DNA of 39,476 nucleotides, from assembly GCA_949285935.1 (NCBI GenBank), contig CASEAH010000038.1, forward strand, positions 1 through 39,476, given 5' to 3'. The notes under the pieces are model-generated. The model was not told where the DNA came from, did not search any database, and was given only the letters and a program-made list of their open reading frames with translations. The DNA comes from an uncultured Oscillospiraceae bacterium (GTDB lineage Bacteria; Bacillota; Clostridia; Oscillospirales; Ruminococcaceae). Both the position numbers and the translations under genes were made by a program. This document shows positions 1 through 39,476 of this stretch, piece by piece (the first letter of the stretch is position 1; the number at the start of each line of letters is the position of its first letter).

Positions 1-34
1 TCCGGGGGAGGATACCGGAAATTTTAAGCCGGGC

Positions 35-568
35 ATGGAGGATATCGCACCGGTCACCATCGTCCAGACGTCCCCAAAGCGTCGGGACAAGGTCTTTCAT
101 GCCAATGTTATCAGCGACGGCGACCCGTTGGAGATTTTCACCGATAACGACGGAGAAGTTATTTTTAAAAAATATTCCCCTATTGGGGAACTGGCCAATT
201 TTGCGTCTGCCTACAGCGAGGTGCTGTATAAAACCGGAGGCTACCCGGTACTCATCTGTGACCGGGACCATGTGGTCGCTGCGGCGGGCATTTCCCGCAA
301 GGAGATCCTGGAGCGGCGGGTCAGCGCCTCTTTGGAGGACATGATCGAAAACCGCAAGCCCTATACCTATACCGGGGCGGAGAAAAAACTGCAGCCGGTG
401 GAAGGTGTGGAGCATTATGCTCTGGTGCAATACCCCATTATTGCTGCGGGAGATGTGTGCGGCAGCGTAATGTACCTGATGGCATCGCCCAACGATACCG
501 CCGGGGACGCAGAGGTAAAACTGATTGGGGCGGCAGCTTCCTTCCTGGGAAAACAGATGGAGGAATAG
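35..568 (+). CDS. spoVT: SpoVT-like sporulation regulator with degenerate N-terminus (start uncertain)
   Basis: From the GDPLEIF motif (residues 29-35) to the end the protein follows SpoVT (stage V sporulation protein T, about 178 aa): GEVIFKKYSPIGEL, then a GAF-like sensor domain with LICDRDHVVA, and the end FLGKQMEE. In the family, residues before GDPLEIF form an AbrB swapped-hairpin DNA-binding fold with an RRIDDLGRVVIPKE-type motif. Here that segment reads MEDIAPVTIVQTSPKRRD and so on, with only faint resemblance. The frame stays open to the left window edge and ATG 35 has no well-placed Shine-Dalgarno, so the true start may lie outside. The C-terminal identity is firm. Whether it still binds DNA is unclear: it could be a divergent paralogue, a decayed gene, or carry local sequence errors. 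Confidence 0.75.
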   Translation: MEDIAPVTIVQTSPKRRDKVFHANVISDGDPLEIFTDNDGEVIFKKYSPIGELANFASAYSEVLYKTGGYPVLICDRDHVVAAAGISRKEILERRVSASLEDMIENRKPYTYTGAEKKLQPVEGVEHYALVQYPIIAAGDVCGSVMYLMASPNDTAGDAEVKLIGAAASFLGKQMEE

Positions 569-584
569 ACCTGGCTGGATCAAA

Positions 585-626
585 GAAGGGGCCGTTCCCA
601 CTGTGGACGAAAGGAACGGTTCCTTC
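585..626 (+). terminator. Stem-loop after the spoVT-like gene
   Basis: Arms 585-598 and 613-626 pair over 14 bp (two G-U pairs) around a 14-nt loop. No T-run follows directly, so this is a weak or non-canonical terminator, or another stable RNA hairpin, separating the gene from the rimP promoter. Confidence 0.5.
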
Positions 627-651
627 TGATGACTTTTCCCGCACAAAAGCC

Positions 652-680
652 TTGCTTTTTGCGTTGGGGTATGGTAGAAT
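652..680 (+). promoter_or_regulatory. Promoter of the rimP-nusA-infB operon
   Basis: TTGCTT (652-657), a 17-bp spacer and TAGAAT (675-680) fit a vegetative sigma-A promoter. It lies just upstream of the leader hairpin and rimP and is the obvious source of transcript for the translation operon. Confidence 0.65.
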
Positions 681-702
681 AACATAGGATAAGAGATTAG
701 TT

Positions 703-726
703 AAAGAGTGGGTTTACCCGCTCTTT
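703..726 (+). promoter_or_regulatory. Leader hairpin upstream of rimP
   Basis: AAAGAGTGGG (703-712) and CCCGCTCTTT (717-726) pair perfectly apart from one G-U, closed by a TTTA loop. The hairpin starts about 20 nt after the promoter. Hairpins of this kind are common in front of clostridial rimP-nusA operons. A role in attenuation or 5'-end stability is inference. Confidence 0.55.
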
Positions 727-761
727 ACTTTATGTTAGGGGTATTTTGGGAGGTAGAGCAT

Positions 762-1274
762 TTGGCGGAGAGCAAAAAAGGCGGAACGGTACAGGCGGCA
801 GAACGGCTGGCACAGCCTGTTTTGGAGGAATTGGGCCTGCGGCTGTGGGATGTGGTGTTTGAAAAAGAAGGAAGCGGATGGTACCTGCGCTATCTGTTGG
901 ACAAGGACGGCGGCGTAGATATAACGGACTGCGAAAATTTCAGCCGCAGGATGGATACCATCCTGGATGAAGCCGACCCCATCAGCCAGAGCTATACCCT
1001 GGAGGTTTCCTCCCCGGGCATTGAGCGGTCGCTGACCCGCGACTGGCATTTTGACGCCTGCATGGGCCAAATGGTATCTGTGCGCTTTATCCGTCCGGTG
1101 GATGGCGTGCGGGACTTTACCGGCGTTCTCACCGGTTATGAGGATGGAACGGTGACCATGCTCCTGGAGGACGATCTGGAAATGACCTTCCGCAGGGCGG
1201 AAGCCTCTTTTATCCGGCTTTATTATGATTTCAGCCAAGAGTATAATAGTGACGAAGGAGATAACGGACAATGA
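762..1274 (+). CDS. rimP: Ribosome maturation factor RimP
   Basis: RimP is a cytoplasmic factor needed for 30S subunit maturation. The N-terminal domain (about residues 8-85) carries GLRLWDVVFEKEG and the typical VDITDCENFSRRMDTILDE, followed by LEVSSPGIERSL, the family signature. A small SH3-like C-terminal domain follows (VSVRFIRPVDGVRDFTGVL). The TTG at 762 is chosen because GGGAGGT (748-754) lies 7 nt upstream and the protein then has the usual length, 170 aa; earlier codons in frame fall in the leader hairpin. The stop overlaps the nusA ATG (ATGA), as expected for the conserved rimP-nusA pair. Confidence 0.93.
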   Translation: MAESKKGGTVQAAERLAQPVLEELGLRLWDVVFEKEGSGWYLRYLLDKDGGVDITDCENFSRRMDTILDEADPISQSYTLEVSSPGIERSLTRDWHFDACMGQMVSVRFIRPVDGVRDFTGVLTGYEDGTVTMLLEDDLEMTFRRAEASFIRLYYDFSQEYNSDEGDNGQ

Positions 1275-2362
1275 ATCAGGAGTTCTTTGACGCCCTGTAT
1301 ATGATGGAAAAGGAAAAGGGGATCCCCGCCGAATATCTGGTAGAAAAAATCAAGGTGGCCATTGCAATTGCGGTGAAAAAGGACCCTGCCGGCAGCGAAG
1401 AAAACATTGTGGAGATCGATCCCCAAACTAAAACCTTCTATGTGGCGCTGCGGAAAAATGTGGTGGAGGAAGTGGAAGACCCCTATACGGAGATCACCCT
1501 TCAGGACGCCGTCAAATACAACAAGGCAGCCAAGGTGGGAGATACGGTGGAAATCCCCCTGGAACCCAAAAAATTTGGAAGAATCGCAGCTCAGTCCGCC
1601 AAGCATGTCATCCGACAGGGAATCCGGGAGGCGGAAAAGGGGCTGCTGCTTCAGGAATATCAAAGCCGGCAGCATGATATCGTCACCGCTACGGTGCTGC
1701 GTTCCGATCCCAAACGGGGGAGCGTCACTCTGGAAATCGGCAATTCCGAGGCGGTCCTGCCCAAGAGCGAGCAGGTGCCCGGTGAGGAGCTGACCGATGG
1801 AATGAAGGTGCGGGTGTATGTGGTGGATGTCCAGAACGGCGAAAAAGGCCCCCGCCTGATGATTTCCCGCACCCATCCCGGTCTGGTCAAACGGCTCTTT
1901 GAAATGCAGGTCCCGGAGATCTATGACGGCGTGGTAGAGATCAAAGCCATTTCCCGGGAGGCCGGAAGCCGCACCAAACTGGCCGTTTACAGCCGTGACG
2001 AAGATGTGGACCCCGTAGGCTCCTGCATCGGCCCCAAGGGCGCCCGGGTTTCCAGCATCGTGGAAGAGCTGGGCGGCGAGAAGATCGATGTGATCAAATA
2101 CAGTGAAGATCCTGCGGAATTCATTTCTGCGGCCCTTTCTCCGGCAACGGTCCTGGGAGTCGATATTGTGGACGAGGCGGCCCACAGCTGCCGGGTCACG
2201 GTCCCCGACCATCAGCTGAGTCTGGCTATCGGCAACAAGGGCCAGAACGCCCGTCTGGCGGCCAAATTGACGGGCTGGAAGATCGATATCCGTCCGGAAA
2301 GCGGCTTCTACGGCGAGGATGAGGAAGAATCCCCGTCGGAAGATGCCCGGGGTGAGGAATAA
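1271..2362 (+). CDS. nusA: Transcription termination/antitermination factor NusA
   Basis: NusA binds RNA polymerase and nascent RNA and controls pausing, termination and antitermination. Visible domains in order are an N-terminal polymerase-binding domain (about 1-120, starting NQEFFDALYMMEKEKGIP), an S1 domain (about 135-200), and two KH domains with VGSCIGPKGARV and LSLAIGNKGQNARLAAK. The 363-aa length matches the Firmicutes form without the E. coli acidic repeats. The tail is short and acidic (EDEEESPSEDARGEE). The gene is translationally coupled to rimP and followed by rnpM. Confidence 0.97.
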   Translation: MNQEFFDALYMMEKEKGIPAEYLVEKIKVAIAIAVKKDPAGSEENIVEIDPQTKTFYVALRKNVVEEVEDPYTEITLQDAVKYNKAAKVGDTVEIPLEPKKFGRIAAQSAKHVIRQGIREAEKGLLLQEYQSRQHDIVTATVLRSDPKRGSVTLEIGNSEAVLPKSEQVPGEELTDGMKVRVYVVDVQNGEKGPRLMISRTHPGLVKRLFEMQVPEIYDGVVEIKAISREAGSRTKLAVYSRDEDVDPVGSCIGPKGARVSSIVEELGGEKIDVIKYSEDPAEFISAALSPATVLGVDIVDEAAHSCRVTVPDHQLSLAIGNKGQNARLAAKLTGWKIDIRPESGFYGEDEEESPSEDARGEE

Positions 2363-2408
2363 GCCGCACCTGAGCCCCCGTGAACAGCCATGGACAGGAG
2401 GAAAAGCG

Positions 2409-2681
2409 ATGCAAAACAGAAAAGTGCCCCTGCGGATGTGCACAGGCTGTGGAGAGCATCTGCCCAAGAAGGAAATGGTCCGGGTAGTGCGCTCCAAAGA
2501 AGGAGAGATCTCTGTGGACCTTACCGGTAAAAAGGCCGGCAGGGGCGCCTATGTTTGCAAAAATGTGGAATGCCTGAGAAAAGCAAGAAAGACCAAACGG
2601 TTTGAGCGCGCCTTCGAGTGCCAGATCCCCGACGAGGTATATGACAGGCTGGAGGAGGAAATGCAGCAGGGTGACGAATAA
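2409..2681 (+). CDS. rnpM: YlxR-family RNA-binding protein (RnpM)
   Basis: This 90-aa protein has the YlxR/DUF448 signature: PLRMCTGCGEHLPKKEMVRVVR near the start in two pieces, then GKKAGRGAYVC. The fold is a small basic RNA-binding domain. B. subtilis YlxR (RnpM) has been described as an RNase P modulator. ATG 2409 is supported by AGGAGG at 2396-2401. Upstream in-frame codons overlap the end of nusA and lack a ribosome site. It overlaps the start of the next gene by 11 nt, so the pair is probably coupled. Confidence 0.9.
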   Translation: MQNRKVPLRMCTGCGEHLPKKEMVRVVRSKEGEISVDLTGKKAGRGAYVCKNVECLRKARKTKRFERAFECQIPDEVYDRLEEEMQQGDE

Positions 2682-3003
2682 AGCCATAGGGATGATCTCC
2701 CTTTGCCGAAAGGCCGGAAAGCTGAAAACCGGTTTTGATGCCGTAAAGGAAGCCATAGAGAAGGATGAAGCGCGGCTGGTGATCTACGCCGCCGACTTGT
2801 CCGAAAAATCCCGGAAATCCATCGACTGGTATGCGGAGCAGGCATACAGCCCGCCTCCCTGCCGGCAAACTTCCCTGACAATGGAGGAGCTTTCCGCCGT
2901 GTGCGGTAAAAGGACGGGTATCCTGGCCATTACGGACCCTGGATTTGCCCAGGCTGTCCATCGACTGTTGACGCAGAGCAATGAGGAGGAATCGGATTTA
3001 TGA
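2671..3003 (+). CDS. ylxQ: L7Ae-family ribosomal protein YlxQ
   Basis: A 110-aa L7Ae/L30e/S12e-family protein (YlxQ, also called RplGA) encoded between rnpM and infB as in B. subtilis. The core reads [21 protein letters not shown], split at the usual place before a helix, and [18 protein letters not shown], typical of kink-turn binding L7Ae folds. GTG 2671 is the first codon that yields the standard N-terminus. It overlaps the rnpM stop, and its stop overlaps the infB ATG. It is probably a ribosome-associated RNA-binding protein, though the exact role is not visible. Confidence 0.85.
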
Positions 3004-5918
3004 TAGAGAAGTACAGAGTGAGCGAGGTGGCCAAGGATCTTGGCGCCTCCAGCAAGGAGCTCATCGCTCTGCTGGACGGTCAGTTTCCTGGCGAGGGAAG
3101 AAAAAGCCAAACCGTCCTTTCGACGGAAGAGCTGAACTTTGTGTTTGAAAAATATACCCGGGACCACAGTGTGGAAAACCTGGACGGCTACTTTGCCCTG
3201 AAGGAGCAGGAAGTCCGGCCCGCGCCCAAAGCGTCTGAGGCCCCTGCGGTGCCTAAAGCGGAAGAAAAGCCCGCTGCAAAAGCACAGCCCGCCCAACCGG
3301 AAAAGGAGACTCCCGCGCCTGCAGCGGAAGCGCCCAAGGCGGCCCCGCAGCCTGCTCAGGAGGTTCGGCCTGCGCCTAAGGCACCGGAAGCTCCTGCCGC
3401 GCCCAAACCGGCGGAAGCCCCCCAGCGTCCGGCTGCGCCTGCAGCTTCCGGTCGTCCCGCTCCTGCCAAGGTGGACTTTGTACCCGGACAGCGCACCTAC
3501 AATAATCGCACGGTCTATGCGGACGGGAGCCGTCCGGCAGGCCAGCAGGGTGGCCAGAACCAGGGCGGACAGCGGTCCTTTGGTCAGGGCCAGGGCGGAC
3601 AGCGGTCCTTCGGTCAGAACCAGGGTGGTCAGCGGCCCTTCGGTCAGAATCAGGGCGGACAGCGGTCCTTTGGCCAGAATCAGGGTGGCCAGCGGCCCTT
3701 CGGCCAGAATCAGGGCGGGCAGCGGTCCTTTGGCCAGAACCAGGGCGGCCAGCGGTCCTTTGGCCAGAATCAGGGCGGCCAGCGGTCCTTTGGCCAGAAT
3801 CAGGGCGGCCAGCGGCCTGCGCCTCAGCAGACTTCCCGTCCTCTGCCGCCGCCCCCTGTGTTTGAGGAAGGCAAACCCATTGAAATCAAAATGCAGCAGC
3901 CCAAGCCCAAGGTAAAGAACGGACAGAGCGCGCCCCGCCCCACCGGCCCTGTGACCAATGTGGTGGTGGATATGCGCTCCTCTGAGGTCAATCTGGAGCG
4001 GTATAACGAGCATTACGAGCAGATCGCTCCCGCCGCCCAGAAGGAAATGGTGGTTAAAAAGCAGAAGCTGAACCAGCGGTCCGCCGCCCGCCGCGGCAAG
4101 CCTGTGATGAGCCGCAAGGAGCGGGAGGAAGAGAAGCTGCGCCGCCTGGAGCTGGAGAAACAGCGCCGCCAGCGGCTGGAAGTAACCCTCCCCGAGGAGA
4201 TCACCGTGGGTGAACTGGCCGCGCTGCTGAAGGTGCAGGCAGCCGAGATCATCAAAAAGCTGATGCAGAACGGCGTCATGGCTACGGTCAATGAAGTGCT
4301 GGATTACGATACCGCTGCTCTGGTAGCCATGGAGATTGGCGCCAAGGTGTCCAAGGAAGTAGTGGTCACCATTGAGGACCGCCTCTTTGAGCAGGAGGAG
4401 GATGACAGCTACCAGGAGCCCCGCTGCCCCATTGTGGTGGTCATGGGCCACGTGGATCACGGCAAAACCTCCCTGCTGGATGCCATCCGCCATACTGCGG
4501 TGGTGGCTGGAGAGGCCGGCGGTATTACCCAGCATATCGGCGCCTATCAGGTGGAGATCGACGGAAAGCCCATCACCTTCCTGGATACTCCCGGCCATGC
4601 GGCCTTTACCTCCATGCGGGCCCGGGGCGCTCAGGTCACCGATATTGCGGTGCTGGTAGTTGCCGCTGATGACGGCATCATGCCCCAGACCATTGAGGCG
4701 ATCAACCACGCCAAAGCTGCCGGCGTGTCCATTATCGTAGCCATCAACAAGATGGATAAGCCCCATGCTAACCCTGATAAGGTGATGCAGCAGCTTACCG
4801 AATATGATCTGGTTCCTGAGGAATGGGGCGGCGATGTCATCTGCGTTCCCGTTTCCGCCAAGACCCGTCAGGGTCTGGACGACCTGCTGGAGAATATCCT
4901 GCTGGTGGCCGAGGTGAAGGAACTGAAGGCCAACCCCAGAAGAATGGCCAAAGGTACCGTCATCGAAGCCAAGCTGGATAAGGGCCGCGGCCCCGTCGCC
5001 ACCGTCCTGATCCAGAACGGTACCCTGCATACCGGTGACATCATCATTGCCGGCACCGCAGTGGGACGTGTCCGGGTTATGGTCAACGACAAGGGTGCTG
5101 TGGTGGATACAGCCGGACCTTCCGTGCCGGTAGAAATCACCGGCCTTGCGGATGTTCCCGATGCAGGCGATATTTTCAACGCCGTAGAGGATGAACGTCT
5201 TGCCCGTGAGCTGGCGGAGCAGCGCCGGATGGAAGCCAAGGAAGAGCAGTTCAAGGCCTATCAGAAGGTCACCCTGGATAACCTGTTTGAGCACATCACC
5301 GAGGGAGAAATGCTGGAGCTTCCCATCATCGTCAAGGCTGATGTTCAGGGTTCCGTGGAGGCTGTGAAGCAGTCCCTGGAAAAACTGTCCAATGAAGAGA
5401 TCCGCGTCCGGGTCATCCATGGTGCGGTAGGCGCTGTCAGCGAGTCGGATGTGATGCTGGCCGCTGCTTCCGGAGCCATTATCGTGGGCTTCAACGTCCG
5501 TCCCGATCCCATTGCCCAGCAGAATGCTGAACGGGATGGAGTGGATATCCGCCTGTACCGGATCATTTACGATGCCATTGAGCAGATCGAGTCTGCCATG
5601 AAGGGCATGCTTGCCCCCAAGACCAAGGAAGTGGAGCTGGGACGGGCCGAGGTCCGTCAGGTGTACACCATCACCGGCGTGGGCAAGGTGGCGGGATGCT
5701 ATGTCATGGAAGGCAAGCTTTCCCGCAATGCCAATATCCGTCTGGTGCGGGATGGCATCATCCTTACCGACGTCAAGCTGGCCAGCCTCAAGCGCTTCAA
5801 GGATGACGTCAAGGAAGTGGCTGCCGGCTACGAGTGCGGCGTCACCCTGGAGAGAACCGCCGACATCAAGGAAGGCGATATCTTCGAGGCATACGAGATT
5901 CAGGAAATCAAAGACTAA
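3000..5918 (+). CDS. infB: Translation initiation factor IF-2
   Basis: IF2 is the GTPase that positions initiator fMet-tRNA on the 30S subunit and promotes subunit joining. The 972-aa protein has an IF2N-type start ([14 protein letters not shown]), an Ala/Pro/Lys-rich linker, a Gly/Gln/Phe repeat array (about residues 185-270), a second IF2N domain ([15 protein letters not shown]), then the G domain with GHVDHGKT (483-490), DTPGHAAF and NKMD, followed by domains II-IV ending in EIQEIKD. It is much longer than the 716-aa B. subtilis form because of the linker. It overlaps ylxQ by ATGA. Confidence 0.98.
3571..3810 (+). repeat. 30-bp tandem repeat array inside infB
   Basis: Eight consecutive 30-bp units (3571-3600 through 3781-3810), with partial units on both sides, encode a ten-residue unit GGQR(S/P)FGQNQ. 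Variation is mostly at third codon positions plus a T/C change that switches Ser to Pro. The repeat length is an exact multiple of three, so unit gain or loss keeps the frame. It lies in the disordered linker ahead of the IF2 core. Confidence 0.95.
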
Positions 5919-5948
5919 TCACATCCGGCCGCTGCGCCGGACCTGTCC

Positions 5949-6002
5949 GGGCTGTCCGCCGGCTCAGCCGCTGCCTGGCTGAAGCGGTGGGCAGCCCTTT
6001 TT
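5949..6002 (+). terminator. Terminator or attenuator between infB and rbfA
   Basis: A 13-bp stem (5949-5961 with 5985-5997, G-U pairs included) encloses a second pairing (CTCAGCC with GGCTGAAG) and is followed by five T residues (5998-6002). It ends just upstream of the rbfA ribosome site, so it probably lowers readthrough into the downstream half of the operon. Confidence 0.75.
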
Positions 6003-6021
6003 CAGAACGGAGGTGGCTTCT

Positions 6022-6360
6022 ATGCCTTCATTCAAAGCCGCCCGCCTGGGCGAAGACATCAAACGGGAACTTACCGATATTTTTCGGGAACTGAAAGATC
6101 CCCGCATCGATCCGATGATTACCATTGTTAAAGTGGACCTGTCCTCCGACCAGTCCTACTGCAAGATCTATGTCAGCTCCCTGGAGGGGCTGGATCGGGC
6201 GAAAAAAACGGTAGAAGGGCTGAAAAGCGCAGCGGGTTATATCCGCAGAGAGCTGGGAAAACGGCTGGAAATGCGCAGATCCCCGGAACTGAAGTTCATT
6301 GCGGATGATTCCATTGAGCATAGCGCCGATATTGCCCGCAAGCTGAACGAACTGCTGTAA
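6022..6360 (+). CDS. rbfA: Ribosome-binding factor A
   Basis: RbfA is a KH-fold 30S assembly factor binding near the 5' helix of 16S rRNA. The 112-aa protein has the family pattern: AARLGEDIKRELTDIFRELKDPRI, then ITIVKVDLSSDQSYCKIYVS, and ending RRSPELKFIADDSIEHSADIARKL. ATG 6022 is preferred over GTG 6013 because GGAGGTGG (6009-6016) sits 5 nt before it. It follows infB across a terminator-like hairpin. Confidence 0.95.
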   Translation: MPSFKAARLGEDIKRELTDIFRELKDPRIDPMITIVKVDLSSDQSYCKIYVSSLEGLDRAKKTVEGLKSAAGYIRRELGKRLEMRRSPELKFIADDSIEHSADIARKLNELL

Positions 6361-6386
6361 TCATTGAGTGAAAAGAGGGGATAGAT

Positions 6387-7355
6387 TTGGAAATTACGGT
6401 GAGGGAAGCGGCCCGGGAGCTGCTGCGCCGGAATCATATTACGATTCTTTGCCATCAAAAACCGGACGGAGACACCCTGGGCAGCGGGTTTGCCTTGTGG
6501 CATACCCTCACCGCCATGGGACGGAATGCCCGGGTGCTGTGCAGCGACGGGCTTCCGGAAAATTATGCCTTTCTGGCGCCGGGCTATGTTCCGGCAGACT
6601 TCAAAGAGGAATATGTGGTGGCGGTGGATGTAGCGGATCCGGTCCTTCTGGGAGATCTCCGGGAACAATATGAAGGGAAGGTGGATCTGTGCATCGACCA
6701 TCACCCCTCCAACGCCCGGTATGCAGCCAGGCTGCTTCTGGATGACCGGGCGGCGGCAGCGGCAGAGATCATCTGGCTGCTGCTCCGGGAAATGGGTGCG
6801 GAGATCCCCGGCGCCGGGCGGGCGGCCCGGTGCATCTATACCGGCATTGCCACAGATACAGGATGCTTCCGCTTTTCCAACACCACCCCCCGCAGCCTGC
6901 GGATTGTGGCGGAAATGATCGAGGACGGACTGGATACGCAGCCGGTGAACGCAGCCATGTTTGAATCCAAAAGCCGCAGCAGGGTAGAGTTGGAAGCGGC
7001 AGTGCTCAGCGGGATCCGTTACTATTATCAGGGACACTGCGCAGTTATTACTGTGACCCGCCAGCTTCAGGAACGGTTGGGCGTGGATGACTATCAGCTG
7101 GAGGGGCTTGCCTCCATCCCCCGGGAAATTGAAGGGGTATGGGTGGGCGTCACCATCCGGGAAAAGGACGGCTGCTGCAGAATCTCTCTGCGCAGTACGG
7201 AAGAGGCGGACTCTTCCGCCATCTGCGCCGCCTTTGGCGGCGGCGGACATTTGCGGGCGGCGGGCTGTACCATCCAGGGCAGTCCGGAGGAGGCCCGGGA
7301 GCTGCTGCTGGACCAGATCGGCAGGGCGCTGAATATGTCTCCGGAGAACCGGTAG
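6387..7355 (+). CDS. nrnA: DHH-family nanoRNase/pAp phosphatase NrnA
   Basis: NrnA-type DHH/DHHA1 phosphoesterases degrade short oligoribonucleotides and dephosphorylate pAp. The 322-aa protein has the N-terminal metal motif HQKPDGD (23-29), the DHH triad (104-106, in LCIDHHPSN), TGIATDTGCFRFSNT, and a C-terminal DHHA1 substrate domain with FGGGGHLRAAGC. TTG 6387 is the start, with AGAGGGG about 6 nt upstream. The position between rbfA and truB is the standard one in Firmicutes. Confidence 0.93.
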   Translation: MEITVREAARELLRRNHITILCHQKPDGDTLGSGFALWHTLTAMGRNARVLCSDGLPENYAFLAPGYVPADFKEEYVVAVDVADPVLLGDLREQYEGKVDLCIDHHPSNARYAARLLLDDRAAAAAEIIWLLLREMGAEIPGAGRAARCIYTGIATDTGCFRFSNTTPRSLRIVAEMIEDGLDTQPVNAAMFESKSRSRVELEAAVLSGIRYYYQGHCAVITVTRQLQERLGVDDYQLEGLASIPREIEGVWVGVTIREKDGCCRISLRSTEEADSSAICAAFGGGGHLRAAGCTIQGSPEEARELLLDQIGRALNMSPENR

Positions 7356-7373
7356 AGGCAGAGGAGGTACTGC

Positions 7374-8297
7374 GTGGCAGAAGGAATTATTTGTATTGAC
7401 AAACCCCAGGGGTTTACGTCTTTTGATGTGGTGGCCAAGGTACGGGGCATCACCCGCCACCGTAAGATCGGTCACGGCGGGACGCTGGACCCCATGGCGA
7501 CAGGGGTACTGCCTCTGTTCTTTGGCCGGGCAGCCAAAGCCACTGAATTGATGCCGGTTCAGGAAAAAAGATACACCGCCACCTTTCGATTGGGACTGAC
7601 CACCGATACCCAGGATATTACCGGAAAAGTGTTGGAGCAGAGGGAATCCCGGGTTACCCGGGAAATGGTGGAAGCGGCGCTGGAACCCCTCCGGGGAGAA
7701 ATCAAACAGCTGCCCCCTATGTTTTCCGCCGTGTGGGTGGATGGGAAACGTTTATACAATCTGGCACGCCAGGGGATCGAAATTGAGCGGGAGAAACGGG
7801 ATGTGGTCATCCACTCACTGGAGCTGCTGCATTTTGATCCGGAAGCCCAGGAATGTACCATTGACGTCCGCTGCTCCAAAGGTACCTATATCCGAACTTT
7901 GTGTCATGATGTGGGAGCCACCCTGGGGGTAGGGGGGACACTGACGGCGCTTCGCCGCACGGAAACTCTTGGCTTTACCCAGGAAGAGTGCTATACTTTG
8001 GAACAGTTGTGTGATATTATGGCCAGGGGAGAGTTGGAAAAAAGGATGATGCCGGTAGATGCGGCCTTCCGGCAATATGGGCGGATGTATCTTTCCCCTG
8101 CACAGGCCCGGATGTTCCTCAATGGCGTCCGGCTGGATCTTGACCGGACCCGCTGTCCCAAAGGAGACGACCTGGTACGGGTATATGAGCCGGGGCGGTT
8201 CCTGGGGCTGGCCCGCCCCGACCGGGAGGCAGGAGATCTGGTAATTGTGAAGATTTTTGCGGAAAACGGAAAAAAATCGGAGGAGGCGGAAGCGTGA
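7374..8297 (+). CDS. truB: tRNA pseudouridine(55) synthase TruB
   Basis: TruB converts U55 in the T-loop of tRNAs to pseudouridine. The 307-aa protein starts GIICIDKPQGFTSFDVV and has the catalytic motif GGTLDPMATGVLPL with nucleophile Asp39, then the KRYTATFRLGLTTDTQD segment and the KGTYIRTLCHDVG motif. The C-terminal end contains a PUA-like part. GTG 7374 has GAGGAGGT just upstream. The TGA stop overlaps the GTG start of ribF. Confidence 0.96.
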   Translation: MAEGIICIDKPQGFTSFDVVAKVRGITRHRKIGHGGTLDPMATGVLPLFFGRAAKATELMPVQEKRYTATFRLGLTTDTQDITGKVLEQRESRVTREMVEAALEPLRGEIKQLPPMFSAVWVDGKRLYNLARQGIEIEREKRDVVIHSLELLHFDPEAQECTIDVRCSKGTYIRTLCHDVGATLGVGGTLTALRRTETLGFTQEECYTLEQLCDIMARGELEKRMMPVDAAFRQYGRMYLSPAQARMFLNGVRLDLDRTRCPKGDDLVRVYEPGRFLGLARPDREAGDLVIVKIFAENGKKSEEAEA

Positions 8298-9166
8298 TCG
8301 TTGTGCGGGACATCATGCAGCGGCAGAAGATCCGTTCCGCCGTGGCCCTGGGTTTTTTTGACGGGGTACATCTGGCGCACCGGGCCGTGATTGCCCGGGC
8401 GGTGGAAAAGGAGCGCCAGGGCCTCGTTCCCTGCGTGTTCACCTTTGACGCAGGCGGGGCCATTCCCACCGGGAAAAAAGGATTGACCCTTCTCCAAACG
8501 GAAGAGCAAAAAGATAGAATTTTGGAAAAAATGGGAATCCGGAGAATATTTTGCCCGGATTTTGACACCTTTAAGATGCTGGAACCACGCACCTTTGTAG
8601 AGGAGATCCTGATTGGGAATCTGGGAGCCCGGGTGCTGACCTGTGGTTATAACTATCATTTTGGCAAGGGCGCCGCAGGCGGAGTAGAGGATCTGCGCCG
8701 GCTTTGCCAGCCCTTTGGCGTCCGGGTGGAGACAGTCGCCCCGGTGGCGCTGGATGGGGAAGTGGTTAGTTCCACCCGTATCCGGGCCGCCGTGCGCCGG
8801 GGGGAACTGGAACTGGCCAGCCGTCTTCTGGGAAGCCCATTTACCCTGGATGCTCCGGTGGAAGCTCTTTGCGGGCCGGAAGAAGAATGGGGAGAAGGCA
8901 TCCTTCAATACTTTCCTCTGGATTTTACCCTCCCACCGCCGGGCCGTTACCGCAGCCGGGTGGAGTGTGACGGACAGGAAATCCCGGCTGTGACTTTTAT
9001 CGGGCAGGACAGGCCTCAAAGCTGCCGGACCTTTTTTGCAGGCGCGTCTCACCGACGGCCTGGAGAAGAGCGGATATCCGTGGCTCTGCTGTCTCCCCTG
9101 GAATTATGGGAAACCGATGCTCTGCCGGCGGATATGCCGGCTGCCATAGCAAGTAACTCTTTTTAA
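8294..9166 (+). CDS. ribF: RibF-family FAD synthetase with divergent riboflavin-kinase half
   Basis: RibF normally phosphorylates riboflavin (C-terminal domain) and adenylates FMN to FAD (N-terminal domain). The N-terminal half is intact: GFFDGVHLAHR nucleotidyltransferase motif (about 20-30), FCPDFDTFKMLEPRTF, GYNYHFGKGAAG and VSSTRIRAAV. The C-terminal half is unusual. After LLGSPFTLDAPVEA the expected GxxLGFPTAN motif is missing; ILQYFPLDFTLPPPGRY stands in its place. No RPTF-type or E-LLDF-type catalytic segment is visible. FMN adenylyltransferase activity is likely and riboflavin kinase activity doubtful. The start overlaps truB; a membrane protein gene follows. Confidence 0.85.
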   Translation: MIVVRDIMQRQKIRSAVALGFFDGVHLAHRAVIARAVEKERQGLVPCVFTFDAGGAIPTGKKGLTLLQTEEQKDRILEKMGIRRIFCPDFDTFKMLEPRTFVEEILIGNLGARVLTCGYNYHFGKGAAGGVEDLRRLCQPFGVRVETVAPVALDGEVVSSTRIRAAVRRGELELASRLLGSPFTLDAPVEALCGPEEEWGEGILQYFPLDFTLPPPGRYRSRVECDGQEIPAVTFIGQDRPQSCRTFFAGASHRRPGEERISVALLSPLELWETDALPADMPAAIASNSF

Positions 9167-9179
9167 AAAGGAGCGATTC

Positions 9180-9587
9180 ATGATGGATCAGAATAAACCG
9201 GAAGAGCTGAATGAAAATCTCGGCGGCAAGAAGGCACCCAGCAAGAAAAAGATGCTGACCATCGCCGGGATCATTGCCGCGCTGATACTGGTAGCGGCCG
9301 GAGTGGACTATATGGTCCGCAATCCCCGCTGCACCGACGAGGTGGCCGCGCTGAACGTGGTGATCCAGAAGGTGCTCATGTCGGTGGATGAAATCAGCAA
9401 CGAGGATCCCTTCAGCATGGAAGTCCTGGACAATGAAGTGATCGGCGGCAAAGAATATTTTGTCATTCGGCTGACCAACGACAAAACCGGGGAAGAAGTG
9501 GAAGTAGGGCGTTATTATATCAAGGCCAGCAATTCCAAGGTATATGTGAAGGATGATGCCGGCAAGCTGGTTCCCTTTGGCGGGTGA
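9180..9587 (+). CDS. Small membrane-anchored protein of unknown function
   Basis: Not recognised. The 135-aa protein has a Lys-rich cytoplasmic N-terminus (KKAPSKKK), one transmembrane segment (about 26-43, IAGIIAALILVAAGV) and a hydrophilic outer domain of about 90 residues, possibly a small beta-rich fold (EYFVIRLTNDKTGEEVEVGRYYIK in two strands). AAGGAG (9168-9173) supports ATG 9180. It follows ribF by 13 nt and precedes the rpsO promoter, so it closes the first part of the operon. Confidence 0.7.
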   Translation: MMDQNKPEELNENLGGKKAPSKKKMLTIAGIIAALILVAAGVDYMVRNPRCTDEVAALNVVIQKVLMSVDEISNEDPFSMEVLDNEVIGGKEYFVIRLTNDKTGEEVEVGRYYIKASNSKVYVKDDAGKLVPFGG

Positions 9588-9610
9588 GCCGGCAAAATCC
9601 TGCCCACCCC

Positions 9611-9639
9611 TTTACAGCACAGGACTTGTGTGCTATAAT
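9611..9639 (+). promoter_or_regulatory. Strong promoter of rpsO
   Basis: TTTACA (9611-9616), 17-bp spacer and TATAAT (9634-9639), with an extended TGC before the -10. The leader to rpsO is about 100 nt. S15 genes in other bacteria are regulated by S15 binding their leader; I cannot assign a specific fold here. Confidence 0.75.
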
Positions 9640-9746
9640 TGTTACCTGATGCGACCTTTTCTCAGCCCGGGGGTTTTGTCCCAACGGGAGCATTCACCCG
9701 CCCCAGGCTTGGAAAACGGCGTAAATTTTTTAAGAGGTGAAATATT

Positions 9747-10013
9747 ATGATGCAGAAAGACCAGAAAGCGGAAATTATCAAGGCCTATGCTACCCATGAG
9801 GGAGATACCGGTTCTCCTGAGGTGCAGATTGCGGTCCTCACCACCCGGATCAACGAGCTCACCGAGCACCTGAAGGTGCACAAGAAGGACCATCACTCCC
9901 GCCGTGGCCTGCTGAAGATGGTCGGCCATCGCCGTAACCTGCTCAACTACCTGATGAAGAAGGATATTGAGCGGTACCGCGCCATCGTTGCCAAGCTGGG
10001 CCTGCGTAAGTAA
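9747..10013 (+). CDS. rpsO: 30S ribosomal protein S15
   Basis: S15 binds 16S rRNA and nucleates the 30S platform. The 88-aa protein shows the full family pattern: [24 protein letters not shown] in two halves, [14 protein letters not shown] and [10 protein letters not shown]. Length is exactly typical. AGAGGTG lies upstream; ATG 9747 is followed by a second ATG at 9750, so the first residue is ambiguous by one codon. It is driven by its own promoter and sits before pnp in the usual rpsO-pnp order. Confidence 0.97.
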
Positions 10014-10024
10014 TAGTCAAATCC

Positions 10025-10057
10025 GGAAGGCAGGCAGCTGAATGCTGCCTGCCTTCC
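10025..10057 (+). terminator. Strong hairpin after rpsO
   Basis: A perfect 14-bp stem (10025-10038 with 10044-10057) with a 5-nt TGAAT loop. A run of four T residues comes only about 20 nt later, so it may be an imperfect terminator or an RNA processing/stability hairpin between rpsO and pnp. Confidence 0.6.
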
Positions 10058-10133
10058 TCCGGTAGAACGCCCCCTTTTCAGGGAAGCAGATACCGGAGCG
10101 GCAATCCAGGTACGATTCCCGGAAGCGGCGACA

Positions 10134-10191
10134 GTTTAGCAGTGAATCGGCGCCCTCACCCACGGGTGGGAGCGGGGATTAATTGCTAAAA
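10134..10191 (+). promoter_or_regulatory. Structured leader upstream of pnp
   Basis: TTTAGCA (10135-10141) pairs with TGCTAAA (10184-10190). Inside it AATC (10145-10148) pairs with GATT (10177-10180), and inside that CTCACCC pairs with the GGGTGGG region. The nested pairs form one long interrupted stem about 35 nt before the pnp ribosome site. In E. coli pnp is autoregulated through its leader; a similar role here is inference. Confidence 0.5.
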
Positions 10192-10234
10192 CGTGGCCTC
10201 CTCCGGGCAAAAACATACACAGGAGGTTTTGAAT

Positions 10235-12349
10235 ATGTTTGATAATTATCGTGTGTTTGAAACAGAATACGCCGGACGCAAAATCACCTTTGAAACAGGG
10301 AAGATCTGCTGCCTGGCAAACGCGTCCGTGCTGGTACGGTACGGCGAGACCACTGTGATGGTCAACGCAACTGCTTCCAAGAAGCCCCGGGACGGCATTG
10401 ACTTCCTTCCCTTGTCTGTGGACTTTGAAGAGAAGCTTTACTCAGTGGGCAAGATCCCCGGTTCCTTCCTCAAGCGGGAAGGCCGTCCCTCTGATAAGGC
10501 CATCGTCAGCTCCCGGGTGGTGGACCGCCCCATCCGTCCCCTGTTTCCCAAGGATATGCGCAACGATGTTTCCATCGTAATGACCGTGCTGTCCACCGAT
10601 CCCGACTGCCTGCCGGAGATTGCCGGTATGCTGGGTGCGTCCTTTGCCCTGTCCATCTCCGATATTCCCTGGAACGGTCCTATTGCCGGCATCAATGTGG
10701 GCCTGGTGGACGGAGAGATCATCCTCAGCCCCGATTATGAGCAGCGCAAGAAGAGCGACCTGAATCTGACAGTGGCCGCTACAGAGGATAAGGTATGCAT
10801 GATTGAAGCCGGCGCCAATGAGGTGGACGACGACACCATGCTGGAAGCTATTGTCAAGGGCTTTGAAGAGGCTTCCAAAATGGTCAAGTTCATCAAGAGC
10901 GTCCAGGCGGAAATCGGCAAGCCCAAGTTTGCCTTTGAATCCCAGGAGGTAGACCCGGATCTCTTCGACGCTATCTTTGAGTATGCCGCCGACCGTGTCC
11001 GGTTCGCCCTGGATACCGATGATAAAAATGTCCGGGAGGAGCGCCTTGCTCCCATTGTGGAGGACATCCATGCCCGGTTTGATGAAACTCACCCTGAGCA
11101 GGGCGCCATGATCGATGAGTGCATCTATAAAATGCAGAAGAAGATCGTCCGCACCTGGCTGCTGGAAGGCAAGCGGGTGGATGGCCGCGGAATGGACGAG
11201 ATCCGTCCTTTGGCCGCAGAAGTAGGGCTGCTTCCCCGGGTCCATGGTTCCGGTCTCTTCACCCGTGGCCAGACCCAGGTCCTGTCCATCGCCACCCTGG
11301 GCACCATCAAGGAGGCACAGCTGCTGGACGGTATTGACGGCGAAACCACCAAGCGGTATATGCACCAGTATAATTTCCCCTCCTACTCGGTGGGCGAGAC
11401 CCGGCCCAGCCGCGGCCCCGGACGCCGGGAGATCGGCCACGGCGCCCTGGCGGAGCGGGCTTTGGAGCCTGTCATCCCCCCTGTGGAGGAGTTCCCCTAC
11501 GCCATCCGTGTGGTGTCCGAGGTCCTTTCTTCCAACGGCTCTACCTCCCAGGGCTCTATCTGCGGCTCCACTCTGGCGCTGATGGATGCCGGTGTTCCCA
11601 TCAAGGCTCCGGTGGCGGGCATTTCCTGCGGCCTGATCACCGCGGAGGACGGCTCCTGGAAAACTATGGTGGATATCCAGGGACTGGAAGATTTCTTTGG
11701 CGACATGGACTTTAAGGTGGGCGGTACCCACAAGGGCATTACCGCCATTCAGATGGACCTGAAGGTAGACGGCCTGACTCCGGCTATCATCAAAGAGGCT
11801 TTTGCCAAGACCCATAAGGCCCGTTTGTATATTCTGGATGAGATCATGCTCAAGGCCATCCCTGCGGTGCGTCCCGAACTGTCCAAGTACGCACCCAAGA
11901 TGCTTACTATGGTCATTGATCCCGATAAGATCCGGGAGGTTATTGGTTCCGGCGGCAAGGTGATCCAGAAGATCTGCGCCGAGTGCAACGTCAAGATCGA
12001 CATTGAGGACGACGGGCATGTGTTTGTTTCCTCCATCGACATTGATGACGCCCGCCGTGCCATTTCTGTCATCGAAACCATTGTCAATGATCCCGAGGTG
12101 GGAGCTATCTACAAAGGCGTTGTCACCCGCCTGATGGCTTTCGGCGCTTTTGTGGAGATTGCTCCCGGCAAAGAAGGCCTGGTGCATATTTCCAAGTTGG
12201 ATTCCCGCCGGGTAGAAAAGGTGGAGGACGTTGTGGCCGTAGGCGACGAGATCCTTGTCAAGGTTACGGAGATTGACCAGCAGGGCCGCATCAACCTGTC
12301 CCGCAAGGATGCCATTGCAGCCATGGAAGCCATGAAAGCACAAAAATAA
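10235..12349 (+). CDS. pnp: Polyribonucleotide nucleotidyltransferase (PNPase)
   Basis: PNPase degrades RNA 3' to 5' phosphorolytically and works in mRNA decay. The 704-aa protein has both RNase PH-like domains (first with GIDFLPLSVDFEEKLYSVGKIPG in pieces, second with TRGQTQVLSIATLG and RREIGHGALAERAL), a KH domain (EVIGSGGKVIQKI) and an S1 domain (GVVTRLMAFGAFVEIAPGKEGLVH in pieces). ATG 10235 has AGGAGG at 10221-10226. Its transcript ends at the strong terminator at 12368. Confidence 0.98.
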   Translation: MFDNYRVFETEYAGRKITFETGKICCLANASVLVRYGETTVMVNATASKKPRDGIDFLPLSVDFEEKLYSVGKIPGSFLKREGRPSDKAIVSSRVVDRPIRPLFPKDMRNDVSIVMTVLSTDPDCLPEIAGMLGASFALSISDIPWNGPIAGINVGLVDGEIILSPDYEQRKKSDLNLTVAATEDKVCMIEAGANEVDDDTMLEAIVKGFEEASKMVKFIKSVQAEIGKPKFAFESQEVDPDLFDAIFEYAADRVRFALDTDDKNVREERLAPIVEDIHARFDETHPEQGAMIDECIYKMQKKIVRTWLLEGKRVDGRGMDEIRPLAAEVGLLPRVHGSGLFTRGQTQVLSIATLGTIKEAQLLDGIDGETTKRYMHQYNFPSYSVGETRPSRGPGRREIGHGALAERALEPVIPPVEEFPYAIRVVSEVLSSNGSTSQGSICGSTLALMDAGVPIKAPVAGISCGLITAEDGSWKTMVDIQGLEDFFGDMDFKVGGTHKGITAIQMDLKVDGLTPAIIKEAFAKTHKARLYILDEIMLKAIPAVRPELSKYAPKMLTMVIDPDKIREVIGSGGKVIQKICAECNVKIDIEDDGHVFVSSIDIDDARRAISVIETIVNDPEVGAIYKGVVTRLMAFGAFVEIAPGKEGLVHISKLDSRRVEKVEDVVAVGDEILVKVTEIDQQGRINLSRKDAIAAMEAMKAQK

Positions 12350-12367
12350 ACTTTTTACGGATCACAA

Positions 12368-12402
12368 AAGGAGCGGCTGTTTGGAGCCGCTCCTTCTTTT
12401 TT
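12368..12402 (+). terminator. Rho-independent terminator of pnp
   Basis: Perfect 11-bp stem, 12368-12378 with 12385-12395, 6-nt loop, followed by a C and six T residues. It ends the translation/RNA operon. Confidence 0.92.
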
Positions 12403-12455
12403 GCCAAGAAATGGGTGAGAATCGTTAACAAATCGCAAACAAAGAATATAGCTTC

Positions 12456-12484
12456 TTGTGGACAGCAGCTTTTTTTGTTACAAT
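12456..12484 (+). promoter_or_regulatory. Promoter of the CNNM-proB-proA unit
   Basis: TTGTGG (12456-12461), 17-bp spacer, TACAAT (12479-12484). It lies downstream of the pnp terminator and shows that in-frame codons before about 12490 are not the translation start. Confidence 0.6.
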
Positions 12485-12541
12485 AAGAATTGCATACACA
12501 TAAGCATCCCCAAATTATTATTTATAGGAGTTGGTTTTTTC

Positions 12542-13810
12542 TTGGACAGTCCAGGCATATCGACGTATTTATTCATGGCGGTTCTTTTGGCTTTTTCAGC
12601 ATTCTTTTCCGCTTCGGAAACAGCATTTTCTTCTGTCAATCTGCTGCGTATCCGCAATATGGCGGAGGACGGCAACGCCAGGGCCAAAACGGCTCTGAAG
12701 CTCAGCGGCAGCTTTGACAAACTTCTGTCCACCATCCTTATCGGCAATAACGTGGTCAATATTGCCACGTCGTCGCTGATGACCGTGATCGCCACCGGCT
12801 TGTTTGGCCCCGGCGGCGTCGCCATTGCCACAGGTGTGGCCACCCTTTTGATATTGACCTTCGGCGAGATCCTTCCCAAAAGCTTTGCCAAAGAAAACAG
12901 CGAGAAAATCGTATTGCTGTCAGCTCCCCTGCTGGATCTGCTGTGCACTCTGCTGACCCCGCTGAGCATGTTTTTCATTTGGCTGCGGGGAATCTTTACC
13001 AAGGGCGGGGATGGGGAAAAAGCCCCCACCATCACCGAGCAGGAGCTTATGTATATGCTGGGCACCATTCAGGAAGAAGGCGTCCTGGAAGAACAGGAGA
13101 AAGACCTGGTCCAGTCGGCGCTGGAATTTGACGAGACTACGGTTCAGGAGATCATTACGCCCCGGGTCAATATGGTGGCCCTGGATGTGGAGGATTCCAG
13201 AGAAGAGATCCTGAATACAGTGATTGGCGAGCGGTATTCCCGTTTGCCGGTATATGAGGGTACCATTGACAATATTGTCGGCATGGTCCAGTCCCGGGAT
13301 ATTCTTGAAAAGATGATTCAGGGCGGAGAGATTGACCTGCGGGCCATGATGTCGGATGTTATGTTCATCCACCGTACCATGAAGATCAGCAATCTTCTGG
13401 GACAGTTCCAGAAAGCCAAAAGCCATATGGCAGTGGTGATTGACGACTACGGCGGAACGCTGGGCCTGGTGACCATGGAAGACCTGCTGGAAGAGCTGGT
13501 GGGCGAGATCTGGGATGAAGATGACGAAGTGGTCACCGAATATACGGATCTGGGTGAGAATACCTATGAAGTCAGCGGCGATATGAACATCGAGGAATTT
13601 TTTGACGCCATCGGCTATGCCCCCAGAGGCTTTGAAAGTAACTATAACACCATGAACGGCTGGGCACTGGAGCAGCTGGAGCATATTCCTCAGGTAGGGG
13701 AAACCTTTACCTATGATATGCTTACCGTCACAGTGGAGGAGATGGACGATCAGCGCATCACCAAGCTGAAGGTGAAAAAAAACGTCACCGACCCCATTGA
13801 GGAGGATTGA
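12542..13810 (+). CDS. CNNM/CorC-type membrane protein (DUF21, CBS pair, CorC_HlyC)
   Basis: Members are membrane proteins linked to magnesium or other divalent cation transport; older annotations call them hemolysins. The order is a DUF21 membrane domain (about 1-165, with FFSASETAFSSVN and LIGNNVVNIA), two CBS domains (about 190-320, including ITPRVNMVALD, YSRLPVYEG and VVIDDYGGTLGLVTMEDLLEELVGEI in pieces) and a CorC_HlyC domain. TTG 12542 is chosen: TAGGAG lies 12 nt upstream and the promoter overlaps any earlier start. It gives 422 aa, normal for the family. The substrate is not visible in sequence. Confidence 0.88.
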   Translation: MDSPGISTYLFMAVLLAFSAFFSASETAFSSVNLLRIRNMAEDGNARAKTALKLSGSFDKLLSTILIGNNVVNIATSSLMTVIATGLFGPGGVAIATGVATLLILTFGEILPKSFAKENSEKIVLLSAPLLDLLCTLLTPLSMFFIWLRGIFTKGGDGEKAPTITEQELMYMLGTIQEEGVLEEQEKDLVQSALEFDETTVQEIITPRVNMVALDVEDSREEILNTVIGERYSRLPVYEGTIDNIVGMVQSRDILEKMIQGGEIDLRAMMSDVMFIHRTMKISNLLGQFQKAKSHMAVVIDDYGGTLGLVTMEDLLEELVGEIWDEDDEVVTEYTDLGENTYEVSGDMNIEEFFDAIGYAPRGFESNYNTMNGWALEQLEHIPQVGETFTYDMLTVTVEEMDDQRITKLKVKKNVTDPIEED

Positions 13811-13832
13811 CGGGAAAGGAAGCAATGCGGTC

Positions 13833-14624
13833 ATGAGCAGTATGCAGCAGGCAGAGCGGATCGTGGTCAAAGTAGGTACCTCTACCCTGACTCACGGGAC
13901 CGGGCACATCAATATCCGGCTAATGGAAACACTGGTGAAAGTTCTGGCAGATATCCGCAACTGCGGCCGGGAACTGGTTCTGGTGAGCTCTGGCGCCATT
14001 GGCGTGGGAGTAAGCAAGCTTGGCCTGCTTCGCCGGCCGGAGGATATTCCCGGCAAGCAGGCGGCTGCTGCCGTAGGGCAGTGTGAGCTGATGCAGCTGT
14101 ATGACCGCTATTTTTCCCAGTACAGTCATACGGTGGCCCAGGTTCTGCTGACCAAATATACCTTTGATGATGATGAGGGAAGGCAGAACGCCCGGAATAC
14201 CTTCCACAAGCTTCTGGAGCTGGGAGCCATCCCCATTGTCAACGAAAACGACACGGTGGCGACCCATGAGATACGGCTGGGCGATAACGACAGCCTTTCC
14301 GCCATGGTGGCATCTCTGATCGGGGCCGATTGCCTGGTGATTCTCAGCGATATTGATGGACTTTACACGGCGGATCCCCATACTCATCCCGATGCGATTC
14401 TGGTGCCGGAAGTAGAACAGATCACCCCCGCCCTGTTGGAATCGGCAGGGGGAGCGGGCAGCAGCCTGGGAACCGGCGGAATGGCCACCAAGCTTTATGC
14501 GGCGGAATTGGCCACCCGGGCCGGAGCAGACGTCTACATTCTTAACGGAAAGGATCCCCGGCGGCTGTATGATCTGCTGGACGGAAAGGCCGTCGGGACT
14601 CATTTTGCCGCCCGGCCCTGCTAA
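13833..14624 (+). CDS. proB: Glutamate 5-kinase
   Basis: ProB phosphorylates glutamate to start proline synthesis. The 263-aa protein is a single amino-acid-kinase domain: VVKVGTSTL near the start, VSSGAIGVG, NENDTV, SDIDGLYTADP and GTGGMATK. It lacks the C-terminal PUA domain of the E. coli enzyme, as many short forms do. ATG 13833 follows GGAAAGGA. It lies 22 nt after the CNNM gene and 20 nt before proA, so all three may share a transcript. Confidence 0.95.
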   Translation: MSSMQQAERIVVKVGTSTLTHGTGHINIRLMETLVKVLADIRNCGRELVLVSSGAIGVGVSKLGLLRRPEDIPGKQAAAAVGQCELMQLYDRYFSQYSHTVAQVLLTKYTFDDDEGRQNARNTFHKLLELGAIPIVNENDTVATHEIRLGDNDSLSAMVASLIGADCLVILSDIDGLYTADPHTHPDAILVPEVEQITPALLESAGGAGSSLGTGGMATKLYAAELATRAGADVYILNGKDPRRLYDLLDGKAVGTHFAARPC

Positions 14625-14644
14625 GAAGGAAAGGAGCGCAGCCA

Positions 14645-15904
14645 ATGGCGAACCAACAGGAAGAAATTTTACAGCTTGGTCTTCGGGCCAGGGAGGCTTC
14701 TGCAGCCATGGCCAGGGCTGGAACGCAGGAAAAAAACCATGCGCTGCAGCACATTGGCCAGACGCTGCTTTCTTCTCAGAAAGAGATTTTGGCTGCGAAC
14801 CTTCTGGACCTCCGGGAAGCGGAGGCAGGCGGGATGAGCCCTGCCATGATGGACCGGCTCCGGCTGACGGAAGAACGGCTTGCTGCCATGGCTGGGGCCG
14901 TAGGCAAAGTAGCTGCTCTGGACGACCCTATCGGACAGGTGGACAGCGGTCAAACGCGGCCCAATGGGTTGATCATCTCCCGATACCGAGTCCCGCTGGG
15001 CGTTGTGGGAATGATTTATGAGTCACGACCCAATGTAACGGTGGATGCGGCGGCTTTGTGTCTGAAATCGGGGAATGCCTGCATTCTTCGGGGCGGCAGG
15101 GAGGCTATCCATACCAACAGGGCATTGGCGGAGAGTATACGCAATGCCATAGCCACCTGCGGATTGCCTCGGGATGCGGTACAGCTGGTATCGGATACCA
15201 GCCGGGAAAGCGCCCGGGCCATGATGAGGCTCAACGGCTATATCGACGTACTGATCCCCCGAGGCGGAGCAGGTTTGATCCGGACAGTGGTGGAAAATGC
15301 CACTGTGCCCGTCATCCAGACAGGCGTAGGCAATTGTCATGTGTATGTGGACGATCCCTGCGACCTGGTTATGGCAGAAAAGATCATTGTCAACGCCAAA
15401 TGTTCCCGACCCTCTGTATGCAATGCTGCGGAGACGCTGCTGGTACATAAAAACATCGCTCCGGAATTTTTGCCCCGGGCAGCCCGGGCCATGGCTCCCT
15501 ATCATGTGGAGCTGCGGGGATGTCCGCAAACCGCGGCCATTCTGGGGGCAGCTGTCCGGCCGGCCGATGAACAGGATTATGCCACGGAATTCAACGACTA
15601 TATCCTGGCGGTAAAGGTGGTGGACAGCCTGGAAGAGGCGGTCTGTCATATCCGCCGCTATGGAACAGGGCACTCTGAGGCCATTGTTACCGATAGTTAT
15701 GCCCATAGCAGGGAGTTTGTTGCCGGAGTGGACGCAGCTGCAGTCTACGTCAACGCATCCACCCGCTTTACCGATGGAGAAGAATTCGGCTTGGGAGCGG
15801 AGATCGGTATTTCTACCCAAAAGCTTCATACCCGTGGCCCTATGGGACTGCGGGATTTGACCACGATACAATATGTGATCCTGGGCTCCGGACAGATCCG
15901 GTAA
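14645..15904 (+). CDS. proA: Gamma-glutamyl phosphate reductase
   Basis: ProA reduces glutamyl phosphate to the semialdehyde, the second step of proline synthesis, with NADPH. The 419-aa protein has the expected PLGVVGMIYESRPNVT, LKSGNACILRGG, and active-site RPSVCNAAETLLVH with catalytic Cys259, then STRFTDGEEFGLGAEIGIS in pieces and the LHTRGPMGL end. Usual length. AGGAAAGGAG precedes ATG 14645. No proC is present in the window. Confidence 0.97.
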   Translation: MANQQEEILQLGLRAREASAAMARAGTQEKNHALQHIGQTLLSSQKEILAANLLDLREAEAGGMSPAMMDRLRLTEERLAAMAGAVGKVAALDDPIGQVDSGQTRPNGLIISRYRVPLGVVGMIYESRPNVTVDAAALCLKSGNACILRGGREAIHTNRALAESIRNAIATCGLPRDAVQLVSDTSRESARAMMRLNGYIDVLIPRGGAGLIRTVVENATVPVIQTGVGNCHVYVDDPCDLVMAEKIIVNAKCSRPSVCNAAETLLVHKNIAPEFLPRAARAMAPYHVELRGCPQTAAILGAAVRPADEQDYATEFNDYILAVKVVDSLEEAVCHIRRYGTGHSEAIVTDSYAHSREFVAGVDAAAVYVNASTRFTDGEEFGLGAEIGISTQKLHTRGPMGLRDLTTIQYVILGSGQIR

Positions 15905-15944
15905 TCCGGGAAAATATCAGCGCACCCATCACAGGAGGCAGATC

Positions 15945-16904
15945 ATGAGCAATTTTTCCAAAGCAGGCAGGCGCAACCGCTATGCGGTACCCATTGCGGG
16001 AGTTTTTATCCTTTTATGCCTGGTAGGCTTTATTACCGTGATAATGTTGTGCTTTAATCTGACCAGAAACATTCTGGACAATTCGGGCAAAAAGCATGAA
16101 TATGAACGGATGCTGTTGCCGGTGGTCATGTTTGACCCGGCGCCCTTTGAAGACCCGGTAAATTTTGATGAGCTTTCCATGCTCCAATCCAGCATCTGGG
16201 CCACTTTGCTGGGAGAAAACCGGGATAAATACGAGCAGGATGACAATCTGATGCTGGTAGTACCGGCCAGTGATGTTGACGTAACCGCCTATAATCTGTT
16301 CGGGCCTGATATTACCCTGACCCACGATACCTTTGGCGATTATGAGATCACCTATGTGTATGATGAAAGCACCAAAAGCTATCATGTACCCATAGATGTT
16401 ATGACTCCTTCCTATACCCCGCAGGTAGAGGAGATTGAAAAAAAGGGAGATGCGCTTTTGCTCCGGGTGGGGTATGTGCCCCCCAGCTCGGTAATGGATA
16501 TCACTTTTACGGAAAAAGGGATCACCAACAGCACCACACCGGTGAAATATATGATTTATGAGCTCCACAAGGGCCGCAACGGATATTATCTGTATGCGGT
16601 GCGGGACGTGGAGGGAGCAGTTTTCCTGACGGGCAGCGATGCAGTGCTGCCGGACAGCATTCCCGGACAAGGCCCCTCCATTTCTGTTTCCGATGTGCTG
16701 CCGGAATCTGTACCGGGAACGGAGCCTTCTTCCAGTTCTGATTCCTCCTCCCAGGATTCCTCGGGAGGAAATTCCTCGGATGGGGAATCTTCTGAAGAAG
16801 AATCCTCCAACGGAGACGGATCTTCTGACGAGGGCTCATCTTCGGAAGGTGAGGATGAAGAAAGTGATTCTCAGTCCTCCAGCGCCCCTGAAATGGTAGG
16901 CTGA
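15945..16904 (+). CDS. Membrane-anchored extracellular protein with acidic Ser-rich tail
   Basis: Not recognised. The 319-aa protein has a basic N-terminus (GRRNRYAV), one transmembrane anchor (about 14-37) and an outer domain of about 185 residues. The last 80 or so residues are almost only Ser, Asp, Glu and Gly (SSDSSSQDSSGG and similar), a disordered acidic tail. ACAGGAGG supports ATG 15945. It follows proA by 40 nt and may share its transcript, with no functional link visible. A surface or cell-envelope role is inferred from topology only. Confidence 0.75.
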   Translation: MSNFSKAGRRNRYAVPIAGVFILLCLVGFITVIMLCFNLTRNILDNSGKKHEYERMLLPVVMFDPAPFEDPVNFDELSMLQSSIWATLLGENRDKYEQDDNLMLVVPASDVDVTAYNLFGPDITLTHDTFGDYEITYVYDESTKSYHVPIDVMTPSYTPQVEEIEKKGDALLLRVGYVPPSSVMDITFTEKGITNSTTPVKYMIYELHKGRNGYYLYAVRDVEGAVFLTGSDAVLPDSIPGQGPSISVSDVLPESVPGTEPSSSSDSSSQDSSGGNSSDGESSEEESSNGDGSSDEGSSSEGEDEESDSQSSSAPEMVG

Positions 16905-16972
16905 CAGGCGGTGTTCTTTTCCCAGGGTTACATTACAGCGCAAGACGCTGAAAAATAAGGAGGTCTTTCCCC

Positions 16973-18466
16973 ATGATTTCTGCCGATCTGATTCTCAAGG
17001 GCGGCATTGTAATCACCATGGACGGCAGCCGTCGGATTCTTCAGGATGGCGCAGTGGTGGTCACCGGCAACAGCATCACGTTTGTAGGAGATACTGCCGA
17101 GGCCATGGCCCGGTATGAGGCGCCCCGTGTTCTGGACTGCTCCGGCCATGTGATTATGCCCGGCCTGATTGATGCCCACGGTCACGGAGGTCACTCCTTT
17201 ACCCGCTTTGTGGTTAAGGAAACCAACAACTGGATGCCGGCCATGACCCATATGTATCAGCACTATGTGGATGATGAGTTCTGGTATGTGGAAGGAAAGC
17301 TTCAGGCTATGCAGCGGCTCCGTGCCGGCGTTACCACCGGTGTGTGCGTGATGGGTTCACAGCCCCGGTGCGATACGGCCGGTCCCGCTCTGGCCAATGC
17401 CAAAGGTTATGCCGAGGTGGGAATCCGGGATATCGTCTGCACCGGCCCTCAGCATGTGCCATGGCCCCATAATTTCAGCCGCTGGGAAAACGGCAAGCGC
17501 ATCCGCAAGGCGGTGACCTTTGAAGAGGTTTGTGAGAGCCTGGAAGAGGTTATTTCCACTCTGAACCATACGAATGATGAAAAGACTCTGGCCTATGTCA
17601 CTCCTTTTGGCATGGTAACCTCCCTGAACCCTTCTGGAGCCACCCCGCTGTCAGAGCTTACCCAGCTCACCGACCATGATATCCGGCAGGCCCAGGAAAT
17701 GCGCCGGATCGCGGATAAATACCATACCCGCATCCATACCGACTGCTTCGGCGGCATGGTTAAGCTGGCATCTCAGCGTCCCGACTGCATGCTGCTGGGA
17801 CCTGATGTCCATCTGCAGCACTGCACGAATCTGGCTGACGAGGAAATCGAAATTTTTGCCCGCAGCGGAGCACATGCTGGTGTCGCCCCCTATTGGTCCA
17901 ACGCACCCGTGGAAAAAATGCTGGCGGCGGGTATCAATGTGGTTATTACCACAGATGGACCCGGCGACAATTGTGATATGGATATGTTTATGGCGATGCG
18001 GATGTTCGCCATCAACTACCGCCGGGATGCGGATAACAGCTATTTCCTGCCTTACGAGAAGGTATTGGAGATGGGCACCATCAACGCTGCCAAGGCCATT
18101 GGTCTGGATCATATGATCGGTTCTCTGGAACCCGGCAAGCGGGCGGATATTATTACGGTGGACGTGACCACGCCCCGCCTGAGCCCCCTGTACAATGTTG
18201 TACACGCGCTGATTCTCAGCGGCTTGGGCAGTGATGTGGACAACGTGGTAATGAACGGCCAGCTCCTGATGGAAAACCGCAAAGTGCCTCATGTGGATCT
18301 CAAGGCTCTCTGCGCCAAGGCACAGGAGGTTTCCGACGAAGTGAACGCCCGGATCGGATTTGAAAAATTTGCCGACCGCAAGCCGGCGCTCTGGGGTAAG
18401 AATTACATTCCCGATGAGGAACTGTTTGACCTGGAGTGGCAGCGTCGGGACGGCGGCCATTATTGA
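16973..18466 (+). CDS. Amidohydrolase-superfamily protein (deaminase-like, ATZ/TRZ type)
   Basis: A metal-dependent hydrolase of the group that includes MTA/SAH deaminases and chlorohydrolases. The 497-aa protein has the composite beta N-terminus, then HxH metal motif His69-His71 (GLIDAHGHGGH), His255 (RIHTDCFGG), His283 (LQHCTNLADEEI) and Asp328 (TTDGPGDNCDMD), followed by GSLEPGKRADIITVD. The usual HxxE acid after the third histidine is Cys258 here (HTDC). The substrate is unknown. AAGGAGG precedes ATG 16973. A strong terminator follows, so it may be the last gene of its unit. Confidence 0.85.
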   Translation: MISADLILKGGIVITMDGSRRILQDGAVVVTGNSITFVGDTAEAMARYEAPRVLDCSGHVIMPGLIDAHGHGGHSFTRFVVKETNNWMPAMTHMYQHYVDDEFWYVEGKLQAMQRLRAGVTTGVCVMGSQPRCDTAGPALANAKGYAEVGIRDIVCTGPQHVPWPHNFSRWENGKRIRKAVTFEEVCESLEEVISTLNHTNDEKTLAYVTPFGMVTSLNPSGATPLSELTQLTDHDIRQAQEMRRIADKYHTRIHTDCFGGMVKLASQRPDCMLLGPDVHLQHCTNLADEEIEIFARSGAHAGVAPYWSNAPVEKMLAAGINVVITTDGPGDNCDMDMFMAMRMFAINYRRDADNSYFLPYEKVLEMGTINAAKAIGLDHMIGSLEPGKRADIITVDVTTPRLSPLYNVVHALILSGLGSDVDNVVMNGQLLMENRKVPHVDLKALCAKAQEVSDEVNARIGFEKFADRKPALWGKNYIPDEELFDLEWQRRDGGHY

Positions 18467-18497
18467 TTTTGTGTTCTGTCCACACAGAGAGTTTATG

Positions 18498-18539
18498 AAA
18501 GCAGCGGAGAAAAGCACTGGCTTTTCTCCGCTGCTTTTT
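18498..18539 (+). terminator. Rho-independent terminator of the amidohydrolase
   Basis: Perfect 18-bp stem, 18498-18515 with 18520-18537, 4-nt loop, followed by T residues to 18539. Confidence 0.95.
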
Positions 18540-18830
18540 CCAATGGGGGACTTTGTAAAAAGCTGGGGGAGTAAGTATTAAAGACGGCTGATGGTTAATG
18601 ATGATGAGAGGGCGGAAGGGTCATTGTACGATGGCTTGCAGTACAGATGTTTTTCCGAAAGCGCGGCGGAAAGCAATGGCAGAAGGGAAAAGAGAAAACA
18701 AAACTATGTTTGCAGTCACATTTTGCCGTAATTTATAAAATATCAGGGAAGGTTGTATCACCGTCGGGGATGGTGTATAATAAAATTCAATTAAGTAAGC
18801 CGTACCCGGGAAAGGAGTAACGGATACTTT
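18540..18830. other. Intergenic region with a promoter
   Basis: Between the amidohydrolase terminator and the next transcription unit. Apart from the promoter at 18753 I see no gene, RNA or repeat that I can support. Confidence 0.5.
18753..18781 (+). promoter_or_regulatory. Promoter for the secreted protein-pncB-udp unit
   Basis: TTGTAT (18753-18758), 17-bp spacer and TATAAT (18776-18781) preceded by TG. The leader to the first long gene is about 130 nt. Confidence 0.75.
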
Positions 18831-18920
18831 GTGAGTGAAAGATCGCGGCGGCCGGACTTCCATATCCGGAGGCTGTTTTCCCAAAATCACCAGAAACCTG
18901 GCAAGGAGGCCGCATTTTGA
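18831..18920 (+). CDS. Possible 29-residue leader ORF upstream of the secreted protein
   Basis: GTG 18831 opens a short basic ORF (SERSRRPDFHIRRLFSQ in its first part) whose TGA overlaps the TTG start of the next gene, a translational-coupling layout. AAAGGAG at 18811-18817 is 13 nt upstream, further than ideal. It may equally be chance in an untranslated leader. Confidence 0.25.
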   Translation: MSERSRRPDFHIRRLFSQNHQKPGKEAAF

Positions 18921-19474
18921 AGAAAACTGGTTTTGCATTGACGGTTGTTTGTATGCTGGTGGTGGCGGTATCGGTGGGTATCGCGGCTTTGTTGGCCCAG
19001 GCGTCACCGCCGCCCTCCGGTGAAAGTCACTCGACGCAGGAGCCCTCCGTCCGTCCGGGAGAGATGGAAGCAAATGAAAATGTGGACCATGCCGGCGCAG
19101 TTCAGGACGGGAGACTTCCCGGCTACGAAGACGCGGAAATCAACACCGACCGGAACGCTTTTTTTTACCTCCTGAACAGTGAAGTGGTTTTTGATCGCCC
19201 CTCGGCGGCCGGCAATGTGATGATCGAGAACACCACCGGCAATGTCTACGATCTGGAGGCGTCCTTTACTTTGGAAGAGGGCGGCGCTGAAATTTATCAT
19301 TCGGCACGGCTCAAGCCGGGGCAGCACGTGGCGTCCGACCGGCTGGATGTCCTTCTTGAAAAAGGCGTCTATGATGTACTGGCTATTATTTCGGTTTATG
19401 ATCCTGATACAGGCGACCTTGTGGAAACTTATTCCGAAAACGTTACAGTTACCGTCAATAACAAGCTTTTCTGA
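18917..19474 (+). CDS. Secreted or membrane-anchored protein of unknown function
   Basis: Not recognised. The 185-aa protein starts with a signal peptide or anchor (about 5-28), then a Ser/Pro/Glu-rich linker, then a domain of about 110 residues with alternating beta-strand pattern (SAAGNVMIENTTGNVYDLEASF, SARLKPGQHVASDRLDVLLEKG in pieces, VYDVLAIISVYD), suggestive of an immunoglobulin-like beta sandwich. TTG 18917 has AAGGAGG at 18903-18909. It leads the unit that contains pncB and udp, but nothing ties it to their pathway. Confidence 0.75.
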   Translation: MKKTGFALTVVCMLVVAVSVGIAALLAQASPPPSGESHSTQEPSVRPGEMEANENVDHAGAVQDGRLPGYEDAEINTDRNAFFYLLNSEVVFDRPSAAGNVMIENTTGNVYDLEASFTLEEGGAEIYHSARLKPGQHVASDRLDVLLEKGVYDVLAIISVYDPDTGDLVETYSENVTVTVNNKLF

Positions 19475-19498
19475 ACAAACGAAGAGGAGATGATAGCC

Positions 19499-20956
19499 GT
19501 GAGCAAGGAAACGGCACGGGAGCGCAATCTGACCATGCTGGCGGATTTCTATGAGTTCACCATGGCCAACGGATATCTGGAAAATGGGATCGGAAACCGC
19601 AGCGCGGTGTTTGATATGTTTTTCCGCAAGGTTCCGGATGGCGGCGGCTTCGCTATTTTTGCGGGGCTGGAACAGGTGATCGACTACCTCAGCGGCCTTT
19701 CATTTACCGATGAGGACATTGAATATTTCCGCAGCAAGGGCTGCTTTGGAGAGAAGTTCCTGGACTATTTACGGAATTTCCGTTTTGCCTGCGACGTGTG
19801 GAGCGTACGGGAAGGGACGCCTGTTTTTCCCAATGAGCCGATTGTCACAGTAAAAGGCCCCCTTATCCAGGCCCAGATGGTGGAAACCATGCTCCTGCTG
19901 GCTATCAACCACCAGACCCTGATTGCCACCAAAGCTAACCGGATCGTGCGAGCCGCAGCCGGGCGGGCGGTGGCAGAATTTGGCTCCCGCAGAGCACAGG
20001 GAAGCGACGCGGCTATTTTGGGGGCACGGGCCGCCTATATCGCCGGCTGCGTGGGCACCGCCTGTGCCATTGCCGACCGGGACTATGGCATTCCCGCAGC
20101 GGGAACTATGGCCCACAGCTGGGTCCAGGTTTTTGACAGTGAATATGAAGCCTTTAAGGCATATGCCCAGGTCTACCCTGATAACTGCACCCTGCTGGTG
20201 GATACCTATAACGTCATCAAATCAGGGATCCCCAACGCCATACGGGTTTTCAACGAGGTGATCCTTCCGGCCGGCTTCCGTCCCAAAGCGGTACGGATCG
20301 ACAGCGGAGACTTGGCTTATCTTTCCAAGAAAGCCCGGAAAATGCTGGATGACGCCGGCTTCGCCGACGTAAAGATCATGGCCTCCAATTCGCTGGATGA
20401 ATATATCCTCCGGGACCTGCTCCTGCAGGGCGCACAGCTGGACAGCTTCGGCGTGGGAGAAAATCTGATCACCAGCAAATCCCAGCCGGTGTTTGGCGGC
20501 GTCTATAAGATTGTGGCGGCCGAAAACGGCCGGGGCGAGATGGTCCCCAAAATCAAGATCAGCGAAACTGTTGAGAAGATCACTACCCCTGGTTTCAAGG
20601 AACTGTACCGGTTTTACAGCAGGGAAAACGGAAAAGCCCTGGCCGATTATATTGCCCTGCGGGGAGAAACGGTGGATGACAGCCGGGATATTACGATTTT
20701 TGACCCCAATGCCGTATGGAAGAAAAAGACGGTATACGATTACCGCGCGGAAAAGCTGTTGGTGCAGATTTTTGATAAGGGCCGGCCCTGCTACCAAAGC
20801 CCCGATATCCAGCAGATCCGGGCCTTCTGCCAGCAGCAGTTGGATACACTGTGGGACGAAAGCAAGCGGTTTGAGTTCCCTCACCGCTATTATGTGGACC
20901 TTTCCCAGAACCTGTGGGATATGAAGAGCCGTTTGCTGGAACAGCTGGGATCCTGA
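19499..20956 (+). CDS. pncB: Nicotinate phosphoribosyltransferase
   Basis: NAPRT makes nicotinate mononucleotide from nicotinate, PRPP and ATP in NAD salvage. The 485-aa protein has LADFYEFTMANGYL near the start, EFGSRRAQG, the GTMAHSWVQVF motif with the phosphorylated active-site histidine, DTYNVIKSGIPNAI, and VRIDSGDLAYL. GTG 19499 is preferred over ATG 19490 because GAGGAG (19484-19489) is then correctly spaced. It follows the secreted protein by 24 nt and precedes udp by 40 nt. Confidence 0.95.
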   Translation: MSKETARERNLTMLADFYEFTMANGYLENGIGNRSAVFDMFFRKVPDGGGFAIFAGLEQVIDYLSGLSFTDEDIEYFRSKGCFGEKFLDYLRNFRFACDVWSVREGTPVFPNEPIVTVKGPLIQAQMVETMLLLAINHQTLIATKANRIVRAAAGRAVAEFGSRRAQGSDAAILGARAAYIAGCVGTACAIADRDYGIPAAGTMAHSWVQVFDSEYEAFKAYAQVYPDNCTLLVDTYNVIKSGIPNAIRVFNEVILPAGFRPKAVRIDSGDLAYLSKKARKMLDDAGFADVKIMASNSLDEYILRDLLLQGAQLDSFGVGENLITSKSQPVFGGVYKIVAAENGRGEMVPKIKISETVEKITTPGFKELYRFYSRENGKALADYIALRGETVDDSRDITIFDPNAVWKKKTVYDYRAEKLLVQIFDKGRPCYQSPDIQQIRAFCQQQLDTLWDESKRFEFPHRYYVDLSQNLWDMKSRLLEQLGS

Positions 20957-20996
20957 ATTCAGGATCTTTATATGCCTGTTAAGGAGGGAAAAGCGC

Positions 20997-21752
20997 ATGG
21001 AGCCGATGTATCATATTGGATTGGATGATACCCATAAAGCCAGGTATGCCATCCTTCCGGGAGATCCCGGAAGAGTGGAAAAAATTGCCGCTTATCTGGA
21101 GGAACCGCGTTTCCTTTGTGCCAACCGGGAGTATACCACTTACCTGGGCAGGCTGGAAGGCGAAAATGTGCTGGTCATGTCCACTGGTATGGGCGGACCG
21201 TCCACGGCAATCGGCGTGGAAGAATTGTATCAGACCGGAGTGCGGACATTCGTGCGGGTGGGAACCTGTGGAGGAATGGCGACTCAGGTGATGGGCGGAG
21301 ATCTGGTGGTGGCCCAGGCATCCATCCGTATGGAAGGGACCTCCAAGGAATATGTGGCCATTGAGTTCCCCGCTGTGGCAGATCTCGACGTTACCAATGC
21401 CCTGGTCCAGGCGGGAAGACAGCTGGGTGTTACCACCCACGCAGGCGTGGTGCAGTGCAAGGATTCCTTTTATGGCCAGCACAGCCCCCAAAGGATGCCT
21501 GCCGGCCGGGAGCTGATGGAAAAGTGGGACCAGTGGATCAAAGCGGGCTGCCTTGCTTCTGAGATGGAGAGCGCCGCGCTCTTTATTGTGGCTCAGGTGC
21601 TGCGGGCCCGTGCAGGCTGTGTCCTTAATGTTTGCTGGAACCAGGAGCGGAAAAAGCAGGGGCTTTCCGACCCCCAATGCCATGATACCTCCAAGGCCAT
21701 CCAGGCTGCGGTGGAGGCCATCCGCATTCTGATCCGTCAGGAGAAGGCGTAA
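20997..21752 (+). CDS. udp: Uridine phosphorylase (nucleoside phosphorylase family)
   Basis: Cleaves uridine with phosphate to uracil and ribose-1-phosphate. The 251-aa protein has ILPGDPGRVEKIA, STGMGGPSTAIGVEELYQ, RVGTCGGM and SEMESAALFIVA, all characteristic of the Udp branch of the PNP/UDP family. AAGGAGGG lies 8 nt upstream of ATG 20997. Together with pncB it forms a nucleotide/ribose salvage pair. Other nucleoside specificity cannot be excluded. Confidence 0.9.
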   Translation: MEPMYHIGLDDTHKARYAILPGDPGRVEKIAAYLEEPRFLCANREYTTYLGRLEGENVLVMSTGMGGPSTAIGVEELYQTGVRTFVRVGTCGGMATQVMGGDLVVAQASIRMEGTSKEYVAIEFPAVADLDVTNALVQAGRQLGVTTHAGVVQCKDSFYGQHSPQRMPAGRELMEKWDQWIKAGCLASEMESAALFIVAQVLRARAGCVLNVCWNQERKKQGLSDPQCHDTSKAIQAAVEAIRILIRQEKA

Positions 21753-22010
21753 AAGCTGTTTGTAGGACGTCCTTGACCAGGATGCACAGAATGTCTGCAT
21801 CGGGCGGGGTGCTGTTTTGATATTTGTCCGGCAGGCGGCGCTGGAAAACAGGGCGTGAACAGCTGACAGGAAAGCTTTGGGCAGCAAAGTCGGCTGTGGG
21901 AGGGCAGGCGTAAAAAGCTAAAGCTCTCCGTTTGCGTCTGCACGGCTGTAAAAGGAATCCATTACGGAATATCCTTTGCAGATGTCAGATACGAAAAAAT
22001 AAATAAAATG
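21753..22010. other. Intergenic region after udp
   Basis: No supported gene. A minus-strand frame from 22288 to 21962 stays open for 108 codons, but its end runs through the terminator hairpin and it lacks a convincing ribosome site and recognisable domain. Confidence 0.4.
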
Positions 22011-22060
22011 AAAACCGACGCCAGTATGAGCATTTCAGGCTCAAAAGGCGTCGGTTTTTT
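22011..22060. terminator. Bidirectional terminator between udp and the EamA gene
   Basis: 12-bp stem 22011-22022 with 22047-22058; the loop itself contains a GAGC/GCTC hairpin. Flanking A-rich and T-rich tracts allow use in both directions, by udp (plus) and the EamA gene (minus). Confidence 0.9.
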
Positions 22061-22238
22061 GTGGAAAAACCATTGGTATGGCGATGGCCCCAGATAATAG
22101 TGTCGGGGCATCTCCAGTGGCAGAGCTGCTCTTGCTTCCCAGTTGGTTATAAAGAAATCCCGCATCCGGTTGCGGCAGGTATCTTTCCTGCCATGCAAAT
22201 GCGTAAGCCTATCCTGGGAGCATAACACGGGTTTCAAT

Positions 22239-23171
22239 CTATTCCTTGGGGCAGCAGGCTTCTGCGTTGTCGTTGTCTGTATCCGCAAGGTCCAGCTGAG
22301 CCTCTGACTGCTCCACCCTGCAATACAGATACAGTCCGCCCAGGATGATGAAACCGCCTACGATTTCCGCCAGGGAGGGAACTTCCCGGAACAGGAACAA
22401 AGCGATCAGGGAAGCAAAAACCGGCTCCGCCAGCTTGGCGGCAGAGACAAAGGAAGGGGTAAAATACCGCAGGCTCCAGCTGAAAATGCTGTGCCCCAGG
22501 AAGTTGCAGCAGATACACAGCCCCAGGGTAATCACCAGTTCTCTGGGAGAATAACCCACCAATGGGGTGCCGGAAAAAAGAGCAATCAGCAGCAGGCAGC
22601 CAAAGCAGGTACAATACAGCAAAAAGGTATAAGCAGTGGTGCTGATCCGGGAACGGACAGAGCGTCCGATAAGAGTATAGACAGCAGATGCCACCGCTGC
22701 GCCCAGAGCAAGGATGTTTCCCCAAAGGGAAGAAACGCCCCCTCCGCTGGAAGCCACCAGAATGGTGCCGCCCAGGGAGATCACGATGGCAGCCACCGCC
22801 AGGGAGGGAAGATGACCGCCCATCAGGAACGAAAAGCCCAGAGCGGCAAAAACCACCTCAATGCTCAGCAGTACAGCGGCGCTGGCGATGCTGGTATGGT
22901 TAAGGGACTCAAACCAGAAAAAGAGATGCAGGGCAAAAAAGAATCCGCTGAGCAGGCACATACCCGCCTGACGCGGCGAGAGGCTCCGCAGTTCATTCCG
23001 GTAGGGAGCGCGCAGGGAGGCCGGCAGCAGAAGAAGAACGCTCCACCCCATGCGGTACAGGGAGATGATAATGGCGGGAGCGTGGGAATATCGGGCAAGG
23101 ATGGCTGAAAGGGAGGCAAAAACCACCCCAATAAACAGGATCCCCTTTTTTTGCAGCAATTGGGTCTTCAT
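22239..23171 (-). CDS. EamA-family (DMT) membrane transporter
   Basis: A drug/metabolite transporter superfamily permease of about 310 aa with ten predicted transmembrane helices in two EamA halves (first about residues 10-140, second about 155-285). Features include LSAILARYS, SLYRMGWSVLLLLP and the second-half AKLAEPVFASLIALFLFRE, typical of EamA proteins. The end is hydrophilic and acidic. ATG 23171 has GGAGGA (minus strand) 7 nt upstream. It follows the zinc-ribbon gene by 50 nt on the same strand and is probably cotranscribed. Substrate unknown. Confidence 0.9.
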   Translation of the reverse strand: MKTQLLQKKGILFIGVVFASLSAILARYSHAPAIIISLYRMGWSVLLLLPASLRAPYRNELRSLSPRQAGMCLLSGFFFALHLFFWFESLNHTSIASAAVLLSIEVVFAALGFSFLMGGHLPSLAVAAIVISLGGTILVASSGGGVSSLWGNILALGAAVASAVYTLIGRSVRSRISTTAYTFLLYCTCFGCLLLIALFSGTPLVGYSPRELVITLGLCICCNFLGHSIFSWSLRYFTPSFVSAAKLAEPVFASLIALFLFREVPSLAEIVGGFIILGGLYLYCRVEQSEAQLDLADTDNDNAEACCPKE

Positions 23172-23221
23172 CAACAGTTCCTCCGTTGTCCAGAAATAAA
23201 GCAGGGGTGGCCGGATCCGTC

Positions 23222-23644
23222 TCAGGTTTTGCGGATAAACTCAGTACCGCACTTGGGGCAGGAAATGACGATTTTACCCCGGCCGCGGGGGACCCGCAGT
23301 TTTTGCCCGCATTGGGGGCAGGCAAAGGTTTTATGGGTAGCAGACTTTTTCAGACGGTCGCCAAGACCGGAAAAACCGCCTTTCCCGGCACTGGCGGAGT
23401 ATGTTCTCTGCCGCAGCCGGCTCCAGAAGGCCAAAACGGCCCGGTTTTCTGCCTGCCGCCGGGGAATGTCCCGGGAAAAAATACGGTAGATACAGAAGAT
23501 CATCAGTGCCAATTCCAAATATGTCAGCCAGCCCCAGTGGGTGAACAACCACACAAACCGGCAAAGAAAATATCCTCCGCAGAGGATCCACGCCAGCTGG
23601 TCCACACCATACCGTCCCATCATCATCCGGCGCAGCCAATCCAT
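23222..23644 (-). CDS. Small membrane protein with C-terminal zinc ribbon
   Basis: The 140-aa protein has two hydrophobic segments (about 15-33 and 38-56), a basic cytoplasmic stretch, and a zinc ribbon with Cys109, Cys112, Cys129 and Cys132 (CPQCGQ and CPKCGTEF). ATG 23644 is supported by AAGGAG (minus strand) 9 nt upstream; earlier in-frame codons overlap the promoter. The function is not known. The ribbon could bind nucleic acid or simply stabilise the tail. First gene of a two-gene unit with the EamA transporter. Confidence 0.8.
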   Translation of the reverse strand: MDWLRRMMMGRYGVDQLAWILCGGYFLCRFVWLFTHWGWLTYLELALMIFCIYRIFSRDIPRRQAENRAVLAFWSRLRQRTYSASAGKGGFSGLGDRLKKSATHKTFACPQCGQKLRVPRGRGKIVISCPKCGTEFIRKT

Positions 23645-23679
23645 CCCGCATCGCTCCTTGTAATTCCAGTTTTCTATAT

Positions 23680-23708
23680 AGCATAGCACAAACCGGGGCA
23701 AGACACAA
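23680..23708 (-). promoter_or_regulatory. Promoter of the zinc-ribbon/EamA unit
   Basis: On the minus strand TTGTGT (23708-23703), 17-bp spacer and TATGCT (23685-23680), with an extended TGC before the -10. Confidence 0.6.
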
Positions 23709-23922
23709 CAACCCAAACTTCTGCCTGCCGGGTCTCCGCCAGGCGGTTAAACCCTTGTGCCTTGCTTTTTCATGAAAAGCCTTTCCCCAAAAGATGTGAA
23801 AAAATTATTCTTCCAGGAAGCGGGGAACGGGGATAAAAGATACCCTCATATAAAAATCAGAAGGATGCTTTGGAAAACCGAGGATAATTTTAACCAAAAA
23901 TAATGAAAATTCTTATGGTGTG

Positions 23923-23931
23923 TGCTATCAT
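23923..23931 (+). promoter_or_regulatory. Extended -10 element upstream of the DUF362 gene
   Basis: TGC followed by TATCAT (23926-23931), 32 nt before the TTG start. No good -35 hexamer is visible. The preceding 200 nt are AT-rich without supported features. Confidence 0.45.
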
Positions 23932-23963
23932 AGAAGCATATCACCAAGGGAGGATTTTTTGCA

Positions 23964-25061
23964 TTGAATAAAAACGATATTTTTGTCACCTATGGCCGGG
24001 ATCCGGAAAAGATGACCCGGCAGCTGCTGGATCAGGTGGATATCGACCAGCTCATCGGCAATAAAAATGCCAGTATTGGCCTCAAGCCCAATCTTGTGGT
24101 GGCAAAGCCTTCCTCTTCCGGAGCCACCACCACTCCTTTGATTACCGAAACCATTATCCGCTATCTTCAGGAGCGCGGCTATAAGAACCTGTGCATCATT
24201 GAAAGCGCCTGGGTGGGCGACAGCACCAAGCGGGGCTTTAAGGTATGCGGCTATGATGTCATGTCCAAGAAGTACGGATTTCCTCTTTACGACGTCAAGG
24301 ACGACAGCTACGAGCCCCATACCATCGATGGCATGAAGATCGAAATGTCCAAACGGGTCATGGGGCTGGATTTCCTCATCAGCCTGCCGGTCCTCAAGGG
24401 CCATTGCCAGACCAACATGACCTGCGCCCTGAAGAATATGAAGGGATGTATTTCCGACCGCTCCAAGCGGTATTTCCACAGCATCGGGCTGCACCGTCCC
24501 ATTGCCGCTCTCAACAAGATCCGCTGCGCCGACCTCATAATCGCGGACAGCCTCAATGGGGATCTGGATTTTGAAGAAGGCGGCAATCCTGTGCATACCA
24601 ACAGAATGCTGGCTGCCCGGGACAGCGTTCTTCTGGACGCTTATGGAGCGGCTCTGATGGGCTTTGAACTGTCTGATGTTCCCTATATCCAGATGGCCGA
24701 GCGATTGGGTGTTGGCTGCGCCGATATCTCCAAGGCCCATGTGGTGGAGCTGGAAAAAGATACTTCCGGTGCGTCCACCGTCTCGCCCCGGCGGATCAAA
24801 AATCTGGAGGGCCATGTCTGCGCATCCTCTGCCTGCTCTGCCTGCTACGGCAACCTGATCCATGCCCTGGCCCGGCTGGAAGACAAGGGACAGCTGAGCT
24901 ATCTCCGGGAAAAAATTTATATCGGGCAGGATTTCAAGGGCAAGGAACAGGACGGATGCGGCATCGGCGCATGCTGCAAGGGCTTCAGCCGTCACGTGAT
25001 GGGCTGCCCCCCCAAGGCCATCGATATTGTACGGTTCCTGGATGAAGAACTGGGCTTCTGA
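23964..25061 (+). CDS. DUF362-domain protein with Cys-rich C-terminus
   Basis: The 365-aa protein is a DUF362 member: LKPNLVVAKPSSSGATTTP, IIRYLQERGYKNLCIIESAWVG in pieces, DFLISLPVLKGHCQTNMTCALKNMKGC in pieces, and the late ADLIIADSLNGDL. The last 90 residues carry a cluster of cysteines (HVCASSACSACYG, GCGIGACCKGF, MGCPPKA), suggesting an iron-sulphur or other metal site. DUF362 proteins often occur with ferredoxin-like domains, but no full CxxCxxCxxxC motif is seen. TTG 23964 has GGGAGG 10 nt upstream. Function unknown; a single-gene unit. Confidence 0.85.
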   Translation: MNKNDIFVTYGRDPEKMTRQLLDQVDIDQLIGNKNASIGLKPNLVVAKPSSSGATTTPLITETIIRYLQERGYKNLCIIESAWVGDSTKRGFKVCGYDVMSKKYGFPLYDVKDDSYEPHTIDGMKIEMSKRVMGLDFLISLPVLKGHCQTNMTCALKNMKGCISDRSKRYFHSIGLHRPIAALNKIRCADLIIADSLNGDLDFEEGGNPVHTNRMLAARDSVLLDAYGAALMGFELSDVPYIQMAERLGVGCADISKAHVVELEKDTSGASTVSPRRIKNLEGHVCASSACSACYGNLIHALARLEDKGQLSYLREKIYIGQDFKGKEQDGCGIGACCKGFSRHVMGCPPKAIDIVRFLDEELGF

Positions 25062-25566
25062 ACCTGTTGGAACTTAACAGGGGGGAAACAGCAGGTCAAA
25101 TTCCTTTCCTGTTGCGGAAGGCTGTACAGTCCGGGAAGATTCTGTTTCCTGCTTTGCAGCAGGAAGGGATAAGGAAAATGATGCTGTATCTGCCCTTGCG
25201 AAGTGGCTGCTGACAGGGCGGTGCTCAACAGTGTTTTGACATCATTCAAACAGGGGCGACGGGTTGCCGGGTGCCGTTTGAATCCGAAATTTTGGCTGTC
25301 GCCATGGCAGTATTCGCAGTAAGCTGTACTGAGACACAACCGCTGGCATCAACGGCATTCCCGGCAGATCCTCCAAGGCTCTGTTGCCGATGAAATTTTC
25401 AGAATGTGCAGAATGCTGTTTCGCTTACAACTGCAGCCTGTAGCCTGTAAACAGATGGTACTTTTTGCCGGTGAACAGTGTCCGGCAGCAATTTGCTTTG
25501 CCAGATACTTGAAACCTTTTACAGGGCAGTGCCGCTGAAAAAGCAGGTGGTTTTCCGGTACAATTA
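25062..25566. other. About 500 nt without a supported gene
   Basis: Short frames on both strands lack ribosome sites and domains. A few small hairpins occur (for example around the repeated CCTGCTTTGCAGCAGG at about 25155). No tRNA or known RNA could be assigned. Confidence 0.4.
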
Positions 25567-25611
25567 AAAATAACAGGACCCCGGCAAAGAATGCCGGGGT
25601 CCTGTTATTTT
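25567..25611. terminator. Bidirectional terminator downstream of the MATE gene
   Basis: Perfect 20-bp stem 25567-25586 with 25592-25611 and AAGAA loop. It is flanked by A- and T-rich tracts on both sides, so it can end the MATE transcript (minus) and any readthrough from the DUF362 gene (plus). Confidence 0.92.
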
Positions 25612-25736
25612 CAAAATCATGGGGCGTTTTGGTATGCCGTCCCGGTTATAAAACAGTACAAAAAGAGAAAGGGAAGATCCTGTGACTGCGGAGGAACGCA
25701 GTGTCTCCTGACTGGGAGCCGAACCGTACAAAAACC

Positions 25737-27089
25737 TCATACATTCTGGATCAGGCCAATGGTGCGCCATTTGCCGCCTTTCCACCGGATCAGGAAGCAG
25801 ACAGCCCGAACACATTCATCAATGGCCATAGCGGCCCAAATCCCTGCCAGACCCCAGCCCAGCACCACTCCCAGCAGATAACCCAGCCCTACCGCCAGCC
25901 CCCACATACACAGGATGCCCAAAGCGATGGGGAACCGGATGTCTCCGGCAGCCTGCAGGCAGCGGACCATGGTCATATTGACTGCCCGGCCGATTTCCAG
26001 GGGGATTTCAATAGCCATAATCACCCGGGCCAACGCCAGCACCTGAGGGTCGGAAGTGAATATCCCGAAAACCGGACGATAGAACGCAAACAGCAGAAGG
26101 GAAACGGATGTGGATACCAGAAGAGAGACCCGCAGAGTAAGGCGAACCTGGCGGTCGGCACTTTCAGGATCCCGGCTTCCGATCAGGAAACCCACCACGA
26201 TCTGGCAGGCTTGGGAAAGGGCAGAGGAGAAGACATAGGAAAGCATGGCAAACATGGAGCAGTAGACTTTGGCGTTGATGACCAGAGTGCCAAAAAGATT
26301 GGCAAAGCCCTGGATGACGATCTGGGTGATATTGTAGGAAAGAGACTCGCCTCCGGAAGGCAGGCCGATGGAAAGAAGAAGATGAAGCTGTCTGCGGGGA
26401 AGAGGGCGCAGATACCGCAGAGAAATGCAGGGCCCGAATCGCCGTATAAAAATCCATATGATGACCAGGATGCCCACCAGACGGCTGAAGTTGCTGGAAA
26501 TGGCCACTCCCACGATCCCAAGAGGCGGAAGGGGCCCCACACCCCACAGCAGAGCAGCATTGCCTGCGATATTCAGCAGATTGACCAGAATGGAAATGAA
26601 CATGGATTCCTTCATCATGGCGTTGGCCCGGAAAAACGCGGAAAAGGTAAGATAGACCCCCTGCAGGATCATGCATCCGCCGATGATGGAGATGTACAGG
26701 CTGCTTTCGTCCAAAATCTCGGCCGGAACACGCATGAGCTGGAAAATCTCGCGGTTGAGCAAAAGAATGACCGCACTGTTGACCAGGCTGAAAAGAATAT
26801 TGACCACCAGGGAAATGGCATAAATTTCCCGTACCCGCTGTTGATTCCCGGAACCCAGGTACTGGGTAATGAGAATGGTGGAAGCCATGCTGATCACACT
26901 GAAGGTGAGGATCAGGACGTTGATGATTTGATTGGCATTACCGATGGCTCCCACGGAATTCTGGGAGAAGCGGGAAATCATAATCTGATCCACATTTCCC
27001 ACCAGCATCAGGAGCACCAGCTCCACAAAAATGGGCCAGGTAAGGGAGAACAGGTGATGGGGAGACGTAAGCCGCGCAGGATCGTTCAT
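25737..27089 (-). CDS. MATE-family efflux transporter
   Basis: A multidrug and toxic compound extrusion permease, 450 aa with about twelve transmembrane helices. Typical landmarks: LTWPIFVELVLLMLVGNVDQIMISRF in pieces at the N-terminus, GAIGNANQI, ASTILITQYLG, and the second-half SGGESLSYNITQIV. Such proteins export cationic drugs or metabolites in exchange for Na+ or H+; the substrate cannot be told. ATG 27089 is preferred: ATG 27119, ten codons upstream, has no ribosome site and would leave a leader of about 13 nt after the promoter. The choice is not certain. Confidence 0.9.
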   Translation of the reverse strand: MNDPARLTSPHHLFSLTWPIFVELVLLMLVGNVDQIMISRFSQNSVGAIGNANQIINVLILTFSVISMASTILITQYLGSGNQQRVREIYAISLVVNILFSLVNSAVILLLNREIFQLMRVPAEILDESSLYISIIGGCMILQGVYLTFSAFFRANAMMKESMFISILVNLLNIAGNAALLWGVGPLPPLGIVGVAISSNFSRLVGILVIIWIFIRRFGPCISLRYLRPLPRRQLHLLLSIGLPSGGESLSYNITQIVIQGFANLFGTLVINAKVYCSMFAMLSYVFSSALSQACQIVVGFLIGSRDPESADRQVRLTLRVSLLVSTSVSLLLFAFYRPVFGIFTSDPQVLALARVIMAIEIPLEIGRAVNMTMVRCLQAAGDIRFPIALGILCMWGLAVGLGYLLGVVLGWGLAGIWAAMAIDECVRAVCFLIRWKGGKWRTIGLIQNV

Positions 27090-27138
27090 TTTGGAACACG
27101 CTTCTTTCCTTGGAATCATAGTTCAATGCCAAGGTAGT

Positions 27139-27166
27139 ATTATAGTAAAATCAAACAACATGTCAA
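27139..27166 (-). promoter_or_regulatory. Promoter of the MATE gene
   Basis: On the minus strand consensus TTGACA (27166-27161), 16-bp spacer, consensus TATAAT (27144-27139). A strong promoter; no operator repeat is obvious. Confidence 0.8.
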
Positions 27167-27191
27167 CAACTAATTTGGAGAAAATTACTGC

Positions 27192-27226
27192 AAAACCCCT
27201 GGGGACACAGAGTCCGCAGGGGTTTT
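27192..27226 (-). terminator. Terminator of the BTAD regulator gene
   Basis: 10-bp stem 27192-27201 with 27217-27226, with an inner GGAC/GTCC pairing. On the minus strand the second arm ends in TTTT, just after the regulator stop. Confidence 0.8.
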
Positions 27227-27235
27227 ATAAAAATG

Positions 27236-28465
27236 CTACACAACAGGATCCAGTGGCTGAAGACGGTATTCCAGGGACACTGGGATCCGGGGATTCTCCT
27301 TTTTGAACCGTCGGATGATCCGCTCCATCACCATCTGCCCGTTCTCAAAGGTGAGGTAGGGGAGCATCAGTACATACTGGGTGGGGCTGAACAGGGATAC
27401 CACATCCCCCCGGCGCAGGCTGGAACAAATGGCCGTTTTAAGGCGGGCCATTGCCTTGGCGGAAAACTGCGGGTCAGGGATTTTGGAAGGTGAGGCAGTC
27501 AGGGTGATGAGCGCCACAAAGACCGAGCGCCCGGTACGGCTGGCAGAGCGTGCTTCCAGCTGATACATGTCCCGGAATACCTCATAGGGGCAAAAGAAGG
27601 GGCCGCGTGCTTCGTGGGGTTCCCGGAGATCCTCTTTGATGGCATCCAGATCACTTTCCGTATGGGTCATACGGCCTGCGATTTCCCGGTACAGCCCTCT
27701 TAAAGAGTCGGAGGGCTTCACTCCCAGTTCCCGATAAAACAGCCCGGTGACATATTCATAATGGGCCATGGCTTTCTGGGGACGCTCCATAGCCAGCTGG
27801 GCACGGATCAACGATTCATGAAAATATTCCTCCAGCTGATCCACAGTGACAGCCGCTTCACAGATATCCACCACATCTTCGTATCTCTTCTGGCTTTCCA
27901 GCAGATGGATAACTTCTGCGGCGGCTTTCAGGTACATGCTGTGGAAATAAGTCGCCAAAGGGATTACCCAGGCTTCGGAGGAAGATTTGGGAAGGAAATC
28001 GCCCGTGTACAGTTTGAGAGCTGCCTGATACAGGGAAATACGCTCCTCAGGAGGCAGAGAAAGATTGCCTGCGGTACGGATGAGACGCTCAAATTCTTCG
28101 GTATCCACCAAAGTAGGCAGAGAGTTGTTATAGGAATAGGTCCCTCGTTTGTACAGGATAAAATCCATGGAATCCGGGACCCTGTTCTCCGCCAGATCCG
28201 AGCGGATCCGATAGATCAGATTTTTCAGGGCATTGGCAGGATTGTCGATCCTGTTATCGGGCCACAGGGCAGAAATCAGTTCTTCATGAGAAATATCGCG
28301 GTTGCGGAAGGTAATCAGATATTCCAGAAGATTCCATAGCTGGCGGGCACGGCTGCTGCTGTCGTTGATGGTGCTGCCCGCTACCGTAAGGCTGAATCCC
28401 CCCAGCATGGTGATGCGCACCTGGGGCTGCCGGTCAGGAGAAGCAGACACGGTATTTGGTACCAC
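27236..28465 (-). CDS. SARP/BTAD-type transcriptional regulator with degenerate GGDEF-like tail
   Basis: A 409-aa regulator with three parts. A winged-helix OmpR-like DNA-binding domain (about 15-95: ITMLGGFSLTVAG, RQLWNLLEYLI, ELISALWPD) is followed by a bacterial transcriptional activation domain (about 105-245: VDTEEFERLI, LYTGDFLP, AHYEYVTGLFYRELG). The C-terminal part (about 275-409) resembles a GGDEF domain in layout (LRRGDVVSLFSPTQYVLML) but has SPTQY where GGDEF would be, so it should not make c-di-GMP. GTG 28465 is chosen for GGGGGGA 6 nt upstream. It diverges from the sortase/pilus-like run and may control it (inference). Confidence 0.85.
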   Translation of the reverse strand: MVPNTVSASPDRQPQVRITMLGGFSLTVAGSTINDSSSRARQLWNLLEYLITFRNRDISHEELISALWPDNRIDNPANALKNLIYRIRSDLAENRVPDSMDFILYKRGTYSYNNSLPTLVDTEEFERLIRTAGNLSLPPEERISLYQAALKLYTGDFLPKSSSEAWVIPLATYFHSMYLKAAAEVIHLLESQKRYEDVVDICEAAVTVDQLEEYFHESLIRAQLAMERPQKAMAHYEYVTGLFYRELGVKPSDSLRGLYREIAGRMTHTESDLDAIKEDLREPHEARGPFFCPYEVFRDMYQLEARSASRTGRSVFVALITLTASPSKIPDPQFSAKAMARLKTAICSSLRRGDVVSLFSPTQYVLMLPYLTFENGQMVMERIIRRFKKENPRIPVSLEYRLQPLDPVV

Positions 28466-28504
28466 AAAGCATCCCCCCAAAAAATCTGCGTTATATTTAT
28501 ACTT

Positions 28505-28513
28505 ATTATAGCA
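28505..28513 (-). promoter_or_regulatory. Extended -10 promoter of the BTAD regulator
   Basis: On the minus strand TGC plus consensus TATAAT (28510-28505). No clear -35. It lies about 40 nt upstream of the GTG start. Confidence 0.6.
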
Positions 28514-28804
28514 TACATCTCGGGAAGGTACCAGGAGACGGGGACATTTTCTCTCAATCCATATGTGTTGCCAACCACGCCATACCCTGATATGAAATTG
28601 TAAGGAGCCATGGCAATATTCTCAAAGCAGGCGCGCTGCCAACTGCGCTGTATCCGAATCAAATGATAGGGTGACTTGGGCATATCCTCCCGAAGCCGAT
28701 GTGATATCAGCCGGGCCGGATTTCGGCATGGAATTATGGAGGGGTACAGGCGTTTTCCCTTAAAGGATTTCCTTAAAGCGGCTTTATTTTTTTTGAAAAT
28801 CCGA
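28514..28804. other. Divergent intergenic region between regulator and sortase operon
   Basis: About 290 nt without a supported gene. The piece at about 28527-28553 (GGTACCAGGAGACGGGGACA and on) resembles short repeats with a GGGGAC core seen scattered in clostridial genomes, but only one copy is present here. The rest probably holds regulatory sites; none can be named. Confidence 0.4.
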
Positions 28805-28810
28805 TATAAT
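28805..28810 (+). promoter_or_regulatory. -10 element of the sortase/pilus-like operon
   Basis: Consensus TATAAT (28805-28810), about 40 nt upstream of the sortase start. The best -35 at 17-bp spacing, CTTTAT (28782-28787), is weak, which would fit an activator-dependent promoter. Confidence 0.5.
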
Positions 28811-28852
28811 GTTAGTGGATGGGTAAACAGATCTGGGAACAGGAGTATGGGG

Positions 28853-29656
28853 TTGAACAGAGAAAACAATTCAGGTAGCGGCAGACGGGAAAGTCAAAAG
28901 CTGTTATGGCAGACTTTTCTGCTGCTTGGGATAGGAGCCCTGCTGATTGCGGGAGGGATATGGGTCCTGCGGCCCGACAGGGAGGCGGATCTTCCTCAAA
29001 GTGTTTCATCACAGCCCGCATCCGCTTCCCGGCCTGAAATTTCCGCCCCATCGGTCCCGGAAGAGCCATTGCTGGAGGCGGGGCACCTTTATCTCAGCGA
29101 CCGGAGAGAAAAATATCAAAACGGGGAGATGACCCTGACCATCCCCCGCCTGGGAGTGGAAAGCGTCCAGGTGCAGGACGGCACCGGCGATGAAGAACTG
29201 TCGCGGGGGCCGGGACTTTTTGAATATGCTCAGATGCCCTCGGAAAACGGGGGAAATGTCAGCATTGCGGGGCACAGGGATATTGACGGGGCGATTTTCT
29301 ATTATGTACACAATCTTTCCGCCGGAGATTATTTTTACCTGGACTGGCAGGGGAAAACATATCGGTACATATACGAAAAAACCTATGTGGTTGCTCCCGA
29401 TAACTGGGATCCCATTCAGGCCCAGGGATATTCCTGCCTGACGCTGGTATCCTGCGATCCTATTGGAACCAGCCTTAACCGCATTATTGTGGTGGCACGA
29501 CAGGATCAGGCTGTGGAGACCACAGCGGAGTATGACTATAAACCATGGCAGGATGGAATGGAAAAGCCTTATGCCTGGGAACCGGACGCGGTACCGTATG
29601 ACCGGCAACCCGAACCGGATCCCGTGAAAGAACAAAAGGAGGTGACGTCAGCATGA
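28853..29656 (+). CDS. Sortase-family transpeptidase
   Basis: Sortases cleave a sorting motif in a surface protein and join it to an amine on the cell wall or a pilin. The 267-aa protein has an N-terminal anchor (about 20-38), a Ser/Pro/Glu linker and a sortase barrel with catalytic His141 (SIAGHRD), Cys201 (LTLVSCDP) and Arg210 (SLNRIIVVAR). The AGHR and TLxSC pattern fits the class D/E/F side of the family rather than SrtB; the class is not certain. TTG 28853 gives ideal spacing to AGGAG (28841-28845); ATG 28847 is two codons earlier but too close. It is the first gene of the run, overlapping the next by ATGA. Confidence 0.9.
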   Translation: MNRENNSGSGRRESQKLLWQTFLLLGIGALLIAGGIWVLRPDREADLPQSVSSQPASASRPEISAPSVPEEPLLEAGHLYLSDRREKYQNGEMTLTIPRLGVESVQVQDGTGDEELSRGPGLFEYAQMPSENGGNVSIAGHRDIDGAIFYYVHNLSAGDYFYLDWQGKTYRYIYEKTYVVAPDNWDPIQAQGYSCLTLVSCDPIGTSLNRIIVVARQDQAVETTAEYDYKPWQDGMEKPYAWEPDAVPYDRQPEPDPVKEQKEVTSA

Positions 29657-30849
29657 AAAGAAATTTGAGACGAACAGCGGCGCTGATGCTGGCTTTGATG
29701 CTGACGCTGACGTGTGCCTGCTCCAGCGGCGGAGCCCCGTCTTCCGGGGAAGAACCTGGAGACGGAATGGTATCATTCCTGTCGGGCTCCGAATCCTTCA
29801 GCCAGATGATGACGGATGAGGGATCGGGCGGTGAAGAAGCAGAAGACGACGGGGAGTTATCAGAAGAGGAAAGTCCGGAAGAAGATTCCCGTGAAAGCGG
29901 GCAGACACAACCGCTGGCAGGTGGGGAAACGCAGGAAATCTCTGCATCTTCATCATTCCAGGAGACGCAGAAGCCTCAGGAAGAACTGCCCCAGACCGGC
30001 GCTTCCGAAGGAGAAGGGGATACTGCGTTGAAGGATCCCACCTATACAGTGCTTTCTCCGGTGGCGTCGGGGACCGAGGTGTATGGCAACAGTCTGGTGA
30101 CCATTGACGCCTCCAATACCAGTGAAGGATATGTGATGATCAAATATACCGGCAACAGCTCCAAGGTCCGGGTGCTCATTACTCCGGATGGCGGCAGCCA
30201 GTATACATATACCATTCGCATGGACGGCGGATACGATGTCTTTCCGCTTTCTTCCGGCAGCGGCGGCTACACCATCGGCGTTTACGAGAATATTGGAGGC
30301 AATCAGTACAGTACGGCGTTCAGCCAATATATTACTGCCAGCCTGCGCGCCTCCACGCTCCCTTTTCTGTATCCCAACCAATATGTAAATTTTTGGGCCG
30401 GATGCAATACCGTCAATATGGGGGCAGAGCTGTCCCGCAGTGCCCAAAGCGACCTGCAGATTGTGGAAAACGTCTATAACTACGTGATCAACAATATTTC
30501 TTATGATTTTTATAAAGCGCAAAATTTTGGCTTTGGGTACCTGCCTTCTGTAGACAACATTTTGGCTACGGGCAAGGGCATCTGTTTTGATTACGCGGCG
30601 GTAATGGCCGCCATGCTCCGCAGCCAGATGATTCCCACCAAGCTGGTGGTGGGCTATGCGGGCAATATTTATCATGCATGGATCTCCACCTACATCACTG
30701 ATGTGGGGTGGGTCAACGGGATTATCTATTTTGACGGGCAGTCCTGGGTGCGGATGGATCCAACCTTTGCATCCAGCGGCAACAGCAGTCCTGATATTAT
30801 GGCCTATATCGGAAACGGAAGCAATTATAACGCCATGTTCTATTATTGA
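29653..30849 (+). CDS. Transglutaminase-like lipoprotein with internal LPQTG motif
   Basis: The 398-aa protein starts with a lipoprotein-like signal (LMLTLTCACSSGG; lipidated Cys probably 21 or 23), followed by an acidic Ser/Glu linker (about 30-125) with an exact LPQTG at 112-116 (29986-30000). A beta-rich domain (about 130-235) and a transglutaminase-like domain come next, with an intact triad Cys311 (GKGICFDYAAV), His341 (YHAWI) and Asp369 (RMDPTF). Such domains act as cysteine proteases or cross-linkers on surface proteins or peptidoglycan. AGGAGGTGA precedes ATG 29653. It overlaps the sortase stop and lies 30 nt before the PilC-like gene. The substrate is unknown. Confidence 0.85.
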   Translation: MKRNLRRTAALMLALMLTLTCACSSGGAPSSGEEPGDGMVSFLSGSESFSQMMTDEGSGGEEAEDDGELSEEESPEEDSRESGQTQPLAGGETQEISASSSFQETQKPQEELPQTGASEGEGDTALKDPTYTVLSPVASGTEVYGNSLVTIDASNTSEGYVMIKYTGNSSKVRVLITPDGGSQYTYTIRMDGGYDVFPLSSGSGGYTIGVYENIGGNQYSTAFSQYITASLRASTLPFLYPNQYVNFWAGCNTVNMGAELSRSAQSDLQIVENVYNYVINNISYDFYKAQNFGFGYLPSVDNILATGKGICFDYAAVMAAMLRSQMIPTKLVVGYAGNIYHAWISTYITDVGWVNGIIYFDGQSWVRMDPTFASSGNSSPDIMAYIGNGSNYNAMFYY

Positions 30850-30879
30850 GCATGGGAAGCCTGAACGGAGGAATGACCC

Positions 30880-31938
30880 ATGGCAGTCATTGAAAACGGG
30901 AAAAAACAGCTTTCCCCCAATGAGATATCCGCCTTCTGCGCCCAGTTATCCCTGATCGTCAAAGCCGGCATTTCTGTGCAGGAAGGCCTTGCCATTATGC
31001 TGGGCGATACGGGGAACAGCCGGGGGCAGGAGATCATCCGGAGCCTTATGACGGTTACGGAGGAGGGAAGGCCTCTGCATCATGCTCTGCAGGAAGCAGG
31101 ATGCTTCCCCAAATATGTAGTGGATATGATAGAGATCGGTGAAACATCCGGACGTTTGGACGAGGTGCTGGACTCCCTCTGCGCCTACTATGAGCGTAAT
31201 GAAGCCATCAGCAAAAGCATCCGCAACGCGGTGACCTATCCCGCGGTGATGATCGTGATGATGCTGGCGGTGATCGTGGTGCTGGTGGTAAGCGTCCTGC
31301 CCATTTTCAGCCAGGTGTTCCGCCAGCTGGGGGGAGAAATGTCTGCCTTTGCCCAGGGCGTTATGAATTTTGGCATGGCTCTCAGCCGCTATTCCGCTGT
31401 GATCGTGGGAGTGATTCTGGTGGCTGCGGCAGCCCTGCTTTGGCTGAGCCGCACGCCGGCGGGCAGAGAAAAGATCCGGCGGATTTCCGGTTCTTTTCTT
31501 GCTGCCCGCAGATTGTCTGCCAAGGTGGCGTCCGGGCGGTTTGCCTCGGCTATGTCTCTGATGCTTTCCAGCGGCCTGGATGTGGATCAGTCCATTGCCA
31601 TGGCGGCCCACCTGGTGGAGAATCCTGACGCCCGTCAGAAGATACAGCGGGTGCGGGATCTCATTGCCGGCGGCACCTCTTTTGCGGACGCGGTGGTCCA
31701 GGCGGAAATTTTTTCCGGCGTCTACTCCCGGATGATTGCCGTTGGCTTCCGCACCGGCGCGGTGGATTCGGTGATGAAAAAAATTGCCCAGCGGTATGAA
31801 GAAGAGATCGACACCGAGATCAGCCACATTCTCTCTATCCTGGAGCCGACCCTGGTGGCTGTGCTGTCGGTCATTGTGGGGATGATCCTGCTTTCGGTGA
31901 TGCTGCCCCTGATGGGGATCATGTCCTCCATCGGCTGA
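30880..31938 (+). CDS. Type II secretion/type IV pilus inner-membrane platform protein (GspF/PilC family)
   Basis: The 352-aa protein has the two repeated T2SSF domains. The first (about 15-135) includes FCAQLSLIVKAGISVQEGL, GCFPKYVVDMIEIGETSGRLDEVL in pieces and IRNAVTYPAVM. The second (about 210-335) has RFASAMSLMLSSGLDVDQSI and MIAVGFRTGAVDSVM. Transmembrane segments lie at about 123-147, 165-190 and 322-347. The protein would be the membrane platform that couples the PilT ATPase to a pseudopilus. Length is slightly below PilC (about 400). ATG 30880 follows GGAGGAATGACCC. Confidence 0.93.
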   Translation: MAVIENGKKQLSPNEISAFCAQLSLIVKAGISVQEGLAIMLGDTGNSRGQEIIRSLMTVTEEGRPLHHALQEAGCFPKYVVDMIEIGETSGRLDEVLDSLCAYYERNEAISKSIRNAVTYPAVMIVMMLAVIVVLVVSVLPIFSQVFRQLGGEMSAFAQGVMNFGMALSRYSAVIVGVILVAAAALLWLSRTPAGREKIRRISGSFLAARRLSAKVASGRFASAMSLMLSSGLDVDQSIAMAAHLVENPDARQKIQRVRDLIAGGTSFADAVVQAEIFSGVYSRMIAVGFRTGAVDSVMKKIAQRYEEEIDTEISHILSILEPTLVAVLSVIVGMILLSVMLPLMGIMSSIG

Positions 31939-31968
31939 TGCCGGGGAAGATGAAAGGGGGCTGACGGT

Positions 31969-32337
31969 ATGAACCGCTTTGGAAAAACCAGAAAAGAGCA
32001 TACCTTTTTCCAGGAAATGGCCCTGCCCATCGGATTTTTCCTGCTGACAGGGGCGCTGGTGCTTTGGGGGGTCCGGGATGTGGAACAAAGCACCCGGGCG
32101 CAGCAGCTGGCGTCTACGGAAGAAGCCATCCGCCGGGCGGCGGTGCAGTGCTACGCTGTGGAGGGGCAGTATCCCCAGAGCGTAAGTTATCTGGAAGAGC
32201 ATTATGGGCTGATGATCGACCATGACCGGTATATTGTACATTACATGGGTTTTGCCTCCAACCTGATGCCGGATATCGCGGTGTTTCCGGTGGATGGCGA
32301 GACTGGGGACCACATAACCAATGACAGCGGGGAGTGA
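31969..32337 (+). CDS. Small membrane-anchored pilus-associated protein
   Basis: Family not named. The 122-aa protein has a short basic N-terminus, one transmembrane helix (about 18-36, LPIGFFLLTGALVLWGV) and a hydrophilic part with EEAIRRAAVQCYAVEGQYPQSVSYLEEHYGL in pieces. That pattern (long helix, then Ala/Tyr-Pro before Tyr-Leu) is the one seen in type IV pseudopilins. There is no clear prepilin peptidase site (no Gly followed by Glu at +5). AAAGGGGG precedes ATG 31969. Likely a component or assembly partner of the filament; its place in the run is the main evidence. Confidence 0.75.
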   Translation: MNRFGKTRKEHTFFQEMALPIGFFLLTGALVLWGVRDVEQSTRAQQLASTEEAIRRAAVQCYAVEGQYPQSVSYLEEHYGLMIDHDRYIVHYMGFASNLMPDIAVFPVDGETGDHITNDSGE

Positions 32338-32342
32338 AGAGC

Positions 32343-32822
32343 ATGAGAGAAATCGGAGACAGGGGGCATCTCATTGATTTTTTGTTTACCCTTGCTTTGT
32401 TCTGCGTCTTTGCCCTGTCCGCCCTTGCTGTGGTGATGATCGGCGCGGATGTCTACCGGTCCACTGTGGCGGAAATGCGCCGCAGCTATGATTCCCGCAC
32501 TTCTGTCACTTATATTGCTGAAAAGATCCGCCAGAACGACCGGGCGGGAGCGGTTTCGGTACAAGCTTTTGGCGACGGCGACGCGCTGGTGCTGGAGCAG
32601 ACGGTAAACGGAAGTGTATACGAGACTTATATCTATGCGGACGGAGGCAAGCTTCGGGAGCTTCTGATCCCCCAGGGGTTGGAGCTGGAGCCTGCCGACG
32701 GGCAGAGCATTATGGAAATCACGGAATTCCATGTAGAGCTGACAGAGGACCGCCTGGTCCGGCTGGAAGTGATCAGCGCCGACGGAACGGTGTCACAGAT
32801 GTCGGTAGCCCCACGCTGCTGA
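32343..32822 (+). CDS. DUF4860-like membrane protein of the pilus-like locus
   Basis: The 159-aa protein has one transmembrane helix (about 12-35, LFTLALFCVFALSALAVVMIG) directly followed by DVYRSTVAEMRRSYDSRTSVTYIAEKIRQND in pieces, which fits the DUF4860 pattern I recall from clostridial pilus-like loci, then a beta-rich tail. It resembles a PilW/GspJ-type minor pseudopilin in layout but lacks the prepilin cleavage motif. ATG 32343 is preferred over GTG 32334, because GGGGAG is then 8 nt upstream. It lies 5 nt after the previous gene. Confidence 0.75.
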   Translation: MREIGDRGHLIDFLFTLALFCVFALSALAVVMIGADVYRSTVAEMRRSYDSRTSVTYIAEKIRQNDRAGAVSVQAFGDGDALVLEQTVNGSVYETYIYADGGKLRELLIPQGLELEPADGQSIMEITEFHVELTEDRLVRLEVISADGTVSQMSVAPRC

Positions 32823-32853
32823 AGCGGCAAAACTGATTAAAGGAGGAAACGCC

Positions 32854-33300
32854 ATGGCGATCCACAGAACACCCAAATCGGGTTTGTTCCTGCTGGAAAT
32901 GGTGATCCTGATCCTGTTTTTTTCCATAGCCAGCGCGGTGTGCGTCAATTTATTCGTTAAAGCACATGTCATCAGCGGTCAAAACCGGGACCTTAACGAA
33001 GCGGTACGTCAGGTTCAGTCTGCCGCAGAGACCTACAAGGCAGTCAACGGTGATCCTCAAAAACTGATGGAAACGCTGGGCCTTTCGGAATACTCAGACG
33101 GCTATGCGGCGTGGTTCGATGGCGATTGGACACGGCTGGAATCTCCCGAAAGCGCCCGGTATCTGCTGGTCCTGACTCCGGAAGAGACAGAAAATGGTCT
33201 GATCCGGGCCCATGTGGCAATGCGGAGGCTGACGGAAGATCAGCAACAGGGAGAGGAAGAAGAAATTTACAGCATTGAAGTAAAAAAATATCTGGGCTGA
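32854..33300 (+). CDS. Type IV prepilin-like protein
   Basis: The 148-aa protein carries what looks like a prepilin peptidase site: Gly10, then LFLLE with Glu15 at +5, then a hydrophobic helix (about 11-33). The hydrophilic remainder starts with a continued helix (NRDLNEAVRQVQSAAETYKAV) and has a small C-terminal domain. These features fit a pilin or minor pseudopilin processed by a prepilin peptidase encoded elsewhere. AAAGGAGG precedes ATG 32854. It is the only one of the four small proteins with a clear G/E+5 motif. Confidence 0.8.
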   Translation: MAIHRTPKSGLFLLEMVILILFFSIASAVCVNLFVKAHVISGQNRDLNEAVRQVQSAAETYKAVNGDPQKLMETLGLSEYSDGYAAWFDGDWTRLESPESARYLLVLTPEETENGLIRAHVAMRRLTEDQQQGEEEEIYSIEVKKYLG

Positions 33301-33486
33301 ACACCCGGGAGTTTTGGACGATCCACGCCGGTTCGCAATTGAGGGCCGGGAAAGCGCAGCTATGATCTGTTTTGGCAAAATACCACAGTTGGAAAAGCTG
33401 GATGGTCCATTTTGTTTTATGAAAAGCTTCTCAGGAGGCCGCGCCTGGAAGTGCGGCGCCGCTTCTAAATTTTATGGAAAGGGGGG
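33301..33486 (+). other. Gap within the pilus-like run
   Basis: About 190 nt, in contrast to the tight spacing elsewhere in the run. TTGAGG (33339-33344), 16-bp spacer and TATGAT (33361-33366) could be an internal promoter. A GC-rich hairpin lies near 33437-33465. No gene is supported. Confidence 0.4.
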
Positions 33487-33492
33487 ACCCTT

Positions 33493-34242
33493 GTGGCCGG
33501 AAAGAAAATCAATACCGGAATCAGCGTGGGAAGCTCATCCATCCTGGTCATTTTTGTGGTCCTTTGCCTGACCACCTTTGCCACGTTGTCGCTGGTATCA
33601 GCCAATGCTGATTATCGGCTGACGCTCCGGGTGGCGGATGAGACGGCAGACTACTACGCAGCAGACGCTCAGGCGGAAGAATTGCTGATGCAGATCGATC
33701 AAAGCATGGATCTGAGCTATGCCACGGCCCAGATTTATGCCCAATATCAGAAGTCTTTTGGGGACAGCCTCAAGGATGCTGCCGCGCAGTTTTTTGGAGA
33801 GACGCTTCAAACAGGCAACTGGTGGCTGGATGGCTTTTTCGGCGCGATTTCCGATTTTATCGCGGCCGATCCCCAAAAGGGAGGAGAAACCGCAGCCGAA
33901 CCGTTCCCTTACAGCGACATCCTTCCCGACGGCCTGACACAGCGGGAGGCATATTCCGTCTTGCTTCGTCACATCCTTACTTCCGAGCTGGAAGGAGTGA
34001 CCATTGCAGACATGGATGAAAACCCTGCCGCCCCGGTGCTGATCCTGGAATATCAGGTCCCGGTAAGTGAAAGCAGGGTCTTGCAGGTGCGGGTGGATGC
34101 GTCCCAGCGGTACTACCGGGAAGGTGGGAAGCTGGAACGTCTGGAATGGGCGGTGGCCTCTGTGCAGGAATGGGAGGAGCCGGAGATGCCCGGTCTGATG
34201 ACCGGTTTGCCGCAGATGGAAGAAGATGGGGCTTCTTCCTGA
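33493..34242 (+). CDS. PilX-like membrane-anchored protein of the pilus-like locus
   Basis: Family not named. The 249-aa protein starts with a short basic part and a hydrophobic helix (about 15-38, SSSILVIFVVLCLTTFATL) followed by SANADYRLTLRVADETADYYAADAQAEELLMQI in pieces. This long N-terminal helix with the AD-x-x-A pattern resembles PilX-type minor pilins, although no Glu stands at +5. The remainder is a mixed domain ending in a strand-rich part and an acidic tail. GTG 33493 follows AAAGGGGGGA. Between the prepilin-like gene and pilT. Confidence 0.75.
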   Translation: MAGKKINTGISVGSSSILVIFVVLCLTTFATLSLVSANADYRLTLRVADETADYYAADAQAEELLMQIDQSMDLSYATAQIYAQYQKSFGDSLKDAAAQFFGETLQTGNWWLDGFFGAISDFIAADPQKGGETAAEPFPYSDILPDGLTQREAYSVLLRHILTSELEGVTIADMDENPAAPVLILEYQVPVSESRVLQVRVDASQRYYREGGKLERLEWAVASVQEWEEPEMPGLMTGLPQMEEDGASS

Positions 34243-34279
34243 AAACAGCCCGGAAATCTCTGTATAAGGATGGTGCTCC

Positions 34280-35341
34280 ATGGAACTGACGCAGATGCTT
34301 CAGGAAGCGGTACGCAAAGGCGCTTCAGATATTTTTATGGTTTCAGGCCTGCCGCTGGCTTATAAGATTGGCAACCAGATCATAGCCCAGGAAGGTGAAA
34401 AGCTGATTCCGGCCCGGACGGCGGAACTGATTGCCGGTGTTTATCAAATGGCAGGAGAGCGGGATATGAACATCCTGAGGGAAACGGGTGATGATGACTT
34501 CTCCTTTTCTCTGCAGGGTGTATCCCGCTTCCGGGTCAGTGCTTACCGCCAGCGGGGTTCCCTGGCTGCGGTGATCCGGGTGGTCGCCTTTGACCTGCCG
34601 GATCCCCAGGCATTGGGAATCCCGGAAACAGTGCTGAACCTTTCTCAGCGGACCAAAGGCCTGGTGCTGGTTACGGGCCCGGCGGGAAGCGGCAAGTCCA
34701 CTACCCTGGCCTGTATCATTGACCGGATCAATAATACCCGCAATGCCCATGTCATTACGTTGGAGGATCCCATCGAATACCTGCACAGCCACAAAAAGAG
34801 TGTGGTGAGCCAGCGGGAGATCTCTACCGATACGGCGAGCTATGTGACTGCTCTCCGGGCGGCGCTGCGCCAGGCGCCGGACGTGATCCTGCTGGGAGAA
34901 ATGCGGGACCAGGAAACCATCGCCACAGCTATGACCGCTGCTGAAACAGGGCACCTGGTTTTTTCCACTCTACATACGGTGGGAGCAGCCAATACCGTCG
35001 ACCGGATCATTGACGCTTTCCCTCCCAACCAGCAGGCCCAGGTACGGGTGCAGCTTTCCATGGTATTGCAGGGAGTGGTAAGTCAGCAGCTTATTCCCGC
35101 TGAGGACGGCTCTGTAGCCCCTGCCTTTGAAATCATGCTTTGCAACGGAGCCATCCGTAATATGATCCGGGAATCCAAAATCCATCAGATGGATACCGTT
35201 ATTTATTCTTCCGCGGGAGAAGGCATGGTAAGCATGGACGGAAGCATCCTGGAACTGTACAAGCAGGGACGGATCAGCGCCCGGAATGCGGTTATTTACA
35301 GCACCAATGCCGATCTGATGGCAAAGAGGACCCAGGGCTGA
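34280..35341 (+). CDS. pilT: PilT-type retraction ATPase
   Basis: A hexameric secretion ATPase of the PilT branch, 353 aa. It has the PAS-like N-terminal domain (SDIFMVSGLPLAYKI), Walker A GPAGSGKST (133-141), Asp box (ITLEDPIEYLH), Walker B region (PDVILLGEMRD), His box (STLHT), and AIRNMIRE (291-298), which corresponds to the AIRNLIRE motif needed for pilus retraction in PilT proteins. PilT normally works opposite an assembly ATPase (PilB), but no such gene is in the window. ATG 34280 is 37 nt after the PilX-like gene; the upstream ribosome site is weak. Cytoplasmic, at the PilC-like platform. Confidence 0.93.
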   Translation: MELTQMLQEAVRKGASDIFMVSGLPLAYKIGNQIIAQEGEKLIPARTAELIAGVYQMAGERDMNILRETGDDDFSFSLQGVSRFRVSAYRQRGSLAAVIRVVAFDLPDPQALGIPETVLNLSQRTKGLVLVTGPAGSGKSTTLACIIDRINNTRNAHVITLEDPIEYLHSHKKSVVSQREISTDTASYVTALRAALRQAPDVILLGEMRDQETIATAMTAAETGHLVFSTLHTVGAANTVDRIIDAFPPNQQAQVRVQLSMVLQGVVSQQLIPAEDGSVAPAFEIMLCNGAIRNMIRESKIHQMDTVIYSSAGEGMVSMDGSILELYKQGRISARNAVIYSTNADLMAKRTQG

Positions 35342-35369
35342 CGAGTAGCTGACAGGAGGCTGCACAGAT

Positions 35370-35771
35370 ATGAAAGAATGTCTTACAGACCGGGATCTTC
35401 AGCTGGTAGAAGAGGCACGGAAAGCGATCAGCCGCAGCTATGACCCGGTAGGTTTTGACCACACAGTAGGCGCGGCGGTGCTCTGTACCGATGGGGAGAT
35501 CTATACCGGGATCAATCTTTATTCTGTTCATGGAGCCTGTGGAGAATTTATTGCCCTTGGAGCTGCCATGACCCATGGCCAGAGAAGCTTTGAAACGATT
35601 GTAGCAGTGGAAGGAGCAGAAGGCGAGAGAGTCCTGCCGCCATGCGGCAACTGCCGTCAAATGCTTTGTCATTATGCTCCCGGCTGCCGGGTGATCCTCT
35701 CGGGGGAAGAGGGGCTGTTTAAAGTCCCGGTGGAAGAACTGCTCCCCTACGCTTATGAGGTTCAGCCGTGA
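35370..35771 (+). CDS. Cytidine-deaminase-like zinc enzyme
   Basis: The 133-aa protein has the zinc deaminase fold of the Cdd/blasticidin-S deaminase group. The catalytic motif is HGACGEF (Cys57, Glu59, where classic CDA has CAE) and the second metal motif is PPCGNCRQ (Cys92, Cys95). DHTVGAAVLCTDGEIYTGINL precedes them in pieces. Residues before the active Cys (VHGAC) are closer to blasticidin-type deaminases than to B. subtilis Cdd. AGGAGG precedes ATG 35370. Last gene before the terminator; a link to the filament genes is not apparent and may be accidental. Confidence 0.85.
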   Translation: MKECLTDRDLQLVEEARKAISRSYDPVGFDHTVGAAVLCTDGEIYTGINLYSVHGACGEFIALGAAMTHGQRSFETIVAVEGAEGERVLPPCGNCRQMLCHYAPGCRVILSGEEGLFKVPVEELLPYAYEVQP

Positions 35772-35790
35772 AGATACAGGAACCATCCTC

Positions 35791-35840
35791 AAAAATTTTT
35801 GTGCAGGGAAGTCTTTAAGACACTCTGCACAAATTTTTAT
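35791..35840 (+). terminator. Terminator of the pilus-like/deaminase run
   Basis: TTTGTGCAG (35798-35806) pairs with CTGCACAAA (35825-35833); an A5/T5 extension and T-run (35834-35838) follow, and the loop contains a GTCTT/AAGAC pair. Confidence 0.75.
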
Positions 35841-35848
35841 TGAATGAA

Positions 35849-35875
35849 AAAGCCACCGGGTTATCCGGTGGCTTT
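35849..35875 (-). terminator. Terminator downstream of pepT
   Basis: Perfect 11-bp stem 35849-35859 with 35865-35875. On the minus strand it is followed by TTTTTC, which suits the pepT transcript although it is about 200 nt past the stop. Confidence 0.65.
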
Positions 35876-36079
35876 AAAAACAGCTGCACTCCCAATATCC
35901 AAATCAAAAGGAAAAGGGTAATGGGATGGTATGAATTTTTCTCATCCCGTCAGAAGCAACGTCAGAATCGTTCTGCAAAATAAAAGCTTGGAGAATCATG
36001 AGCTGAAAAGCCCTTCAGATCCCGGCATATTTCTGAACGATAGGGGATACATTATATGGAAATCAAAAGGCCGTTTGCT

Positions 36080-37315
36080 TTATTGGTCCCAATCAGATGA
36101 GGCGTAACGCTTTACCAAAGCGACCAGAAGCTGTGTTACTTTTTCCATAGCCTGCACCGGAATAAATTCAAAAGGACCATGGAAATTGAAACCGCCGGTA
36201 CACAGGTTGGGGCAGGGAAGTCCCATGAAGGAAAGCCGGGCCCCGTCCGTACCGCCGCGGATAGGCACCACCATGGGAGAGATCCCCAGTTCTTCCATGG
36301 CAAGACGGGCGTTGCGGATGAGATGAAAATGGGGAAGGATCTGCTCTTTCATGTTGCGGTAGGAGTCAGAGATAACAGCCGTGACGGTGCCTGCACCATA
36401 AACACTGTTGAGATATTCTGCAGCAGCCAGAAAACGATCCTTTTTTTCCTGGAAGCGAGCAGCGTCGTGATCCCGGATCAGATATTCCATAGAAGCTTTT
36501 TCCACAGTTCCCTGAAGCTGATCCAAATGGAAAAAGCCTTCATATCCTTCGGTATAGGCGGGATTTTGCTCAGGGGGGAGCAGGCGATGCAGCTCCATGG
36601 CTACCAGCAGAGCATTGACCATCTTGTTTTTGGCAGAACCGGGATGGATGCTTTTGCCCCGGATAGCAACCTTGACATTGGCGGCATTGAAATTCTCATA
36701 CTCCAGTTCTCCCAGTTCCCCGCCGTCCACGGTATAGGCAAAATCTGCACCAAAACCCTGGACATCAAAATAAGCAGGGCCATTCCCCACTTCCTCATCA
36801 GGGGTAAAAGCGATACGGATGGGGCCGTGGGGGATTTTTTCTTCCAGAACGAGCTGGGCCATGGACATGATCTCGGACACGCCCGCCTTGTCGTCTGCCC
36901 CCAGAAGAGTGGTGCCGTCGGTAACGATCAGATCCTGACCCTTGCAGCGTTCCAGGCATTCAAACTCCTCAGGCGAAAGATGGAGATCCAGGGTGGGATT
37001 GAGCAGGATGTCTTCACCGTTATAGTTGGGGACAATCCGCGCTTTGATGTTGGTGCCGCTGCAGGCGGGGGCAGTATCCATGTGGGCAATAAAGCCCAGA
37101 ACGGGGCGGTCCTCCAGACCGGGTGTGGGAGGAAGGGAAGCATAGACATAGCCGTGTTCATCCAGACGGGCATCTTCGGCGCCCATTTCTTTCAGCTCCT
37201 GAGCCAGCAAACGCCCCAGTGCCAGCTGTTTTTGTGTGCTGGGGACAGTCTCCTGATCCGGGGCCGACTGGGTATCAAAACCAACATAACGGAGAAAACG
37301 TTGGGCAGTATTCAT
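36080..37315 (-). CDS. pepT: Peptidase T (tripeptide aminopeptidase)
   Basis: PepT is a cytoplasmic M20 zinc aminopeptidase that removes the first residue of tripeptides. The 411-aa protein has metal ligands in GFIAHMDTAP (His78, Asp80), LLGADDKAG and TPDEEVG, plus YTVDGGELGELEYENFNAA and RGGTDGARLSF. ATG 37315 has AGGAGG (minus strand) at good spacing; the nineteen codons upstream in frame include the promoter. It is a single-gene unit diverging from trhA. Confidence 0.96.
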   Translation of the reverse strand: MNTAQRFLRYVGFDTQSAPDQETVPSTQKQLALGRLLAQELKEMGAEDARLDEHGYVYASLPPTPGLEDRPVLGFIAHMDTAPACSGTNIKARIVPNYNGEDILLNPTLDLHLSPEEFECLERCKGQDLIVTDGTTLLGADDKAGVSEIMSMAQLVLEEKIPHGPIRIAFTPDEEVGNGPAYFDVQGFGADFAYTVDGGELGELEYENFNAANVKVAIRGKSIHPGSAKNKMVNALLVAMELHRLLPPEQNPAYTEGYEGFFHLDQLQGTVEKASMEYLIRDHDAARFQEKKDRFLAAAEYLNSVYGAGTVTAVISDSYRNMKEQILPHFHLIRNARLAMEELGISPMVVPIRGGTDGARLSFMGLPCPNLCTGGFNFHGPFEFIPVQAMEKVTQLLVALVKRYASSDWDQ

Positions 37316-37348
37316 AGCAACCTCCTGAGAAAGTAATATTTCAACTTT

Positions 37349-37377
37349 ACTATATGCCCCTGAACCCTCCAAGTCAA
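37349..37377 (-). promoter_or_regulatory. Promoter of pepT
   Basis: On the minus strand TTGACT (37377-37372), 17-bp spacer, TATAGT (37354-37349). It gives a leader of about 25-30 nt. Confidence 0.75.
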
Positions 37378-37388
37378 GAATAAATCTG

Positions 37389-37417
37389 TTGACTTACAGG
37401 ACGACATGATATAATAT
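37389..37417 (+). promoter_or_regulatory. Promoter of trhA
   Basis: TTGACT (37389-37394) with TAATAT (37412-37417) at 17 bp, or TATAAT (37410-37415) at 15 bp. It lies back-to-back with the pepT promoter and gives a long leader of about 170 nt before trhA. Confidence 0.65.
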
Positions 37418-37595
37418 AGTATATAGTTTTATATACCATATATAAAAGTGTTTAATATCGAATGGTAAAGGGGAAATCCATTCCCGGTTTGGATATACTG
37501 ATACTGGATATTTAAACCTGTGGAAGAGAGCAGAAAAAATTTTGTCCGGCAGTGTGAAAGGAATGCTCTTACATAAAACGTCAAAGGAGGCCATG

Positions 37596-38249
37596 ATGGT
37601 GAATCCAGATGATATTTTAAAGCGATATACCACAGGAGAAGAAATACTCAATGCAGTTTCCCATGGCGTGGGAGCGGTTTTTGCCATTGTAGGAACTACT
37701 TTGTTGGTAGCCGCATCCGCCTTACAGGGGGATGGGTTCAAATTGGCTGCATCCATCATTTACGGTGCCTCCCTGATGATTTTGTATGTGATGTCTACCC
37801 TGTACCACTCCTTTACCCGGCCGCGCCTGAAGGAAATTTTCCGGGTGTTGGATCATTGCAGCATTTTTCTGCTGATTGCCGGGACGTATACTCCCTTTAC
37901 GCTGATAACCCTTCGCAATACATCCGGTTGGTATCTGTTTGCCTTTATCTGGGCAGCCACAGTGATCGGCGTCCTCCTTAATGTTATCAGCATCCAGCGC
38001 TTCCGATATTTTTCCATGGCATGCTACCTCATTATGGGATGGTCGATTGTGGTCACCTTTAAGCCTTTGGCGGAAGGACTTCCGACCGTGGGATTGGGGC
38101 TGTTGGTGGCAGGAGGACTCTTTTATACCGTAGGAATCCTGTTTTACGCAATGAAGAAGAAACGCTATATGCATGGTGTATGGCACTTTTTCGTATTGGG
38201 CGGCAGTGTCTTCCACTACCTGTGTGTTCTGCAATATGTGATCCTGTAA
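37596..38249 (+). CDS. trhA: Hemolysin III / TrhA family membrane protein
   Basis: A seven-helix PAQR-superfamily membrane protein of 217 aa. Landmarks: ILNAVSHGVGAVFAIVG, MSTLYHSF, LDHCSIFLLIAGTYTPF, and the C-terminal HGVWHFFVLGGSVFHY. The His residues in SHG, YHS, DH and HGVWH are the family's putative zinc ligands. The family was once called hemolysin III; TrhA has been linked to membrane-fluidity control. ATG 37596 (or 37593) follows AAAGGAGG (37583-37590). It is the last chromosomal gene before the mobile-element end. Confidence 0.93.
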   Translation: MVNPDDILKRYTTGEEILNAVSHGVGAVFAIVGTTLLVAASALQGDGFKLAASIIYGASLMILYVMSTLYHSFTRPRLKEIFRVLDHCSIFLLIAGTYTPFTLITLRNTSGWYLFAFIWAATVIGVLLNVISIQRFRYFSMACYLIMGWSIVVTFKPLAEGLPTVGLGLLVAGGLFYTVGILFYAMKKKRYMHGVWHFFVLGGSVFHYLCVLQYVIL

Positions 38250-38258
38250 ATAAAACAG

Positions 38259-38325
38259 CCGCCTCGGGTGCCTATCGATAGGTACGAAATCTGACCCATC
38301 GGAGCCCCGGGGGGCTAGGAGGCGG
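38259..38325 (+). ncRNA. Compact structured RNA-like region between trhA and recombinase
   Basis: CCGCCTC (38259-38265) pairs with GAGGCGG (38319-38325) as a closing helix. Inside it GGGT (38266-38269) pairs with ACCC (38294-38297) around a CCTATCGATAGG palindrome (38271-38282), and AGCCC (38303-38307) pairs with GGGCT (38312-38316). The closing helix shares bases with the terminator that follows. It could be a riboswitch-like element or the terminus of the mobile element. Confidence 0.4.
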
Positions 38326-38348
38326 ACAGCTATGGCTGTCCGCCTTTT
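38321..38348 (+). terminator. Terminator after trhA
   Basis: Perfect 10-bp stem (38321-38330 with 38335-38344), TATG loop, TTTT. Its 5' arm overlaps the 3' strand of the preceding closing helix, so the two folds exclude each other. Confidence 0.85.
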
Positions 38349-38351
38349 CCG

Positions 38352-39476
38352 TTATGCGGGAATATCTTGCAGTTGTGGGATATTGGCTGATTCCGAGTTA
38401 AGCAGGGATGCGGATAAGGCGGGCTTTGCTTCACCCGGCAACATCCCGCTGTCCACCGCGCCGATATCCCGGTAGAAGATGCGCACGCTCTGCCCGCTGC
38501 TGCGGGAGTATTTCTTTCCCCGTTCCCCGATCTCGATCCGCCGGATGAACAACCGCAGCAGGTCCGGCGTCAGCTCCTCTATGGCGGTGTACCGCTTGGC
38601 TTTCTCAATGAAGGCCTCCACGTTGGCGACAGAAGCCCGCAGTTCTTCCAGCCTGGCCTCCATCCTGGGGATGGCTTCCTCCCGCGCCTTCTGCTCGGCG
38701 TTGTAGTCGGCGGAGAGCATCCGGAACTGCTCGTTGGTCACCCGACCCAGCACATTGTCCTCGTAGAGCCGCTTGAACAGCGCTGACAACTCCCCGCACC
38801 GCTTCTTCCCAGCGTCCAGTTCCTTTTGCAGCCGGGAGATCTCCCGGCGCAGCTGGGCGCTGTTTTTCTGCTGGATGTACTCGGCAAACTGCCGCTCCTT
38901 CTTCCGGGCGAAATGGGTGACCCTTTTCAGATCGTCCAGAACAATGGCTTTCAGATCCCGTTCCAGGATCTGATGGGGCGTGCAGAACGCCTTCCCCTTC
39001 TTGCCATAGGTGGAGCACCGGAAGTAGTACTGATCCTCCCGCATCTTCTCGGTCCGGCAGAGCACCAAATACCCGCCGCAGTCGGCGCAGTAGACCAGCC
39101 CGGAGAACAGCCCCGGCTCCTCCATGTGCTTGGGCGCCCGGCGCTTGTGCCGGCGCACCTCCCGGACAATCTCCCAGAGCTCCTGGGAGATGAGGGGCTC
39201 GTGGGTGTTCTCCACCAGCGCCTGCTCACTCTCCGGGCGCTTTACCTCCGCCTTGTTCTTGTAGGAGACGGTGGTGGTCCGCAGCCCCAGGGTATGGCCC
39301 CGGTAGACGATGTTGTCCAGGATGTGGGCCACCGACGCCCCCGACCAGTGGCAGGGCTGGCTGGTGTCCAATCCACAGAGGGCCGCTCCTGTCCGGCGGA
39401 AGTAATAGTTGGAGGGGTTGAGCACCTGCTCCGCCGTCAGCTGCCGGGCGATCTGGCTGGGGCCTTTCCCGGCGGC
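38352..39476 (-). CDS. Large serine recombinase, C-terminal part (truncated by window end)
   Basis: The frame is open to the window edge, so the catalytic resolvase domain lies outside. The visible 374 residues hold the end of the recombinase DNA-binding domain (VAHILDNIVYRGHTLGLRTTTVSYKNK in pieces), a zinc ribbon with CADCGG and later cysteines (RCSTYG, FCTPH), a coiled coil (about 38600-38900) and a C-terminal DUF4368-like segment (IRRIEIGERGKKYSRSSGQSVRIFYRDIG in pieces). Such proteins integrate and excise transposons and ICEs. Its base composition looks higher in GC than trhA, suggesting recent transfer. The stop at 38352 marks the element's left end region. Confidence 0.9.
   Translation of the reverse strand, partial: AAGKGPSQIARQLTAEQVLNPSNYYFRRTGAALCGLDTSQPCHWSGASVAHILDNIVYRGHTLGLRTTTVSYKNKAEVKRPESEQALVENTHEPLISQELWEIVREVRRHKRRAPKHMEEPGLFSGLVYCADCGGYLVLCRTEKMREDQYYFRCSTYGKKGKAFCTPHQILERDLKAIVLDDLKRVTHFARKKERQFAEYIQQKNSAQLRREISRLQKELDAGKKRCGELSALFKRLYEDNVLGRVTNEQFRMLSADYNAEQKAREEAIPRMEARLEELRASVANVEAFIEKAKRYTAIEELTPDLLRLFIRRIEIGERGKKYSRSSGQSVRIFYRDIGAVDSGMLPGEAKPALSASLLNSESANIPQLQDIPA

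Follow-up and report, generated by a model that had tools for sequence, protein, structure and literature searches.

Gene Content and Organization of the Locus

The window, a stretch of 39,476 nt from an uncultured Oscillospiraceae bacterium, carries nine open reading frames on the plus strand at ~28847-35771 (Table 1), and the gene content that an earlier note had described from the sequence was borne out. All nine genes are real, but they do not form one conserved unit: since the deaminase was found at 1/41 loci and a sortase of the window type at 8/41, the conserved core comprises seven genes, in the window in the order tgl-pilC-s4-DUF4860-s6-s7-pilT. The ~190-nt gap pointed out in the same note lies between s6 and s7 (33301-33492) but is not common to relatives, in which the predicted coding ends of the two genes are ≤84 nt apart (n = 38). 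No RNA family was detected in 26000-36500 at Rfam gathering scores, and promoter-like (9 vs. 5.9) and terminator-like sites (8 vs. 7.6) were near the shuffled expectation. Several gene clusters "inside" the cassette are antisense frames.

Table 1. Coordinates of the cassette genes and their neighbours in the window.
Feature	Position	Strand	Remarks
BTAD/winged-helix transcriptional regulator, optional neighbour	27236..28480	-	PF03704 4.6e-20, PF00486 1.2e-6
Sortase, optional neighbour	28847..29656	+	Sortase PF04203 1.8e-24; start uncertain, upstream TTG at 28676 possible
tgl, secreted transglutaminase-like, core	29653..30849	+	Transglut_core PF01841 1.4e-20; lipoprotein-like signal by eye
pilC, GspF/PilC platform, core	30880..31938	+	T2SSF PF00482 2e-46
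s4, single-helix, core	31969..32337	+	CYAxEGxYP motif; perhaps ComGC/GspG-like
DUF4860 protein, pilin-derived, core	32334..32822	+	PF16152 2.4e-32; GspJ/PilW-like by inference
s6, pilin-like, core	32854..33300	+	Glu+5 conserved, -1 residue unconserved
s7, core	33493..34242	+	GspK/PilX/ComGG-like by inference; Gly 13 nearly invariant
pilT, PilT-family ATPase, core	34280..35341	+	T2SSE PF00437 2.8e-45; TIGR01420 PilT/PilU 410.9 bits, cut-off 319.1
Cytidine deaminase-like, bystander	35370..35771	+	dCMP_cyt_deam_1 PF00383 5.9e-9

A sortase was found near 29/140 cassette loci and near 0/20 comparison loci (pilB-containing in 19 cases and Tad-like in one, L100), so that the coupling to a sortase proposed earlier looks real but optional, and is weakened as regards a core part. 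Relatives of the BTAD regulator, which lies upstream of the cassette and outside the run of genes first described, recur beside the cassette (44/140 loci vs. 1/20 comparison loci). The deaminase had no relatives in the other 40 host-family loci, nor in the loci examined from other families and from titled genome records (the best 80 of 592 matches). The remaining flanking families were mixed or resembled chromosomal neighbours. A plasmid origin was without support, as the 11 plasmid records with short matches included none covering >80% of the query; the five matches listed fall in the PilT region.

Platform, Motor and Enzyme

The three larger core proteins have recognizable relatives. In tgl, residues C311, H341 and D369, which we take to be catalytic, are invariant in 36 aligned sequences. 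The product of pilC is a GspF/PilC platform protein, a component of the type IV filament superfamily, and scores below the GspF equivalog model TIGR02120 (220.6 vs. 424 bits). The ATPase passes the curated TIGR01420 score cut-off, and the PilB, GspE and ComGA models remained below theirs. Its motor motifs are conserved, with a change of Asp to Ala/Ser ahead of Walker B. Both proteins form groups of their own: 84/84 sampled cassette PilC sequences fell in one split (support 0.998) against 8 conventional PilC, and 67/68 sampled cassette PilT sequences in another (support 0.983), two thirds of the ATPases of L120-L199, those shorter than ~330 aa and that of L100 having been left out of the PilT sampling, with like exclusions for PilC, and the 20 sequences labelled "PILT" including one cut PilB (L066).

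Conservation of the Cassette

The seven-gene order of the window recurs in 37/46 further host-family loci, in 8/13 loci from other families and in 56/80 loci from titled genome records, the latter being the best 80 of 592 matches. It was thus seen at at least 102 loci with the window included, or ~100 without two known duplicates (L120 repeats L045 and L122 repeats L043), and on these numbers it is not due to chance. The earlier note had held that an order not kept in relatives would speak against its reading, and the opposite was found. DUF4860 in the host-family loci and tgl in the 80 titled loci are present by construction, because the loci were found by them. One titled locus with the cassette (L197) is that of a MAG bearing the name Acetobacterium woodii. 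The 46 host-family cassette genomes are the 47 DUF4860-positive ones less G003, whose DUF4860 match without a cassette (L116) is counted among the 46 further loci and the 140 loci.

Departures from the pattern were also seen. No tgl was detectable in three host-family loci uncut by a contig end (L049, L052, L062), in G463 pilC and all four small genes occur without an ATPase match at 1e-8, and pilT is non-adjacent in 18/80 titled loci (best 80 of 592 matches). Across many genera the core order and the putative catalytic residues of tgl are kept. Many Clostridia have in common a conserved membrane machine of seven genes and of pilus descent, which appears to run on a retraction-type motor alone, next to a transglutaminase-like surface enzyme.

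Pilin-Like Proteins and Their Processing Site

Of the four single-helix proteins previously described, all four small core proteins are present, but one of them belongs to DUF4860 (PF16152), a family on which our literature search found no paper. In the window, s4, s6 and s7 each have one N-terminal hydrophobic stretch, by eye, and no Pfam match (s4 and s6 at E up to 1), s4 having no family match in NCBIfam either. The s4 gene is present at 41/41 loci with C, Y, E, G and P of its motif invariant, a motif which we take to be GspG/ComGC-like. By eye, no class III signal was seen in s4 of the 41 host-family loci, and DUF4860 likewise was without the pattern.

Profile comparisons with conventional pilins gave probabilities of 94.6 for s6 and 76.9 for DUF4860; for s7 the best conventional profile was a PilX-like cluster (our label), a weak match of probability 15.8. 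In PDB profile searches only s6 gave an informative result, its best matches being type IV pilins (E 0.0036). The links of s4 and s7 to pilins at the sequence level are weak, and similarity of the helix only may inflate profile scores. Scans with single members (s4, s6 and s7 against Pfam; s4, DUF4860 and s7 against NCBIfam) gave scattered and mostly chance-like matches, with pilin-type ones in one or two members each: for s6 T2SSI (0.0049) and N_methyl (0.037), for s7 PilX_N (0.052), ComGG (0.0038), GspH (0.023) and, in two members, a TadE-like model (0.021), for DUF4860 ComGG (8.5e-4), and for s4 ComGE (0.024).

The prepilin G/E+5 site announced for one small protein is indeed carried by s6 of the window (G/xxxxE, the Gly at -1 included). 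Glu+5 is kept in 35/37 aligned s6 sequences (Gln in 2) and in 94/95 further ones, while Gly occupies -1 in 12/37 (Pro, Arg, Glu, Phe and Leu being among the other residues) and 24/95. Within the 37, genomes with and without an A24 prepilin peptidase had this Gly in 6/18 and 6/19 sequences, respectively. The cleavage site of s6 has thus decayed, since Gly is in the minority at -1 while Glu+5 is kept. Three sequences (L044, L048, L074) were unscored, their start being predicted too far downstream, and L063, cut at a contig end, was left out of the alignment; the further 95 scored >35 bits and include five host-family loci, L112 and two duplicates. The conventional set used for profiles (35 of a 41-member cluster) was picked by its signal pattern and so gives no count for -1. 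In s7, Gly 13 is present in 38/39 sequences and Glu+5 is absent. A class III signal with a conserved Gly at -1 was therefore found in none of the cassette pilin-like proteins, s6 being the closest.

One locus, L112, is to judge from its sequence a transitional one. Its DUF4860 (G/YTLVE) and s6 homologues have canonical class III signals, a PilD gene is linked and the genome is without a long PilB. The s4 homologue matches the ComGC model at 6.6e-4 and the s6 homologue weakly matches the ComGE/ComGF models, all below cut-off.

ATPases and Prepilin Peptidases in Cassette Genomes

The genome of the window (89% complete) contains one PilB/PilT-type (T2SSE) ATPase over the cut-off, namely the cassette pilT, and neither an extension ATPase of the PilB/GspE/ComGA type nor an A24 match at E ≤ 1 was found in it. 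No PilM/N/O was seen in the genes of the locus; the PilN Pfam model is too insensitive here to establish absence, since it rings in 3/15 PilB-positive controls. The idea of a reduced system, like type IV filaments but with a single ATPase, is supported; that PilB or a prepilin peptidase is borrowed from elsewhere in the genome is not supported, because no match was found in this genome, nor in 11/13 near-complete peptidase-free relatives.

Among the 46 host-family cassette genomes, a long PilB-like ATPase also occurs in 16, the extra ATPases of 7 are all shorter and look Tad-like from their length and score, and 23 have neither kind; no A24 match was obtained in these 23. Of the 13 among them that are near-complete (≥90% complete, ≤5% contaminated), 11 gave a single ATPase match at 1e-8, the exceptions being G014, with two matches that apparently represent one gene split between contigs, and G075, with a second, weak match. 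In the host family A24 is about equally common without (43/102) and with the cassette (23/46). One ATPase and no A24 was the outcome in 2/13 genomes of other families (G367, G483) and in the cultured Christensenella hongkongensis. Prepilin processing is possible in other-family and titled genomes, since A24 is present in 10/13 of the former and in 28/29 genomes behind the titled loci (best 80 of 592 matches).

Discussion

We moderately favour the reading that the seven core genes encode a machine derived from type IV filaments, with a PilT-type motor, unprocessed pilins and no extension ATPase. Such a machine would probably be short and held in the membrane. PilC would be its platform, and s4 (ComGC/GspG-like), DUF4860 (GspJ-like), s6 (GspI-like) and s7 (GspK/ComGG-like) would be bitopic proteins that keep their short basic leader uncleaved in the cell. 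The four would probably form a short complex resembling the tip complex that minor pilins form in pili and T2SS, staying in the membrane rather than polymerising into a long filament. Cycles of the ATPase could move this complex through PilC, so that it would push or pull, beyond the membrane, on either the wall or the transglutaminase-like enzyme, which, with its conserved catalytic residues, is probably the working end. Counterpoints to unprocessed pilins are the Gly that between a quarter and a third of s6 proteins, that of the window included, have at -1, and the Gly 13 of s7.

A rival reading is a real, dynamic type IV filament with s4 as its major pilin, a processing peptidase that is unrecognised or of the signal type, and a PilT-family ATPase that serves for extension as well as retraction. 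The s4 motif, presumably GspG/ComGC-like, with the sub-threshold ComGC match at L112, the Gly 13 of s7 and the frequency of A24 behind the titled loci point that way, but the half of the host-family cassette genomes without an A24 match, the Pro, Arg and Glu at -1 of s6 and the s4 proteins without a class III signal make it unlikely.

The Com pilus of monoderm bacteria (ComGA-GG, ComC) resembles the cassette in having few parts, a single ATPase and a single platform being encoded in one operon with several pilin-like proteins, and in that no PilM/N/O is seen at the cassette locus. A divergent Com-like DNA-uptake pseudopilus of Clostridia, with PilT replacing ComGA, would accommodate the weak Com matches at L112 and the ComEC of the window genome, but ComEC does not discriminate, being present in 137/148 host-family genomes, and the window ATPase and platform lie far under the ComGA (141.2 vs. 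300 bits) and ComGB (130.1 vs. 240 bits) cut-offs. To our knowledge, a secreted transglutaminase-like enzyme is not among the known Com parts. We consider this reading improbable. The cassette differs from Com in that its cleavage site has decayed, a peptidase is often missing and the ATPase is of the PilT type; its pilin-like genes are four instead of five, and the transglutaminase-like enzyme is added. The T2SS tip complex (GspH/I/J/K) also places pilin-like proteins on a GspF-type platform, a likeness that we partly presume, but GspE, a secretin and a GspO peptidase are lacking at the cassette locus and the ATPase is of the PilT type. Com itself needs the peptidase ComC and class III signals, according to passages of PMC10790768.

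With the type IVa pilus of Clostridia the cassette shares a PilC platform, a PilT ATPase and pilin-like genes, yet its locus is without PilB, PilD and a major pilin bearing a class III signal, and its PilT and PilC form distinct groups. That it is an accessory copy or relic of such a pilus, sharing its PilB and PilD, is suggested by the 16/46 genomes with a long PilB-like ATPase and by G116, where a pilB-pilT pair (L066) is found several kb away from the cassette, but is hardly probable given the 23/46 with neither, the well-supported groups and the order and putative catalytic residues conserved over many genera.

Loci without a prepilin peptidase have precedents. MSH loci share this trait, and according to passages of PMC6668835 they occur systematically in genomes with a peptidase-encoding T2SS, T4aP or Tad, whereas many cassette genomes are without any such peptidase. 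Gram-positive tad-like loci in which no prepilin signal is apparent were noted earlier (in a passage of PMC3244431), but these keep tadV and a TadA-type ATPase; archaea without a detected peptidase, as mentioned for Nanoarchaeota in PMC4471445 and for Nanohaloarchaeota clusters in PMC9563170, concern other systems. A PilT-only motor with a transglutaminase-like enzyme is not described for either case in the cited portions of these papers, nor is the cassette in the portions of the literature covered by our search, to which subscription papers and preprints did not belong.

In passages of PMC4471445 and PMC6711533, prepilin processing, a peptidase and an extension ATPase count as universal or almost universal among type IV filaments. 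A conserved machine without them, as favoured here, would break the usual rules of its class, would show what a platform and a PilT motor do alone, and would give DUF4860 a setting. It is testable, because DUF4860 occurs in 40/123 sampled genera of the host family (one, that of G003, without the cassette) and the cassette is also present in cultured isolates.

Conservation of the Cassette

The window, a contig of 39,476 bases, contains all nine genes described in the earlier note. Seven of them, tgl-pilC-s4-DUF4860-s6-s7-pilT, form the core treated here as the cassette, where tgl is transglutaminase-like and s4, s6 and s7 encode small single-helix proteins. Iterated profiles built from the window proteins were run on 40 DUF4860 loci of the same family (41 with the window): pilC, s4, DUF4860 and s6 were each detected at 41/41 loci; 39 loci had s7, 38 pilT and 37 tgl. 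The window-type sortase occurred at 8 loci and the deaminase at a single one. Contig ends account for the loci without s7 or pilT, but for just one of the four without tgl, the other three being L049, L052 and L062. The exact seven-gene order was found at 37/46 family loci besides the window, at 8/13 loci fetched from other families in this phylum and at 56/80 loci of titled genome records, these being the best 80 of 592 found by tgl, which is thus present by construction. Among the named carriers of the full set are Christensenella hongkongensis, Clostridium clostridioforme, Hungatella effluvii, Pseudobutyrivibrio and Acetobacterium tundrae. At 18 of those best 80 titled loci the first six genes occur without an adjacent pilT, and an ATPase match of 350-385 aa lies elsewhere in each of the 14 such genomes searched (with an internal stop codon in G567); these ATPases are at most candidate members of the cassette.

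Features of the window and two further loci
Feature	Positions	Strand
BTAD regulator	27236-28480	- (opposite to cassette)
DUF4860 (PF16152)	32334-32822	+
s6-s7 gap, about 190 nt	33301-33492	
ORF open at contig end	38352-39476	-
L112	G354:C123:8500-24699	
L113	G463:C2:62000-81000	

The gap between s6 and s7 exceeds the spacing in 38 relatives, and Rfam gave no match in it.

Extension ATPase and Prepilin Peptidase

The window's genome (2.44 Mb, 110 contigs, listed completeness 89%) has one match over cut-off to the T2SSE (PilB/PilT-type) ATPase family, the window's PilT, followed by a second of 18 bits, and no match to the A24 prepilin peptidase. Among 148 family genomes, DUF4860 was found in 47 and A24 in 66 (63 over cut-off). 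Excluding G003, DUF4860-positive without a cassette, 46 family cassette genomes remain: a PilB-like ATPase (E < 1e-100) was detected in 16 of them, 7 have as extra ATPases solely shorter ones, Tad-like in appearance, and 23 have neither; none of these 23 has an A24 match. Thirteen of them have completeness of at least 90% and contamination of at most 5%, and 11 of these near-complete genomes without A24 show exactly one ATPase match at 1e-8, the other two being G014 (two pieces at contig ends) and G075 (a second weak match). Outside the family, A24 occurs in 10/13 DUF4860 genomes; G367 and G483 have no A24 and one ATPase each, and G463 has neither A24 nor a T2SSE match at 1e-8. In G463, listed as 100% complete, L113 comprises pilC and the four small genes of the cassette, and tgl was not found at the locus. 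A24 is present in 28/29 genomes behind the titled loci, the same 28 having at least two ATPase matches. Since many cassette genomes have no A24 match and others have one, some lineages can do without the peptidase; in the remaining ones it possibly serves other systems. The reduced locus proposed earlier is real, but rather than missing parts, the cassette is a conserved machine that does without extension ATPase and peptidase in many genomes.

Motor and Platform

A single split (support 0.983) holds 67 of the 68 sampled cassette PilTs, the exception being L112, and all 84 sampled cassette PilCs are set apart from 8 conventional ones (support 0.998). The Walker B pattern was found in 68/68 cassette PilTs and Walker A, counted over its five commonest forms, in 56 or more. 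The residue preceding Walker B is Asp in all 39 conventional PilT/PilB proteins compared, whereas it is Ala or Ser in 58/68 cassette PilTs, 8 of the 68 not fitting the pattern used for this position.

Pilin-Like Small Proteins

DUF4860 is a family without known function, for which our literature search found no paper. In a profile comparison with conventional pilins and other clusters from related pilus loci, where matches of the small proteins to pilins depend largely on the N-terminal helix, s6 matched pilins with a probability of 94.6% and DUF4860 with 76.9%, and seven other clusters reached at most 3.5%; s4 came closer to s6 (82%) than to pilins (26.9%), and s7 gave 15.8% against a large cluster that we labelled PilX-like and 39.8% against s6.

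Prepilin cleavage occurs after a conserved glycine, according to PMC6711533. Around this site, Glu +5 is kept in 35 of the 37 scored s6 members, with Gly at -1 in just 12; the other -1 residues are Ser (6), Pro (4), Asn (3), Thr (3), Arg (2) and one each of Glu, Ala, Gln, Phe, Leu, Met and Ile. The window's s6 has Gly. Gly -1 does not differ between genomes with A24 (6/18) and without it (6/19), and among 95 further s6 sequences Glu +5 occurs in 94 and Gly -1 in 24. The simplest reading of these residues would be that selection on cleavage was lifted and selection on Glu +5 retained.

The order at L112 is pilT-pilC-s4-DUF4860-s6-s7-pilD-tgl. Its DUF4860 and s6 homologues carry canonical prepilin signals (N_methyl over cut-off for s6, below for DUF4860), its s4 homologue matched the ComGC model at 6.6e-4, below cut-off, and its A24 peptidase is full-length. 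In the genome (G354, 96% complete) a long PilB was not found, four other T2SSE matches being present. Judged by its sequences, L112 is a transitional cassette bridging the gap to pilins; as PilD is linked and long PilB was not found, this one locus suggests that PilB was lost before PilD.

Transglutaminase-Like Enzyme and Neighbours

The Cys, His and Asp of the transglutaminase-like protein, taken for putative catalytic residues, are invariant in 36/36 aligned sequences, and most of these proteins show by eye a lipoprotein-like signal. Among 140 cassette loci, including two known duplicates and L116 (the G003 match), a BTAD regulator flanks 44 and a sortase 29, vs. 1/20 and 0/20 comparison loci, respectively; all 28 placed sortase copies lie within 2.5 kb, 27 of them co-directional. 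We favour the view that the cassette would be a short, membrane-held force device working with the transglutaminase-like enzyme.

A possibly mixed cluster with a GGDEF protein lies near 28/137 cassette loci. The reading frame at the window's contig end resembles, by eye only, a large serine recombinase, and a mobile element may lie there.
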